A DNA stretch of 64,000 bases from assembly GCA_013176395.1 (NCBI GenBank), contig JABMLP010000014.1, forward strand, positions 434,001 through 498,000. The letters run 5' to 3'. The stretch is from Venturia oleaginea (lineage: Eukaryota > Ascomycota > Dothideomycetes > Venturiales > Venturiaceae). The translations under genes and the position numbers were made by a program. The notes under the pieces were generated by a model. The model saw only the letters and a program-made list of their open reading frames with translations, was not told the DNA's origin and searched no databases. Shown in pieces: positions 1-64,000 of this stretch (position 1 is the first letter of the stretch; the number at the start of each line of letters is the position of its first letter).

Positions 1-520
1 CCGGGGATAGAGTAGATGACTTTCAAGACCTGCTTTAATAGCAGATATAATCTCAGTCGGTTCTTTCGCTTTGGGCAATTGCTCAAACTTTTGGCGGGTG
101 AAGTGCATGAGAGGGACGACGTTGTATTTATTGGCAACAGCAAAGAGATGTGCCTGGAATGATATGGCTTCGGAACTATCAGCAGGATTAATTATGTCAA
201 ACTTGTAGAAGAGGTTGATCATTGCTTCAACGAGGAGAGGATCGTCGTCGTAAAGGTCGATAGTGCCAGTTGTTGATTCCTAAACGCAAGTCAGCAGGGA
301 ATGCAGGTGAAGGGCGATAAGAGTGACTCACCTGGAACCCTCCAGGTTTGAAGGCGTTGAGTAGGACCGCAGACTGAGAGCACACTATCGCTTTGTGAAC
401 TTTGAACTCTCTGCCTTGACAAGTAATGACCTTATCCGCGAATTGTCCAAAGGCCAAAAGCTTCGAGAGACTAGCGTGAATGCCAATCGACGGCGGATCG
501 GTGTCCATGGCGTCTGACAT
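1..520 (-). CDS. BTB/POZ domain protein (C-terminus outside window)
   Basis: The N-terminal part of a fungal BTB/POZ protein, a protein-interaction family whose members often act as substrate adaptors or have unknown roles. Exon 1 is 332-520 and exon 2 runs from 279 off the window edge. They are joined across a 52-nt intron (280-331, GTGAGT...TTTAG) that keeps the frame. The exon 1 product has the BTB core signature: a phase with FADKVITC, then FKVHKAIVCSQSAVL and FKPGGFQ. Exon 2 continues with ESTTGTIDLYDDDP, an MINLFYKFD helix and the ANKYNV segment usual in these proteins. The ATG at 520 fits because the BTB domain begins about 25 residues later. A LINE 3' tail ends about 26 bp upstream of this ATG, so the native promoter may be displaced. 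The partner and function are unknown. Confidence 0.85.
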
Positions 521-878
521 TGCCCTAGAGTTTGTGCTGTTGTGGATGATTGATTGATTGATTGATTGATTTTATCCTACTCGGTTTTGGCCGCTCTTAA
601 TCAGCAGCTATGCCCGGTCAGGTGGACTTCACCAGACAGCCGACACGTGATAAATTACAAATCCATCGCGTCCCACTTCGCCTTGCTCAATGTAAACAAG
701 ACCAGCTGTCCCCTCCATCCTCCCTTCTTTCCCTCTACCACTATCTCCAAATGTCTTGCCTCCTTTTGTAGATACTGATTGTCTAGCTAGCGAATCTGCA
801 TTGTCTAGGCTCCGAGAGGCAATGCCTCGTATTTCGCTGTCCGCCTACCTACAGTCTCCACCCAATGCACGACGTCGT

Positions 879-3800
879 CTACGCGTTCTCGATCCCACCA
901 TGCCCAAGGATCCGCGTACGTTCCATAGATCTGATGGCTTTAGTGGCTAACTTTTGCGCAGTCAGGATAGTCCTGAGGTTGTTTCGTCCTGAAAAGCAGC
1001 CCAGTTCCTCTCTTCGGATGTCCCGGAGCTTGCGGCATTCCAAAAGGATGTGGGCCACGGTCTGCGTCCCCTCACGGCAGTCACACTTGGAATCTAAGAT
1101 ACCTGGGACACGTCGGCTGAAGAGAAAAGCCTTGAGCCCAATCTTTTCAGTTCTCATCTGTACGAGGATCGCACTTTCTCGCTTGCTCCGGTCTTGATGG
1201 AGCTGGAGCACCCTCTTAGTAGGCTTGGGTGTATATCTCCTCGTGGCTTTTCCCTTTGTCTCGGCCCTCCAACTGGTCAGCCATAGTCTGTTTGCCATCT
1301 TCCAGCACCATGTCTTAAGTGTCGTTCTTAGTGGGTACAGCTCGAATGGTCTGTCAGCTCTCGGTCCTCCCTCTCCCTCTTCTCTCCATCCGGTAGTCTC
1401 CTTCGCGGCTTTGTCGGCGGCCTCGTTCCCGTCAATCCCCTCATGGGCGGGGATCCATGGTACATTCACGATTGTTCCGTAGTCGTGGATCTGTGTGATG
1501 CGTTCAACAATTTGCTTGACTATGTATGCCCCTGATCGACCCTCTGGCCTGGTCAGCGAGCATATCGCTGCCTGGTTGTCAGTGAAGATGTTGATGTTTC
1601 CCGCCCCGATGTCTGCTTGGACCATATCCAGCGCTAGATTTATTCCTTGCAGTTCTGCTACGTATACCGTAGAGGTCGTTCCAGGGCCCATGTACGTGCT
1701 TCTTTTCTGTCGTTTTAACGGCCAGACTACTGCAGCACCGGTATGGCCACCTATACTGCTCCCGTCTGTGTATATACAGGTATTGCTCTCGATCCTGGCG
1801 ACTGAATCGTGTTCAGAGCATCCTGCGTCATCACTTGGTGCGATGTTTATCTTTGGGCCTTGCCACCATGGTGCTGCTACGAACGGTGGGATTAACTCTC
1901 GCCTGTCGAGATTTACTGCTCCCTTCTCCTTGGTATCTCGGTATATATTGTATAATGGGCTATTGTAGCTTGTTCGTTGCCTTGACCTTGGTTCTCCGAG
2001 CTGAGTGTCTAACATTTTGGGGAGATCTTGGTATGAGAGTATACGGCTGAGGGTTTCGGTATTGTGTTTCCATATCTGTTGCTCGACTGGGAGCAGGTAG
2101 GTCTCGATATCGAGGGCAACCCTGGAGGTTGCTCTGAATGCTCCGCAGATAGTTCGTGCTGCGCCTGCTTGAATTGACCGAAGTGTATCGAGCGTTTTGC
2201 TCGTGTATGGCTTTCCTCTTGCCCCTGAATTCGACCATATTGAGCACGCGTACATCATCTGAGGGACCACTACTGCGCGGTAGATTTTTCGCATATCTAG
2301 CAGACTGACGCCCCATGTTGAGCTGCCTAGATAGCACAGTGCGTTCACTGTTTTCGTGGTTTTCCGCTTGATCTCTTCGATATATTCCTTCCACTGGAAC
2401 TTGCTGTCTAGCGTCACGCCTAGATATTTGCATGTTGTCCTAGGCTTACTGCTGCCCCAGGCCGTCTGAATGGGTTGTTTTGTGTTCATGCGTGTGCGTG
2501 TTCTTGTAAAGTGTGTCAATTGGAACTCTCCGGGGCGAATTTCGATGCATGTGTCTTTGCCCAACAGTCTGCCTTTTCTAGCGCATTTTCGAGTTTCTTA
2601 CCCGTTTCCTCTGTTGTGTTCCCCCATGCAAGTATGGCTGCGTCGTCGATGTAGCCTATAGCTGCCGTTTTATCACCTGAGTCGCATTGTTCGATAAGGT
2701 CGGAGTCATAGAATATGTATAAGATAGGGGATAGGGGCGATCTCTGTGGTACCCCAGTCTTCTCCGCATACTCGTCAGATTTAAAGCCATCAATTACGAT
2801 TAGTGTGTATCTATCGCTTAGGAAGCTAGCGATCCACCGTACCATCTTTTTATCAACTTTCCTCTTCCGTAGATTGTGCAGGAGTCTCTTGTGGGACACG
2901 TTGTCAAAGGCGCCGGAGACTTCAAGGAGCAGCAGGCTGGCTACTTGTCCTTTTCCGTTGTTCCACACGTTGTAAATTCTCTCGATTACCGCATGTAATG
3001 CGTGTTCCGTTGATCTCAATTTTCTGCCTCCTATGTGCATCTGTGGGATGACTTGGTGTGTTTCTACCAGGTAGCTAAGTCTTCTGGCTATAACTGCATC
3101 CATAGCCTTGCCAATGGCGTTCAGAAGCGCAATTGGTCGGTATGCCTTTGGAATCGAGTAGTCTTCTTTCCCTGGTTTGCGTAACACCACCGTGGTTGAG
3201 CTTCGGAAATGAGTCGGGCAGTAGCCTAGTTGTAGGCTCTGGTTCATAATTGTCGTTAGGTGCCCTACCAACATGTGAGATGCTACCTGCAGGGCTCAGT
3301 TTGGGATACCATCCGGTCCTGCGGCCTTCGAGGGTGATGCTGCTTGTATTGCATCCAACACCTCCTTCTCAGTAATGTCTGGCATTTATATTTGACCATC
3401 GTATCTGGCGTTCTGTAGGTCAATGAGGTCTGCTTCCGGAGGTGCTGGGAAGAAGGCGTCCCGGAAGAGACTCCATTTTGCTGTGGGTGTGATGGCTTGA
3501 TTGCCGGTTACCGGACACTTTATGGTTGGCGTTACGCTTGGAGGCTGGCTTTCTCTATTGCACGCCCATTTACGTATTTTCCAGAGAGACTCAGCCGAGC
3601 CTGCTGCCATTTCTACGCGGTCTCTATGTGCTTGCCGGAGCGATTTCTTGATAATCGGTGTCTTATGGTTCCTTGCCTTGCGGTAGGCTTCCCAAGCTTC
3701 TTCGGTGTGCCTTCTCCCGTGTATGCGCCTCAGGCGCTTTGTCTCTGCCAACGCTTTTGTACATGTTTCGTCCTATCCCTCTTTTGCCTTGGCGCATGGT

Positions 3801-4717
3801 CTTGCAAGAGGAAACACCCTTGCTGCTGCCTCGCTGATTGCTTTGGCTAAATCCATCGTATATGTGTCCAGCGCTGTTTTTGTCCTTGGTCTTCTTCGTG
3901 CCGGTAGGATGTTTTTTAGTGCCTGGCAGAACTTATCGCTGTCTAGGTATTTCCAGTTGCATCTTGGCTCGATTTTCGTGGAGCGCATCCGGATATCCAG
4001 TATGGTACTGATAGGGAGGTGGTCTGAATCATGATCTAGCTCTCTATCTGTTCTGCAACTGATAATCCTATCGACCAAGTCTAGTGTCATCCAGCACATG
4101 TCAATCGTTGTTCTGCTGCTGCCTTCCTCGTATATTAGCACGCCGGGCTATAGCATACTAGACATATCAAATCTTTCCATAGTTTCAATGAGGTCTTCAG
4201 CTTCTCGATCTTCATGTATGACTCCTGTTCCACCCCACATTCTGTGATGCAAGTGAAAGTCACCTAATGCGATCTGTTCTTTTGGCGCATGTTACTCCAA
4301 TTGAGCTCTCAGGGTTGGCAGGGAGCTCATGCGGTTTGGCGTGTTTTGGACTGCGTTGTAGATGTTGTGTATCACCAGCCCGTCTTCCGTTTGGCCGCTA
4401 TTGCTGATATTGATTCTCAACGAGCAGACGTCTCTTGTGTACTGCTCGAATTGCCAACCGCCGTGTTCTAGCCTTTTGTTGACAAAGAAACATACCCTTG
4501 CTGGGCCGTCCTCCTCGTTCATTGTTGGATAGCATAAATGCAACACGGTCTTTGCTGGGTGGTGCGTTGTCGACATGAAGGGGTTGCGCCACGGTTCTTG
4601 AATGGCAATGATGTCGTACTCTGATACTCTTGGATCACGGAGCAGAGTGGCCATAACCGTGTCTCTTGATTTACGCACGTTGTACTGTAGTATACTGAGT
4701 TGGTCCTTCTCTTTCAT
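879..4717 (-). pseudogene. LINE ORF2: endonuclease, reverse transcriptase, RNase H (inactive)
   Basis: A polyprotein that nicks target DNA and copies element RNA. The endonuclease domain starts at 4717 (LSILQYNVRKS, IAIQEPW, later DSDHLPI). The RT carries KAYRPIALLN, SGAFDNVSH, GVPQRSPLSP and the YIDD box near 2645-2660. RNase H shows IYTDGSSIGG, AELQGINLAL, FTDNQAA and GNEAADKAAKE, and a C-terminal CCHC-like motif follows (CDC...HILLEC). One frame holds from 4717 to about 2540 but has in-frame stops at 4289-4291, 4148-4150, 3773-3775, 3386-3388 and 3296-3298. A frameshift near 2530-2560 moves the rest into the 2564-879 frame. The first RT catalytic Asp is replaced (LLLEVSGAFD). Several stops fit CAA/CAG or TGG mutated by C-to-T or G-to-A. 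Confidence 0.88.
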
Positions 4718-4927
4718 AGGTCCGAGTCCTCATCGATTTCCATATATTGTGTATTTCTGCGTGGTACAGTATTACCCTCTAGCGCCTCAAGCGCCCTCCT
4801 GGACATCTTTATTGCTCTATGCGGCCTTTAACTCTGGCGCGGTCCTTCGTTCTCCTTGTCTTCTGGGGCAGGCCTCTTGTCCTTTTCCACGTGGTGATTG
4901 CATCCTGATCATCCCTGACCCTGAGCG

Positions 4928-5915
4928 TCAGGTCAAGTCTCTAGCTAACCTTGTTCTCCTAAGGGGTTTTCGGGCAGAATCGTTTGTAGGTGCTTCATTG
5001 CGAGTGTCTATTGTGGGATGATATCGTACCCTATCAGCGTATGCTACCTTTGTCCGGTCGAGTTCCTCCTTCCTGGTCAGGCATTGTTGACTCCATGCCT
5101 CATGGGCTTCCTGGCAATTGGCGCATTTCCTAGATGTGGTTTGTCCAGTCTTCGAAGGGCAGTCCCTAGAAATATGTTCTTGCGCCCAGTAGCCACATGT
5201 TTTTGCTGCCTTGCATTGAGTTCCTATGTGGCCGTATTTGTAGCACTGAAAGCACTGCTTCAGTCGGCATTGCCTCTCGTATCGTTCGCTTTGACACATC
5301 TCCCCTTGCCACACCAGACCTTCATCGATGATCTTGTTTGCGTCTTCAGATTTAGTAAACTCGATGATGACCGACGACATCGCTTTGGCTGGCGCCTTCC
5401 GGATCAGCCATCCTTTATATTTAATGTCTGCGGTCGGAATGAACGGCTTGTTATCTTGCAGAATAGCGTCTCTGGTTTCCTCAAATTTGTTTGTGTCCAT
5501 CGTGCTGGTACGTATGCCATGTACCAGGACGCCGTACGTTGGGTTCATTGCGCGAAGACTCTGAATCGTTCGTGCGTTTCTGATGTTCACGATAATCTCA
5601 CGTTGGACTATCGCAGGATTCTTGGCACTTTCGATTTGTGTGCTATATGTACTCGCAGCTAGCCCTCCTCGGGCAGCAGCGGCAGCATAGCTCATCGGCA
5701 TGCCTGTTTGGTGTTGTGGTCCTTTATTCTTGATGTCTCTCGTTATTCCTGTGACGATCCTGCCCACCTCCGTTGCCTCTTTTGCTGCCGCTTTTGCTTC
5801 TTCGCCAACCGTGATGCTCTTCTATGTGTCTGTTCCTAGAGCCTTAAAACCCCCCTTTATCTCTGCTATCTCTTTCGCCGCTCCTTTTGTGTCCTCAGTC
5901 ATCTCAGTGTGCATA
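4928..5915 (-). pseudogene. LINE ORF1 (gag-like, CCHC zinc knuckles), one stop
   Basis: The ORF1 protein of the LINE, expected to bind element RNA. The readable frame starts with an ATG near 5915 and meets one in-frame TAG at 5822-5824, after GFKALGTDT. From there it stays open to 4928. A lysine/glutamate-rich coiled-coil-like N-terminus is followed by an RRM-like middle. Cysteine-rich knuckles lie near the C-terminus, with the patterns CFQCYKYGHIGTQC, CGYWAQEHISRDC and CANCQEAHEAWSQQC; the second lacks the usual second Cys. The TAG could derive from CAG by one C-to-T change. ORF1 ends about 210 bp before ORF2 begins. Without the stop it would be roughly 330 residues. Confidence 0.75.
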
Positions 5916-6519
5916 ATGCGCAGTTGGTCATGGACAGTTGTCATATCGGGAGTCCTCTGGGCTTTTGCGCCAGACGTTAGCCTCTATCCTTGTAGATAAA
6001 GCCGAAAAGGTAGCGAGTCTTTACCCTGTTTAGCCTGGCCTTCAAGCCGGATTAGCATTCAGGGTGGGCAAAGCCGTTCCTGCCCAGTTAACACCTAGTT
6101 TGCTCCTTAAGCATACTTCAAGGGCACGCCTTTCCGAGTTTGCACCTCGTTCCGGCTTCTCTACTCTTAGTACACCGACATGCGCATCCGTCCTCTCGGG
6201 CTTTACATACACTCTCTCTGATTAGAACTTGATCCTACCTCCCACGAGGCTATCCTAAGGTCAGAGCCCATCAAAGGGATGAGGTCTTAGGGACCAGCAG
6301 TGGCTGCCATTGTATACCACACCCCGCGGGTTTTTGACGCCCGTTTCGCTAAAGGAGTCTCCTCCGAATAGGCCGACCATGTCTTGCACGGGTTCCGTAT
6401 GCCAATTTCCGTAACCAGCGAGAGAGGTCCGGTGGTCCCGTACTAATCAAGCCTGTTTCCCTAGTACCTTAACAAACGGAATACTACTTACGGTTATAGA
6501 GTCCGTGTCTCCCGCTGTC

Positions 6520-6760
6520 CCTATGCTCCGTATCTTCCACTCATCTAATGCTCCGTATCTTCCACTCATCTAATGCTCCTTATCTCTACTTTTCTAATGC
6601 TCCGTGTCTCTCGCCATTCCAATGCTCCGTGTCTGGGATTTAACGAAGTGTAGAGCGTTCGGTATTAACGAAGTAGATCGGGTGAGATATTAACGAAGTA
6701 GACTTGTGTTCGGTATTAACGAAGAGGTTAGGCGGAGGTATTAACGAGGTCTACCACTAT
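6520..6760. repeat. Two adjacent 5 x ~25-bp tandem arrays in LINE 5' region
   Basis: The first array has five units starting with ATGCTCC(G/T)TATC or ATGCTCCGTGTC, at about 6523, 6548, 6573, 6597 and 6622. The second array has five units around TATTAACGAAGTAG, at about 6641, 6665, 6691, 6717 and 6742. Both have a period near 25 bp. They lie upstream of ORF1 of the minus-strand LINE, where LINE 5' UTR promoters usually are. A promoter role is an inference. Confidence 0.7.
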
Positions 6761-6950
6761 TAGTTGTATTCTTAGGCCATAAGTCTGTAGTACAGCAGAT
6801 CTGCTTTCCCTCGTCAGTCCCCTCTACGGTTCGACTGATCTCAGAGTGCAGGCGGGCTCAGAGTGTCCTGTCTCTCTCCTAGGAGTACCACAGCCGCTTT
6901 CGCAGCCTGGCCTAGTTACTAGCTAGGTAGGAGAGAGTCGGATGGTTTTC

Positions 6951-7530
6951 GTATCCTGATATCCCTTGATTTCTTGTTTCTGCTTGTTATGACTGAGCGA
7001 GCATCTGGTTTGCGGCCAGGTAACGAATCCCACCGTGTCCACGTTGCCATTGCCTCTTGCCAGCGCGTATTGCCATGCCTATGTAACCCTACAGTCCATT
7101 CAAGCTGGTATTGGCGCGTATTCGATGACCTAGGGCGTGGTGGTGTTGTGTCGTCGCGTCGTTCGTCGGTGGATTCATCGTTGCTTCACACCTCCGGAAC
7201 GCACTCGCGGCGACAGCGAGGTGCAGGGAGGTGCTACTGACGCCGGTAACATCGCGAGAAGATGTGAATCCTTCGTCCCATCAGTATCCAGCCTTGGATA
7301 CCGATGCCCATCGTCTTTTCGATGGGGGCTGTGAGGAAGTGAAGCTGGGTGGAGGGCAATAACAAAACCTCAGCACCAACCATGTGATTGCGTAAGCGGA
7401 AATTCTTCAACACTGCCCAGAATCATTAACATGTTTCTATGCCCACACTACTGATAACAGATGTAGACATAGTTGCCCATTTGCCTACTTTTCGCCATCC
7501 AAAAATACCCTTCACACATCTTGCGATCCT
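6951..7530. other. No gene seen
   Basis: Contains only short unsupported ORFs. It may include the ragged 5' end of the LINE and the 3' flank of the BTB gene at 7531-8630. Confidence 0.4.
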
Positions 7531-8630
7531 TCATGCCGGTCCAACCATTTTCATCTGAGTGTCACATACAGGACAATTGACGTCGAGGCAGTCACCATCC
7601 TTTTCCCTCATTGCGACTTCCTTCAAATGGCTAAAGTACACCTCCTTATTACAAATCCCTGAGCGACATTTGTACTTGAACCAGCCGAAAATGTTGAAGG
7701 GCGAATTTCCCTTCTTGGGATCATACTCCGCAGGCGTTTGGGCGAAGCAACCTGGTCGTGGGCACCAGCATCGAAGTCGTGACATGCAATACTCCATATA
7801 TATGAAGCCGTCCTCTTTGTCAACGTCGTAAAGGTCAATCATAAATTCTAGGCCGCACCCCTTCAATTCCGGAGTGCAATAAAACATGACTATGCCTTTG
7901 TCCTTGTTTGCACGGCGCAAATCTTCAGCCAGGTAGCGCTTTGTTAGATCCTTACCCAGTTCTCCATTCTTGTCCAAGTACTCCTCGAAGGCTTTGATAG
8001 TAAGCAGATGTTGAAGCTGGAGCCAAATTTGTTCGACCACCTTTGCGCGTAGCTCGTCTACGCCCGAAAAGCTGTATGCAGCTCGAACAGCTGCCAGTAT
8101 CTTCTTGTCATTGCCGCCTCTGATGGAGTTGATGATGTAATCTGTTGCTTGGTTCTGGAGAGATTTGATATCGTACTTGTCTGCAATACTGACCATACCA
8201 ACGTGAAACTCATATTCAGCGTCAAGGTCTTCGAGATCTTCGGAGGAAGAATCGTCGAAGTTGTGATATGTGAACTCGTAAAAGAATTTCACTAGTCCTT
8301 GGACAAGACGTGCATCATCGTCAGGGAGGTCGATCACTCCGGTTTCTGACTCCTGAGGAGAGTGTATTAGCAACATGATCCGTTCAGGAGTGGTGGTTAG
8401 AGGTACCCACCTTGAATGTGCCCTTTTTGCATGCATTGTAAAGGACCAGCGAGTGCGCTGAGACAATGATTTTATGGACGTCAAAAACTTGATTCTCGCA
8501 TGTAATCTTCAGATCGCTGAATTCGCCAGGACTTAGGTGCCTGCATGATACGGTTAGTCTTGTTAAAAAAACCAGGAGCTCTTGGAGTTTACTTGGACAG
8601 TCCATTCTGGAACGATGTTATCTGGTCCAT
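7531..8630 (-). CDS. BTB/POZ domain protein, intact, 3 exons
   Basis: A complete BTB/POZ protein of about 329 residues. Exons are 8593-8630, 8411-8540 and 7531-8352. The two short introns (8541-8592 and 8353-8410) both have GT-AG ends and keep the frame. The short first exon gives MDQITSFQNGLSK, which joins HLSPGEFSDLKITC. This is the usual fungal BTB opening and is why I prefer this start over the ATG at 8605. BTB landmarks are FDVHKIIVSAHSLVLYNACK, then ESETGVIDLPDDD, VKFFYEFTYHNF and IADKYDIKSLQ. The C-terminal part has several Cys residues (CWCPRPGC, CRSGIC, CPVC) that might bind metal. This is unproven. The function is unknown; such proteins are numerous in some ascomycetes. Confidence 0.85.
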
Positions 8631-10370
8631 AGTTCGATAACTTAATGATACAGCAGAAGGTGAATGTTGTGAATTGACTAAGGCTGCAAGAGAGGATGAT
8701 TGAGACTGCGAGAGAGGATGATTGAGGCCGGGAGAAAGGATGATTCACAAGACGGAAAGTGCAGTCAACGCGCTGTCACATAACATACAAACGAAGAAGC
8801 GACAACCTCCATTGAGCCTTTTCACTCACTGAATGGTGCTGACTATCTCAGAAACGTCCATCCGGGCCAGTACAGGAACCTCTCCAGTCTCGCGTCATTT
8901 AGAACCGTCACTCCATTTCTACCATATCATCCCAGAGCGCAGCAAACACCAAAGCTCTTTCAGACAATGAAATCCAGATATCTCTGACTCAAGCAGACTT
9001 CGAGGGTAAACTGAAGTTACCTAGGTCGTAATGCTCTCATAACTTTGGATCCACAGACCACTCGACAGCCAAAGACGTGGTCAGCATCATCAGAGCATTC
9101 GGAATCCTCGCCCGAGCCTGAAATTACCTCAGACTTCTCCATGCAAGCCTCCATCACAGACTCGTGATATACACACAAAGGAGGCTGTGTCCTGCGGGTT
9201 CAAACGTTCGGCACTTGAGACAGAAAAAAGCGACAGCTTTATAGGCCTACCAAGATAAATTCTGCAGGGCAAAACTCAGCTAGACAAATGTGAATGCCTT
9301 AATGGAGTTGAAAACAAACCCTGCGTCTTCACAACTGCTCCTCAGCTTTGTATCTCGCTTTAGAGCGCAAACACGATGTGCACTTAGTCGATCTCACATT
9401 CTCGCAAAAACCACGCAACAAGGGCGAGGTTTTCGCGGTCGAGTTAAAAGGCAGCTTTCTTGAGTATTCAAGGTATATCAGCAGCTGGGATCTTGAAAGC
9501 CGTTGGTAACATCTTACACAGCCTCCTCAATGCTCACATGATGAGACCAATAGTACTAGACGAAGACTACCTTGTCAGCCCACGTTGCCATACCACTGGA
9601 CAGTATTATTCGTCATGCCCTGATGCTAATGCAGATTGCCAAGATGGGTGAGGCAAGCAGATGTTGTGAAGGAATGTTGGCCGTAGAGGCGTTCGTCCCA
9701 AGAAATTCGGTCTGCTCAAACGACGATCGCCATCTGCTGATAGCCCTACAATCTGTATTAATTGGTGCACAATCATCCCCGGAGCCAAACACCTGTATAG
9801 CGTTTGCTTAATGATGGTAAGCCTGGCTTGTAAAGGGTAACTGTGGAGTAGCATCTGGGCAAAATGCCCCTCGCGCGGGGTAAGCTGAGTTCGATAAGCT
9901 CCCAGCTCGCATATTTCAAGACTCCAAGACTGTGGAACAATTGGCACACAGCGGATCGCATTGGCGCGTTCGAGGCAGCAGCCAAAGAGAGACATTACAC
10001 CACCTCCATAGCGATCATCGCACCAATCTCAAAGACAACATGGGTAGCTATTGACGGAACCTATAATGCGAAGCTCAATATCATAGCTACACGTACCGGG
10101 ATCAGACCAATTGAAGTTGTGCTTACCACGAACATCCCAGGAACAGGCTGAAGATGAATGTGTACGTATCTGATCGGGACCGTCAGATGCTCCATGTGCA
10201 ACGATAGGAGGTCCTCTCCCCCTCCACAAAATGGAACGTGACGTCGACTGGCTTCATTTATAATAGAGCAAAAGAGATATACACTACCGGCTTCCCAACT
10301 ACTCTCACATTCACACACCAAACTAACCACAGAACGATCACAAGAGACATACCACTCAGCAATCACAAGC
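8631..10370. other. 1.7-kb intergenic stretch, no supported gene
   Basis: Only short overlapping ORFs on both strands with no recognisable domain. A small imperfect tandem repeat (about three units of GAGAGGATGATTGAG) lies at roughly 8690-8745. The last few hundred bases are the likely promoter region of the gene starting at 10371. Confidence 0.5.
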
Positions 10371-11078
10371 ATGGCCGCTGTTGAATCGACCCAGGTTTCC
10401 TGTAAGTCAGTTCTAATTGCATCAGATCGAGTCTTGCTCGTCTTAAGATGGATACGACGTTGCAAAGACTCGATTGTGCCGAGTACTCAGCGACAGAACT
10501 TGAACGTACTAACATTTGCGCAGCTAACGACAATCCTACCACCAATCCATCCACAGAGGATCCTTTCGCAGCCCAGCGTGAGGAAGACGACCCCTTCTCC
10601 AAAGGAGTCGGAGAGCCACTTGAGACCAATGCCATCAAAGACGGCTCACTCTCACCACCAAACTCTCCACCAGGTCAAGAACGCCGGATGAGCAGAGAAT
10701 GGGGTACGCAAATCTTTTCAATTCCCCTATGAGCAGTTAGAACACCAGCTGACCATCTACCTGCTCTCTAGACGCGTCAAAAGTCCCACCCTCTCAATTC
10801 CAAAAACGCAAGGGAAGTATCTACGCCACCCCCAGTTCTCGCGATTCACATCACGGAGGCGGAGACCGCGACAAGGCTTACTTTGAGAAGCTCAAGGAAA
10901 AGGTGAGTTCGATTTCGACACCGGATTGATGGAATAGGTGGTAGGAGTACGGTCGATGATCTCCTGAAAAAAGAAGAAAGGAGGTAATCTGCTGTCGCTT
11001 CTCGCTACCAATGAATCGCGGACTTTGCTGACGTCATTTATCTCGCAGGGTTGGAATATCACCAAGAAAAAGGATTGA
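10371..11078 (+). CDS. Small conserved fungal protein of unknown function, 4 exons
   Basis: Four exons (10371-10401, 10524-10703, 10772-10902, 11049-11078) join through GT-AG introns into a 123-residue protein. Frame is kept at every junction, which strongly supports the model. The product is hydrophilic, begins MAAVESTQVSSNDNP and is rich in acidic and Ser/Pro residues. The second half has a distinctive basic block: MSREWDASKVPPSQFQKRKG, then SIYATPSSRDSHHGG, then a short charged helix ending in KLKEKGWNITKKKD. I recognise this arrangement as that of a small protein common in Pezizomycotina but know no function for it. No signal peptide or membrane segment is visible. The last exon encodes only nine residues. 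Confidence 0.75.
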
Positions 11079-11489
11079 TTTTGATTTCTTTTTCTTCGCA
11101 CAAGGACACCGATTGATTGAAGAGAGAGTTCTACGCGGGGGATTTGCAGGAGGCCGAGGGGCACATCTTCATCATATTCTAGGACGGTAGGAATGCACGA
11201 TGGAAATGATTGCGGGATTTTATGGACGATACCTACTATTGTATGAAATAGTCAATGTACTGATGATTGAAAAGAACTGCATGATTTTTCTGAAGATTAC
11301 AATTCCTTCCATTACCATCTCTATACTGCAGACACGATCTTACTTTCACTGCTAGATTTAACCACTTCATGATCAAAGGACATGTCTTCGCCGTCGAAAA
11401 CTCAATACAATCGTTTCTAGCAGTCTTTCAGATGGGAAAGCATCATCCACGGGAAAGCATCATCCACCATATTCACCATGACTATCTCT

Positions 11490-12010
11490 GCAGAGATTTG
11501 TAACGTCTATTTCAAATCTCATAATTTCCCCTCCTCTTCATACTCCCACTCCTTTTCACAAATACCAGGGCAAGATCAACTGGGTAACTCACAACTTGCT
11601 CCAGGCTTCCGAAGACATCTCTCACCGCGTTCGCACTCCTTACAAATACAATTCCTCGCAATTGTTGTTGGGTGGGAGTAACAAAAACCCAAATAATTAG
11701 AGCTAGTACAAGACGTAACAAACGGAGCACCCGTCTTCGTCGCCTATCATTTCGTCACAGAATTCGGCACCAAACTAGCAGAAGTGTGACCAGACGGTTC
11801 GGTAGTAAAACAAACCCCATGGCATGATTTCAACCATCTGAAACATACGCCAGACTTAACATCGATCGTTCCTGCGCTAACAGTGGAGTTTATACCGATC
11901 CATCATGTCGCTGTCGTTGAGGTTCAAGTGAACAAGGGAATGCTCGTCGTGGATCCGATCCTGATCCTGAAGACTTGTCTTCTGACATCGTTCTATGGTC
12001 TGGTCAGGCC
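11490..12010 (+). pseudogene. Decayed protein-coding remnant, family unknown
   Basis: Two long protein-like stretches follow each other in different frames. The first includes GKINWVTHNLLQASEDISHR and ends in a TAG near 11698. The second starts ELVQDVTNGAPVFVAYHFV, contains one TGA near 11787 (possibly from CGA), and continues with PWHDFNHLKHTPDL. The composition looks coding and the breaks look like a frameshift plus a nonsense change. I do not recognise the family. It could be chance, since no start or splice structure is secure. Confidence 0.3.
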
Positions 12011-12154
12011 TTTGTGTGAGAAAGTAAGGTGACATGGTCGTCAGCTGATGGCGATATGGATATTTATGAGGATGGAGGGGCGCGAAGGAGCAGTCTTTGT
12101 ATTGATGTTGATAATAGAGTTCACTACGTACGCTGTTGAGATTTTGCTTTGATA

Positions 12155-12466
12155 CTAGTCCCAATGTAGAAGTGCAATCTCCGTGCATATTGTATTGCAT
12201 CCGAATGCCGAAACTCTTCCAGACTCCCTCATCTTCTTCAATTCACTCCACACGGAGTCCAGAGACTCCAGGTTTGTGATCCCTCGTGGGGTTCTGCAGA
12301 TGCGGAAACTTCCTATCTTCTTCCCAGCAAGCAAATGCTTTCTGTCAGACACCGGGCCGTTTTTTGCTTCTTTCAGGAGAACGGCAGCGATTCGATTCTT
12401 GCCATAGCCCGCGCGACCAAACAGCGTGTAGGAGCGCGATACTGCTCGATGACTCCTTCCATGCAC
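12155..12466 (-). pseudogene. Possible aldo/keto reductase fragment
   Basis: This minus-strand ORF has a stretch reading SLDSVWSELKKMRESGRVS, which resembles the helix before the SIGVSN motif of aldo/keto reductases. A preceding VSDRKHLL block resembles the REDLF(V)T(S)K segment of the same family. There is no complete domain, no catalytic Tyr/Lys context and no continuation on either side. If real, it is a short relic; similarity by chance is a fair alternative. Confidence 0.22.
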
Positions 12467-12844
12467 TGGGAAAGATTGACATCGGCCTGCGACATGCGTA
12501 TCGAGCAGATAGTAATGGAAGTTTGAGAACTAGGTCATCTTGGATCTTCTGAGCAGCACGCCGCTCAAGAAGGGGCCCGCACATCTGATACTGGCCCAGT
12601 TTTGAGCTACAGCAACACACGTAGTAAGAGCAACATATTGGCAGTCCTCGCGTTGTTCAATGCCAGTTGATACATCAACTATGGATTTCCCGACCTACTT
12701 CATCGACCACTCAGGACATGGTGACATCTGCATATGGGTTGGAATTAGCGGAATACACGCTTCAGTTAATATGGGGTTTTATAGGTGCTATCCTAGTTAA
12801 TGCGTAGCCCAGGCAGCCCAAAAATACGAGGTTTCTTAAACATT

Positions 12845-13574
12845 ATGATTTTTCACAAAAAGTCCTTAGTACTTCTGCCACTATCGCCTTCGCCAGCCTC
12901 TACTACTTGCCAGCTCTTTCAGTTCTACTCTTCCAAGGCAAAGTCACCAATACTAGCAACTTAATATTCGGTGTGCTAAGAACATCTTACGCTTTGCGCG
13001 AGGCACGACAGAGACCGGCCAGCTTGGTATTACAGTTGGACCAGGGCCCAGCCTTGGTTTGACGGGAAGAGCATGAAATGTGATTCGAATTTTGAATGAT
13101 GCTGAGTTGGCTGGCGTTGTTTGTTTTGCTTTGCTTTTCTAGGAGGCATGGTGATAGACGAAATGATCAACCAATCTGTGACGAAATGTCCAGATACGAG
13201 GATCTTCGTTGGATGTCATTCAGAGGGTGGCATGGTGGCACAGAACGCCAATGAGGAAGCCAGCAAGCATGTTGCGGTAAGTTTCTCTGAAGCTGATGCC
13301 CGGCCATCAAGTCCAATGCTAATCGAGTTGACAGGCTTTTGCTGCCTTTGGAGATCCATTCCATGATGCCAAAATCAAGGGCCAATATAGACCAATTCTG
13401 TCGCGTAAACTTTTGGTTCCACTTGCTTATATGAATTATACTGGTGTTCATACAGACTGTAACTACGGAGAGTCGGACAGTACAAGAAACTTTGTCATTA
13501 CTGCAGCTCATCTTAAATACACCGGCAGCGTCGCTCGCACGGCTATGAAGGAAATGAAAAAGCTTGCTGCATAG
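12845..13574 (+). pseudogene. Cutinase pseudogene
   Basis: Cutinases are secreted serine esterases that hydrolyse plant cutin. The relic keeps the family landmarks in order. A CAKNILRFARGTTETGQLG block corresponds to the family's FARGTTExGxxG. Next come VGPGPSLGL and KCPDTRIFVGCHSEGGM around the nucleophile Ser. After an intron (13277-13334, GTAAGT...ACAG, phase 0) come FAAFGDPFHDA and a terminal ITAAHLKYTG with the catalytic His. The N-terminal half is broken by in-frame stops (a TAG before QLNIRCAK, a TGA after SLGLTGRA) and by loss of about 40 residues before the active site. The first Gly of the GxSxG elbow is also replaced. The downstream part, from about 13150, is still open. Confidence 0.7.
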
Positions 13575-14399
13575 GTTTTACCTGGCTTGACTAACTCAGC
13601 TTATAATCTTTAGAAATAGTGCAGAACGTCCCCGGCAGGTCTTTCAAGTTCCTCTTTTGATGGCATTGCTTCCGGGACATCAATATAGACTGCGAGCTAC
13701 ATATTTGACTAGAGATGACATTGAAGACCCATGCAGAGGTTTCCCGCTTAACATTAGTCTCCACGTTATTATCATGAGGAGAAGGAAATGGCCGATGCTC
13801 TCTCCATTCAAGCATGTTCGAGACGCCATGGAACCTCTGAGCATACTGACAGTCTCCTTTCCCCAAAGGTCCTAAACTATGACTGTATATCCTGTCACCA
13901 TGCAAATGTTGGTGAATTACGTACCCAAACTCAAAAGTAAAAAAACCACAATGCACCGATGACCGCGCGCTGGGATTCAAAAACCCAACCACAATAGCAC
14001 AAATACCAATTCCCACCAAGTCGAGGTTTGGCACAACTCATTCGAGTGTTTTGGCAATTCTATTGACTGCCCCTACCATTTGAAAGATCTTTCGGCTTCT
14101 TGCACACCCAAGTATCTCTTCTGCGAGCGCTCTACCTATTGGGTGAACGGAGAATCGCTTGCTGGGTTTGGTGAGTGTTGTGATGGTTATTGTTTATGTA
14201 GTGTGGTCGCTCGTGAAAAGACCTGTGAGCAAAACCGATTCTGTTGCGCACCAACAACAACAGCAAGATCAATCAAACACCTACCTATTCATGAGTTCAT
14301 GAAACACCCGAACATGTCTTAAGTGAGCAAACTTCATTAAATCCTCGTGAGTACGGCGCCGGTCTGCAGGTCCTCAACTATTACCGAATCGCCTGTCAC
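13575..14399. other. No supported gene
   Basis: A minus-strand ORF at 13591-14034 with a hydrophobic start overlaps the flank of the cutinase relic. It has no recognisable domain and no splice support, so I do not call it. Confidence 0.4.
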
Positions 14400-15451
14400 T
14401 CATCACCTCCGTCCCAATGGCGACCTAACCCTACTCGTCGGGAAACATTAAGAACGATTTGTAGTGTCTCGAGACATGGTGTGCGGCGCATGTCCAGCCT
14501 GGGAACGAATGCTCAATGGACCTTACGCCGAAGCCACGAAATCGGAAATCGCGCTCCCGGATGACGATCCTCAGGCACTCCATATGCTTCTTCTGATCGC
14601 TCAACTCACGTTCCACAAATTGCCGCCGAAGCTGACCTTGGAAGAGCTCACGACACTTGCCTTCGTATGCGACAAGTACGATACTGTAGCGTTCTTCAGG
14701 CCTTTCTTGCCCATTTCGACTAAGCCCTGGTTGAAGAACGGCTCCTATTGTGATCGTGGTAATGAGGAATGGGTGTGGATCTCCTACGTCTTCGGATACA
14801 AAGACGAGTTCTGCATCCGTGCAAAGAAGCTAGCCGAGGAAGTCGCTATAGACGAAGAGGGCAGATTGATTCTTCCCTTCCCTAGGCAGCCTGAGCGCAG
14901 AGCGTTGGATGATCTATTGCCCCCAGGACTGAGTGGTGAGTGCCCCAACACCAGTATTGTACAGATTGTTCTAACGGGCTTCGTATAGAAAGCTTGCTCA
15001 GAGTACGCCAGGCCAACATTGCACGTATTCTGGTAATGTGCTACAAAATCATCGAAAGCGTGGAGAAGGTCAACGCATGCCGCTATAAAGATTCGGGAAG
15101 ACGTCAACGGTGGAGCAACTTTCTGCTGACTCCCTCATTCGTGCTTGGTCGCCACTGGGCCTTTACAAGAGCAAGCTACAAGCCGCAGACATACGCCAGA
15201 GTATTGGCAGCCTGCGTGCCAGCTTACAGATTGTCACACCACCTTGGAATGCATATGAAGAACCTAAAGGAAGAGCCAGAAAGCGCATTTATGACGGTGG
15301 TCCCATACGATTCGATCACACCGTTTGCGAAGATGCAGTCCTTGATAATTTAAGGAAAATCGATTGGATCATCTCGACTATTAGGTCACCCGTCCAGGAG
15401 TCTCATCTTCGCCACGTCGAAGAGCAAGCCAAAAAGGGAAAGTTTGTTTGA
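14400..15451 (+). pseudogene. BTB-family paralogue 1 (one stop, one frameshift)
   Basis: First of five related tandem + strand genes. The BTB part reads NGDLTLLVGKH, then a TAA at 14449-14451, then ERFVVSRDMVC...AWERMLNG. It continues through EIALPDDDPQALHMLLLIA, LTLEELTTLAFVCDKYDTV, EEWVWISYVFGYKDEF and DEEGRLILP. An intron (14936-14988, GTGAGT...TATAG with a CTAAC branch site) keeps the frame. Near 15100 the reading frame shifts. The C-terminal half then continues in the 15110-15451 frame, with SLIRAWSPLGLYKS, ADIRQSIGSL and the family ending SPVQESHLRHVEEQAKKG. No start ATG is in frame. The TAA could derive from CAA. A retroposon TSD begins 141 bp after the end. Confidence 0.75.
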
Positions 15452-15605
15452 ACGCCGCCAAGCGTCAGGGCATAAGGTACAGACCTGTAGGATGACAAGC
15501 TTTCGATTAAAGAGCGCGGGATCACTAACAGTCCGAGGTGGGGGAATCACGTGGATGAGAGCAGACGTCGCTCGTGGATTATCACATTGAGTATTCTCAG
15601 CAAGC

Positions 15606-16774
15606 AAAAAACAACAGCACAGACAGCGAGAACTCAATTCTTGGAACTTACAGAAGTATCATCTAAAGATCATCAAAACATATCTGCCAGTGGCCGCTCC
15701 GGCCTCTAGAGGCCATCGCGCGTCCCTCAGCATCGAGGAGGTACCTCTAGAGTCGCCGTCGCGGCCACTGCAGAGCAAGCACGCGAATACACGAGCAAGC
15801 TACACGAACGATGCGTCCACCAAAGACAACAGCAACCAACTAGTCACTATCTCCTGGCTAGTCCATCACCCCAGATGACACTGCAACGCCCCGAGTCGAC
15901 GAGTCACCGCCAGAACGGCAATACCTTCAACACAACTCAAACACCAGAAGCCCGGTGTGCAACAATCGGCACCACACACCACTGCAACGACTAGACAACC
16001 TCTCCCAAAGTCTTGGCAAACCGTCCTGCTACAAGCTGTTGCCCAGAGCCTTGAGCCTCTCCCCAAACTGTTGCCTCCCAGTTATGGCATTGGCAAGAGT
16101 AGGTGCGCGACATAGTAAGTAGTAAGGACGCATAGAATGAGCCTATTGGAGGCAGATACCCTCCCTGTAAGCTAGCAGACGTAGCCTTGAGCCTCTCCCC
16201 AGACTGTTGCGTCCCAGTTATGGCAGTGGCAAGAGTAAGAGCGCGATATAGCAAGCAGGGAGAGCGACTAGCAGCAGGTAGGCTCCGACTATAAGACGGC
16301 AGGTCTACAACACAATCGCTGCGACACGATACGGCAGCTGCTAGAGAACCTCATCTACTATCGTCTCCGCAAACCGTCCTGCTGCAAGCTGATGTCCAGA
16401 GCCTTGAGCCTCTCCCCAAACTGTTGCGTCCCAGTTATGGCATTGGCAAGAGTAGGTGCGCAACACAGTAAGCAGTAAGGACGCATAGAAGGAGCTTGTT
16501 GGCGGCAAATCCCCTCCCTATAAGCCAGCAGACGTAGCCTTGAACCTCTCCCCAGACTGTTGCGTCCCTGTTATGGCATTGGCAAGAGTAGGAGCGCGAT
16601 ATAGCAATTAGGGAGAGCGACTAGCAGCAGGTAGGCTCCGACTATAAGACGGCAGGTCTATAGCACGATCGGTGCCATTTATCACGTGTCGGCTGTCTGG
16701 TGAAGTCCTCCTGACCGGACATAGCTGCGTGATTAAGCGGCTGCAACCGAGTAGGAAACAATCAATCAATCAAT
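15606..16774 (+). mobile_element. Non-autonomous LINE-tailed retroposon, copy A
   Basis: A 1.17-kb element flanked by a perfect 14-bp TSD (TATTCTCAGCAAGC at 15592-15605 and 16775-16788). It ends in a short ATCAATCAATCAATCAA tail. The whole element is homologous, in opposite orientation, to 48785-50038. Its last roughly 110 bp also matches the 3' end of the LINE at 546-6950. It contains no long ORF. An internal unit of about 375 bp (around 15990-16310) is repeated in tandem (around 16370-16670). About 420 bp present near the 3' end of copy B is missing. The shared tail and long TSD indicate target-primed reverse transcription by a LINE in trans. A perfect 14-bp palindrome GGCCTCTAGAGGCC lies near 15709. 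Confidence 0.85.
15990..16670 (+). repeat. Tandem duplication inside retroposon copy A
   Basis: Two copies of a roughly 375-bp unit. Each holds two related subunits beginning CTTGAGCCTCTCCCCA (or TTGAACCTCTCCCCAG), with TTATGGCA(T/G)TGGCAAGAG a few bases later. The subunits start at about 16050, 16183, 16402 and 16539. Copy B has one unit only, so the duplication arose after or between copies. Confidence 0.75.
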
Positions 16775-16788
16775 TATTCTCAGCAAGC

Positions 16789-19060
16789 GTAAGGTAGGGA
16801 TGGAAGTGCGCGTGCATGCTGAATTACTCAAACTGTAGATGCCAACGTATTCCTCCATTCTACCATATACTAGTCGGACTGACACAACATATTGCAAATC
16901 TCAATCCGCCTCATTGTCGAGCCACCCCATCTGCGCAGGACTACCCGCAATGCCACATGCTCAACATAGAATTATGCCTTCAGACCAATTCTCATCCCGC
17001 TTCGAGATTTTCGTGCGTCTCGCGCCATCTACAATTGCCTTATTTCCAACTGTCGCAACACCGTTATGCACCTTAAGCTGGGGAACAGGACCATTTACTC
17101 GGCGCGAAGCGTCAACACTCCATATAACATTTTTCTCTATTCTCCGTGTGGGTCACAAGGCAAGAAACATGTTATTCCCCCCTCCCCCTGCCTTACTGCC
17201 TGCTTTTCTCGTCGCCTATAGCGCCCTTCTACGAACTCTCGCCCCGGGCATTAATGCAGTTCTTAGCATGTGAGCTCGTCCAAGTTTAACAATACAAATA
17301 ACCCATCGAGAAGAGCCATGAGTTGGATTGAACTACAATTATACGATTTGCCTTTCTCTGTCAATTATAATCTTTCAAACCATCCTCATTCCTCCCAATT
17401 TCAACCCAGTCCTCAGCCCACTCTTAACCAAACAATCTCACTTCCTCCAAATGTGCTACATCGAGCTCGAAGAAACCATGCGCTCCGATCCAGATAGCTA
17501 TTACTATATCTATAACATGCTTCAAGATAGACATATCCCTGCTCGAGTTGGTGTTTTGAGCGGACTCCCTAAGAGGTCGCGAAGACCTGAAGTCAATGTA
17601 AGACTAAATCTCAACGCTTGTGCAAGGGGAATATGACTTGTTGTATCTACTATGGAATTTTGAATGGCATGTTTGGTGATGATGGGACCTGATTATAGGG
17701 AATGTTGGTGTTGATGGAATGGATTGGGAAGATTGGTGCAGTGTTTTGGCTGCGTTTTTCTTGATTTGGATTAGGAAAGAATCATCGTTTTGCTTCTTTC
17801 ATAGAATGAGATCTTGGTCCGAGCAGATAGGAGATAACCTCGGTTTTAACGATAAGAGAAATCGGCGCTTACAATTTCATCTTGAAGGTTTCTACACTTG
17901 GCTCATCAATTTATCCTCTGGAAGAAGTTTTCAAGTCCAAAAAGCATTTGAGTCATGGCCGGGAACTGCTGTGGTGATCTGAATGTAAAAGAGTGGAATA
18001 TAGAGGGCGAGAGGCAGCCACGCTGTGCGATAACCACTCCGCCCAATATTCAATCTGAATTCTTTCTCCGAGTCTTCAGGCCAAATCCATCTCTTTCTTG
18101 ATCCAATACTCTTTGCCTCGTTCCGATGGTTTGGTTTTGGTGGATATATGCAGGTTTGAAGTGATGTGTGAAGGTAGTGGCGAGGCTGAGAAAAACAAGG
18201 ATGCTAGCCTCACTATTTTGAGATGCGACGAACCCCCTTTCGGAATTCATTTCAGTCAAATCAGTCCTATCTTACAGCACAAATTCAAGTTTTGATCATC
18301 ATCCACAATGCGCATTGACGTTGAGATAATTTCGGACAATCAAACATGGTTTAAAACAATAAGAAGCCATCATTTGCTCAGATCAAGACAGAACGAGGCG
18401 GTCCTAGAAACTTAGCGAAGGGGAACCAGAAGTCAACTCCGCAAACTATTGCCAAATCCGATGTTCAAATATGTCAGTCTCTGTGGAGCTGAATATCACT
18501 GCCGCCGGGTGGAATCTCCAAAATTTCCCGTTTAATCTGTTGTAGTGATTGCGATATTTTTCTTCCTGTTCACCGGGGACATAAATGACACAGGTTATGG
18601 AACAAGCTGGTTTGGGATACATAAGGAGTGATGGATTAGTACTGCGTGTTTGTTATATTCCGCTGGGAACTTGGATGGGTTGAAGATAACGACATGCTTC
18701 TTTGATCATGGCCTGCTAGGAGTAAAGTGGAAAGCTTGGAGATGTTGTATTTCTTTCATATGGGTACATGCATGTCTTCAATCTGTGTTCATCTATCATT
18801 CAACCAGAATGAAGTTGTCATTCTCAACTCGAGATCGATAGAAATTTCGGAAGCTCACAACTACGGAGGAATCAAGCAACCTGACATGAACACGTGATGG
18901 CGACTATCAACACTTGCTGGCTTACTCCGAACATCCTTTGACCTTTCTTTCCGTTTCCACACAAACACATTTCGGTATTGTGTTTCACCAAAGAAGTAGG
19001 GCTCGTCAACGCCTTACTGATTCCTTACCCAGCTAACCCTTCCCGAAGCCCAACTCAAGA
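16789..19060. other. 2.3-kb stretch, no supported gene
   Basis: Short ORFs only. A 61-residue ORF at 17451-17636 (MCYIELEETMRSDPDSYYYI...) follows a pyrimidine-rich leader and resembles small fungal ORFs, but nothing confirms it. The rest shows no domain or repeat that I can recognise. Confidence 0.4.
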
Positions 19061-20146
19061 ATGGCTACCATCTATCTACGAGATGACGGCGACCTCACTC
19101 TCATCGTCGGCGAAAAGAAACAACGATATGTGGTCTCCTGCGGCGCCGTCTTTGAGATTTGCAAAGCATGGAACACGATGTTCACCAAAATTTCCGAAGC
19201 CTTCGCGGCTGAAGTCGAGTTGCCCGACGATGATCCTCAAGCCATCTTTATCCTACTCCAGTTTGCGCATCTTAGATTCAATCAACTCCCTAGTGGCATG
19301 ATGGTTCTGGCCGAACTTAATAATCTCGCAACTGTGTGTGACAAATACGACACTGTAGGAGTCATCCGGCCATTCGTCAAGGCTTGGGTAGGCGTCGATG
19401 AGCCGAGTTGGTGGCACTGCTCTGATGCAGGAGACGAGAGGTATTTGTGGGTATGCTGGGTGTTTGGGATCAAGGACATGTTCTAGAGACTTGCCGCTGA
19501 GCTTCGATCCGGAGTTTATTTGCAAGAGGATGGAAATTGTCTCTCGTCCGCAGGAACAGCGCTCAATGATGAGTAAATGCCTCCGTATTTTGTGGGTGAG
19601 TAACGCCGTATTGGAATCTCTTTCGGTGCATAGAGCTGAGGATCGAGGCTGAAACTTAGCACAGAGAAATTGCTGGAGATGCGCGCACAAGCTATCAATG
19701 ACATGCTTGCTGTTTGTTACACGTACATTGATCAAGTGGAGCAGGAAGAGACGTGCAAAGCTCCAGGATCAAAGATGAAAGAATAGTGCCATATGCTTAC
19801 TCTTGGATCTCAGGTCCCTGGATTTCGCGCCTTCGACATCTGGAAGCCCCGCCGAACAGGCTCGGACATCCATCAAAGCATCGATAGTTTCTATAACACA
19901 GTCAAATAGATGAAGACCTCTACTTAGCGGGAGAATATCGCGGGTAAGGTTGTGCATGAAGTTTACTGCGCGCCGCGAGTGGAGATGACCGCAGTTGATC
20001 ACGGAGTATGTAACCTTACATCGAAGTTGGTTGTAGGCCTCGAGAAGGTTTATGAGGCCGTCCCAACACCTGTGCAGGACTCCCATAGTGACCGCATCGA
20101 ACGACAAGCTAAGAAAGGGATGCCATTGCCCGCTCAGGAGCATTGA
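19061..20146 (+). pseudogene. BTB-family paralogue 2 (several stops)
   Basis: Opens MATIYLRDDGDLTLIVGEKK and keeps the family blocks: QRYVVSCGAVFEICKAW, EVELPDDDPQAIFILL, LATVCDKYDTVGVIRPF and YLWVCWVFGIKDMF. A TAG at 19484-19486 truncates it where the other copies continue. Family-like sequence then persists: LQEDGNCLSSAGTALND, EMRAQAINDMLAVCYTYID, a degraded region with several stops, and the family ending TPVQDSHSDRIERQAKKGM at about 20070-20125. The long stretches of recognisable sequence after the first stop show a full-length ancestor, not a short gene. The promoter and start look intact, so a truncated 141-residue BTB-only product is possible. Confidence 0.75.
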
Positions 20147-20693
20147 TCAAGGCGGCCGTAGCGTTGAAGACGGCAGATATTCAGGAAAGTGAACAAACAT
20201 TTGTGAGTCAGCCTTGCTTCAAGTATTTTCTTTGGCATTAGGATCAGGTAAGACTAACACCCGCTGCAGAGCACTCGCAACTCCGTCCAGGCTCTTTGAA
20301 GACACCGCCTCATCTTGAAGTCGGACCTTGAGAGCATGCTATCATAGTATGGATGGAGGGAACTTGGCAAAATAAGCTCGAACGGGCGGGTAGAAATATA
20401 AGATAGAAAGAATCAGCAAATCTCTCCCCTTAATCAAAACATTTGAGCTCTCGGTGAGGGGAAGTTCTTGGGGACGGCATCGATTAAATTCACATCGTGA
20501 TTTTTCTGTGAAATTCATCAGCGAGTATGTTGGCAAATAAGCAAGTGACGCGTAAATCCTCTTTATGAGTCTCGCGACACTTTCTTTCACTTTCCATCAC
20601 CTGAAGAACACATCATCTCGAGCTTTCGCTTCTTCCACCGTAAGCTCACCCGCGCCGGCTGCTTCTTGTTGCGATCTCTGACACTATTCTCAG

Positions 20694-21705
20694 ATGGCTT
20701 CAGAGCAAGCAACGAAAATCCTGCGCGCAAACGGCAACCTCACCCTCATCGTTGGCGAACAAAAGCAGCGGATTTTGGTGTCGCATGACGTGGTCATAGG
20801 CATCTGCAAACCGTGGGAAGCAATGTTCACCCGGTTTATCGAAGCATCCCAAGCCGAAGTCGAACTCCCAGGCGATGACCCGACTGCAGTGACCATTATC
20901 TGTACCATCGCCCATCTACGCTTCGAAGACCTACCCCTCTCCCTCACCCTACAAGAGTTGCACGGCCTAGCCGCGTTCTGCGACAAGTACGATACAACTG
21001 CGCTAGTGCGGCTTTGGCTGGGAGGTTGGGTCTAGGACTACATACATGATATCAATGGACCACCTGAACTGCTAATCTGGATCACATGGGTGTTCGGGTA
21101 TAAGGATGAGTTCTCCAATTTTTTGCAGTTCCTCCCAAAAACCGTGTCGAAGAATGCCGAAGGCCAGTGTGTCACCAAAGATGGAGTAGCACTGAACGAT
21201 TTTCCAATGCCTCCAGGGACTGTCGGTAAGTTGAAGACTTAGGGTAGCGCTGATACTCAAGATAGACAAGCTCATCGAGGCTCGCGAAAACTGCATTAAA
21301 GAGCTGTTGGAAATCTCCTACACTCTCCTAGATCAGGCATTGGATGGAAAGATGACCTGTATGGCCCCAGACTTAAAGAAACAGAAAGACTGTTTCATAA
21401 TGAGTTACGGGTCGGTTGTGTGGGGATTTGCCTCCGTTGGATTGGGTAAGGCAGAAAAGACATCTTCGGATAGCCAAGAGAGCGTGGAATCCTTCTATGC
21501 AAAGTTGAGTGCGATAGAATCCCATTGCATATCATCCGAGACCACCAATCGTCACTTCCAATGCAATCCTCTCTCTCAGCTGAAAAGCATGTTGAGGTTG
21601 GCCGTCTCCAAAATGACGGACGTATTGGAGGAGTACCATTTGAGCGACTGGATGAGCACTGGAAGAAAGGGAATCCGCAGCTTAGGAGTGATTGGGCAAT
21701 GCTAA
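20694..21705 (+). pseudogene. BTB-family paralogue 3 (single in-frame stop)
   Basis: Starts MASEQATKILRANGNLTLIV and carries the usual blocks: QRILVSHDVVIGICKPW, AEVELPGDDPTAV, IAHLRFEDLPLSLTLQELHG and CDKYDTTALVRLW. One TAG at 21033-21035 interrupts GGWV-DYIHDINGPPELL. After it the frame is open through ITWVFGYKDEFSNFL and NAEGQCVTKDG. A 40-nt intron (about 21225-21264, GTAAGT...GATAG) then leads into DKLIEARENCIKELLEI, and the frame reaches a natural stop at 21705. The TAG could be CAG changed at one base. This is the least damaged of the four broken copies; it may produce a short BTB protein, or the stop could be a strain polymorphism. Confidence 0.75.
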
Positions 21706-22042
21706 CGGCCTATTCAGCCAAATGCCGCAGTTGGGACTCATCTGCTTCCACCACTGGTCGCATTTGATAGTATTTGAGCCGAAGAATAACAATCTCATGG
21801 ACGTGTTCAACGCATCCACCGAACGGCTTTTCTGAAAGGATTGTGTTTACGCTACGTTGAAAGAAAGAGGATGGTGAACGATGGCAACAGGACAGGCCTG
21901 GAGGGGACAATTTGCGGGTGCAAAGCAAACTGCTTCAACATAACCACTTGCTATATCAGATAGAAAATATCAGCAAATTTCTCCATTCAAATAAGAGTAA
22001 CTCAAGGATCAAATGTGAAAAAATCCCGACTTACTCTCAATC

Positions 22043-23235
22043 ATGGCTTCCATGGAAAACTATACCCTCTGTGTTCACAACTTCACAGAAATCCCCACAC
22101 AAAGCCAACTGAATGCGCAGGATCCACCCAACGACACTCTCGTAGAGTTCTCAGCTAAGCAAGTCGCTGAAGTAACTGCCTTCGATATCCGCGACCCTAC
22201 AGCTGAATTGCAAGCTCCTCAGATTGAGCTTGAGCACCGATACATCGTTGACAAGAATGTCATTCCCTTGGCCAGCTTACTGTCGCAGAAAATAAAACGA
22301 CGAGCCGGATCCACGAACCCAGCTACGGGACCCATGTTCCTGGAGAGTGTTGATCCAGAGTCTCTCCGTATCATCTTTGCACTCCTACACCGTGGAGACA
22401 ATGAGGTCCCGATGGATTATAGAGTCCCAATGCCAGCCACCGTTTGCCTCGATCAACTCATCGAACTCGTCAACATGTCTAATAAATGCAAGACAACGAC
22501 GGCGATACGCAAATATCTCGATGCCTACGCCCAAAAGTTCGTCGAGGACGACAGCTTTCTCCAACCCGGTAACGAGAAGTTCATCTGGGTAGCCTGCAAA
22601 TTGGGTTATCATTGCGAGTTCCACGCGTTGGCGAAACATTGGCAGTTGAACGTCTCGGTGAATGAGGATGGAGAGTGTGTCTTGCCGAATGGTCATAAAC
22701 TGTCGCAAGACTTCGATTGGATGCCGTATCGCCTTCTCGGTTAGTCAGATGTATGCTACCAACTTTGTCATACACTAACCTTAATGCAGATAACATCGTC
22801 CAAACCGGCAATGACTGTCTCCGAGATATCCTAGATCACGCCCACGCAAAGATCGCGGACCTTCAGCTCCACCGCAAATGTTTACAACCAGGAGATAGCA
22901 ACCGAAAGAAAGAATGTTGTCTGCATCAGATGGCCGGGGTGGAAGCTGCTTTCTCAACAGCACCTATCGATCTGTACCAACGTAAAAAGATGCATGCCGA
23001 TGATATCGACTGCTCATTGCAAGAGTTCTTCGACGCTCTGAGAGCGATCAAGATGCCTTGCCTGTCTGAGCTAAATGCTGGAGAGGGCAATGAGGTGCAG
23101 CCTGCACACAACCAATGCGGCCATGGGTATAAGTTCCGGAAGATGATCGAGGAGGCGATTGGGCGCTTGGCGTCACCAGTGGACAGTGAACATAGTTATC
23201 ATCTGTCACAGCAGTTCAAACTGAGGAATTTCTAA
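22043..23235 (+). CDS. BTB-family paralogue 4, intact
   Basis: The only complete member of the tandem cluster. Exon 1 is 22043-22739 and exon 2 is 22790-23235, joined across a 50-nt intron (GTTAGT...TGCAG) to give 380 residues. The N-terminal half is a divergent BTB-like region (FLESVDPESLRIIFALLHRGD, LDQLIELVNMSNKCKTTTAI). It is followed by the family's conserved NEKFIWVACKLGYHCEFHALA and VNEDGECVLPNGH. The exon 2 part carries a Cys-rich helix region (CLHQM, CGHGYKFRKMIEEAIGRL) and the family ending SPVDSEHSYHLSQQFKLRNF. It has no signal peptide or membrane segment. The BTB core is weaker than in the neighbours, so it may have diverged in role. The function is unknown. Confidence 0.8.
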
Positions 23236-23639
23236 CCTGGTAAGAGTGCCGATACCAAGATAAACTATTGAGGGATTATCGATCGTAGGTAGTCATTTGG
23301 CTGGCAAAGCGATGGTTGTGGATGAGATCGATGTGTTTTTCAGGTCGTTGGTTGACAGAGTGACTCGGCTGTAACAATTCGTTTGTGTAATCGGAATCAA
23401 GCGCGCGCACAGAACTCGAATTTCCCCAGCTGCCCTTACTAAAAGATTGCGATGATGTACCAGCTGTGACCAAACTCACATCATATAGCAGGTGAAAGAG
23501 ATCGCGTTGGGGGTTGTTTGCTATCTTGACTCTGCTGAAATGATTCAAGATGGAACGGAAAGCTAACGTGACGCCAGTCTGCCCTCAAATAGAGCTAATA
23601 AAATCAGCTTCATGACCGTCACCTTGGAGTAGCAAAAAT

Positions 23640-24753
23640 GTGGACTACCACCTACTTCTTCACCAGAACGATTTCGGTCCCCTTTCTAACCGGATTTCCT
23701 CCTCGAAGAGACGAGGTCTTGAAATCCCGAGGGCGAAGGGCGAAGCCGATTGTGAAAAATACCGCTTCGCCTCCAAACACTCGTTGCGTAGCTCGAGCCG
23801 AAGATGGGCAGCCGAGGTCAGAGAGGGCGCAACTTGAGTCGAGAACACGCAAAACAAGGTTCAAATCGAGCCTTGTGTTCCAAATGCTCTTCATCTAATC
23901 TTAGCTCTGGCTCACAAAAATCGATTTGAGAAGGTAGCGTAGAACTTGGAGGTCGATGAGATTCATCCTCTCGTCATCCTATGCGACTATCTCGACGTGT
24001 TTGATCTCACTCTAAAGTACATCACAGCATACGTGTGAGCCTTCGTGAAAACGAAAAGCTATATGAAGCGCGGCGGCGAAGTTCTTATCTGGGTATGTCA
24101 GAAGTACGGACTGTCAGCCGAGTACAAGATAATTGCACAAGACATACTGGAGCAGATAGACACGGACAAGGAGGGCGGGTGTTTCCAGCAAACTGGCAAC
24201 GACTTGCAAGAAGAAATCATGCCGGAAGATTTTATCGGTATGTTCTCCCACCCTCGGAGGTTAACTCACCGATCAGTAAAACTGGCATTTTTGGAAGGAG
24301 ACTAACCCTATAGAACATCTGCTCCTAAGCCGCAAGAATGTTGTGGAACAACTACTCAAAATCCACGACGAAACCGTGGTCATGGTCAGGGGGAACGAGA
24401 ACGCAGGCTGGCGCTACACGCCAGAGGAGGCTTGCCGTGACTATCTAACGTCTTCTCTTAGGCAGGCATTTTCCCAATCCAACCTTAAGAAGGCATGTTC
24501 CGAAACGAACTGCCACTATACGCAATCATACCCCTCGATTACTCACCAATCGATGCGCGTGTTGACATACGCGCTTGAGGCTGCTTACATTAGTACATTG
24601 CCTCAAAGCGCGGTTGGCCTCGCCTCAGGAACAGATCCGCATGCAGATTGCAACGTTCGGTCCAAGGTGCAACCGCGCATACAAAAGGTGATCGATGAAG
24701 CGTGCTTCGATCTCGATAGCCTTTTTTCGAAAAATTCTCAAGCAAGTGACTAG
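23640..24753 (+). pseudogene. BTB-family paralogue 5 (three in-frame stops)
   Basis: Fifth and last copy of the cluster. A single frame from 23640 holds recognisable sequence interrupted by stops at 23835-23837 and 23940-23942 (TAG) and near 24036-24038 (TGA). The readable blocks are VPNALHLILALAHKNRFEKV, HPLVILCDYLDVFDLTLKYI, GEVLIWVCQKYGLSAEYKII and DTDKEGGCFQQTGNDL. An intron (24239-24313, GTATGT...CTATAG) then leads into EHLLLSRKNVVEQLLKIHDE and a long open C-terminal half that ends at 24753. The first BTB strands are poorly preserved. The order of blocks matches paralogues 1-4, so it is a decayed duplicate. Confidence 0.65.
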
Positions 24754-25203
24754 AAGAGGTCACCAATCGTGTTTCCGTGGGAGGTACAATGAGGAGCAAA
24801 TTAATGTTAGTGATCAGAATGTTCAAAAGTATCCTCTAGGTGCATCGCTCTTCTTGTCGATCGTAGCAATATGTCATAGAGATTCTACTGGTCTATCTTT
24901 CAACGCAAGATGGTGTCAAAATGGTCAATCCCGCTGTTGGCACTGTTGGAAAGGCCACGGGCCACCAGATGGAAGGGTATCATACTTTACATAAATCCTG
25001 AGCGCGAAATGTCCAGTGTGCCGAATTCTTTTTCCGATGCTGAGACGCTAACTTCCTGCATGGTGGTGAGCAGTTGGATCTTCTATCAAAGCTGCAAGTG
25101 CTTACATGAAATCCAATCTGCTCATCTATCCACATACTCCATGTCCGCATTGTGCCCGGTACTACCCACGTCTTTTCGATTCTGAACGATACCGTGTGTC
25201 TCC
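24754..25203. other. Intergenic, nothing recognised
   Basis: Lies between BTB paralogue 5 and the 3' end of the snRNP gene. Only short unsupported ORFs. Confidence 0.5.
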
Positions 25204-26017
25204 TCATCCAGCTTTTTGGTACGTGACTTTCATCGTTTTTGCGCCAACTGTTCGTCCGTTCAATGCCTCTCGTGCCGAAATGGCACCGTCATTTCCATCG
25301 TACTCCACGAAAGCGTTACCAGCGAATCTTCCAGCGTTGATCATACGAACTTCTTTGAAGCCAGCATAGCGACTGAACATAGCCCCCAGCGCATCCTCGT
25401 CGTACTCGTCCGGAATCTCGCGCACGAAGAGGACATTGTTTGGAGGGAGGTATTCGTCGGGAACGACTGCTTGTTTGACGGCAGGTTTGTGGGCTTTGAG
25501 TGGTTGGCCAGAGGTCGCGTCTTCGGGAGCGGCGCGCTTTTGGGCTTGATGTTCTGCGTCTTCGGCGGCCTGTCTGCGTTCTTTGTTGATGGGTCAGCAT
25601 TTCAGATATTGTTTAGTATTGCCTGCTTGCTAGAAGCTGATAGAGCGTACCCTTCTCGTATTTTCGCTTCTTTAAGTGCTCGTTGTATTGTTCCTCAGAG
25701 CAGAATCGCTTCACGACAGCATCTGAGGGCGTTCTGGCCAGTTCGCAAACGAGTGTCCGTCCGCCAGGTGTGAATTCGAACCCATCGAGCAATTCTTTTG
25801 CAGTCGCAGCTTCGGCAGGATCGGCATAGACAATGAATGCTTGTCCCTTGCGTTTCAAGCTGCGCTTCACGATTATGTCGACAGGGTGTGTCTCCAACTG
25901 TTCGGCGATCAGAGAGAGACGTTCGCGCAGGGCTTGGACTTGGGCATCTGAGTTGAGGCGTTCCGGGTCTACGCGCTTGATGTACAGCGTACAAGCGGCT
26001 AGTAAATTGTAGTCCAT
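25204..26017 (-). CDS. U1A/U2B''-type snRNP protein (two RRMs)
   Basis: Encodes a spliceosomal RNA-binding protein of the U1 snRNP A / U2 snRNP B'' family. Exons 25651-26017 and 25580-25204 join across a 70-nt intron (GTACGC...CAAAG) to give 247 residues. RRM1 (about residues 8-90) has TLYIKRVDPE as RNP2 and the KRKGQAFIVYADPAEA segment as RNP1. A charged linker follows (LKKRKYEKERRQAAEDAEHQ), then the family's PPNNVLFVREIPDE. RRM2 has the diagnostic GFKEVRMI and AGNAFVEYDG blocks and ends KTMKVTYQKAG. The second RRM is the better match to U1A/U2B''. I chose the ATG at 26017, which opens directly on RRM1; a longer upstream frame adds an unlike leader. It acts in nuclear pre-mRNA splicing. Confidence 0.88.
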
Positions 26018-26995
26018 GGCTGTGGTGTGGTTGTTCAAAAAGTTGGTGAGCTTCGAAGGTGGACGCTCCGCGACTGAAGCTAGCACGAGCTGTCTTGGCG
26101 TGTATTCTACGAAAGGAAGGAGCAACTCGATAAATTCCAGTCACCTTTTCCTCCTCGAAATTTCAGGCATTTACCATGGTCGATATTAGTTTCAGCCTCC
26201 TCTCTCGATTTGAGTTCGCTTTTGATGGCACTAGGTTAACGAGGTCTCTGAGGACTGATAGAATAGCTGGGCTCTGCCCTCTCCATTGCGAACCAACTTT
26301 TTACACAGATGATTATCGTACTACATAAAAGCAGGGATTGTTTAGCAGAATCGTCTTGATTACAGCGGACTTGTGGTACTTCAATACTTCTTAATCGACA
26401 GTCACCTATATAAAAAGACAGTACAGATCCGTTGATTTGGTACTCATTTCCTGATAGACGTCAACAGCGTAAACATTCTGTTCAGTCCTAAGGATATCTT
26501 CAACAGGATTTCACCGTTCAATTTTATTTAAAAGTGACAAGGCGAAAACTACATTTACAGTTTTACAATAGACAGAAACTGGGCTAAAGATAAATTCTAT
26601 CGTAGAATGACCTATCGGTCGATCAAACCTACTTCTTACAAGCAAATTATCATCAGTCTGAACCCAAGATATATGCACCTCAATGATCAGAGGTGCGATA
26701 AGCCAAATCATAGCAAAACATGTTCACCACGATCCCCACGTTACCAAAAATGGCAACCTCAAAAATCAACCCACCCCGCAAAGATTCAAGGATGTGGCCT
26801 CCTAAAAGGTCATCAACAATTGTGAAACTTTTAGAAAGAAGTTTTCAGAAATAAATTCGATCGTCACGCTGCTTGGAATGACCATGCTCAAAAATCGACC
26901 TATACAACACCAAAAAGTAAAGTTTCTCTGCTGCGTTCTACCCAAAGGCAGAGCAATAGTGTACACGTTGTCTAGGAGTCGTTGTCTAGGAGTAA
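26018..26995. other. AT-rich intergenic, no gene seen
   Basis: Shared upstream region of the snRNP gene and downstream flank of the tRNA. Only short ORFs. Next to the tRNA 3' end a 13-bp direct repeat GTTGTCTAGGAGT occurs twice (about 26968-26993). Confidence 0.5.
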
Positions 26996-27118
26996 AACCC
27001 TACGCGGGACTCGAACTATGCCGTATGTCAGTTGAGGGATACATCCGATATCTAGACACTACATACCCCGCAGCCTCGAGATTAGAAGTCTCGCGCGCTA
27101 CCATTGCGCCAGCAGGGC
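26996..27118 (-). tRNA. tRNA-Arg(UCU) interrupted in the T arm by a 51-nt intron-like insert
   Basis: Read on the minus strand, every tRNA part is present. The acceptor GCCCTGC pairs with GTAGGGT (two G-U pairs). The D arm is GCGC/GCGC with loop AATGGTA. The anticodon arm is CGAGA/TCTCG with loop CTTCTAA, giving anticodon TCT, and the variable loop is AGGCT. The T stem is GCGGG/CCCGC with loop TTCGAGT. A TTTT run follows at 26994-26997. There is no intron at the usual 37/38 site. Instead, 27016-27066 separates GCGGG from the T loop. Removing it restores a perfect T arm and a 72-nt tRNA. The insert begins GTATGT, has AACTGAC near its end and finishes CATAG, like a spliceosomal intron. The gene may therefore be a disrupted pseudogene or use an unusual splicing route. 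Confidence 0.8.
27016..27066 (-). other. Spliceosomal-intron-like insert within tRNA-Arg
   Basis: 51 nt on the minus strand: 5' GTATGT, branch-like CTGAC, 3' CATAG, with about 12 nt from branch A to AG. These match the protein-gene introns of this window in length and motifs. It sits between the 5' strand of the T stem and the T loop, so it also splits the B-box promoter, although the residual sequence AGTTCGAGTCC stays close to the B-box consensus. Confidence 0.7.
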
Positions 27119-27440
27119 AACCATGGCCTGTTGGTTCTCAAATTTAGGTACATATTTTCCAATAGTAATACAGGAATACAGTATAAACTTTGCGGACCCG
27201 CAAAATGTAATCAGCAGGCTGGAAGCTATTCTGAATATTCACATAAATCACTGCTGCTGATCTCAAATATACCCACAGTCCATTGGACCAACGGATTGAT
27301 CACACCACAACTGAATCAAAACAACTTTTTAACACTAGAAATTATTACATATATTCAGGAAAGTGATCCGAACGCCCACAAGGGTATATACAAACGAGCA
27401 AGTATCCTTACTTTACAACAACCATACTTCATCCAGATCA

Positions 27441-30391
27441 TTACAACATCATTATCGCAATATTTCCCGCACAAATCAATGCCAATCCACCCGCGATATT
27501 CTTTGCAGCCGCGTTCTTGGTGACCTGAAGAGGGGAGTAAGAGGCCGAGTTATCGGCCTTCTCGTATGGTGTTGTTCCGTTCGCGTTGCTGTACAAAGCT
27601 GCTGGTGTCACAAGAGCCTTGGCGGCATGGGATGAGATGCTGACAACGACGGCCCTGACAGTATGTGGAGATGTGCCGTTCATCTTAGCTGAGTATGATG
27701 GAGATGCGACGGGGGAGGAAACCTGGGTTGAGTAGGATTGAGCTGCGACGGAGGAAACCTCGGTTGAGTAGGATCGAGCTGCGACGGAGGAGGAAACCTG
27801 GGTTGAGTAGGATTGAGCTGCGACGGAGGAAACCTGGGTTGAGTAGGATTGAGCTGCGACGGAGGGGGAATCCTGGGCTGGGTAGGATTGAGATACGGCG
27901 GAGGAGGAAATCTTGTCTAAGTAGGGTAGAACTGCGACGGAGGAGGAAACCTGGGCTAAGTAGGATTGAGATGCGACGGAGGAAGAATTGGCCAAGTAGG
28001 GTTGAGATGCGATGGAGGAGGAAATCTGGGCTGAGTAGACTTGAGATGCAACAGCGGAAGATTTGGCTCCCTTGGTCGTGATGATAGAAGTGACAGCGAT
28101 ACTACCGTCAGATGAGCTCGTGTTTAGCTTGGCTGGCGCAACAGGTGTTGACATGTTAGACGACTTCTGGACTGTGACAGTGTCGACCTTGTTATCGTAC
28201 TCGCGCGTGGATGAAGACAAGTACAAGCTGGATTCTGTTAAGGGATGGAATCCTTCTCTCTAGCTTATCCATGACTGGATTTCCAATTGTTCTCTTGTTA
28301 TTCTGCAAGCTGTCATGTTCTATTTTGCAAGCTGTCATGTTCTATTTTGCAAGCTGTCATGTTCTATTTCGCAAGCTGCCATGTTCTATTTTGCAAGCTG
28401 TCACGTTTCCATTTAAAGATACTTTCTAGAAGGATCTATTGTAAGAGGAGGATTATATATACTAGCTATCCTTCCTGTACTTACACTTTCTTCTCTGTAC
28501 TTAGATACTTGAAATAAAAGCTGTCTTCCCTCACTTGCGAAACACCTTTGAGGGTTGAACTCTTACAGATTCGCTGGATGTGGCAACCTTGATGACGGAT
28601 TCACCAGTCTCGGTGTAATGGCACATGGCGCAGTACGTTCCGGTCCGGGTGATCTTGCTGGTCATGAACCCGTAAACATAATCGGTGACAACGACAGACT
28701 TAATCACAGCCTTGATGGGTCGGAAGCCTGCAGGGTATGTGCAGCTTGTGATTGGTGGATAGTATGGCTTGCTGGTATTGCTTGTGTACTTGGCGCTTGA
28801 GGTGGTGCTCGAGTCCAAGTAATGCACACTTGATGTCGTGGATGCAGTGGCTGATGATGGGTGATGATCGGAAGCGTACGAGCTTGTTGAGACTACAGTG
28901 CTTGAGGAGTTTGTATAGCGTCTACTTGAGTATGAGGAGAACGATTGGGTGCTCGAGTAGACGCTGGAGGTCGGATTAGAACTTGTGTGGGTGCTTAACG
29001 CGCTTGAAGAATCGGTGCTTGAATAGTGACTACTTTGGCTGCTCATGGCAGACGATGAACCACTTGGAGAACTCGAGGCCGGTATAGCGCTCGACGAGGA
29101 GCTGTGGCTAGAGGATGCAGACAATGAAACTCTCGAGGAAGAGGCCGAGCTCGATGATAAGGACGAGCTGGACTTTGAGGCCGACAAGGAAAGACTGGAG
29201 CTCGACGCCGACGAGGAAGAGCTGGAAGAAGCACAGGAAGGTGGTGCCGTAGTCTCTTCGAAGACCTTGATGGAATTGATCTCCCAGAATCTACAATGGT
29301 CAGCATGTTCGATAGGACTTGCTATGAAATGACCTACCCATCATCGAAGGTCTCTGGGTGAAGAGCGACCTGAGCCTTGCAAGACTTCCATTGGGGCTCG
29401 GTGCTTGGGAATGTCAAAGGGCAGCCTGCGGTGTTGTAAACGCCATCAGCACCAGCCCAAGAGCCACAGAAAGTTGTGTCGAAAACAAGCCTATTCTCCT
29501 TGAAGTTGCTGGCGATGTCACATCCCGAGAAGAATGAGTCGGGTGTGCCAAACTCCGTCACATCTGGTGCGCTGCAGGACAAGCTCTTAGGCTCGGAACC
29601 ACGCGGGAAGAACCAGGTCTTGATGAACGTATCGGTCCACTGCATCGCATAAGTTCCTCCATTGCCGGCGTTGAATGGATCACCAAAACCGGCGTTGGAT
29701 CCAGAGTCAATACCACAGCCAACAAAGTTGTCCATGACACCATTGTGCGTGGTCTGGCAGTCGCTTGATGCGATGGTTCCTTGCATGGAGACATTATCGA
29801 TCGCACAAGCTGTGTTACCACTGTGAAGGGAAGCTTTGTTTCTTGTGATTTGGTTGACACCTTCGATAATGTCGATTTCACCGCTTTGCTTAATTAGTTG
29901 GGAATCCTTACAATAGATTGACTCAAGACTAACTTCAAAGGCCAAGTTCCGGATCCCAAAGTCCAGAACGCAGGCCAAATACCACATGCGTTTCCAGGCA
30001 TGTGAGCAATATCTGCAACGAAGAGACCTTTGGTGTAGGATGTCTTTCCCTCCAACCGTACCGAGGCACGTCCACGAATATTGTTGTCGTCGGGATCTAA
30101 GACACCTCCTCCTACACCCCATTTGGCAGTTGTGCCAGTACTTGAGATCAGACCCAACGACTGGGCGTCGACACGAGACTTATAGCTAGATAGGAGTTAG
30201 AGAAAGATCATGGTCTGAATCCAGGCTACTCACTCGACATAACCTCCAGTAGGATCAACGTCTGTGAAGAAGTCGAACCTATCGAAGAACGTGTCGCCTT
30301 GGTAGATGTCCTTCTGCGCGTAGAAAGTAGCAGCAGAAACAGGTGATAGTAGAGGGCTCAAGGCCAATAGAAGAGATCGAGTAGAATGCAT
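27441..30391 (-). CDS. GH16 endo-1,3(4)-beta-glucanase-like protein, Ser/Thr-rich, GPI-anchored
   Basis: A secreted glycoside hydrolase of family 16, acting on beta-1,3(4)-glucans. Exons are 30234-30391, 29934-30185, 29338-29883, 28535-29290 and 27441-28257. All junctions keep frame, giving 842 residues. A signal peptide (MHSTRSLLLALSPLLSPVSA) is followed by the GH16 domain, whose catalytic ExDxxE motif is GEIDIIEGVN, formed across intron 2. Landmarks include GIWPAFWTLGSGTWP and YAMQWTDTFIKTWFFPRG. After FWEINSIKVFEETTAP comes a long Ser-rich stalk, a Cys-containing block (CTYPAG, YCAMC), and repeats of SVAAQSYSTQVSS. The terminal hydrophobic tail ends ALICAGNIAIMML after an N/S-rich site, as in a GPI signal. 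The last intron (28258-28534) carries 22-bp tandem repeats and is the least certain junction. Without it, exon 4 would end at a stop at 28531. Confidence 0.8.
27695..28050 (-). repeat. Coding minisatellite in the glucanase tail
   Basis: An imperfect tandem repeat of roughly 33-39 bp units encoding variants of SxxVAAQSYSTQVSS, about ten units. Length variation here would change the wall-spanning stalk without changing the frame. Confidence 0.7.
28310..28400 (+). repeat. 22-bp tandem repeat in putative intron 4 of the glucanase gene
   Basis: About four copies of TTCTATTTTGCAAGCTGTCA plus TG, with one base change (TTTCGC) in one unit. They lie inside the inferred intron 28258-28534. Confidence 0.8.
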
Positions 30392-31313
30392 TTTGATCAA
30401 ATGACTGCAGTAGGACCAATTTACGATAATACGCGCAATTGCACGAATTAACAATAGTACGCTATAGATATTGAGCAGAGTTGTCGGAGGTTGCAGGACC
30501 CTTGGGGAGAGAGTTCTTCGAGGCTGCCCATGTTGTATATAAAGCTCCCATGTTGGCTCATCCCTTTGAACGACTGTAGTTTTTAATGTTCAGGCTAACG
30601 GGGTCACTCAGGGAGACCGTCCCTGAGACAAAAACGTGATTCGTGGGGAAGCTACAGACCGGAAAGCTGGCAGGACAACATTCCAAGCCTAGATAAACCA
30701 AAGAGCTTGCCGCGGGAGCGGGACCGAGCGCGGGATCTAGACGCTGTCATCCATCTCGAGTTCTCGACTATCATCGCTATTTGAGGGGTTTCCCAATTCA
30801 ATTGCGTGAAAGCCACTCTGGCCGGAGTGCAGAATAAAGTACCAGTACAAACATCCAGATTCCTCCTCATCATGACTAGATACGGACAGGGCTGAGAAGG
30901 CTCCTTGACATCGAAAAGGGACGCAACCACCCTAACTCCTGTTAGTAGAGGCGTGCAAGGCATGGGCGGATCACGGGCTAAGAGGAAAGTGCATTGGTTC
31001 AGGCTGCTTCTCCTGGATACGTAGTAGTTAGGGGCAGTTATCTCCAAGCGATATTCCGGCCATCGCCTGGTCCTTTGAATAGGATATCTGTCTGATCAGA
31101 AAAGAGTGGAGAGATGGAAGACCACAGCGATGATTGAAGAGTAAGTGAGTGATGAAAACTCGGGAGATTGCCATTTCTGGAATATCGCATATTCAGCTCC
31201 TGGGCGATGAATACGTTCTAGTGATGGGGAGAGGTTCGTCGGAAGAAAGTTGTTTGCCGAGGTCGACGTGGCATTCGCTTGCGAGACGAACTAGACGCTC
31301 TAGAGCCTAGAAC
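30392..31313. other. Promoter side of glucanase gene, no other gene seen
   Basis: Upstream of the ATG at 30391, the sequence TATATAAAG occurs about 145 bp away (30535-30543, read on +). A minus ORF at 30652-31047 has no recognisable domain. Confidence 0.4.
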
Positions 31314-31782
31314 ATGGCTCCTGCAAAACGCCACAGAGCCGAAAATAACAGTGCCCCTACCAAGGCCTGGATAGACACGTCCTCCCCCGATCCCGATGTC
31401 CCTCCATCAACCCAAAGTCCAATACTCAACACCTCATCAGCTAACTGACGCATTTCTCATCTATAAGTTCGTGCTGAGAGAGTTCGAAGCTCAGCAGAAT
31501 GAAGAACGCCCCCTACGCCTTCGATTCGTTGGAGCGGAAACGCCCCAAACAGCGTCCAACGACAGGGAGGTGTCCGGACACGCTGGCAACATCTTCTCTT
31601 TAGTACCTGTTGACCCCATCTGCTCCAAAGTAAACAAGCATCACACTCAGCTTCTCAGGGCCAAACCCGCCGCCTCCAATACCCTCCATCGCTCTGTACT
31701 TGGACCAGGGGATGCGTCACGTCACGACTTCAATCAGTGCCCCTCGAGCTATACAGTAAGCAGAATGCAGAGATACCGGTAG
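31314..31782 (+). pseudogene. Possible disrupted ORF, family unknown
   Basis: An ATG at 31314 opens MAPAKRHRAENNSAPTKAW and runs into a TGA after about 44 codons. A second frame then continues with DAFLIYKFVLREFEAQQNEE and stays open to 31782. The composition of the second stretch looks coding. A frameshift near 31440 would join them. I do not recognise the family and splice signals are weak. Confidence 0.25.
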
Positions 31783-32184
31783 CTTAAAATTCTTTCAATT
31801 TGAGATAGATGGTGATAAATTTCTAGCAACCTTCGAGAGTGATTATGCCAGAAGTTTATCGACATCGCTTCCAAGTTGCAAATGATAATTCCAGTTTAGC
31901 TGTATCTCAAGGGGTAAGGGGGGCAATGATTGGGTGGAGCCACTGTGGCGTAATCGTCTACAAAGTCGAGTGATGGAGTTGATTTGCAGAAAAATGGCAT
32001 TGAAGTCTGTCCTTGCCATTACAACTCAGCAATCTCAATTGCTTTCCACAAGCTTTGTCACCAGTATGTGTGGCACCATCAAGCTTACGCGATTGCGGTC
32101 AAAAAGGGCTTATGATATGGTAAAGATTGATGTATAAAGTTCTGTCTAGCGGTCATAGGCTCGAATGTAATTACTCACGAGACC

Positions 32185-32613
32185 ATGGTCTTCGTATTGA
32201 CAACACCACTTACAAACATGTTTGCTATCAGAGATGTACCTGGAAATACTGCCAAGGTTAAAGGCCTGTTTGCAACACGAAAAATCAATCCGGGCGAGGA
32301 TATCATCACGGAAGCTCTTCTTTTCTCAGTCGATGTCCCAACAGACTTGATTGAGACGTTCTGGGGGAACGAAGTGAGCTGCAGAACTCGTCGGCTTTGA
32401 GATGCTGTTATAAATCTGACTGACCGACAGCGAGGCGAATTCCGTGCACTTTGTCACGACACTGTCCAAACCCAAGGCAAATCTTCTTTCGAGGGAATTA
32501 GATTTGAGTTAATCTGTTACCCATTCGATCGCGAGTCTGTTCATAGCAATGGAAGGAATGACACTCACCTCGACGGAGAGTTTGTATCATCAATGTTGGG
32601 TGATACTAAATGA
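32185..32613 (+). pseudogene. Truncated SET-domain gene (N-terminal part only)
   Basis: Exons 32185-32373 and 32431-32613 join across a GTGAGC...GACAG intron to give 122 residues. The first exon (IRDVPGNTAKVKGLFATRKI, NPGEDIITEALLFSV) matches the start of the SET domain in the intact gene at 37888-38903 (AAGTAAKADGLFATRNIKTG, EAIIEED). The second exon has the helix region (RGEFRALCHDTVQ) and then leaves similarity. The catalytic half (NxSCxPN box, GEEI...Y) is absent and no SET sequence follows. It is probably a partial duplicate, with no methyltransferase activity expected. Confidence 0.55.
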
Positions 32614-35073
32614 AAATATCGTCACACGAATCATTAAATGGAATCACACAATGTGGCGATTAAGTGAGGATGAGAGAGGAACAAGGTGAGTGATAATCCT
32701 ACAGCTTCGTTACTTTGACCTGAAGTGCGATTTCTATGCAAACAGAGACCATGATCCTCACTTTCCACCTGGAACACCAGCATTATCCATTTCGTCCCTG
32801 ACGTCTCCTTGTGCGTCACCCGACCCTCAGATCTCAGATCTGGACATCAAACACCAAATAAATTACCTAACCATCCAATTTTCAATAAGGTCTAACCATC
32901 AACTACGTCCTTCGCCCACCACTCAGCCATCAAGCCAGTGTCGTGGACGCTGGCCAAAAAGGCAAGGAAATAAAGAGTGAAATAAAAAAAGAGCTTGGAA
33001 AGATCGTGATCATCAGAGGCCAAAGACGACAAAATAGGGAAAAGCTCACTCACTCGTCGGTACGTTGCTGCTGTCGTGTCAGAGACGGCAATTTCGGTCG
33101 GTCGGTCGATATTCGAGGCACCGGGTTGCTGATCCACCTCTTTCACATCATACTGGGGCGGTGTTCCCCACGTGTTGGAGCCTTGCACTTCAAGTGCCGA
33201 GACTTATCCCACGCATCACAATCGCATTAAACCTTTAATGCCATGACGAATGCTACCGTCAGATCAGCAAAAGGTCTATGCTATCGAATACCAGCAAAGT
33301 GGCGGAACGATTGCTACCATCAGCAACACTTCAGGCGTAGCGCAATCGATCAGGACGATCAGAGTCGGAAAGGTCAAATGGGGTCGGGCCAATAGTCACG
33401 CTGTATGATGTAGGTCTTCTCAGTTGTCGTGACCAGCACTCGCCAGTGTCTGGGCTGAGACTTCTTCTACCATCTGGACCTCTACTTGTCCTTCATATGT
33501 TTTGCTAGAGCCATGGGAAGGACGACGGTCTTATGACAGGTGGGATGATTCCTGTCGCCATCTGGAAGACACCATCATGTGCGCATGACAACCGCCAGGT
33601 CTTGCGGTGTCTTCCAGTTTTGTTCAACATATCGCTAATGTGTGTTGTTATGTGTATAGATAGGTGGGTGGAAGGTAGAGGGCTGATGATGGATGTTAGG
33701 ACCGAGGCCAAGTAGAGTAGAAAAAAGAACGAGTTGACCTATGATGATGAGATGAGTGGAATGGAGGAAAAGAAAGATAAGAGGCGAAAAGAAGAAGAAA
33801 GAGATGAGTGAGTACAGCGCAAAGACACCTCCTTGCCGTGGTTCTCTGTTGAGCTGATCAGCGAACTTATCTCACAGTACAAAGGCAGAGACTCATCTTG
33901 ACAAGAAGAGAAGCAGTCGGTACCTTACTGGGATTAGCTTGTGTAGAATCTGGGAGAACTGAAGAACCAACCTCGAAGACGCAGAACGAGACGGACAGCC
34001 AGAGCGTGGCCACTCGCACCACCAGATGCGCGCCACCCTTTTGCTGCTCTCGAGATTGTTCTCAAGAGAGGAGAGCGGTTGGTGGAGTGAGCAGAAGTTT
34101 CAAATTTGATCAAGCTGAAAGACTAACCTCCAGTGTCTGACGAAAATATGGCGACGGTGACGGCGCTGACACTCAAACTTGCATGCAAGCCTGTATAGAA
34201 TCCAAAGTCTGCTCTTAAGAATTTCCACTGCTGCAGGCGTGAGCTGGAAGTTAAAAACCTCATCGACTGGAAAACTCACCATCAAAGGCTTTCAACAAGT
34301 CATCGCGGCAGCGGCGGCGCGCTAACTGACACACTGTATTGGTATGAAGGGTAAAGATGCAACCATCCTAGCAAAGCGGCTGAAGCATAGAAGAGAGAAA
34401 GGGGTTATGGTGGTAGATGGTACTGAGTGTTGTGAAGGAGGAGGGAATTTGAAGAGCCTGTGTGGGAGAAAAGTAGAAAACCTCAGAAGTCGAGTCATGA
34501 GACCAACTGAAAAAATTCTTATTATGGGTACTTCACCAGTCATACGATGAAGAGAGATAAGTTCTGTTGCGAGGAGCGCGTTGTTGACATTTTTAATATA
34601 TCGCGTTTGGTGAGATATGGAGGCGACGCGTTAGGTTGAAATATCTCAACGCGTCAAAACAAAGTCCAGATCGCGGTACTATGAGATAGAATATCCAGAG
34701 CCCTATTTCGCGAGGTTCGGTATCTTCGTACAAATTGAACAGGTTGATAGAACTTTTCAGCTTCGTCTGAAAGGCCGCAAATGTCAAAGACGGTATAAAT
34801 TGAATAGACGGTACAAGGGAGCGGACGAACTGCAGCTGATGTGACACTTATCGATTGCTATATGAGAGCAACATCATTCAAGATATTACGATACACCACA
34901 TACAGCTCCGAAAGTCCGCCATAAACAATCTCCTCCTGCCTCATCGCGCTCCTCTTCAGGGTCTGGCTTTCTTATTTTCCAGCCAGGGTGTGATAACAGG
35001 CTTCCGAATATAGCCTGGCCATCTCAAATTAGTGTCGAGGTTACAAACAGCACAGGGAGGGTAGGGTAAGGAC
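32614..35073. other. 2.4-kb stretch, no supported gene
   Basis: Scattered short ORFs only. Contains a purine-rich GA tract at about 33730-33815. A minus ORF at 34100-34285 overlaps a plus ORF at 33898-34140; neither has a recognisable domain. Confidence 0.4.
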
Positions 35074-36110
35074 TTACGCTTCAACATACTCCTCATCACA
35101 AATCCCTTTGTCCTTTATGAACTTGACATAAAGAGTCGCCTTACGTGTCATCTTCCTTATCACAGTACAAGACAGCTCATCCCAATCCTCCACTTCCAAA
35201 TCCACTCGTTTCGAACAATCAGCAAAAGGAATACGGCCCCTCTCTTCTCTCAACATCTTGACCAAACAAGAATCACACAAGAACAAAGCTTTGTAAAGCC
35301 TATCACCCTCTTTCCTCCTCCTCCTCCTCGCACCCCCCTCCTCCCCCTCAGGATCACCACAAGCAGCACAGAAACAACTATACCGGTAATTCTCTCGCAA
35401 CCAAACTCGCTGTTTCGTCCACGACGCCATCTCCCCCATCTTCGATTCACCAGGATACCAAATCTTTATCTCCTCCCCCCTCTCGATACCTCTAACAGCT
35501 CTTACTTCCGTATGAAGGTGCGTGGCAGACCAACACATATTAACCCACGCTTTAGGGGTGCAAGAAAGGTTTCCTCGTGAAATATCAGTGAAGATTCGAA
35601 AATCGCAATCGGCGCCGTTGAAGCTGTTGTATTCCGATGTCGCCCTCGTTGTGATCTATTAGGGCTTTGAAGGCGCGCTTTTTGGCCAGGGGGAATTTCT
35701 TGATAGCATTTTTGATGCGATTCGTTCTTTTGATTGATTCTTTGGCGTAGAATTTTTGGGCTTCCCAGACTGTTGGTAGGATTCGGGTTTTTAATAGTTG
35801 TGGTTCGGTTAGGATGACCTCGCCGTCGACGTGCTCTGATGAAAGTTCTTTTTCCTGTTTCCGTTTCAATCTCGTATACTGTGGTAATCTTCTGCCTCGC
35901 AGAGACAGGGTGGACTGGTTGAAGACTGCTACTATCGCCGTTGCTTCCATTATCGAGTTTGGCTCGTTTCCGAAGGCCGTATCTAGGCTCTTGATTCCTA
36001 GGTGCTGGAATAGATGCTGAACCAGCTGCTGATATTAGGCCTACAATCGGAGCAGCTACTGCAGTCCACTTTCGTTTGCGTGTTGATGGTGCTTTCGCTG
36101 CGTTAGCCAT
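35074..36110 (-). pseudogene. SET-domain protein gene disrupted by frameshifts
   Basis: A SET-type lysine methyltransferase relative read in three frames. The N-terminal part (36110 to about 35880) is basic (TRKRKWTAVAAP, RYGLRKRAKLDN). A second frame carries ELSSEHVDGEVILTEPQLLK and WEAQKFYAKESIKR, then FPLAKKRAFKALIDHNEGDIG. One base later the third frame picks up EYNSFNGADCDFRIFTD, NLSCTPKAWVNMCW, VRAVRGIERGEEIKIWYPG and a Cys-rich post-SET-like tail (CFCAACG, CDSCLVKML). The usual NHSCxPN is changed to NLSCTPK. The shifts fall near 35600 and 35850-35900. They could be true mutations or assembly errors, because the rest is well preserved. Confidence 0.6.
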
Positions 36111-36460
36111 GACGTAAAGAAGTAAAAGCTTAAGAACCTTCCTTCAAACCGTTCGAAATACTTCGCGCGATGATGGGCTCGATACTGATATAGCCATCGA
36201 AAAGGCTCGTTGTACATTGTTAATGATCTGGACAAAGCAAAAGTCTAGATTTTCAATACGTGCAAAGTTGGATAATACAATCCATTACAATCCTCCTTGT
36301 CCTGCGGTAGCTTTGTAGAATACCCTCAACCTAGCGTTGGGAATCCCCCAATTCTGATGATACGACGAACCCACAGACCATGAATCATTAGAAAAGAAGT
36401 TGGCGTCACTTATACTCACTCAAGAACCTATCTATATATACCACAACTGTTCTCAAACGT
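36111..36460. other. Intergenic, nothing recognised
   Basis: Between the SET relic and the damaged membrane-protein gene. No ORF of interest. Confidence 0.5.
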
Positions 36461-37170
36461 CTAGAACAACGTCGCCACCACCAGAGCATTATTCCCAGGA
36501 TATTCCTTCGTCCCATTCATCCAATCCTTCCAAAAACACGTCTCGAAACTCGACCGGGCCGTGGCAGCGAAATCAATCCAAGTTCTCGTTTTGAGGGCGA
36601 TGATTTGCTTTGTGTTTGTGATGGTAGGGCAATCTAGGGGAAGTTTGCCTGCTCTTGGCGCTGGGATTGCGATGTCAGTCGGGTTCGAGCTCGTCACAGA
36701 GGTAAATATGGTCGTCGTGACTGTCTGAAATGTTTGCTGAAGGGATCGCGATGGTTGGTTTGCCACTCGGTGCAGAGCTCCATGCGGTTAACGTCGCATA
36801 GACGGATAATGAGGTAAACATCATTATGGTCTGTGAAGCGGCTGAGTTGCTGGTGGCCCATGTGGCCCTATCTATCGTTAGTACCATACCCAAAGCTTCT
36901 TAAGTAACAGATAGCTCTGACTCACTTCCTTGCATTACTAACCCCAAACATGATTCCGACCCCTCCTCCAACCCCAACCAGGATGCTGACAATGAACAGC
37001 GCGAGTGACAGAAAAAACGGCCCAGGCAATAATCCACATACCCTGCGCATCGTGTGTCCTTCTTTGTTGTCGTATGGTTCACTCGTTGGTGAGTGTGTCC
37101 AGATGGGTTCTATGACTTCTATTCCACTCTGCGCAACTTCTATCCCTCCTTCGTCGACCATTCGTTCCAT
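36461..37170 (-). pseudogene. Single-pass membrane protein gene with a frameshift
   Basis: Resembles a fungal family in which an acidic N-terminus rich in EV repeats precedes a CGLxxxxFF motif and one transmembrane helix, followed by a Ser/Thr-rich, Cys-containing outer part. Exon 1 (36926-37170) gives GGIEVAQSGIEVIEP, then RRVCGLLPGPFFLSLALFIV and a Gly-rich helix end (GVGGGVGIMFG). An intron (36868-36925, GTGAGT...GATAG) leads to ATWATSNSAASQTIMM and a Ser/Thr-rich segment that stops at 36675. The C-terminal part KLPLDCPTITNTKQ...SSFETCFWKDWMNG lies in another frame ending at 36461. A frameshift around 36740-36770 is therefore likely. The function is unknown. Confidence 0.5.
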
Positions 37171-37887
37171 GGCTCATGTGGCGAGCTGACGGTCGCAATT
37201 CAGACGAGAAATGATAACTGATCCATCGCGAGGAATCTTTTCCAAGATGGGTAAGAAAGGGCTGTGATGGAATGCACTTGATGACCTGCTCATCCCAGAT
37301 GTGCGTACGATTGTCCTGCGATGGAGTCAAATTTACTGGGAGGTATCTTGTGCATTCCACGTTGTCTCATTATTCTTCGCAACATTAATAGTTTACAGCC
37401 TGCTCTTTATCAACTTCTCCTTACCTCTGCAGGATCATACCGAAGCATGCACTTCAAACAGAAAGACACCGCCTTGGTAGAAATCCAAAAGTCACCTACC
37501 CAAAAATACACGCTCTTCAATATGAATACCTCAACTCGCGATCAATATTGATAAATCTCCGGCGACACCCCGCACTGAAATCGTCAAAAAATTATCGATA
37601 TCGATCTGGGTATAAGCGCTACCAAAAAGAATGCCAATATCCACATACCGCATCATCATCAGAACCTTTCCCACCTATGATACCGCCCAATACGGAGTAT
37701 ACACATTAATAAACCGTCGCCATTCCTCGCCATAAATGAGCCGAGCATACGATGAAGCCCGGTCTCTCAATGGCGTGCATCCAGACCTCCCACGCAATGC
37801 ATCATCGAAATAAACCATCATGAACAGCCTACAGAATCATTGGTATACCCTCCCTCAAGAGCCGTGATCAAGGACGAAGAAGAAGAC
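37171..37887. other. Intergenic, nothing recognised
   Basis: Short ORFs only. The last bases are the 3' flank of the SET gene at 37888. Confidence 0.5.
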
Positions 37888-38903
37888 TTACCCTTGCAGG
37901 TATCGCTCGTCAGAAATGTCCTCCTGCTCCATTTGCTTGACATATCGCTCTGCTGCATCGAAAAGCAGTGACTGCGGTTGTGAAGTCCCTCCTAACAGCG
38001 TTCCACCTCTCTCCTCAATAGCATCACAGAAATCCCGAAACTTCCATCCCCTCGTCCCCCTTTCTGAAGGGTGGTATTGTTGCAACAGGGTATGTAGGTT
38101 CTTCAGGTCCTTTCTGCGAGCATCAGAGCCCTCGAAGAAGGCGTGTTTGGCCGGATCATCGAGGTAATCGGTGCAGGCCTTGCAATCGCATACAGCGGCT
38201 CCAGAGCGTGTCCAATCGTTGGCTTTGGTCCTCTCGCTTCGAGTCATCCAGTTACTCAAGTAATCGATTGTGATCTCTTCGTCCGACGGAATGTTCTTCA
38301 CAGCACGTAGCACCCCCCTCTTGCCATCGCCGAAATAGAAGTAAGCGTTAGGGATACAGGCATTGTTGGCGCGAGAGCAGTATTTGAAGACAGCCATGTG
38401 GGCAGCCCCATCGTCATCATGGATTTCAAACCTATCATAGTGTCAGTTTTTGAAGCCATGAGGAAACCCTGTTCGAACCTGTTGGTGATAACACGATCAA
38501 GATTTCCAGTCCACCCATCTGTTTCAGCAACGCGAGTCTGGTGGTAGTAGAGAGCCTGGAAATCCTCTTGTTGTAGAGTATTCAATCCATCAATCGCGGA
38601 TTGAACCATATTCGTGTCGCCATGGTGTTCGCGTGAGAAAAAGCCGGATGGGTCCTTTATTCGCAGCGAAAGAAGGCCATCCTCCTCAATGATGGCCTCG
38701 CCTGTTTTGATGTTTCGTGTAGCAAAGAGACCGTCTGCCTTAGCGGCAGTTCCAGCAGCGCGAACAATATATGCCTTAACGACAAGAAAATGGAGTGTCT
38801 TGGGGTAAATAGTCGAAAAGGGGCTTGAAGTAGCAGCTTCTTTATGTCCCATGCTCTTCAAAGAGAAATCGTCCAAGCTTTTTATGGTGAAAGGTAGGTT
38901 CAA
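37888..38903 (-). CDS. SET-domain lysine methyltransferase-like protein, intact
   Basis: Exons 38479-38903 and 37888-38431 join across a 47-nt intron (GTTCGA...GATAG) to give 322 residues. The split SET domain starts at AAGTAAKADGLFATRNI and continues through EAIIEEDGLLSL. The substrate/cofactor side follows as RANNACIPNAYFYFGDGKRG, where ANNACIPNA is the NHSCxPN equivalent, then VLRAVKNIPSDEEITIDYL with the catalytic Tyr region. A CDCKACTDYL motif resembles the Cys-rich post-SET box. The family includes SMYD/SET5-like protein methyltransferases; the substrate is not predictable. The start is uncertain, and an internal ATG at 38852 would remove 17 residues. Related to the truncated copy at 32185 and more distantly to 35074-36110. 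Confidence 0.8.
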
Positions 38904-39620
38904 TCAACACATCTCATGGCCAACACATTCGGATGACCTACTTTCTCAAGCGGAATTCATTAGCGATCCTAAAAGGTAGTTTTCGCATAAAGCGCTCGCA
39001 AATGAGATCGATATCGATAAATTTCTGGCACCATCCCGAACTACAATTGCCGGAGCTTTATCAATATCGATCACGAATTGAGAGACTCCAAAAAGGAAGG
39101 GACATCTGATCGATAGGGACGGCAAGAAGTTCTCTCTCTCATCCCTTCCTACCTGGCCGGCACTGGCGGGAGATTAAGAAGAACGTTTGCTATGGGCTAT
39201 TGACATCATGAATGGTTTTGCTGCATGGTTAGCGTGTTATATCTCCGAGCATGATGATCTTGGTTTTTGGTTCCTCAGGCGCAAGTTGAGATCGATGTGG
39301 ATAATGTTCCCGCGATCTGAAAGCGAAGGTTTCCAAAATTTATAAATAATGGTCTCGAGTTGAGGGACCTTTGTGCTGAAGCATGGATGTGAAGGGTGGA
39401 GTGAAGAACTGCTTCGTCTTGGCTGAGCTCTGTGGGATACCGCAAGGTATAATGGAGCCTTCGACGCATGGTGTGTTGAAGATGGTCTCAAGGAAAAGAC
39501 ATGTTGCAAGCGGGTATCTATTCTCTATCGACCACGGATAAGACGATCTGAACGACGCCCTTTACCTCATTTTCTCATATTTTCGTGAATGCATTGCTCA
39601 TGATGTGACTCAGTCAAGCT
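38904..39620. other. Intergenic, nothing recognised
   Basis: Two overlapping minus ORFs (39237-39509) show no domain. Confidence 0.5.
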
Positions 39621-40835
39621 TTATCGCACGGTGGCCCCCTTCAACGACTTGACTATGCAAATGCCCTGCTTAGTCTTCAACTTGCCCAAAGCAGCTGCTG
39701 AGGAGCTCTTCTCCGCCAACAGTGGCACCGCTGCAACTTCGAACCCAACCTCCAGATCATCAGTAGTTGTGAAACCTGGCTGGATAGTCTCCCAGATCTT
39801 CTTTTTGGGGTTGAGAACACCTTCCGGCTCGCCCTCCCATCCTTCAAAGTATACACGCTCTCCTGCTTCGGCACCTTCTGGTGGGTTCACCAACTCAACT
39901 GGACCACCATGACCTTCCTCGTCTCGTGGTGATGCTGCTAGAACCATGGCTGATGACTTGACTCCGCGCATTGTGACTGGCTTAAGATTGCAGACGGCAA
40001 CAATCTTGCGGCCCTGCATCTCCTCGAGGGGAATGAGACCATTCAGACCTGAGCAGACTGTGCGAACGACCTTGCCTTCATATTCGGTTGTGTTTTCTGT
40101 GCCTGGTGCGTCTCCAACAGCAATTGTACTAACGAACAATTTTTCGGCGTCTGGATGTTGGACTGCCTTCAGGATATGGCCTACGCGAAGATCGATGAGG
40201 GATGGTGAGAGGGGCTTCTCGACTGGTGCTGGCTTTGCTGCCTTGGGAGCCTTCTCTTTCTTTTCCTTCTTCTGTCTACCGCCCTCTTTGCCTGCTGGGG
40301 GCCCTGAAACTGCAGCTGATTCTGCGGCGACTGGTGTCTCTGCTGGTGTCTTTCCAGATGTAGCTGCTGCCGCTAATTCCTTCTCCTTCTTCTTTCGTTC
40401 CTTCTCGGCCTTTGGATCTATGGGCTTGATTGCGAACTTGACGTCTGTAGGATCAATCGCGACCTTCTCATCGAGTTTGAGACCGAACAGTGACGAGTTC
40501 TGGACAAAGTCGAGGTGACGAACAATGTGGTGGTAGCCATGCTCGCCCGTCCTCTCCTCAGAGCTCCATTTTGATACGGTAGGTGCTAGGCGTTCATACA
40601 GAGCGGTGTCTGCGGTGGAGGGTTTGCTTCCGAGGATTGTGGTGCGAGTAGACAGGTGACGGTTCAGTGTTGACAGTCGCTCGGCCGTCTTTGCTTGGTC
40701 TTCAGTTGGCGATGCGATGTGCGAGGAAGTGGTGGTCCATTGCTCGATCTCGGCCTTCTCAGCTGGGGAGTACGTGATTTCTTTGAAAGTGTTCGCCATT
40801 CTTCTCAGCAGTGTCGAAAATTGTCTTCGGTACAT
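39621..40835 (-). CDS. ARC1: Arc1/AIMP1-like tRNA-binding cofactor of aminoacyl-tRNA synthetases
   Basis: A single-exon gene for a 404-residue protein. The C-terminal half (about residues 215-404) is an EMAP-II/tRNA-binding domain. It opens SPSLIDLRVGHILKAVQHPD and AEKLFVSTIAVGD, and includes VVRTVCSGLNGLIPLEEMQG and RKIVAVCNLKPVTMRGVKSS. The middle is a Lys/Ala-rich segment (KERKKKEKELAAA, KKEKKEKAPKAAK) like that of yeast Arc1p, which helps bind tRNA. The N-terminal part resembles the GST-C-like docking domain. In yeast Arc1p delivers tRNA to methionyl- and glutamyl-tRNA synthetases in the cytosol. The first residues MYRRQFSTLLRRM precede a second Met in a better context. The short basic leader could be a mitochondrial signal of an alternative form. 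Confidence 0.92.
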   Translation of the reverse strand: MYRRQFSTLLRRMANTFKEITYSPAEKAEIEQWTTTSSHIASPTEDQAKTAERLSTLNRHLSTRTTILGSKPSTADTALYERLAPTVSKWSSEERTGEHGYHHIVRHLDFVQNSSLFGLKLDEKVAIDPTDVKFAIKPIDPKAEKERKKKEKELAAAATSGKTPAETPVAAESAAVSGPPAGKEGGRQKKEKKEKAPKAAKPAPVEKPLSPSLIDLRVGHILKAVQHPDAEKLFVSTIAVGDAPGTENTTEYEGKVVRTVCSGLNGLIPLEEMQGRKIVAVCNLKPVTMRGVKSSAMVLAASPRDEEGHGGPVELVNPPEGAEAGERVYFEGWEGEPEGVLNPKKKIWETIQPGFTTTDDLEVGFEVAAVPLLAEKSSSAAALGKLKTKQGICIVKSLKGATVR

Positions 40836-42314
40836 TAATGTTTATGACCCCTTCGACATACTCAATTTTGGCGGATTAGAGAAATCAGCGCTAGTCTCAA
40901 AAGGGTCCCACACGTGACTCAGCCTGCTGAACACTATCATGACTTGTTGAGAAAACCGTGCCAACTAAGCCAAAAAGACTGCAATACGAGCGACTGTTCG
41001 TATGCTTGCGGTATTAAATACATATGCCTGACAAACACAGAAAAGGAACTTTGAGGTGGACGATGAAGATAGTTAAACGATATAAACTCTGAAATTTTCG
41101 AAGATATAAATTCTAACAAAAAAAGGGTCTTAGAGAAAGAGCGAATGCTAGTAGCTGTCATCAACAGACACCTTCAAAATAGCTAAGCCAATCTTGGTCC
41201 GGAGAATTCCTCAACCAAACACAAAAGACCTGGTAGATATTTCTTCGCATTCGAAAAATTGCTTGGGAAAAACGCAATGTATCCCCACTCCAAGCCAGAC
41301 TAAATCAACACAATCCAACATCGAAACCAATCCAGTTCACTCCAAAAAACAAAGTCCAAAAAATGAAAAAATCCTTTCTGCGGCTTTTCTCCATCACAAG
41401 TTCGCTCCTCGGATTGAGTCTGAAGGTACCAATAAGCCCATCAAATATCCCTCGAAACCTGAAATCACGGATCCTAAATTCATCCACGCCTCACCACAAG
41501 CACAAAGATAGAGCGACCAAGGCGGGAATAAAATGACACTATATATAGGAAACACTATCCACTAAATACTACCAGATCATAAATATCCTCCCGATTATCA
41601 ATAAAGAAACCCATCCCATCGATTCCTCAACCCACAAGAATCAAACGAGAAATTTCTGTGGGAAGCTTGCATCCTCTATTCTCTACTATTTTGTTGTCGA
41701 TTCTGTGGTGTCAAGTGCAATCTCTATCTTGTAACAGCGATATGTAATTTCTGACCCGGAGCTTTTCTGAATCGGTAGTGATTTAGCCAGTCTAAATCAT
41801 TCTAGGAGATTTCGAGATAGAATGTCTCAAGGGAGGAAAGAGAAAGGAGTAGGTTTGGGTGGTTTGGTCGATTGGATCGGATCCGTGCTGTGACCGAATA
41901 TAATGTCTCAAAGAAGGAAAAGAAAGACATTTCTATTTAGACCTGACTTCCATCTCTTACGGTGTAAGATCCGCAGGCTTAATTGAATTATTTCTAATAC
42001 TATAAGCTTGGTTTCATCCCAACTAAATATTGCCGATAAGAACTGTCAAGCAACAACGACCGTCGGAATCGACACAGACCACGTAGCAAACAAAAAGGAA
42101 AATTAAGAGAAGATGTGCAGAAAGCGAGCTGAGGACGAGCAAACCAAAACGAAGAGGATGTAACGAAGAGGATGTAACGAAGAAAAGAAGCAAAGAAAAG
42201 ATCGTTCATTTCACCTCAGCTCCACACTCTCGGCGCCTGCCATCTCGAGTTTGAAATTGTTTATCATGTCCGATATGAAAACTATAATGGAAGTAGTCGT
42301 GGCCAATTTCTTTT
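40836..42314. other. 1.5-kb AT-rich intergenic, no gene seen
   Basis: ORFs at 41194-41511 (+) and 40937-41164 (-) have no recognisable domain. Several purine-rich patches lie near 41820-41930. Confidence 0.5.
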
Positions 42315-42623
42315 TCAATATCCTTTGCCAATCATGATCGCGCCGGCCAACATCATGCGCAGCTCTTGGATACGGTTCGTGTAGTTCAAGAGCTGCTGAC
42401 AGTTAGACAGGGCTGTCGCCTGAAAGCAGGGACTTCTCAGAATAGCATGAAGCTTTCTTCCATTTTCTGTGTCTTCGGATAGATCCTCGACCTCTTCGAG
42501 CAGGAGAGAGCTTTCCTTATACTTTCTCATGGCATTCATAAAATCTCCAGCGGAGTCTAGACATACTGCCACTCGCGCTGCTTGGAGAGCTTCCTGGATG
42601 ATACTCGTCTTGTCTTTGACCAT
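42315..42623 (-). CDS. Small MIT-domain protein or fragment
   Basis: A 102-residue ORF that is nearly all MIT domain, the three-helix module found on Vps4 and related ESCRT-linked proteins. The pattern fits well: IQEALQAARVAVCLDSAGDF, NAMRKYKESSLLLEEVEDLS, GRKLHAIL and YTNRIQELRMML. Between LHAIL and YTNRIQEL an extra piece of about 13-14 residues looks like an unspliced intron (a CTAAC branch and TGTCAG acceptor are visible, the 5' site is poor). Fungal proteins with this MIT type are usually far longer, so this is either a truncated duplicate or a stand-alone module. No partner gene is adjacent. Confidence 0.5.
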   Translation of the reverse strand: MVKDKTSIIQEALQAARVAVCLDSAGDFMNAMRKYKESSLLLEEVEDLSEDTENGRKLHAILRSPCFQATALSNCQQLLNYTNRIQELRMMLAGAIMIGKGY

Positions 42624-45061
42624 TGTTGCAATCGTTCAAGCTTGTGTTGGTCTTGTTCAAGCGTAATTAGACCTGTCTGACATTCGACCTCTCGATCAGA
42701 TTGGGTGTCCGAAGACGCGAGGGAGCACGAGATATCCAGGGTCACGCTTCTCAGCAAGAGGTAAAAGTACGATGTTCGCATCTGTCTCTCCGGCATCGGT
42801 TTACAAATCTACTCAATTCTCAGATATTCCATCAAGCGCAAGGGATTCCACAGTTATCATCGACTCTGAATGAGTCTCTTCCGGCAAAGTAGAGCGTTAA
42901 GAATCACTGCCCGGGGTACGTGTGAAACCCATCAGATTGCGCGGGCTTGCCTTCAAAGTCATTCGTAGAGCAGAAATTCTGACGCTCAGGTCGGCAATCA
43001 GGCTAGATATTCGTCTTCCGTCATGGCCGCCTTTGTTGACCAAAGAATTATGCCGCCTGGACTTTGGAGCCTACAGCTCCAAACCAGTTTGTCCGAACAA
43101 TGCGATGGAAGATTGACTTCTAACAGGATGAAGGGCAACGTTTCCCGAACCAAGATTTCCAGGGACGACATGGGGTGTGCCTAGACTCTCATCCACTGCA
43201 ATCTGCTCTTCTAAACCGCGGGTTCCAGATATGATGCTTCTTGGGTGTGGGTAAGGCTTGCGATGATCGCTCGGTCTTGTTCTTGTTCTTCCTTAACTAC
43301 ACTTGAGTGGCTCTCATTAGATTCCTGAACTTGTGTGAGTGAAATGAACAACATTGTGAGCAATCTCTTCCTACTCACCTCCATGAACTCGATTTTCGAG
43401 ATTGCTCCACGGTCGCAATTGAAGATACTAGCTTTCTGCCTGAGAAGATGTTGCCTCATATTTGAGGCATGCATGGGTCTTGATCTCTGTGTCTTAGAGG
43501 TCGCTGGTGTCCAAATCGAAGAAAGCTAGACGTTAAGGGTTGCGAAATGTCGGCATTGTCTCGGCTTGGAAAAGACCGGGCATTGTCTCGGCTTGGAAAA
43601 GACCGGGCATTGTCTCGGCTTGAAAAACACCGGACCTCGTCTTGTCAACTTTGAATGTGGTCGTGAATCTCACAGCAGAGTTGGACCTTAATCGTGTTAA
43701 TGGTGAAAGTACGGAGGTACGAGGAGTTGATGTTTGGATCAGGGGCGGAGAGCTTTCGAGACCGAACGAAAGTAGTTTTTCTAACCACACCGGCGCGACC
43801 CGCTACCGTGGTCTGTTAGACAATGAACGTCAGTGGACATGCATGATGCTTACGAAGATCTAGCCGCTAGATGTTGATTATCCAACAGACCACAGTAGAC
43901 ATTGAACGGCGATCTTCTTCACTATTCAATCTTGACGGGCATCTGATGCAGCCACTAGACTAAAGATATTTCGTCACAGCAGTTGATCTTGTCGAAGAAT
44001 GCGTTGATTCAAACAGTCTACCGACGTCTTGAAAGATGGGCAGGATAGATGCTGCAGTCTGCCATGCAATACGGGAGTCCATAATAACCACTTTCGCTAT
44101 ACCCAGCCGCATGATGCCCATCCATGGATTCCAAATCATCCATTAGATCTGTTACGGGTTTGTATTTGGATACGAGCAAGCAATTTGTGTTCTCCAAGCA
44201 GCAATGCAAAGGAAAGCAGATGGGCCAACCGTTCGGGCACATTGTACTCGTGAAAGCCCCTCGGGCCTTGATCACCACCTAGGTACTTGACTAGTACTGT
44301 AGTTGCGGTTTCCTGCCATATGCGATCTCGTTGACTCGCCTGATTTGTATGACCGAGAAATTGTCGGCGTTTCGCGCTCGAGGAGCTCCGAAATGGACCA
44401 ATTGGTCGACATGGACAACGAACGACTCCATCCCTCCTGCCCATCTTCAGCTGTTCGACAGGGAACCTCCCAGATGCCGTTGGAATCTGTAAGGTACACG
44501 GACAGATCTGCGCGGGATTGTGCCAACGCCAATCTCTCTGCGTCGCCCAAGTGCTGCAACAGAGGCCAGTCGCCGCGTCTTTGGGCTTCCTTTCGAGCGT
44601 ATGAACTATGGAGATGCAAAGAGCAATGGTGCCGGGCGTGAGACCACTGCCCCGATCTGCATCTCGAGAATTGCTTTTGGATCGATTCACGATCCTTCAT
44701 TGGGATTCGCTAGACACTGACGCCGAATCCGTCACCAGACCGATGCTACTGGAAGCTGGAGGCCGAAGAGCGAGCAGCCTCGATTGCTAGAATACAGTGG
44801 TAATGGTGAGGAACCAGTCACTCTTGCTGCTTAAAGACCCCCCAGTATCATCCCTCGGAGTCCAACCCTCGTGTTGTTTCCAGAAACCAAACACGCCTTT
44901 CTACTTCTTTGTTTGCACACGTAATTGCGAGACAGCGTCTGACACGAATTGATCATTGATCACCACCTAGCAGGTAAGTTGTCTTCCTTCTCCATTAGGT
45001 ACTTGTTGCCTCGACTCCACACGTCGTTGTTCAACGACTTGCTCGAGTCCTCGCCAGCAAC
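42624..45061. other. 2.4-kb stretch with weak ORFs only
   Basis: Contains a 27-bp x 3 tandem repeat near 43554-43635. Overlapping minus ORFs at 44136-44700 have long protein-like runs in two frames (HLGDAERLALAQSRADLSVY; YNVERPERLAHLL-like text) and may be a decayed gene. I cannot identify a family. The last 150 bp are the likely promoter of the gene starting at 45062. Confidence 0.4.
43554..43635. repeat. 27-bp tandem repeat, three copies
   Basis: Three nearly identical units of CATTGTCTCGGCTTGGAAAA plus GACCGGG. The third differs at its end. Translated on the minus strand they give FQAETMPGL, but the host ORF (43533-43790) has no other support. Confidence 0.8.
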
Positions 45062-46408
45062 ATGCCTACCATCCCATTCCAGCACATCGGTGTCTCTGAC
45101 AATGTCTTCCAGGCTTCATCGACATCGACTAACATGTCGCAAGTTCAGCAACAACAGCAAAACAACGACGGCCCGTACGAGCCTCAAATATGGCAGCTTG
45201 GAGGAACACCTGAGATCGGCGTCGATGTGCCCATCACAGCCGTCTTCCTTGCCCTCTTCGTTATTGGGGCCATTACACATATGGCAATATTCCAACTGAA
45301 CAGGAAGAAAGGCCACAAGTTCTTGATCTCTGCTGTGCTATTCGGTATGTTCTTCGCTGTCTTCCCGCAAACATCAGGCTGACCTGAGCCAGGTTTCTGC
45401 ATGGCAAGAATTGTGACTTGCATTATGCGAATAGCTTGGACAACTCACCGCTCCAACATCTCACTGGGCCTCGCTGCTCAAATATTCGTCGCCGTCGGAG
45501 TCATCATCCTCTACGTGGTCAACCTTATCTTCGTCCAGCGTTTGATCCGAGCCGCTCACCCACGGATAGGCTGGAATCCAATCTTCGGCGTTCTCTTCAA
45601 GGCACTCTATGCGATTGTCCCCATCACCATCATCATGCTCATCACAGTCACGATTCAATCCTTCTTCTCACTCTCCACATACACACACCGCATTGACCGC
45701 GACATCCAACTGTACGGCAACACATGTTTCGCCATCCTGTCCTTCCTGCCAATTCCTTTGGTCTTCGTCTTGCTAGTCATACCTCGCTCTTCTCCCCTCG
45801 ACAAGTTTGGAGGCGGCCGATGGAGAACCAAGATTTTCATTCTTCTGGCTGGAGCGACTGTCATCTGTTTCGGAGCGTCATACCGTTGCGGCACGATATG
45901 GCGCACGCCTGTTCCAATGATGCAACCCATGCCCAATTATTTCCACAAAGCAGCTTTCTACATAGCCAATTTCGGTGTTGAAGTTCTCATGGTCTATCTC
46001 TACGCGCTCGTCCGTGTAGATAAGAGGTTCTATATTCCGAATGGCGCCAGCAAGAGAAAGAGCTACGTTCTACCAGCTACCGACGAAGAGAAAGCGGAGG
46101 AGTTCGCAGCATCGGACGACATGACTCTTCAAGGCGAAGACGAGACAAAGGCTGGTTCGGAGAGGAAATTGAGTACACCACGACTTCATTCGGCGGGGGA
46201 GTCTTTCGGGGACCATGGTTATACTCCAGCCACTTCATCAGCAACATTATTCAATCGACACACTGTGCCTCTCTCCGCCGCCATCGAGGGAGAGGAATCC
46301 GACTTCTTTCCTTCTCCATTGGTGGCACGCCCCGTGGAGAGGGCGGGCGCGAATTCACGTCCAACCAGTGCCCTGAATGCCGATACGGCACCGCCCGTGT
46401 TCATGTGA
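45062..46408 (+). CDS. DUF3112-family multi-pass membrane protein
   Basis: Exons 45062-45344 and 45393-46408 join across a 48-nt intron (GTATGT...GCCAG) to give 432 residues. A short polar N-terminus (SQVQQQQQNNDGPYEPQIW) precedes about seven hydrophobic segments, starting with VDVPITAVFLALFVIGAITH and continuing with GLAAQIFVAVGVIILYVVNL. Later helices include IVPITIIMLITVTIQSFF and a final one near YIANFGVEVLMVYLYALV. The LFGFCMARIVTCIMRIAW motif across the intron is typical of the fungal DUF3112 family. These are often labelled GPCR-like by automated annotation, without functional proof. The long cytosolic C-terminus (about 130 residues) is rich in Ser/Thr and acidic residues and may be a regulatory tail. 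The ligand and role are unknown. Confidence 0.82.
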
Positions 46409-47457
46409 GCGGGGATAGGCTAGGCTTCATCGGCGCAACGGTTTGTATATTGTGTTAGCTTGGCGTCAAGGCGAGAGGAGCGGAAGATATCCCATCAGTA
46501 ATATGTAGTAATTTTATGTATCGAAATGGTAATTTGTATTCACTCACCGTATACTGTAACAAAAGCACTTGTCGACCATGACTCGTGAGTTGTTAGTGAC
46601 TCTAGTAACATGGCAGATACAAAATTCTTATGGTAAATATTACCGGTCAAGATGTCTAGGCAAATAGAAAAGAAATTGACTATTCTAGTCTACTGCCTAA
46701 ATACTAGCTTTCCAATAAACCCGTAATTCATTTTTCCCATTCTATCTTTTGAGCTCTAGATCGATGTCGATATCAACGAGTTTCTGTGAATTCGTGATTG
46801 GGATTCAACTAGTCAGAGTTAGTTTATAAGGATTTGATAATTTTTAAGTACATACCTAACCCGTCTCTAGATATAATCTATCTGTTACGGGGAACTCGTT
46901 TCTCAACACAGTTGATTATGTCAAGACCTTCTTGACACCTGTGTTCTCTTGTTCTGGTCCGCGGGTTTGGGGCAAGGGCAATATCAGTCTGGAAGGACTT
47001 ACCTTAAGTACCTTCCCTTGCTCAGGTTCTTTGGAGGCCCACTAGATCCTAGCCGTCTGATGTATCTCCCAATTCAATTGTCGTCTAACCGATTTGATCC
47101 TCAGATCAATCCTGAACGCTTGTCGGTTAGCATGAAGGTTGGGGGTGGGCTTGCTTCGTGTGCATATGACTTGTGCTTGATTGTGTCTAAGTAAAAGATC
47201 GTTACTGTAGTAGGTTGAACAAGCTCCTATGTGAGAAACATAACATGAGATAACCACGAAGAGAGAAAGGAAAGTCCCTCCAACGCCCTCCCTACATACC
47301 CTTCTGGTTCTGGGTGCCAAGGTGTATTCCCACACCTCTTGGCTCTTCCCACACTTCCCACACTGTGGGCACTGCCAAGTGCTGTGGGAACTGTGGGAAT
47401 ATCACGTGGCTCCTGCACATACTATCCTTCTTTAGGACTAACCCCGTCGCACCAGTC
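46409..47457. other. Intergenic and transposon flank, no gene
   Basis: AT-rich sequence, then from about 47200 short fragments with inverted CCCACAC/GTGTGGG-like motifs (47325-47400), probably the degraded end of the transposon relic at 47458-48489. Confidence 0.4.
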
Positions 47458-48489
47458 TCATCCTGTGCGTCGGCGTGCCAAGTCCCGGACGCGGTGGGAG
47501 TACTTGCGCTTCAATGGCGAGAAGCAGACCACGGCAAGAGGCTGGAGTATATGCGACGAGTGCGGTGGCATACAGAGGGTTAGGATCTTATTTTCGAGGC
47601 AGTAGTCCTTGAAATCCTGGTTGAGATGGCTCTCATGGCCGTCCAAACGGAGTAGCCTATTACCCCCTACCTGCCACGCCTTTGTATACGCGTCAAAATG
47701 CTTCAACCACTTAAGACCAAGCGCGTTGTTTGTCCAGCCGTTCTCAGAGACTGAGAGCTTCCAATTCCGTGGTATACCTGCCTCCTCCTACCACGCAGAG
47801 ATGTGAACGCGTCCTTTATAGATAATAAATGGCGGGGTCGCATACCCAGCTGCGCAGATGCTCTGAATAACCGTAACCCATTCGCGATTGCCCGGCTGGA
47901 TGAGTTCAGGCCTTGTACGTCTTTCAGAGGCTGTAACGACCTTCATTGACCCAACAATAACGCCCATCTGGAAGCCAATCTCGTCAAAGTTGTGCGTATC
48001 CTCGTCGTGGACGCCGTACTTGGCTTTAGTATCTGCAACTAGCTTGAACCACGCGCCAATTACTCCTGGATCCTCCTGTAGTATCCTCTGCCTATCCTTT
48101 GCTCGATTGAAGGCTATTTTGAGCTCATCTGAGCGCGTTACGAATCTCTCAGCCCAGTTTTTGCCTACTGGCTCTCCACCGCATATACTCAGTAGTTTAT
48201 CCGCCATACCTGCCACCTCACACAGCCGGGGTGCGAATCCTCGCGAATCGAGATCGAGGATATATCGAATAACCGTTTGCTCTTCTATCGTAGTGAGCTT
48301 ATGAGAGTTTGGGCGAGTTTGAGATGAAGAGGTGATTCCGCGGAGCCGATCAGAGAGCCTTTGGTGTTGAACGTTAAAGGCTGTAGCAGCGCGCCGTAGA
48401 CTTTGAAATTGGCCAGAGGTACAAGCCTGAAGAGCAAGATCAATTCTACCTTCTTCTTGAACGGCTATCGCGTTGCGTTGTTGAGACAT
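47458..48489 (-). pseudogene. Pogo/Fot1-like DNA transposase, inactive
   Basis: A DDE transposase of the Tc1/mariner superfamily, pogo/Fot1 type. One frame runs from 48489 with an in-frame stop at 47788-47790, then continues to 47458. Domains in order are a psq-like HTH (IDLALQACTSGQFQSLRRAA), a CENP-B-like HTH (MADKLLSICGGEPVGKNWAE) and the DDE region. The first Asp is in NFDEIGFQMGV and the second in LLRLDGHESH. The third position, normally Asp in HSSHILQPLDV, reads HSSHILQPLAV, so the triad is broken. The protein stops early (HRVRDLARRRTG) and lacks the usual C-terminal part. I could not find convincing terminal inverted repeats. It cannot transpose on its own. Confidence 0.8.
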
Positions 48490-48784
48490 TACGTGTTAAA
48501 CAGGATAAGGGCTGTGCCAAGGAAAAGTGGCCGGCTCGGTGGTGGAATACGTTATAGCTATTTTTTAAAATATTAACAAGCTAAGTCTGTCCAACGTAAG
48601 GTAGTCCACATTATTAAGAAAAGGAGATAAAATCTCAAGTTTGTTACGCTGAACGAGCAAAACAGAGTTATTCGGAAGTAGATACAACACGAACTTAACG
48701 ATAGGAGCCGATGAACAGAACGAGTGTCACCCTGTGACTTGACTGTATTGACTAAGGAGGTTAAGTACACCGTGGCATCTGCAT

Positions 48785-50038
48785 TGATTGATTGATTGAT
48801 TTTATCCTACTCGGTTGCAGCCGCTTAATCACGCAGCTATGTCCGGTTAGGAGGACTTCATCAGACAGCCGACACGTGATAGATTATATAATCCACCGCG
48901 CCCCACTTCGCCCCGTTCACTGAAACAAGACCAGCTGTCCCTCGGTCCTCCCTCTTTTCCCTTAACCAGTATCTCCAAATGCCCGCTGGCTCTTGTAGAT
49001 ACTGGTTACTCTGCTAGTATATCTGTGCTATGTAGACTCAAGAGGCAATGCCTCGTGTTTCGCTATCCTTCTACCTACAGTCTCCCTCTTATGCTCAGCT
49101 TTGTCTATCTGGTTCGCCTTATCCCTCAAGGCCAATGGGTTCCCTAAGTATGTTTCTGCTTGTGAAAGTTGCCTTGCACCAGATTCCTATGCGGCAGTGT
49201 ATTTGGTTGTGTGATGCTGGAGACAATAGTAACCATCGTAGTCGTGATTTCGCTGCTTGGGTGTGATACTCCGGGTATGCCCGTGGACGAGGCTGTGTGG
49301 TAGCTGCCGTATTGTATGGCGCCGATCGTGCTATAGACCTGCCGTCTTATAGTCGGAGCCTACCTGCTGCTAGTCGCGTCGCTCTCCCTGCTTGCTAAAT
49401 CGCGCTCCTACTCTTGCTAATGCCATAACAGGGACGCAACAGTCTGGGGAGAGGCTCAAGGCTACGTCTGCTGGCTTGTAGGGAGGGGATTTGCCGCCAA
49501 TAGGCTCCTTCTATGCGTCCTTACTACTTACTGTGTCGCGCACCTACTCTTGCCAATGCCATAACTGGGAGGCAACAGTTTGGGGAGAGGCTCAAGGCTC
49601 TGGGCAACAGCTTGTAGCAGGACGGTTTGCCAAGACGTTGGGAGAGGTTGTCTAGTCGTTGCAGTGGTGTGTGGTGCCGATTGTTGCGCACCGGGCGTCT
49701 GGTGTTTGAGTTGTGTTGAAGGTATTGCCGTTCTAGCAGGTGACTCGTCGACTCGGAGCGTTGCAGTGTCATCTGGGGTGATGGACTAGCCGGGAGATAG
49801 TGACTAGATGGTTGCTGTTGTCTTTGGTGGACGCATCGTTCGTGTAGCTTGCTCATGTATTCGTCTGCTTGCTCTGCCGTGGCCGCGACGGCGACTCTAG
49901 AGATATCTCATCGACGCTGAGGGACGCGCGATGGCCTCTAGAGGCCGGAGCGGCCACTGGCAGAGGTGTTTTGATGATCCTTAGATGATACTTCTGTAAA
50001 TTCCAAAAATTGAGTTCTCGCTGTGTGTGCTGTTTTTT
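48785..50038 (-). mobile_element. Non-autonomous LINE-tailed retroposon, copy B
   Basis: A 1.25-kb element on the minus strand, flanked by a perfect 14-bp TSD CGTGGCATCTGCAT (48771-48784 and 50039-50052). Its 3' end is a (TGAT)n-type tail at 48785-48800. The last roughly 300 bp matches the LINE 3' end at 546-870 closely; the rest matches copy A at 15606-16774. It holds one copy of the internal unit that copy A has twice, and it keeps the roughly 420 bp that copy A lost. No long ORF and no obvious pol III A/B box are visible. The palindrome GGCCTCTAGAGGCC also occurs here, near 49932. It inserted between two pogo relics. Confidence 0.87.
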
Positions 50039-50254
50039 CGTGGCATCTGCATGCATATATATGCATGTCAATGCATTCCTTGGCATCTATCACGTGTACT
50101 GTGCCTGAGGTATCAAGGACTGGCATGCCACTGTTCAACAAAGTTTCAATTTTAAAGTTATTAAGAACTATTAACGTACTTCACAAGCGAGTGGGCCACC
50201 CAAGCAAGTGGGCCACCTCACAAACGTAAACCGCCTTCGTAACAACGTCGCGTA

Positions 50255-51651
50255 ATGCCTCAACAACACGAAAAGCAGAAGATCTATAAAGAAGGAGATA
50301 TATTCCTTGCTATCTCAGATATCAACTCAAAGCAAATCCAAAGCGAAAGACGCGCTGCAGTAATATATAGCGTAACTCGAACACAACAGTACAACGCCGA
50401 CGCGCCGGACAGCGCCCTCGACGCGAATGCGAGCCGAACTCGAAGCGATTGACAAAGCTAGAAGAGGAGGTGGTTATAAAGCGTATTATTAACGAAAGCT
50501 TACGCGGCCTACCGCCGTCGAAGGCCTACGTACAAGATATGGCTAATAAACTACTAAGAGAGCGGGGTGGGAAGCCTGTTGGCAAGAACTGGGTTAACAA
50601 CTTGGTAAAGCGTACGCCAGAGCTTACCACCCGATGGAGCCGTCCATACGATCGCCAGCGAGCTGCCTGCGAAGACCCGGCGGTTATTATACCCTGGTTC
50701 ACACTTGTTCAGAGGATAAAGGCAGAGTACGGTATCATAGACGAGGATACCTACAATTTTGATGAATCTGGCTTCTTAATAGGTGTTACGGATACTGTCA
50801 CGTGAGCGTGTACAGGATTATATTTGATGCATTCGTATGCATTTGGATTCCTAAGTGCATACCATCATGTCTTCTTATGATTGGATGATTGTTACACGGG
50901 GTTGAAGGATCACGTGGTTGATCATTCTTGGCAAGGTAAGCAGAATGAACGTTTGTGTTCATTCCGCTCAGGCTGTTCATCATGATCGGGATGATCATAA
51001 TGAACGGAGGATTTTCATAGAGATGGGATCTCTATATAAAGGACGAGACACTGCTCCCTCAGTATCTCGTATCTTCACTCTCATAGTTACTTCGCTATTG
51101 CTTTAGTTACTTAGCACAATTCACGACTCTTATATCTCACAAACTTCGCTACACTTGTTTGATACGATATTGTCGCCCAGGATTACTTGAACCTCACTGT
51201 ACGGAATAGCCAATTCCAGCTATATTACTTGAGCCATAGCCTCTGCGTAACAATAGGCAAGATATCGTCTCAGCTAGTCGTTACAGGCCCAGGATCCTCT
51301 GCAGGTTCTATTGATGAGCAGGTCAGGCAGTTGAGTAAAGGCGCGCAGCAGATAGCACATGAAATGGTGTTGATGCGCGAAGAAACAGCGCGCCTTCGAG
51401 ACGCAATTGAGGCAGTTACAAAGCGTAAGAGTCGCAAAAGGAGATATTTACGGACTGAGCAGACCTTGACGGCTGGTGAAGTAACTGACTTAGTTACTAT
51501 AAGGGAGGGTGGTAATCGTAACGATGGTGAGAAGCCTGCGAAGAGGGTACGTGGAGCGAGGCACTGCGGCCGTTGCGGCGAGACTGGGCATAACTCCCGC
51601 ACTTGTGAGGTAGAAATAGAGAATACAGATGATAGCGAAGCTTCTAAATAA
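50255..51651 (+). pseudogene. Pogo-like transposase remnants (split by LTR)
   Basis: The N-terminal part starts at 50255 (MPQQHEKQKIYKEGDIFLAI) and needs a frame change near 50400 to reach RRECEPNSKRLTKLEEEVV. It then carries the CENP-B-like HTH (MANKLLRERGGKPVGKNWVN) and the first catalytic Asp in YNFDESGFLIG. After the LTR the same reading continues as KISSQLVVTG. The next residues (PGSSAGSIDEQVRQLSKGA) belong to the C-terminal coiled-coil region, so about 300 residues are missing. The end is a basic stretch (KRKSRKRRYL) and a CCHC zinc knuckle (CGRCGETGHNSRTC) near the stop at 51651. No functional enzyme is possible. Confidence 0.82.
50784..51252 (+). repeat. Solo LTR, 469 bp
   Basis: Starts TGTTACGGATAC, ends CTCTGCGTAACA (inverted TGTTACG/CGTAACA ends) and is flanked by the 5-bp TSD ATAGG (50779-50783 and 51253-51257). 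A TATATAAAGG promoter box lies at about 51031-51041. Strand is set by that box. No internal retroelement sequence is present, so recombination between two LTRs probably removed it. The insertion splits a Gly-Lys junction of the pogo transposase. Confidence 0.88.
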
Positions 51652-51853
51652 TATTATTCTATTCTATTTAATACTATAAATTGTTGTAGGGTTGCGTAGT
51701 ATTTTTACGAAGCCGGATTACGTTTGTGAGGTGGCCCACTCGCTTGTGAAGTACGTTATAGTCTATATTTAGATACTCTGCCGTGGGGGAAATGTAGCCG
51801 CACGCAGCCGAGCTACCGCTATACACTGTAACAAAGGATATCTAACTCATGGG

Positions 51854-52009
51854 ATACCGTATATTCCGGTTGAAGATGAACAGTGGCTATCCTTGGAGAT
51901 GCTCAATGCATTGCTCGAAGAACTAACGGCTAAACTGTAGAAAGTTTAGCTACTACTACTCCGGGACTCCCTCTCGCGGGAAGCAAGGATAGAGCAGAAT
52001 ATACGGTAT
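51854..52009. repeat. 13-bp perfect inverted repeat, 156-bp span
   Basis: ATACCGTATATTC at 51854-51866 faces its exact reverse complement at 51997-52009. There is no coding content between and no clear TSD. It could be a small MITE-like element or a chance hairpin. Confidence 0.45.
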
Positions 52010-52231
52010 GCTTAGTGAAGATTTTATCGAGGGCGATACGTGGTCGAGTATACTAAACTAAAATTTGGATTTGGATTTCTCGCCGAGCTGTGCAGTCTGT
52101 TGTGGGAAACATTGGTTCCAGTGGCTTTCCGGGACCTGGGCTCGGGCGTTTGATGTAGCACGCTTCCCCTCCAGAACCACGCGAACAATGACATCGAAAC
52201 TGAACAGTAAACACTAAATAGCAACAACAAA

Positions 52232-54513
52232 ATGGCGCTTTCTATGCTGCAGATCCAGCGGGATGGTGAGTAAAGGCTCAATTACCCCTCTACCCTCTCA
52301 TTTGCAGTTCCTCTACACACCTTCTCCCAACCAAGTCCCTCTGCTCCAGTCCGAGCACTGACAACACGCCTAGAAATCCTCCAAACCATACGGAACGTCG
52401 CGAAGGGCGAATGGAAAGTCCTGGTGGTAGACAAGGACAGCCGCAGAGTGCTGGACAATGTGGTCAAAGAAGATGACATCCTCAACGAGAACATCACCAA
52501 CATCGAGCAAATCGACGTGAAACGACCCATGAACCCAGACATGGACGCCGTATACATCCTCTCACCACTGCCTTACATTGTCGATTGCCTCATGGCCGAC
52601 TTCGAACGCCGGCGCTACAATCACGCACATCTTCTGTGGACCTCGATACTACCGCCGTCTCTGCGACAGCGAATAGACAAGTCGAACATGGCCAGGGAAC
52701 AAATCTTACAGTTCCGCGTCTTGAACTTGGATTTTTTTCCACGAGAAGCACAGCTTATTACCTTTAGAGATCCGTACAGCTTTCCGATACTGTATCACCC
52801 GGCGTGTTCTTCTTTGGTACGGCAGCATATTGCAGATCTGGCACAAAAGGTGATGACTCCTTAGTTCCGTACACGAAGCGCAGTACTCACGCATGATAGA
52901 TTGTTGCAGTATGTGTTACTCTGGGCGAATACCCCATCATCAGATTCTACCAACCTCGAAATCCTCAACCTACCCACGAAGCCCACATTCTGAGCGGCAT
53001 AATTGCTCGCGCTGTGCAGGACGAGATCGACAATTTTGCCCGGTGGAACGAGGGATTCCCTCCGCAGACCAATCGACCTCGAGGCATATTGTACATTTTG
53101 GATCGTTCAATGGACTTGTTTGCACCTCTCCTTCACGAATTTACCTACCAAGCTATGGCGCACGATCTGCTTCCCATAAACGAAGGCGACAAGATCACCT
53201 ACACCATGACAATCAACGAAGGAAAGCCAAACGAGGAGATTAAAGATATGGAGATCAGCGAGAAAGACAAGCTATGGGTTGAGAATAGACATCGGCATAT
53301 GAAGGACACGCTTGACCAACTCTCGGGCGACTTCGCGCGATTCATTGCGGCAAATCCCCATTTTGCGAACGCGGACAGCGATTCAGCAAACTTGAATGTG
53401 ATCAAGGACATGATTGCTGGCCTGCCACAATTTCAACAAATGAAGGACGCGTACTCGTTACATCTAGCCATGGCAAGTGACAGTATGGCTGTTTTCCAAA
53501 CACACAAGCTCCCAGACATCGCCTCTCTCGAGCAATCTCTAGCAACTGGTCTCGACGAGGACTACAAAAAACCTAAGAATCTTGGAGATCAAGTCGTGCG
53601 TATGTTGGACGAAGCCGCAATCGTACCAGACGACCGATTACGACTGATAGCCCTCTATATTCTCCACAAAGAAGGCCTTTTGCGCTCCGACATCAACCTT
53701 CTCTCTCTTCATGCCCGACTGCAACCCCAAGACCAAGAAATGTTTTACAACCTTGAACTTCTAGGTGCTCGCGTCTTCAAACAACTCAAAGACGCTAAGC
53801 CACCCTCTCCTCCAATGTTCCCACCAAAACCTCCGCCGGCCTCCACTAATGAGGAAGAATATGCACTCAGTCGATTTGATACCAATCTCAAGCAGTTGCT
53901 TGATCATCATGTTGCTGGTACTCTGGACCCAATCACCTTCCCTTTTGTTAGGCCAGAATTGAGTGCACAGCCGGTGGATCCGAATGCGAATATTTCGTCT
54001 GCTTCCCTCCGAAGCGCAAAGCCGACATGGGCGAAGGCGAAACTCTCGGCCATCGAACCCAGGCAGAGAGTCATTGTCTTCATGGCTGGCGGCGCAATGT
54101 TCTCTGAATCAAGAGCTTGCTACGAAGCCTCGAAAAAGACATCGAGAGATGTCATCTTGGTCACAAGCCACATGCTCACGCCCAACTTATTCATAAGACA
54201 AGTAAAGGATTTGAGTGCGGATAGGAGGAGTTTACATCTTCCTGCTGATCGGGCACCGAGGAAAGCACCGGCGTTCCTTTTCGAAGAGGAGAAACCGAAA
54301 CCGCTTCCGAAGAATCCCATGTCTATCCCGGCACAGAATTTGATGCCGCCGCCGCCGCCGCCGCCACAGGCCATTGTTCCACAGGCCACTGGACCGCAAG
54401 TTCCGACGAAGCAGATGGGGAGTATCAAGCTTGACGGGGGAGGGAAGGAAGAGAAGAAGCACAAGGAGAAGAAGAAGCATCATTTTTTCGGCAGCAAGAA
54501 GGATAAATCATAG
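52232..54513 (+). CDS. SEC1: Sec1/Munc18-family protein (exocytosis)
   Basis: An SM protein that binds syntaxin-type SNARE complexes and promotes vesicle fusion at the plasma membrane. Exons 52232-52265, 52374-52849 and 52900-54513 give 707 residues. The first intron ends at CCTAG (52373), joining QRD to EILQTIRNV, which fits the family better than the nearer AG at about 52303. The second intron ends at GATAG, giving LAQKIVAVCVTLGEYPIIRF. Family landmarks are KVLVVDKDSRRVLDNV, NPDMDAVYILSPLPYIVDCL, RGILYILDRSMDLFAPLLHE, FTYQAMAHDLLPI and IVFMAGGAMFSESRACYEAS. The C-terminus adds a polyproline run and a Lys/His-rich tail (KKHKEKKKHHFFGSKKDKS), as in filamentous-fungal Sec1. The length fits the family. 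Confidence 0.93.
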
Positions 54514-55510
54514 ATGGGGTTCCGCTGAAAGTTGGCGAAAGTGTATATATTGCATTTTGCATATTGCTGGTTTCTTGGTCGACTGGCGGTGTTTTGGGCA
54601 AAAATGGGATGGGGATACCCTTGTGTTGGAATCATGGGCAGCATTTTTGATATGGGCACGAGCAGCGCATGAGCAGGTTTTTTAGATGCGAGTATAATGA
54701 AAGCTTGAATGTATCAAGATATGAGCTTGTGTTACGCTTGTAGTACGATTGTTCCTGGTGAATGTTTAATAACCTTTCTTTATGTATGGATACTCACACA
54801 AAAGGGAATCGAATCTCCTTATACGAACAGAATGGCTAGCGGGAAGTATGTATATACATGGTTTAACGAGTAGTAATTATCTCATACCGTCCGTCCATCC
54901 ATCCAGGTCAAGACCATATCCTTCACACGCTCGTTGATCGCTAGGTTGCATACAAGGTAATATATACACATGGAATTCAAGCTCCATTTTGCGAGCGATG
55001 AGAATAACTAGGTGAGGAAGGCGTTGAGGTGGGTAGTGAATGGGTGGGCGATGGTGATGATCCTTTTGCTCGTGTCGTCGAGATATTTGAGCTTGCTATC
55101 GTTTATTTCTAAGTTCAAGAGGTAAAATTGTGAATTTTGTTTTTGAGGGGGTATGTTTGTGGCTTTTATGACGGGGTGTTTTGATTGAGGCGGGCGGGAA
55201 TGTATGACAAGATTGTGAGAAATGGTCGAATAATTGCTAGAGGGTCTGGAATGTGTTCGACTTGAAAGAAATTTGCGTTGCCTGTCTATGTTGAGACACG
55301 GGAGAGCCAGATTCGACGGACATGTTGAATCATTCATTGTGATTGTTGGTATGTATTTCTATAATGCTTGGATGGATATTGTTATTATTCCGCTTTTTCT
55401 AGCCCACCAGTTTCATCGTCGTTGCAACCTGCCAGTCTACCAATCATCATACCATCGTGATTCCAGATCACCATCAAATCTTCAGCTGACCAGAATAAAC
55501 GTGATCAAAC
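54514..55510. other. Convergent intergenic region, no gene seen
   Basis: 3' flanks of the Sec1 gene (+) and the epimerase gene (-). ORFs at 55008-55337 (-) and 55234-55656 (+) show no domain. Confidence 0.5.
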
Positions 55511-56951
<1,441 letters not shown>

Positions 56952-57842
56952 GGTGAAGGATGGTCAATGGGTTATTTGGTTGTACGGGTTGGAAGAAGAG
57001 GGCACAAAGAGCAATGCGATTCTCAGTGCAAGGCTGATCTCGTAGAATTTGTGTTTGGGGGAAATTCTTTGTATCTTCAACATGGGATCGAAAATTGTCG
57101 AGGCTCAGCCAAGGAAACGCCACAACTGGGATAGAACTAGAGCGCTTGAGTGTGGCGCGTATGGCGCTCACTGCAACGGCGTTTCGCGTTCCTGAAGTTG
57201 GAGCAGCAACGATTGTCATCACAAAGATTCACGGAATGAGCTGCCATCATCGACATCCATATCACTCGACGACAATACCATGACTCTTGCGCGTCATAGC
57301 CATAACCGAAGACGGACGGCTGGAATGCTGGTGAAAGCAGAAACTCACTCGCATCTGAACCGTCGTACCTTTCTTCAACGCCCTTCAACGCCCTTCAACA
57401 CCACAAGGAACGCATTGTTCCCTTCAGAGAGCTTCGGATCGTCTTGTCGGACTCGGTGACATTCGAATCTCTTGTTTTATATCGCAATTCAGTAATTGGA
57501 TACATCCTGTAAGAAAAACTTTCACTTCGTCGTCCGGGTCACTTTCAACGAACACCACGCTAGCCTCATACCATCACAACCAGCCGCAATAGAAAGCAGA
57601 TTTTTCTTCTATTTCCCAATGCTGCTACTGTCGCCCATGACCAACATAAAAGCCTTAATCCCTTTCACAGTTTGGCATCTTCTCTCCAATCTCATTCACA
57701 TTTCCTTCCACATACATACTTTTGCTTCTTCAGCACATTGTTAACACACACAAACAGTAGCCGGTCTACTCTGCACTTCACCCTTTCTATCTCGATACAC
57801 CGCACATACGCTTTATCGCCATTCTTCAATACCATCTCAATT
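56952..57842. other. Divergent promoter region of epimerase and SUN genes
   Basis: No supported gene. Pyrimidine-rich sequence upstream of 57843 is typical of fungal promoters and leaders. A short tandem CGCCCTTCAA duplication lies near 57378-57400. Confidence 0.5.
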
Positions 57843-59471
57843 ATGACTTCTCGTCGTAACGTCCCCCGTGCCGTCTCCATCTCGCGAGCATCCACCCCAT
57901 CTGATGTCGGCGAAGACTGGAACGCCAGGCGACTACGACCTCGCCAACCATCTATCGAGGCTCCAGCTCTTTCTCCCACCAAAGTCACCAGAACCGCCGC
58001 CGCTCGAGTGTCTAGATCATCACGCCTGCTTTCATCGGCCTCTGTCGCTGGCTCCGACATTGGCTCAAACGTTTCCACCACTAGCACTCGCATCAATGCA
58101 GGCAAAATATCTCGCATTGCCCATGCAGGTACCACCGGCAACAGTTATGGAGCATCTATCGAAGCCCAGTCCTCACAGATGGCCTCCGGAAACCCAAAGA
58201 CCGGTCTCAGTGGCGCCATGGCCACACAGATGCAACAGGAGAGCCAAGAGCGAGTCAACGCCTGGCGCAACCACGACGATTCAGACGAAATCGATTCAGA
58301 CTTTCCTGGCCGCCACCTTCCAGCAGTCCGCGAGGAGTCCGAAGACCTAATCAACTCGTTCGGCCAAAACCACGAGCATGGCATGGGAAACACCAACAGT
58401 CGCAAGAAGAGTTTCTCTGTCCATCACGAGGAAGGAATCGCCAATCTCTTCCAGCGCCGATTCGTTGGCGAGCCTACCGTCGAGCCACGCGAACTCACAC
58501 CAGACCATGTCCGCGATTCACCTTCTTCTCGCGCCGCTTCACCAGCGCCAAGGATCGATACGCCCGAGAACTGGCTCTCGCGACGTGATCGTGCACGCAT
58601 CTGGTACAACGGGCACCAGCACACCATCCAATCCATCCTTGCCCTCCTTGCCCTCCTTGTCTTCGCCAGCTTTTATGGCCAAGCTCTTTGGGAGACTGCA
58701 AAGCGCAACCTCACATCACCAACAACCCTTCCAGATGGCGCCATGCCACCTGCTGTCACTGTCACTTCCCATGTTCACGACCACAAGACCACCACTGTCA
58801 CAGAAGTCATCAGAGAGACTTCGGTCATTGCTGCACGCCCATCCATCCAAGAGCGACGCAACTTCTTCAACATGGAGGTTGGTGCCACAATTGATCCCAA
58901 GCTCACATCGATCACCCGTGCTCCCATGAATCTGCTCTATTCGGTTCTTGCTCCACTCTCCGGCAAATGGTTTCCTGGTCCCCCTGTCAACCAAGCAGAC
59001 ACTGCCCTCAAACCATGGACCGAGACTGGTCAGAGCTGGTGTGCTGCCAGTTCCGACCTCGGTCAAGGTCAGCTCCAACTCGGTATCTCTCTTTCCTTCA
59101 CTGTTCGCCCTCTCGCTGTCACTCTCGAGCACCAACTCGAGCACCTTTCTTTTGATCCTCTGAACTCTGCTCGCCATGTTGAGCTCTGGGTTGACTCGCA
59201 CGAGGACTCCACCGGCTCCAATGCCAACAACGACTGTGGATCCAGGCCAGAAGGCATGGGTGAGTTTTGGTTCTGTGTTGCGAAGATGGAGTTCAGTCGT
59301 TTTGATGGCGAGGAAAAATCTCAGCACATCGAGTTCAGAAACGAGCATATCTTCACCAACCACTTTGCTTTCCGCGTCATGGACAATTGGGGCAGCGATC
59401 ACACCTGTCTGTACCGCGTGCAGATGCATGGTGAGCTGAAGCGCAAGTTGAACAGCGGTTCTGGTGCTTAA
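57843..59471 (+). CDS. SUN-domain nuclear envelope protein
   Basis: A single-exon gene for 542 residues. SUN proteins sit in the inner nuclear membrane and bind KASH partners to link nucleus and cytoskeleton. The N-terminal 255 residues are polar, Ser/Arg-rich and probably nucleoplasmic (SRRNVPRAVSISRASTPSD). One transmembrane helix follows at about residues 260-283 (TIQSILALLALLVFASFYGQ). The C-terminal SUN domain starts near residue 395. Landmarks are SWCAASSDLGQGQLQLGISL, PLAVTLEHQLEHLSFDP, ARHVELWVDSHED and MDNWGSDHTCLYRVQMHGEL, where the family's SNWGNxxYTCLYRFRVHG is recognisable. The ATG at 57843 is preferred; an in-frame ATG at 57672 would add a leader read from the CT-rich promoter. 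Likely the Sad1-type SUN protein. Confidence 0.88.
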   Translation: MTSRRNVPRAVSISRASTPSDVGEDWNARRLRPRQPSIEAPALSPTKVTRTAAARVSRSSRLLSSASVAGSDIGSNVSTTSTRINAGKISRIAHAGTTGNSYGASIEAQSSQMASGNPKTGLSGAMATQMQQESQERVNAWRNHDDSDEIDSDFPGRHLPAVREESEDLINSFGQNHEHGMGNTNSRKKSFSVHHEEGIANLFQRRFVGEPTVEPRELTPDHVRDSPSSRAASPAPRIDTPENWLSRRDRARIWYNGHQHTIQSILALLALLVFASFYGQALWETAKRNLTSPTTLPDGAMPPAVTVTSHVHDHKTTTVTEVIRETSVIAARPSIQERRNFFNMEVGATIDPKLTSITRAPMNLLYSVLAPLSGKWFPGPPVNQADTALKPWTETGQSWCAASSDLGQGQLQLGISLSFTVRPLAVTLEHQLEHLSFDPLNSARHVELWVDSHEDSTGSNANNDCGSRPEGMGEFWFCVAKMEFSRFDGEEKSQHIEFRNEHIFTNHFAFRVMDNWGSDHTCLYRVQMHGELKRKLNSGSGA

Positions 59472-60438
59472 TTGTATTGTGCGGTTCTTTGATGGTTAAA
59501 TTTTGCGCGGCGTCCTGGTGGCGTCCTTTGCGCAATTTTCTGGTGTTTTGTTTTGCATGACGAACTCTCTGGTGGGTGGTGTTACTTGCGCTATTCCCCT
59601 GCCTGTTTGGCACATATGATTTCACATTTGGCTAGCAAGCCTGATTGAGCTGTACATAGATTCAGTTCGCACAATATTACATGATAACTCTAATCTTCTT
59701 CCATCTTCTGTAATGGTGACCAAGCGCTGGCACTCGGTTAGTCTGTTCACTTGCTGCAAAATGACAGTGTTTACAGCAACTTCAACCATGGTGGCTTGTT
59801 GCCAAGGTATCGCTAATCATCGGAATTCAAATTGGTCTCACGGTAGTACATAAGATTAACGCTACTACTTTCATTCATACCCATCACCTCATCTCACGCA
59901 CCAACTCGACCTCCTCTCGCAAAATCAATCTACCCTCCTCCATTGCTCTCACTCAATCTCTCAGCACACCTACCCACATCTCTCCGCTTCAAAAGTCTAG
60001 AATCCGCACTTGTTGCGATCTAAGCTAGCAACACTATCCATTCTCATTGATATTACATTCTTCAACCCTGCAAGCGAGACTACACATCATCTCCGCACGA
60101 AAAATGACAATCGGATCGTGCCGTCGCTGTAGTGATGTGAGGAAGATGAGGGAAAATCTAATCAATGAGGTTGGTACGTTTTCAACAGGCGCATGGAAAA
60201 TCTAGAGTGAGTAAGAGGATGGGAATTATATATGATCTATCCTGCCATGCATGGAGACATAGAGACCAAGAAATCGCGATACCTTGCATGAGACAAAAGG
60301 CACAGTTTACAAGGTCACCAGCCATCTAATCAATCACCCAAGAATGGTAGAGGCCTTGGATTCGAGTCGAGAGAAGATTTGATATTATAAAGCCTGGATT
60401 CGTCCGAGTCTACTATGATAAAGTACAAGATGCGGTAC
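59472..60438. other. Convergent intergenic region, no gene seen
   Basis: A short ORF starting at 60104 (MTIGSCRRCSDVRKMREN) stops soon and has no support. The rest is AT-rich. Confidence 0.5.
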
Positions 60439-63175
60439 TCAAGGCCTTGCGTCTTCTCGTGCAGGCTTCTCAGACTCCACTGGCAAGACGACAGAAGGCT
60501 GTTCTCCGCCCTTCTCCTCAGATACCAGTGAATCGTCCGAAATGATTTGATCTAGCTTCTCTTCATCCCCCTCCTCTCCATCGAGTTCCTCCGGGTATTT
60601 TCCCTCATCATCAATTCCTACATCACTCGTCACTGTGACGTCCTCAATACTTGAAGTCTCCCGGACATCTCCATCATCCAAAATTCCATCTTCTTTATGC
60701 CCAAGTTCATCGGTAACATCATTCAACTCTCCTTCCAAACTCTCATCTTTGATAACCCCACCTTGTCCTTCCTCTTTCTCAAGCCATTCCTTCTTCAACA
60801 AATCTTCCTCGACTTCCGTCAACACTGCTCGCTTTCTCATCTCCTTCCTAGCCTTAGATCGATCCTGGTAATTCATCAAGGTAAGACACTTCTCGATCGC
60901 GATCTCCACCAATTCTTTTACGTGTTTGGCCAGTGGTCTCGTTGTGAAAACACCTGGGAAGCGGAAAGAGAGCCACATGTACAGAATCAGCCCCTTGTGC
61001 AAATTTTCCAGGTCGTTCAATTCTGGTCTGGTCCCCCTGACTTCGCGATCTAGAACTTCGAGATTAAGGTCGGGAAGCTCAAGCAGAGCACCGCTGCTTT
61101 GTTCTGCAATGCAGCTGGCCAGAGTTTTGATTAGTTTGGCTTGAGTTTGAACTCTTACAGAAACGGGAGCAGAGACCAGTATAAGTCGGTCTTGGATATC
61201 GAGGTTCGGAATGTCGTGTATGGCATCGGCAATCGCTGTTTGGTCCTTCAATCTGCAGAGGTGGAATCCTTTGGATGATTGGCAAATCTCGTGAAGTCGC
61301 ATAAGCATGTAGCTGAATGGTGTTCCAGGTGGGAAATAATTGCAAAATCGGTAGATGACATCATCTGGAGGGAGAATGCCGGCTGATGGGAGTGGCTCGG
61401 CAGGGGTTCCTAAAGCTCTGACAACGGTATCGTAATCTTCTTGTTCGAGAGTGGTCACGAGGCCGACTGTGTGTTCGTCGAATGGCGGGCGTGAGTCAAG
61501 GGAATGTGGTGGCGCGGGATATATGGCATCTGATTGTTCCTCGTCCTTGGAGGCAGACTTCGCTTCATCTTTGCTCATTTCCTTGATCGAACTGGAGGTC
61601 GATCCTGAGGTTTGCGGAGCGACTTTGTATCTACCTGCGCGCCCTGCAATCTGACGAATTTCAGGATTGGACAGTGTGATGATCTTAACGCCATTATTCT
61701 TCTGGACGGTTTCGAAAATGACACGCTTGATGTTCCTGTTCGCTGTTAGTGACATTTATGCGCAAGTAGACACTATACTCACAGATTGAGGCCCATGCCT
61801 ATGGCATCGCTAGCTACGAGGAAGTCGTAATCATTGTCAGGGTCGTTGAACAGTCGTGCCTGAGCCGCTCGAGTCTCAGGAGGCAGACTACCGTATATGA
61901 TTGCGACCCGTCGCCTAGTCAACTTCTCAATCTGGGCGCGCAAGGCATGGATACCCATCACTGAGAATGTGACCAGACAATCACCTTTCCTCATCTTGGA
62001 CAATTTACCCATCAAACTCATTGGTTCGGGCTTGAGCTTCGTTAAGCGTTCGTAGCGGTGTACGACGACCTTGTCACCCGCGCTGGCTGAGAGTCTTTGG
62101 ATCAATGGCAAAGCCCGTTCCTCGCCGCAAAGGTGCACCTCAGCAGCACGAACACCAAGAAAAGCCGTAGTCCACGCCCATCCTCTGTCATCGTTTCCCA
62201 ACATCTGTATCTCGTCGATGACGGCAACTTCGAGTTCGCTCTCGAGTGGTATCATTTCGACTGTGCAGCTTATCATCTTGGTGGCATCGCTAGTCGCGTC
62301 ATTCCACCCGTCTGGCAACCTGATCTCTTCGCCAGTCACTAATGCGCAGGCTTTACCCGCAGCGTTCATGCGTGTGTAGACTTCATGAGCGAGCAGGCGC
62401 AGCGGACCCGCATACACACCCCTTTGTACTTGTTCAAGCCTCTTAAGCGCATGATATGTCTTTCCCGAATTCGTGGGACCTATGTGTACGTGTATGGTTC
62501 TTTGTTTCGCGCGCGTCTGGGGATGCCATTCGAGAGGATAGCGAAGGTCTGCCAAAGCCTTCTGGTTGTCGATATCCGTCCTCGTGAAGTTGCTTCCAAG
62601 TACATGGCTGTAAAAAACATATTGCAGCCGAGAAAGAAGGCCTATTGATCCACGATCCAAAAACGACTGCCTTAATGCCTTCGAGATATGAGACGTCCTA
62701 TCTTTTGCTATTCCCGAAATGTAATCGCGAAATTTGGATATGGCGACATCAATGTCTTCTTCTGGCAAGCCAGACATGACTGGAGAATTCCTGAGGTCTG
62801 GTATCTTCGTGTCTAGATGATTGAGGAGTAGCTTCGGAAATTTCGTGGGAGACACGGACTTAGAAGAACCATAAGCTTATGTCGGACATGTATGGAAAGA
62901 GAGTCTGAACTTACGCTCTCGCGACCGGCTTCGCTCTGATTGTACTTTGAAGCTGCGCTTGTCCAACCCTTTGATTTACTACGACTTGATGAGGCATCAA
63001 AAGGCGTTTCATTGCGTTTGTTGCTTCCGGACCGCCGTGAAATAACACGAGCGAGTGGACTACATGTTGAAAAGGATGTAGGTCTTTGGGAGGAAGCAAT
63101 GAGACGAGAACGGCGAATTTCGGTTCTGAATCGGCAGAAAATGTATTGTCTCGACCTCGAACTCGATAGCGACAT
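60439..63175 (-). CDS. SUV3: Suv3-like mitochondrial ATP-dependent RNA helicase
   Basis: A DExH/D RNA helicase of the mitochondrial degradosome, which unwinds RNA for 3'-to-5' decay. Exons 62915-63175, 61783-62858 and 60439-61735 give 877 residues. The ATG at 63175 opens a basic, Ser/Arg-rich leader (MSLSSSRSRQYIFCRFRTEI), a good mitochondrial targeting signal; an in-frame ATG at 63235 is less likely. Motif I is HIGPTNSGKTYHALKRLEQ (about residue 212). Motif II is VIDEIQMLGNDDRGW, followed by LCGEERALPLI. The second core domain has IIYGSLPPETRAAQARLFN, ASDAIGMGLNLNIKR (across intron 2) and motif VI QIAGRAGRY. The family's C-terminal region follows (FPPGTPFSYMLMRLHEICQ). A long acidic tail (about 120 residues) ends the protein. 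Confidence 0.93.
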
Positions 63176-63359
63176 GCCAGCTGCTGGTGAACGATGGGTG
63201 TGATGGGTGCCGTATTCAAGTGTTCGCGTTCGCAAAAAGTTCCTGAGATGCGGCGAAAACGGAGGTGTGCCGAATCGGGCAATATCACTACAGTCACAAC
63301 CAACCCGTAAACGCCAAATTCACTGTAAAATACAGCCACGTATCCGTTTTCTACAGGAT

Positions 63360-64000
63360 TTGGCTCAGGATTTTCCAGTACATTTGAAAAAGATCCATAA
63401 CTAGATTCGATTTTAGAAAGAGACTTGATTCCTACGAATTCGCGGGGGTTTCGGGATGTTTTAGGGTAGTTTCGCAGTTAAGAGAAGGTCTAATTAGTTT
63501 CTTACTTAGACGACTCCTACCCTCTCTCTTCCTTTATCTCCTTACCTTCAACTTCCTTCCCGTGACTGTGACTTATAATTGTAATTGTAACTGTGACTGT
63601 AACTATAACTATAATCGTAAAGAGTAACCGAATACTAATAATCTAGGTACTATTTTAAGAGGCTAAGGCCTCTTAAAGTGGTATAAACTAGAAACCACTA
63701 AATAGAAAGGATATAGACCTGGTACTGTAGGTTAAAAACCATAAGTTACAGTCCTACATCTGATTTGGGCTCACGGGTGTGTGGCTGTATATTACACCTC
63801 AAACCCCTGTAATCTACGGGTCTGTGTGACTGTAGTGTATCAGCATCACCAACAATTCACCAACATAGAGGCAATGTAGAACAAACAAGCACACATCGAT
63901 GACAGTATTCAGTCAAGATCGATGTTGGGGTATAGATATATATACTCCCCAAAGAAAGGTTAGAAAGGAGTAAGATGTGACTAGACAGAATCTCCATTCA
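63360..64000. other. AT-rich end region, possible retroelement edge
   Basis: No ORF. Contains a degenerate (TAACTG/TAACTA)n-like stretch at 63570-63620, a hairpin TTAAGAGGC...GCCTCTTAA at about 63655-63676, and TGTTGGGGTATAGATATATA at 63922, which resembles the start of a fungal LTR. The window ends before this can be tested. Confidence 0.3.

Follow-up and report, generated by a model that had tools for sequence, protein, structure and literature searches.

A tRNA-Arg(UCU) gene whose T arm is split by a putative spliceosomal intron, and at least 12 further tRNA genes with similar inserts in a fungal genome

The window, i.e., the whole 64-kb stretch of DNA analysed here (C6:434001-498000, in a genome of 46.08 Mb in 61 contigs), holds what is most likely a functional nuclear tRNA-Arg(UCU) gene whose T arm is split by a U2-type spliceosomal intron, such introns interrupting at least 13 tRNA genes of this genome, and we put the probability of this reading at roughly 0.87. 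The mRNA splicing machinery would probably have to finish the tRNAs interrupted in this way. The gene lies on the minus strand at 26996-27118, where the Rfam tRNA model RF00005 aligns from end to end with 44.6 bits (gathering score 29, E = 3.1e-6) and places the insert in the T arm. It is the only match in the window reaching the gathering score. ARAGORN called no tRNA in the unspliced 64-kb window, 26996-27118 included, because 51 nt part T-stem base 53 from T-loop base 54. Removal of 27066-27016 leaves a 72-nt tRNA-Arg(UCU) in which the acceptor, D, anticodon and T stems are all present, and ARAGORN calls it as tRNA-Arg(tct). The parts are as follows, the A and B boxes being assigned by motif.

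26996..27118, minus strand: interrupted tRNA-Arg(UCU) gene (RF00005, model positions 1-71 of 71)
27067..27118, minus strand: 5' exon, 52 nt, tRNA positions 1-53 (acceptor 5' strand, D arm, anticodon arm, variable loop, 5' T stem)
27101..27111, minus strand: A box TGGCGCAATGG, intact
27016..27066, minus strand: intron, 51 nt, GTATGT...CATAG, at tRNA position 53/54
27061..27066, minus strand: 5' splice site GTATGT, common to the paralogue L099 despite differing intron interiors
27027..27031, minus strand: branch-site-like CTGAC, A at 27028, then 12 nt to the intron end
27016..27018, minus strand: 3' splice site TAG
26996..27015, minus strand: 3' exon, 20 nt, tRNA positions 54-73 (T loop, 3' T stem, acceptor 3' strand, base 73)
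27007..27017, minus strand: B box nearly re-created over the border of intron and 3' exon, AGTTCGAGTCC

These observations bear out the sequence-only reading, which had proposed a tRNA-Arg(UCU) gene with all its arms, a 51-nt insert marked by GTATGT, CTGAC and CATAG, a complete 72-nt tRNA with its T arm upon exact excision, and a B box that is split by the insert and nearly re-created. Each element was found at the place claimed for it. The insert has GT...AG ends, a GTRNGT-like 5' splice site and a CTRAY motif close to its 3' end, as U2-type introns have, and its position at 53/54 is not the 37/38 of introns cut by the tRNA endonuclease. The spliceosomal interpretation given by that reading is supported by these splice signals, by the paralogue and by the class of at least 13 genes. 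It had also named membership in a larger repeat as something that would refute an intron; the window insert, the one of the 14 inserts searched in this way, was compared with the genome together with short flanks and matched nothing besides itself, and a repeat or introner family was rejected for it. A covariance model of the T-arm class, in whose training the window gene was included, gave this gene 91.3 bits and found two weak matches (14.7 and 10.8 bits) in the window.

Similar inserts are present in 12 further tRNA genes, and the sequence-only reading therefore understated the case. In total, at least 13 tRNA genes in the 46-Mb genome carry 14 inserts, all of them GT...AG and 51-89 nt long. 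This census is a lower bound, as the best 63 of 1697 Rfam candidates were scored and the assembly may be incomplete; the A-box patterns used excluded TAGT and TGGT forms. Eleven of the genes came from searches in which no splice motif was required, namely those with the Rfam tRNA model (58 matches, 40 places inspected) and for A and B boxes spaced 72-102 nt apart.

tRNA-Arg(UCU), searches free of splice motifs: the window gene and L099 (C20:147032-147153)
tRNA-Ser(AGA), searches free of splice motifs: L010, L012 and the weakened L070
tRNA-Ser(GCU), searches free of splice motifs: L011
tRNA-Gly(CCC), searches free of splice motifs: L013
tRNA-Arg(CCG), searches free of splice motifs: L098
tRNA-Trp, searches free of splice motifs: L094, L096 and L102
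tRNA-Ser(GCU) L062 (B-box match at C15:899953-899977, minus strand) and tRNA-Leu(UAG) L067: added by a pattern requiring CTAAY and AG before a B box

The sites, counted by hand on the cloverleaf, are not all in the T arm. The T-arm inserts lie at 52/53 in Ser, Gly and Leu and at 53/54 in Arg, the Trp inserts lie in the variable loop (46/47 or 47/48), and that of Arg(CCG) L098 lies in the D loop between the two conserved G. Two GT...AG introns occur in Ser(GCU) L062, one in the T arm and one, the first, in the anticodon stem at 29/30. As read from the spliced genes, the interrupted Trp, Leu and Gly genes hold an ordinary anticodon-loop intron as well. In its no-intron mode ARAGORN called none of the 13 genes unspliced and all 13 spliced; when anticodon introns of up to 120 nt were allowed, six unspliced genes (L010, L013, L094, L098, L099 and L102) were called with the intron misplaced. 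Genes were named by ARAGORN on the spliced sequence, except that L094 (Gly(TCC) spliced, Trp unspliced) and L096 (Gly or Trp, depending on the mode) were both named Trp by their likeness to L102.

The CTAAY-and-AG pattern gave 26 matches (43 in its reversed control), of which seven are interrupted tRNA genes (L059=L013, L061=L012, L062, L064=L011, L066=L010, L067 and L070); the remainder comprise a tRNA-Gln gene (L056) whose intron is of the ordinary kind, one match on C38 (L071) that by eye resembles a mitochondrial tRNA, and 17 that look unrelated. With the A-to-B-box pattern, 10 of the 17 matches were interrupted tRNA genes and the reversed control had two matches. That pattern demanded a G before TTC, which at 53/54 is the last base of the insert itself, and this introduces a mild bias to AG in both Arg(UCU) genes. 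A further pattern search had seven matches, four in interrupted tRNA genes and three that look unrelated. In yet another, one of the two matches was a tRNA-Lys(CUU) gene (L113, C24:68954-69053) with an unusually long anticodon-loop intron of about 46 nt; having no GT...AG, it was left uncounted.

The placed branch-site motif is more frequent in the class than in any of the shuffled sets. In 12 of the 14 inserts there is a CTRAY motif whose A stands 8-20 nt before the end, and in two it is missing from that place; 2000 dinucleotide shuffles with the ends fixed averaged 1.26 such inserts and never exceeded 6. Because L062 and L067 came from a pattern requiring CTAAY, the 11 inserts of the genes found without splice motifs were counted separately: all 11 are GT...AG and 10 have the placed CTRAY, the one without it being L096 (shuffle mean 1.1, maximum 4 in 2000). 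The 16 ordinary anticodon-loop introns placed by ARAGORN (loci L014-L048), a control set in which some isotype calls look doubtful, are 6-29 nt long and none is GT...AG, sliding included. In a sliding test of GT...AG on 10 of the interrupted genes, the chance was 0.02-0.29 for each, and this is an overstatement since the shuffled inserts keep their first and last base. A chance insert was ruled out by the number of genes, the signals and the comparison of the paralogues.

The second tRNA-Arg(UCU) gene, L099, is interrupted at the same site as the window gene. Their exons are identical at 71 of 72 positions and the intron interiors have diverged, with GTATGT and TAG kept; the flanks look unrelated except for about a dozen similar bases just downstream. 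The only exon difference is at position 33, which is nearly always U in tRNAs; the window gene has this U, whereas L099 has an A. Because of this A33, the window gene may be the sole fully standard source of tRNA-Arg(UCU). Another close pair is formed by the interrupted Ser gene L010 and the intronless L029, whose exons are identical throughout (81/81), a pattern suggestive of either a recent intron gain or a precise loss; other interrupted and intronless pairs are identical at 78 of 81 (L012-L039), 77 (L062-L030) and 73 (L011-L030) positions. Intronless genes exist for both Ser(AGA) and Ser(GCU), so the introns of these two need not be spliced. Judging from the A33 of L099 and the weakened, mismatched stems of the Ser-like L070, some of the interrupted genes may be decaying.

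Uninterrupted nuclear genes for Arg(UCU) or Trp were not found in the searches of this genome, and decay is therefore unlikely in these two families. BLAST of the spliced Arg(UCU) exon against the genome hit two places, the window gene and its paralogue, and thus no intact nuclear copy of the kind that the sequence-only reading had proposed to look for. This BLAST missed the Arg(CCU) genes L041 and L045 and therefore detects near copies only; the absence of diverged intact copies rests on two pattern searches. An A box plus CTTCTAAT had no match in the genome beyond the window gene. The pattern CTTCTAA with a nearby B box had eight matches, among which neither inspection by eye nor ARAGORN revealed an intact nuclear tRNA; two, on contig C38, which is dense in mitochondrial-looking tRNAs, look like mitochondrial Arg(UCU) and one of them is called by ARAGORN, and the search therefore works. 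For Trp, BLAST against the genome hit three places, which are the three interrupted genes L094, L096 and L102; it returned their 5' halves alone and is therefore informative about how many genes there are but not about the junction. As read by eye, none of 60 pattern matches contained the joined CTGAAGG expected of a Trp variable loop that is not interrupted. A dispersed repeat, GATTCCATACTGCCTCAATTGGGTTCAAATC, present on many contigs and not a tRNA by eye, made up 24 of these 60 matches, five of them with one base changed. Both codons are in use: in five ORFs of the window, four with Pfam matches, AGA occurs 20 times and TGG 19 times among 1995 codons. Since the copies found are all interrupted while these codons are used, tRNA-Arg(UCU) and tRNA-Trp seem to be obtainable solely through splicing. 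An intact copy may have been missed, the census being a lower bound from a possibly incomplete assembly.

The putative internal promoter elements are kept by the inserts or at least nearly rebuilt. The 52/53 T-arm introns end in AG and are followed by GTTCRA, the border reading AGGTTCRANNC, which restores the B box motif where it would have been; the window gene has AGTTCGAGTCC as its substitute. In L098, the D-loop intron starts with GT and leaves TGGCCTAATGG readable. The first run of five T 3' of the tRNA was at 6, 9, 10, 10, 11, 14, 23, 24, 26, 28, 32 and 79 nt in 12 genes, i.e., within 14 nt in six and within 32 nt in 11 of the 13, and L070 had none within 130 nt but four T at 32. The value of 79 nt belongs to the window gene, in which the nearest run of four T overlaps the last two bases; by its sequence, its terminator appears poor and is the weakest feature of the gene.

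Introns of the same kind were also seen in U6 genes. The Rfam U6 model had seven matches, of which L081, 63 nt long, was set aside. The others, L075-L080, are on C23, C16, C34, C12, C12 and C36, respectively. By eye, L079 and L080 contain clear internal GT...AG introns; L075, L076, L078 and L080 have an apparent intron in the 5' part, with CTAAY and AG before GTCAATTTG or TCAATTTG; and L077 has an insert in the 5' part whose 5' end could not be placed. L080 thus apparently has two introns, and no clearly uninterrupted copy was seen among the six genes. The spliceosome may then have to splice its own U6 here, and the U6 introns fit a spliceosome already acting on Pol III transcripts in this organism. 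Within the window, the SUV3 gene has a probable 47-nt mRNA intron (GTGAGT...CTAAC...CAG) of the same build as the tRNA insert. Arc1p-like, Sec1 and epimerase matches were also found in the window; with SUV3, the U6 genes and the mitochondrial-looking contig C38 they point to a filamentous fungus. In addition, remains of a non-LTR retrotransposon lie at 879-5767 on the minus strand, with a reverse transcriptase domain beside ORFs that look RNase H- and zinc-knuckle-like by eye, and an ORF at 47788-48489, also minus, has a Psq-type helix-turn-helix, presumably as in pogo-like transposases.

Three other explanations were weighed. The interrupted genes could be pseudogenes with insertions in the T arm, for in a review, inserts in the D or T arm of eukaryotic tRNA genes are said to occur mostly in one of many synonymous genes and are hence supposed to mark pseudogenes, nucleomorphs and a red alga being the exceptions (PMC4090602). 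The mismatched stems of L070, the A33 of L099 and the intronless Ser copies would agree with this. However, the searches returned no intact synonymous copy for Arg(UCU) or Trp, the Arg exons have stayed identical at 71 of 72 positions while the insert diverged, and all 14 inserts are GT...AG and a suitably placed branch site is present in 12 of them, and we regard decay of the class as improbable. The same 14 and 12 inserts weigh against the second, very unlikely reading, in which the inserts are noncanonical tRNA introns that the tRNA-splicing endonuclease removes at bulge-helix-bulge (BHB) motifs, like those of archaea and the red alga Cyanidioschyzon, since such introns need neither GT nor branch site nor AG. 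Archaeal introns do occur at 53/54 and 45/46 among other sites, as the same review states (PMC4090602), and ordinary anticodon-loop introns are present in this genome. The predicted fold of the window precursor, the one precursor inspected, was not more stable than its shuffles (z = -0.36) and no BHB was seen by eye at its junctions.

An equally slight chance is left to the third, in which Pol II transcribes the loci as parts of longer RNAs, and their splicing yields no mature tRNA. Spliceosomes normally act on Pol II RNA, and the window gene has no close run of five T. Nevertheless, the A and B boxes persist or are almost restored, runs of five T follow most of the genes at the distances given above, and AGA and UGG codons would be left with no tRNA that was found. 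Moreover, U6, elsewhere a Pol III transcript, holds such introns in this genome.

For the preferred reading, that of functional tRNA genes with spliceosomal introns, we infer a course of transcription and splicing as follows. The Arg(UCU) gene would be transcribed by Pol III from its A box and the B box nearly re-created at the 3' edge of the intron, and the spliceosome would take out the 51 nt as a lariat. Formation of the T arm and processing of the tRNA would have to await this removal. We further consider it likely that, with all Arg(UCU) and Trp genes found to be interrupted, the translation of AGA and UGG depends on the spliceosome, that the introns have spread through Pol III genes (tRNA and U6) at sites where the A and B boxes are kept or re-created, and that some pre-tRNAs, with an endonuclease intron besides, need both splicing systems. 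As to the arrival of the introns, they may have been gained several times independently, possibly through reverse splicing, and then multiplied as the Arg, Ser and Trp genes were duplicated; the isoacceptors differ, one site before GTTCRA was reused and the intron interiors are unlike, which would agree with this. For fungal rDNA, intron spread by reverse splicing has been put forward (PMC11889510).

The splicing of tRNA and that of mRNA are treated as separate systems, and spliceosomal tRNA introns, if confirmed, would tie translation directly to the spliceosome and would mean that it can act on Pol III pre-tRNAs. The identical pair L010 and L029 would then provide a clean case for the study of intron gain or loss, and standard annotation may miss such tRNAs in other fungi. 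According to the paper on tRNAscan-SE 2.0, a eukaryotic tRNA gene can have no more than one intron (PMC8450103), and by a statement in PMC4090602 most eukaryotic tRNA introns are at the canonical site. No earlier report of spliceosomal introns in tRNA genes was recognised in the open-access literature searched, preprints and most subscription journals being outside its scope; priority is not established.

Ordinary 37/38 tRNA introns are present in the same genome, even within the interrupted Trp, Leu and Gly genes, and the inserts described here differ from them in position, length and signals. rRNA is a Pol I transcript, whereas the hosts here are short genes with Pol III-type internal promoters. 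The inserts share with the spliceosomal introns of ascomycete nuclear rRNA genes, described in a part of PMC11889510 (citing Cubero 2000 and Bhattacharya 2000), the occurrence of an mRNA-type intron in a structured RNA. In Crenarchaeota, Cyanidioschyzon merolae and nucleomorphs, tRNA introns are located, like those here, in the T arm, D arm, variable region and anticodon stem, and some genes hold more than one, according to PMC4090602 and PMC3978253; unlike the present inserts with their spliceosomal signals, those introns are recognised by BHB motifs and cut by the endonuclease or, in nucleomorphs, removed by a mechanism that is unknown. A further likeness is to the short spliceosomal introns of fungal U6 snRNA and U3 snoRNA genes; frequent interruption is known for no other small structured RNAs, according to PMC5832005. 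As in those noncoding genes, the host here encodes a small structured RNA, but it is a tRNA gene with an internal promoter, many paralogues and a different splicing system of its own.
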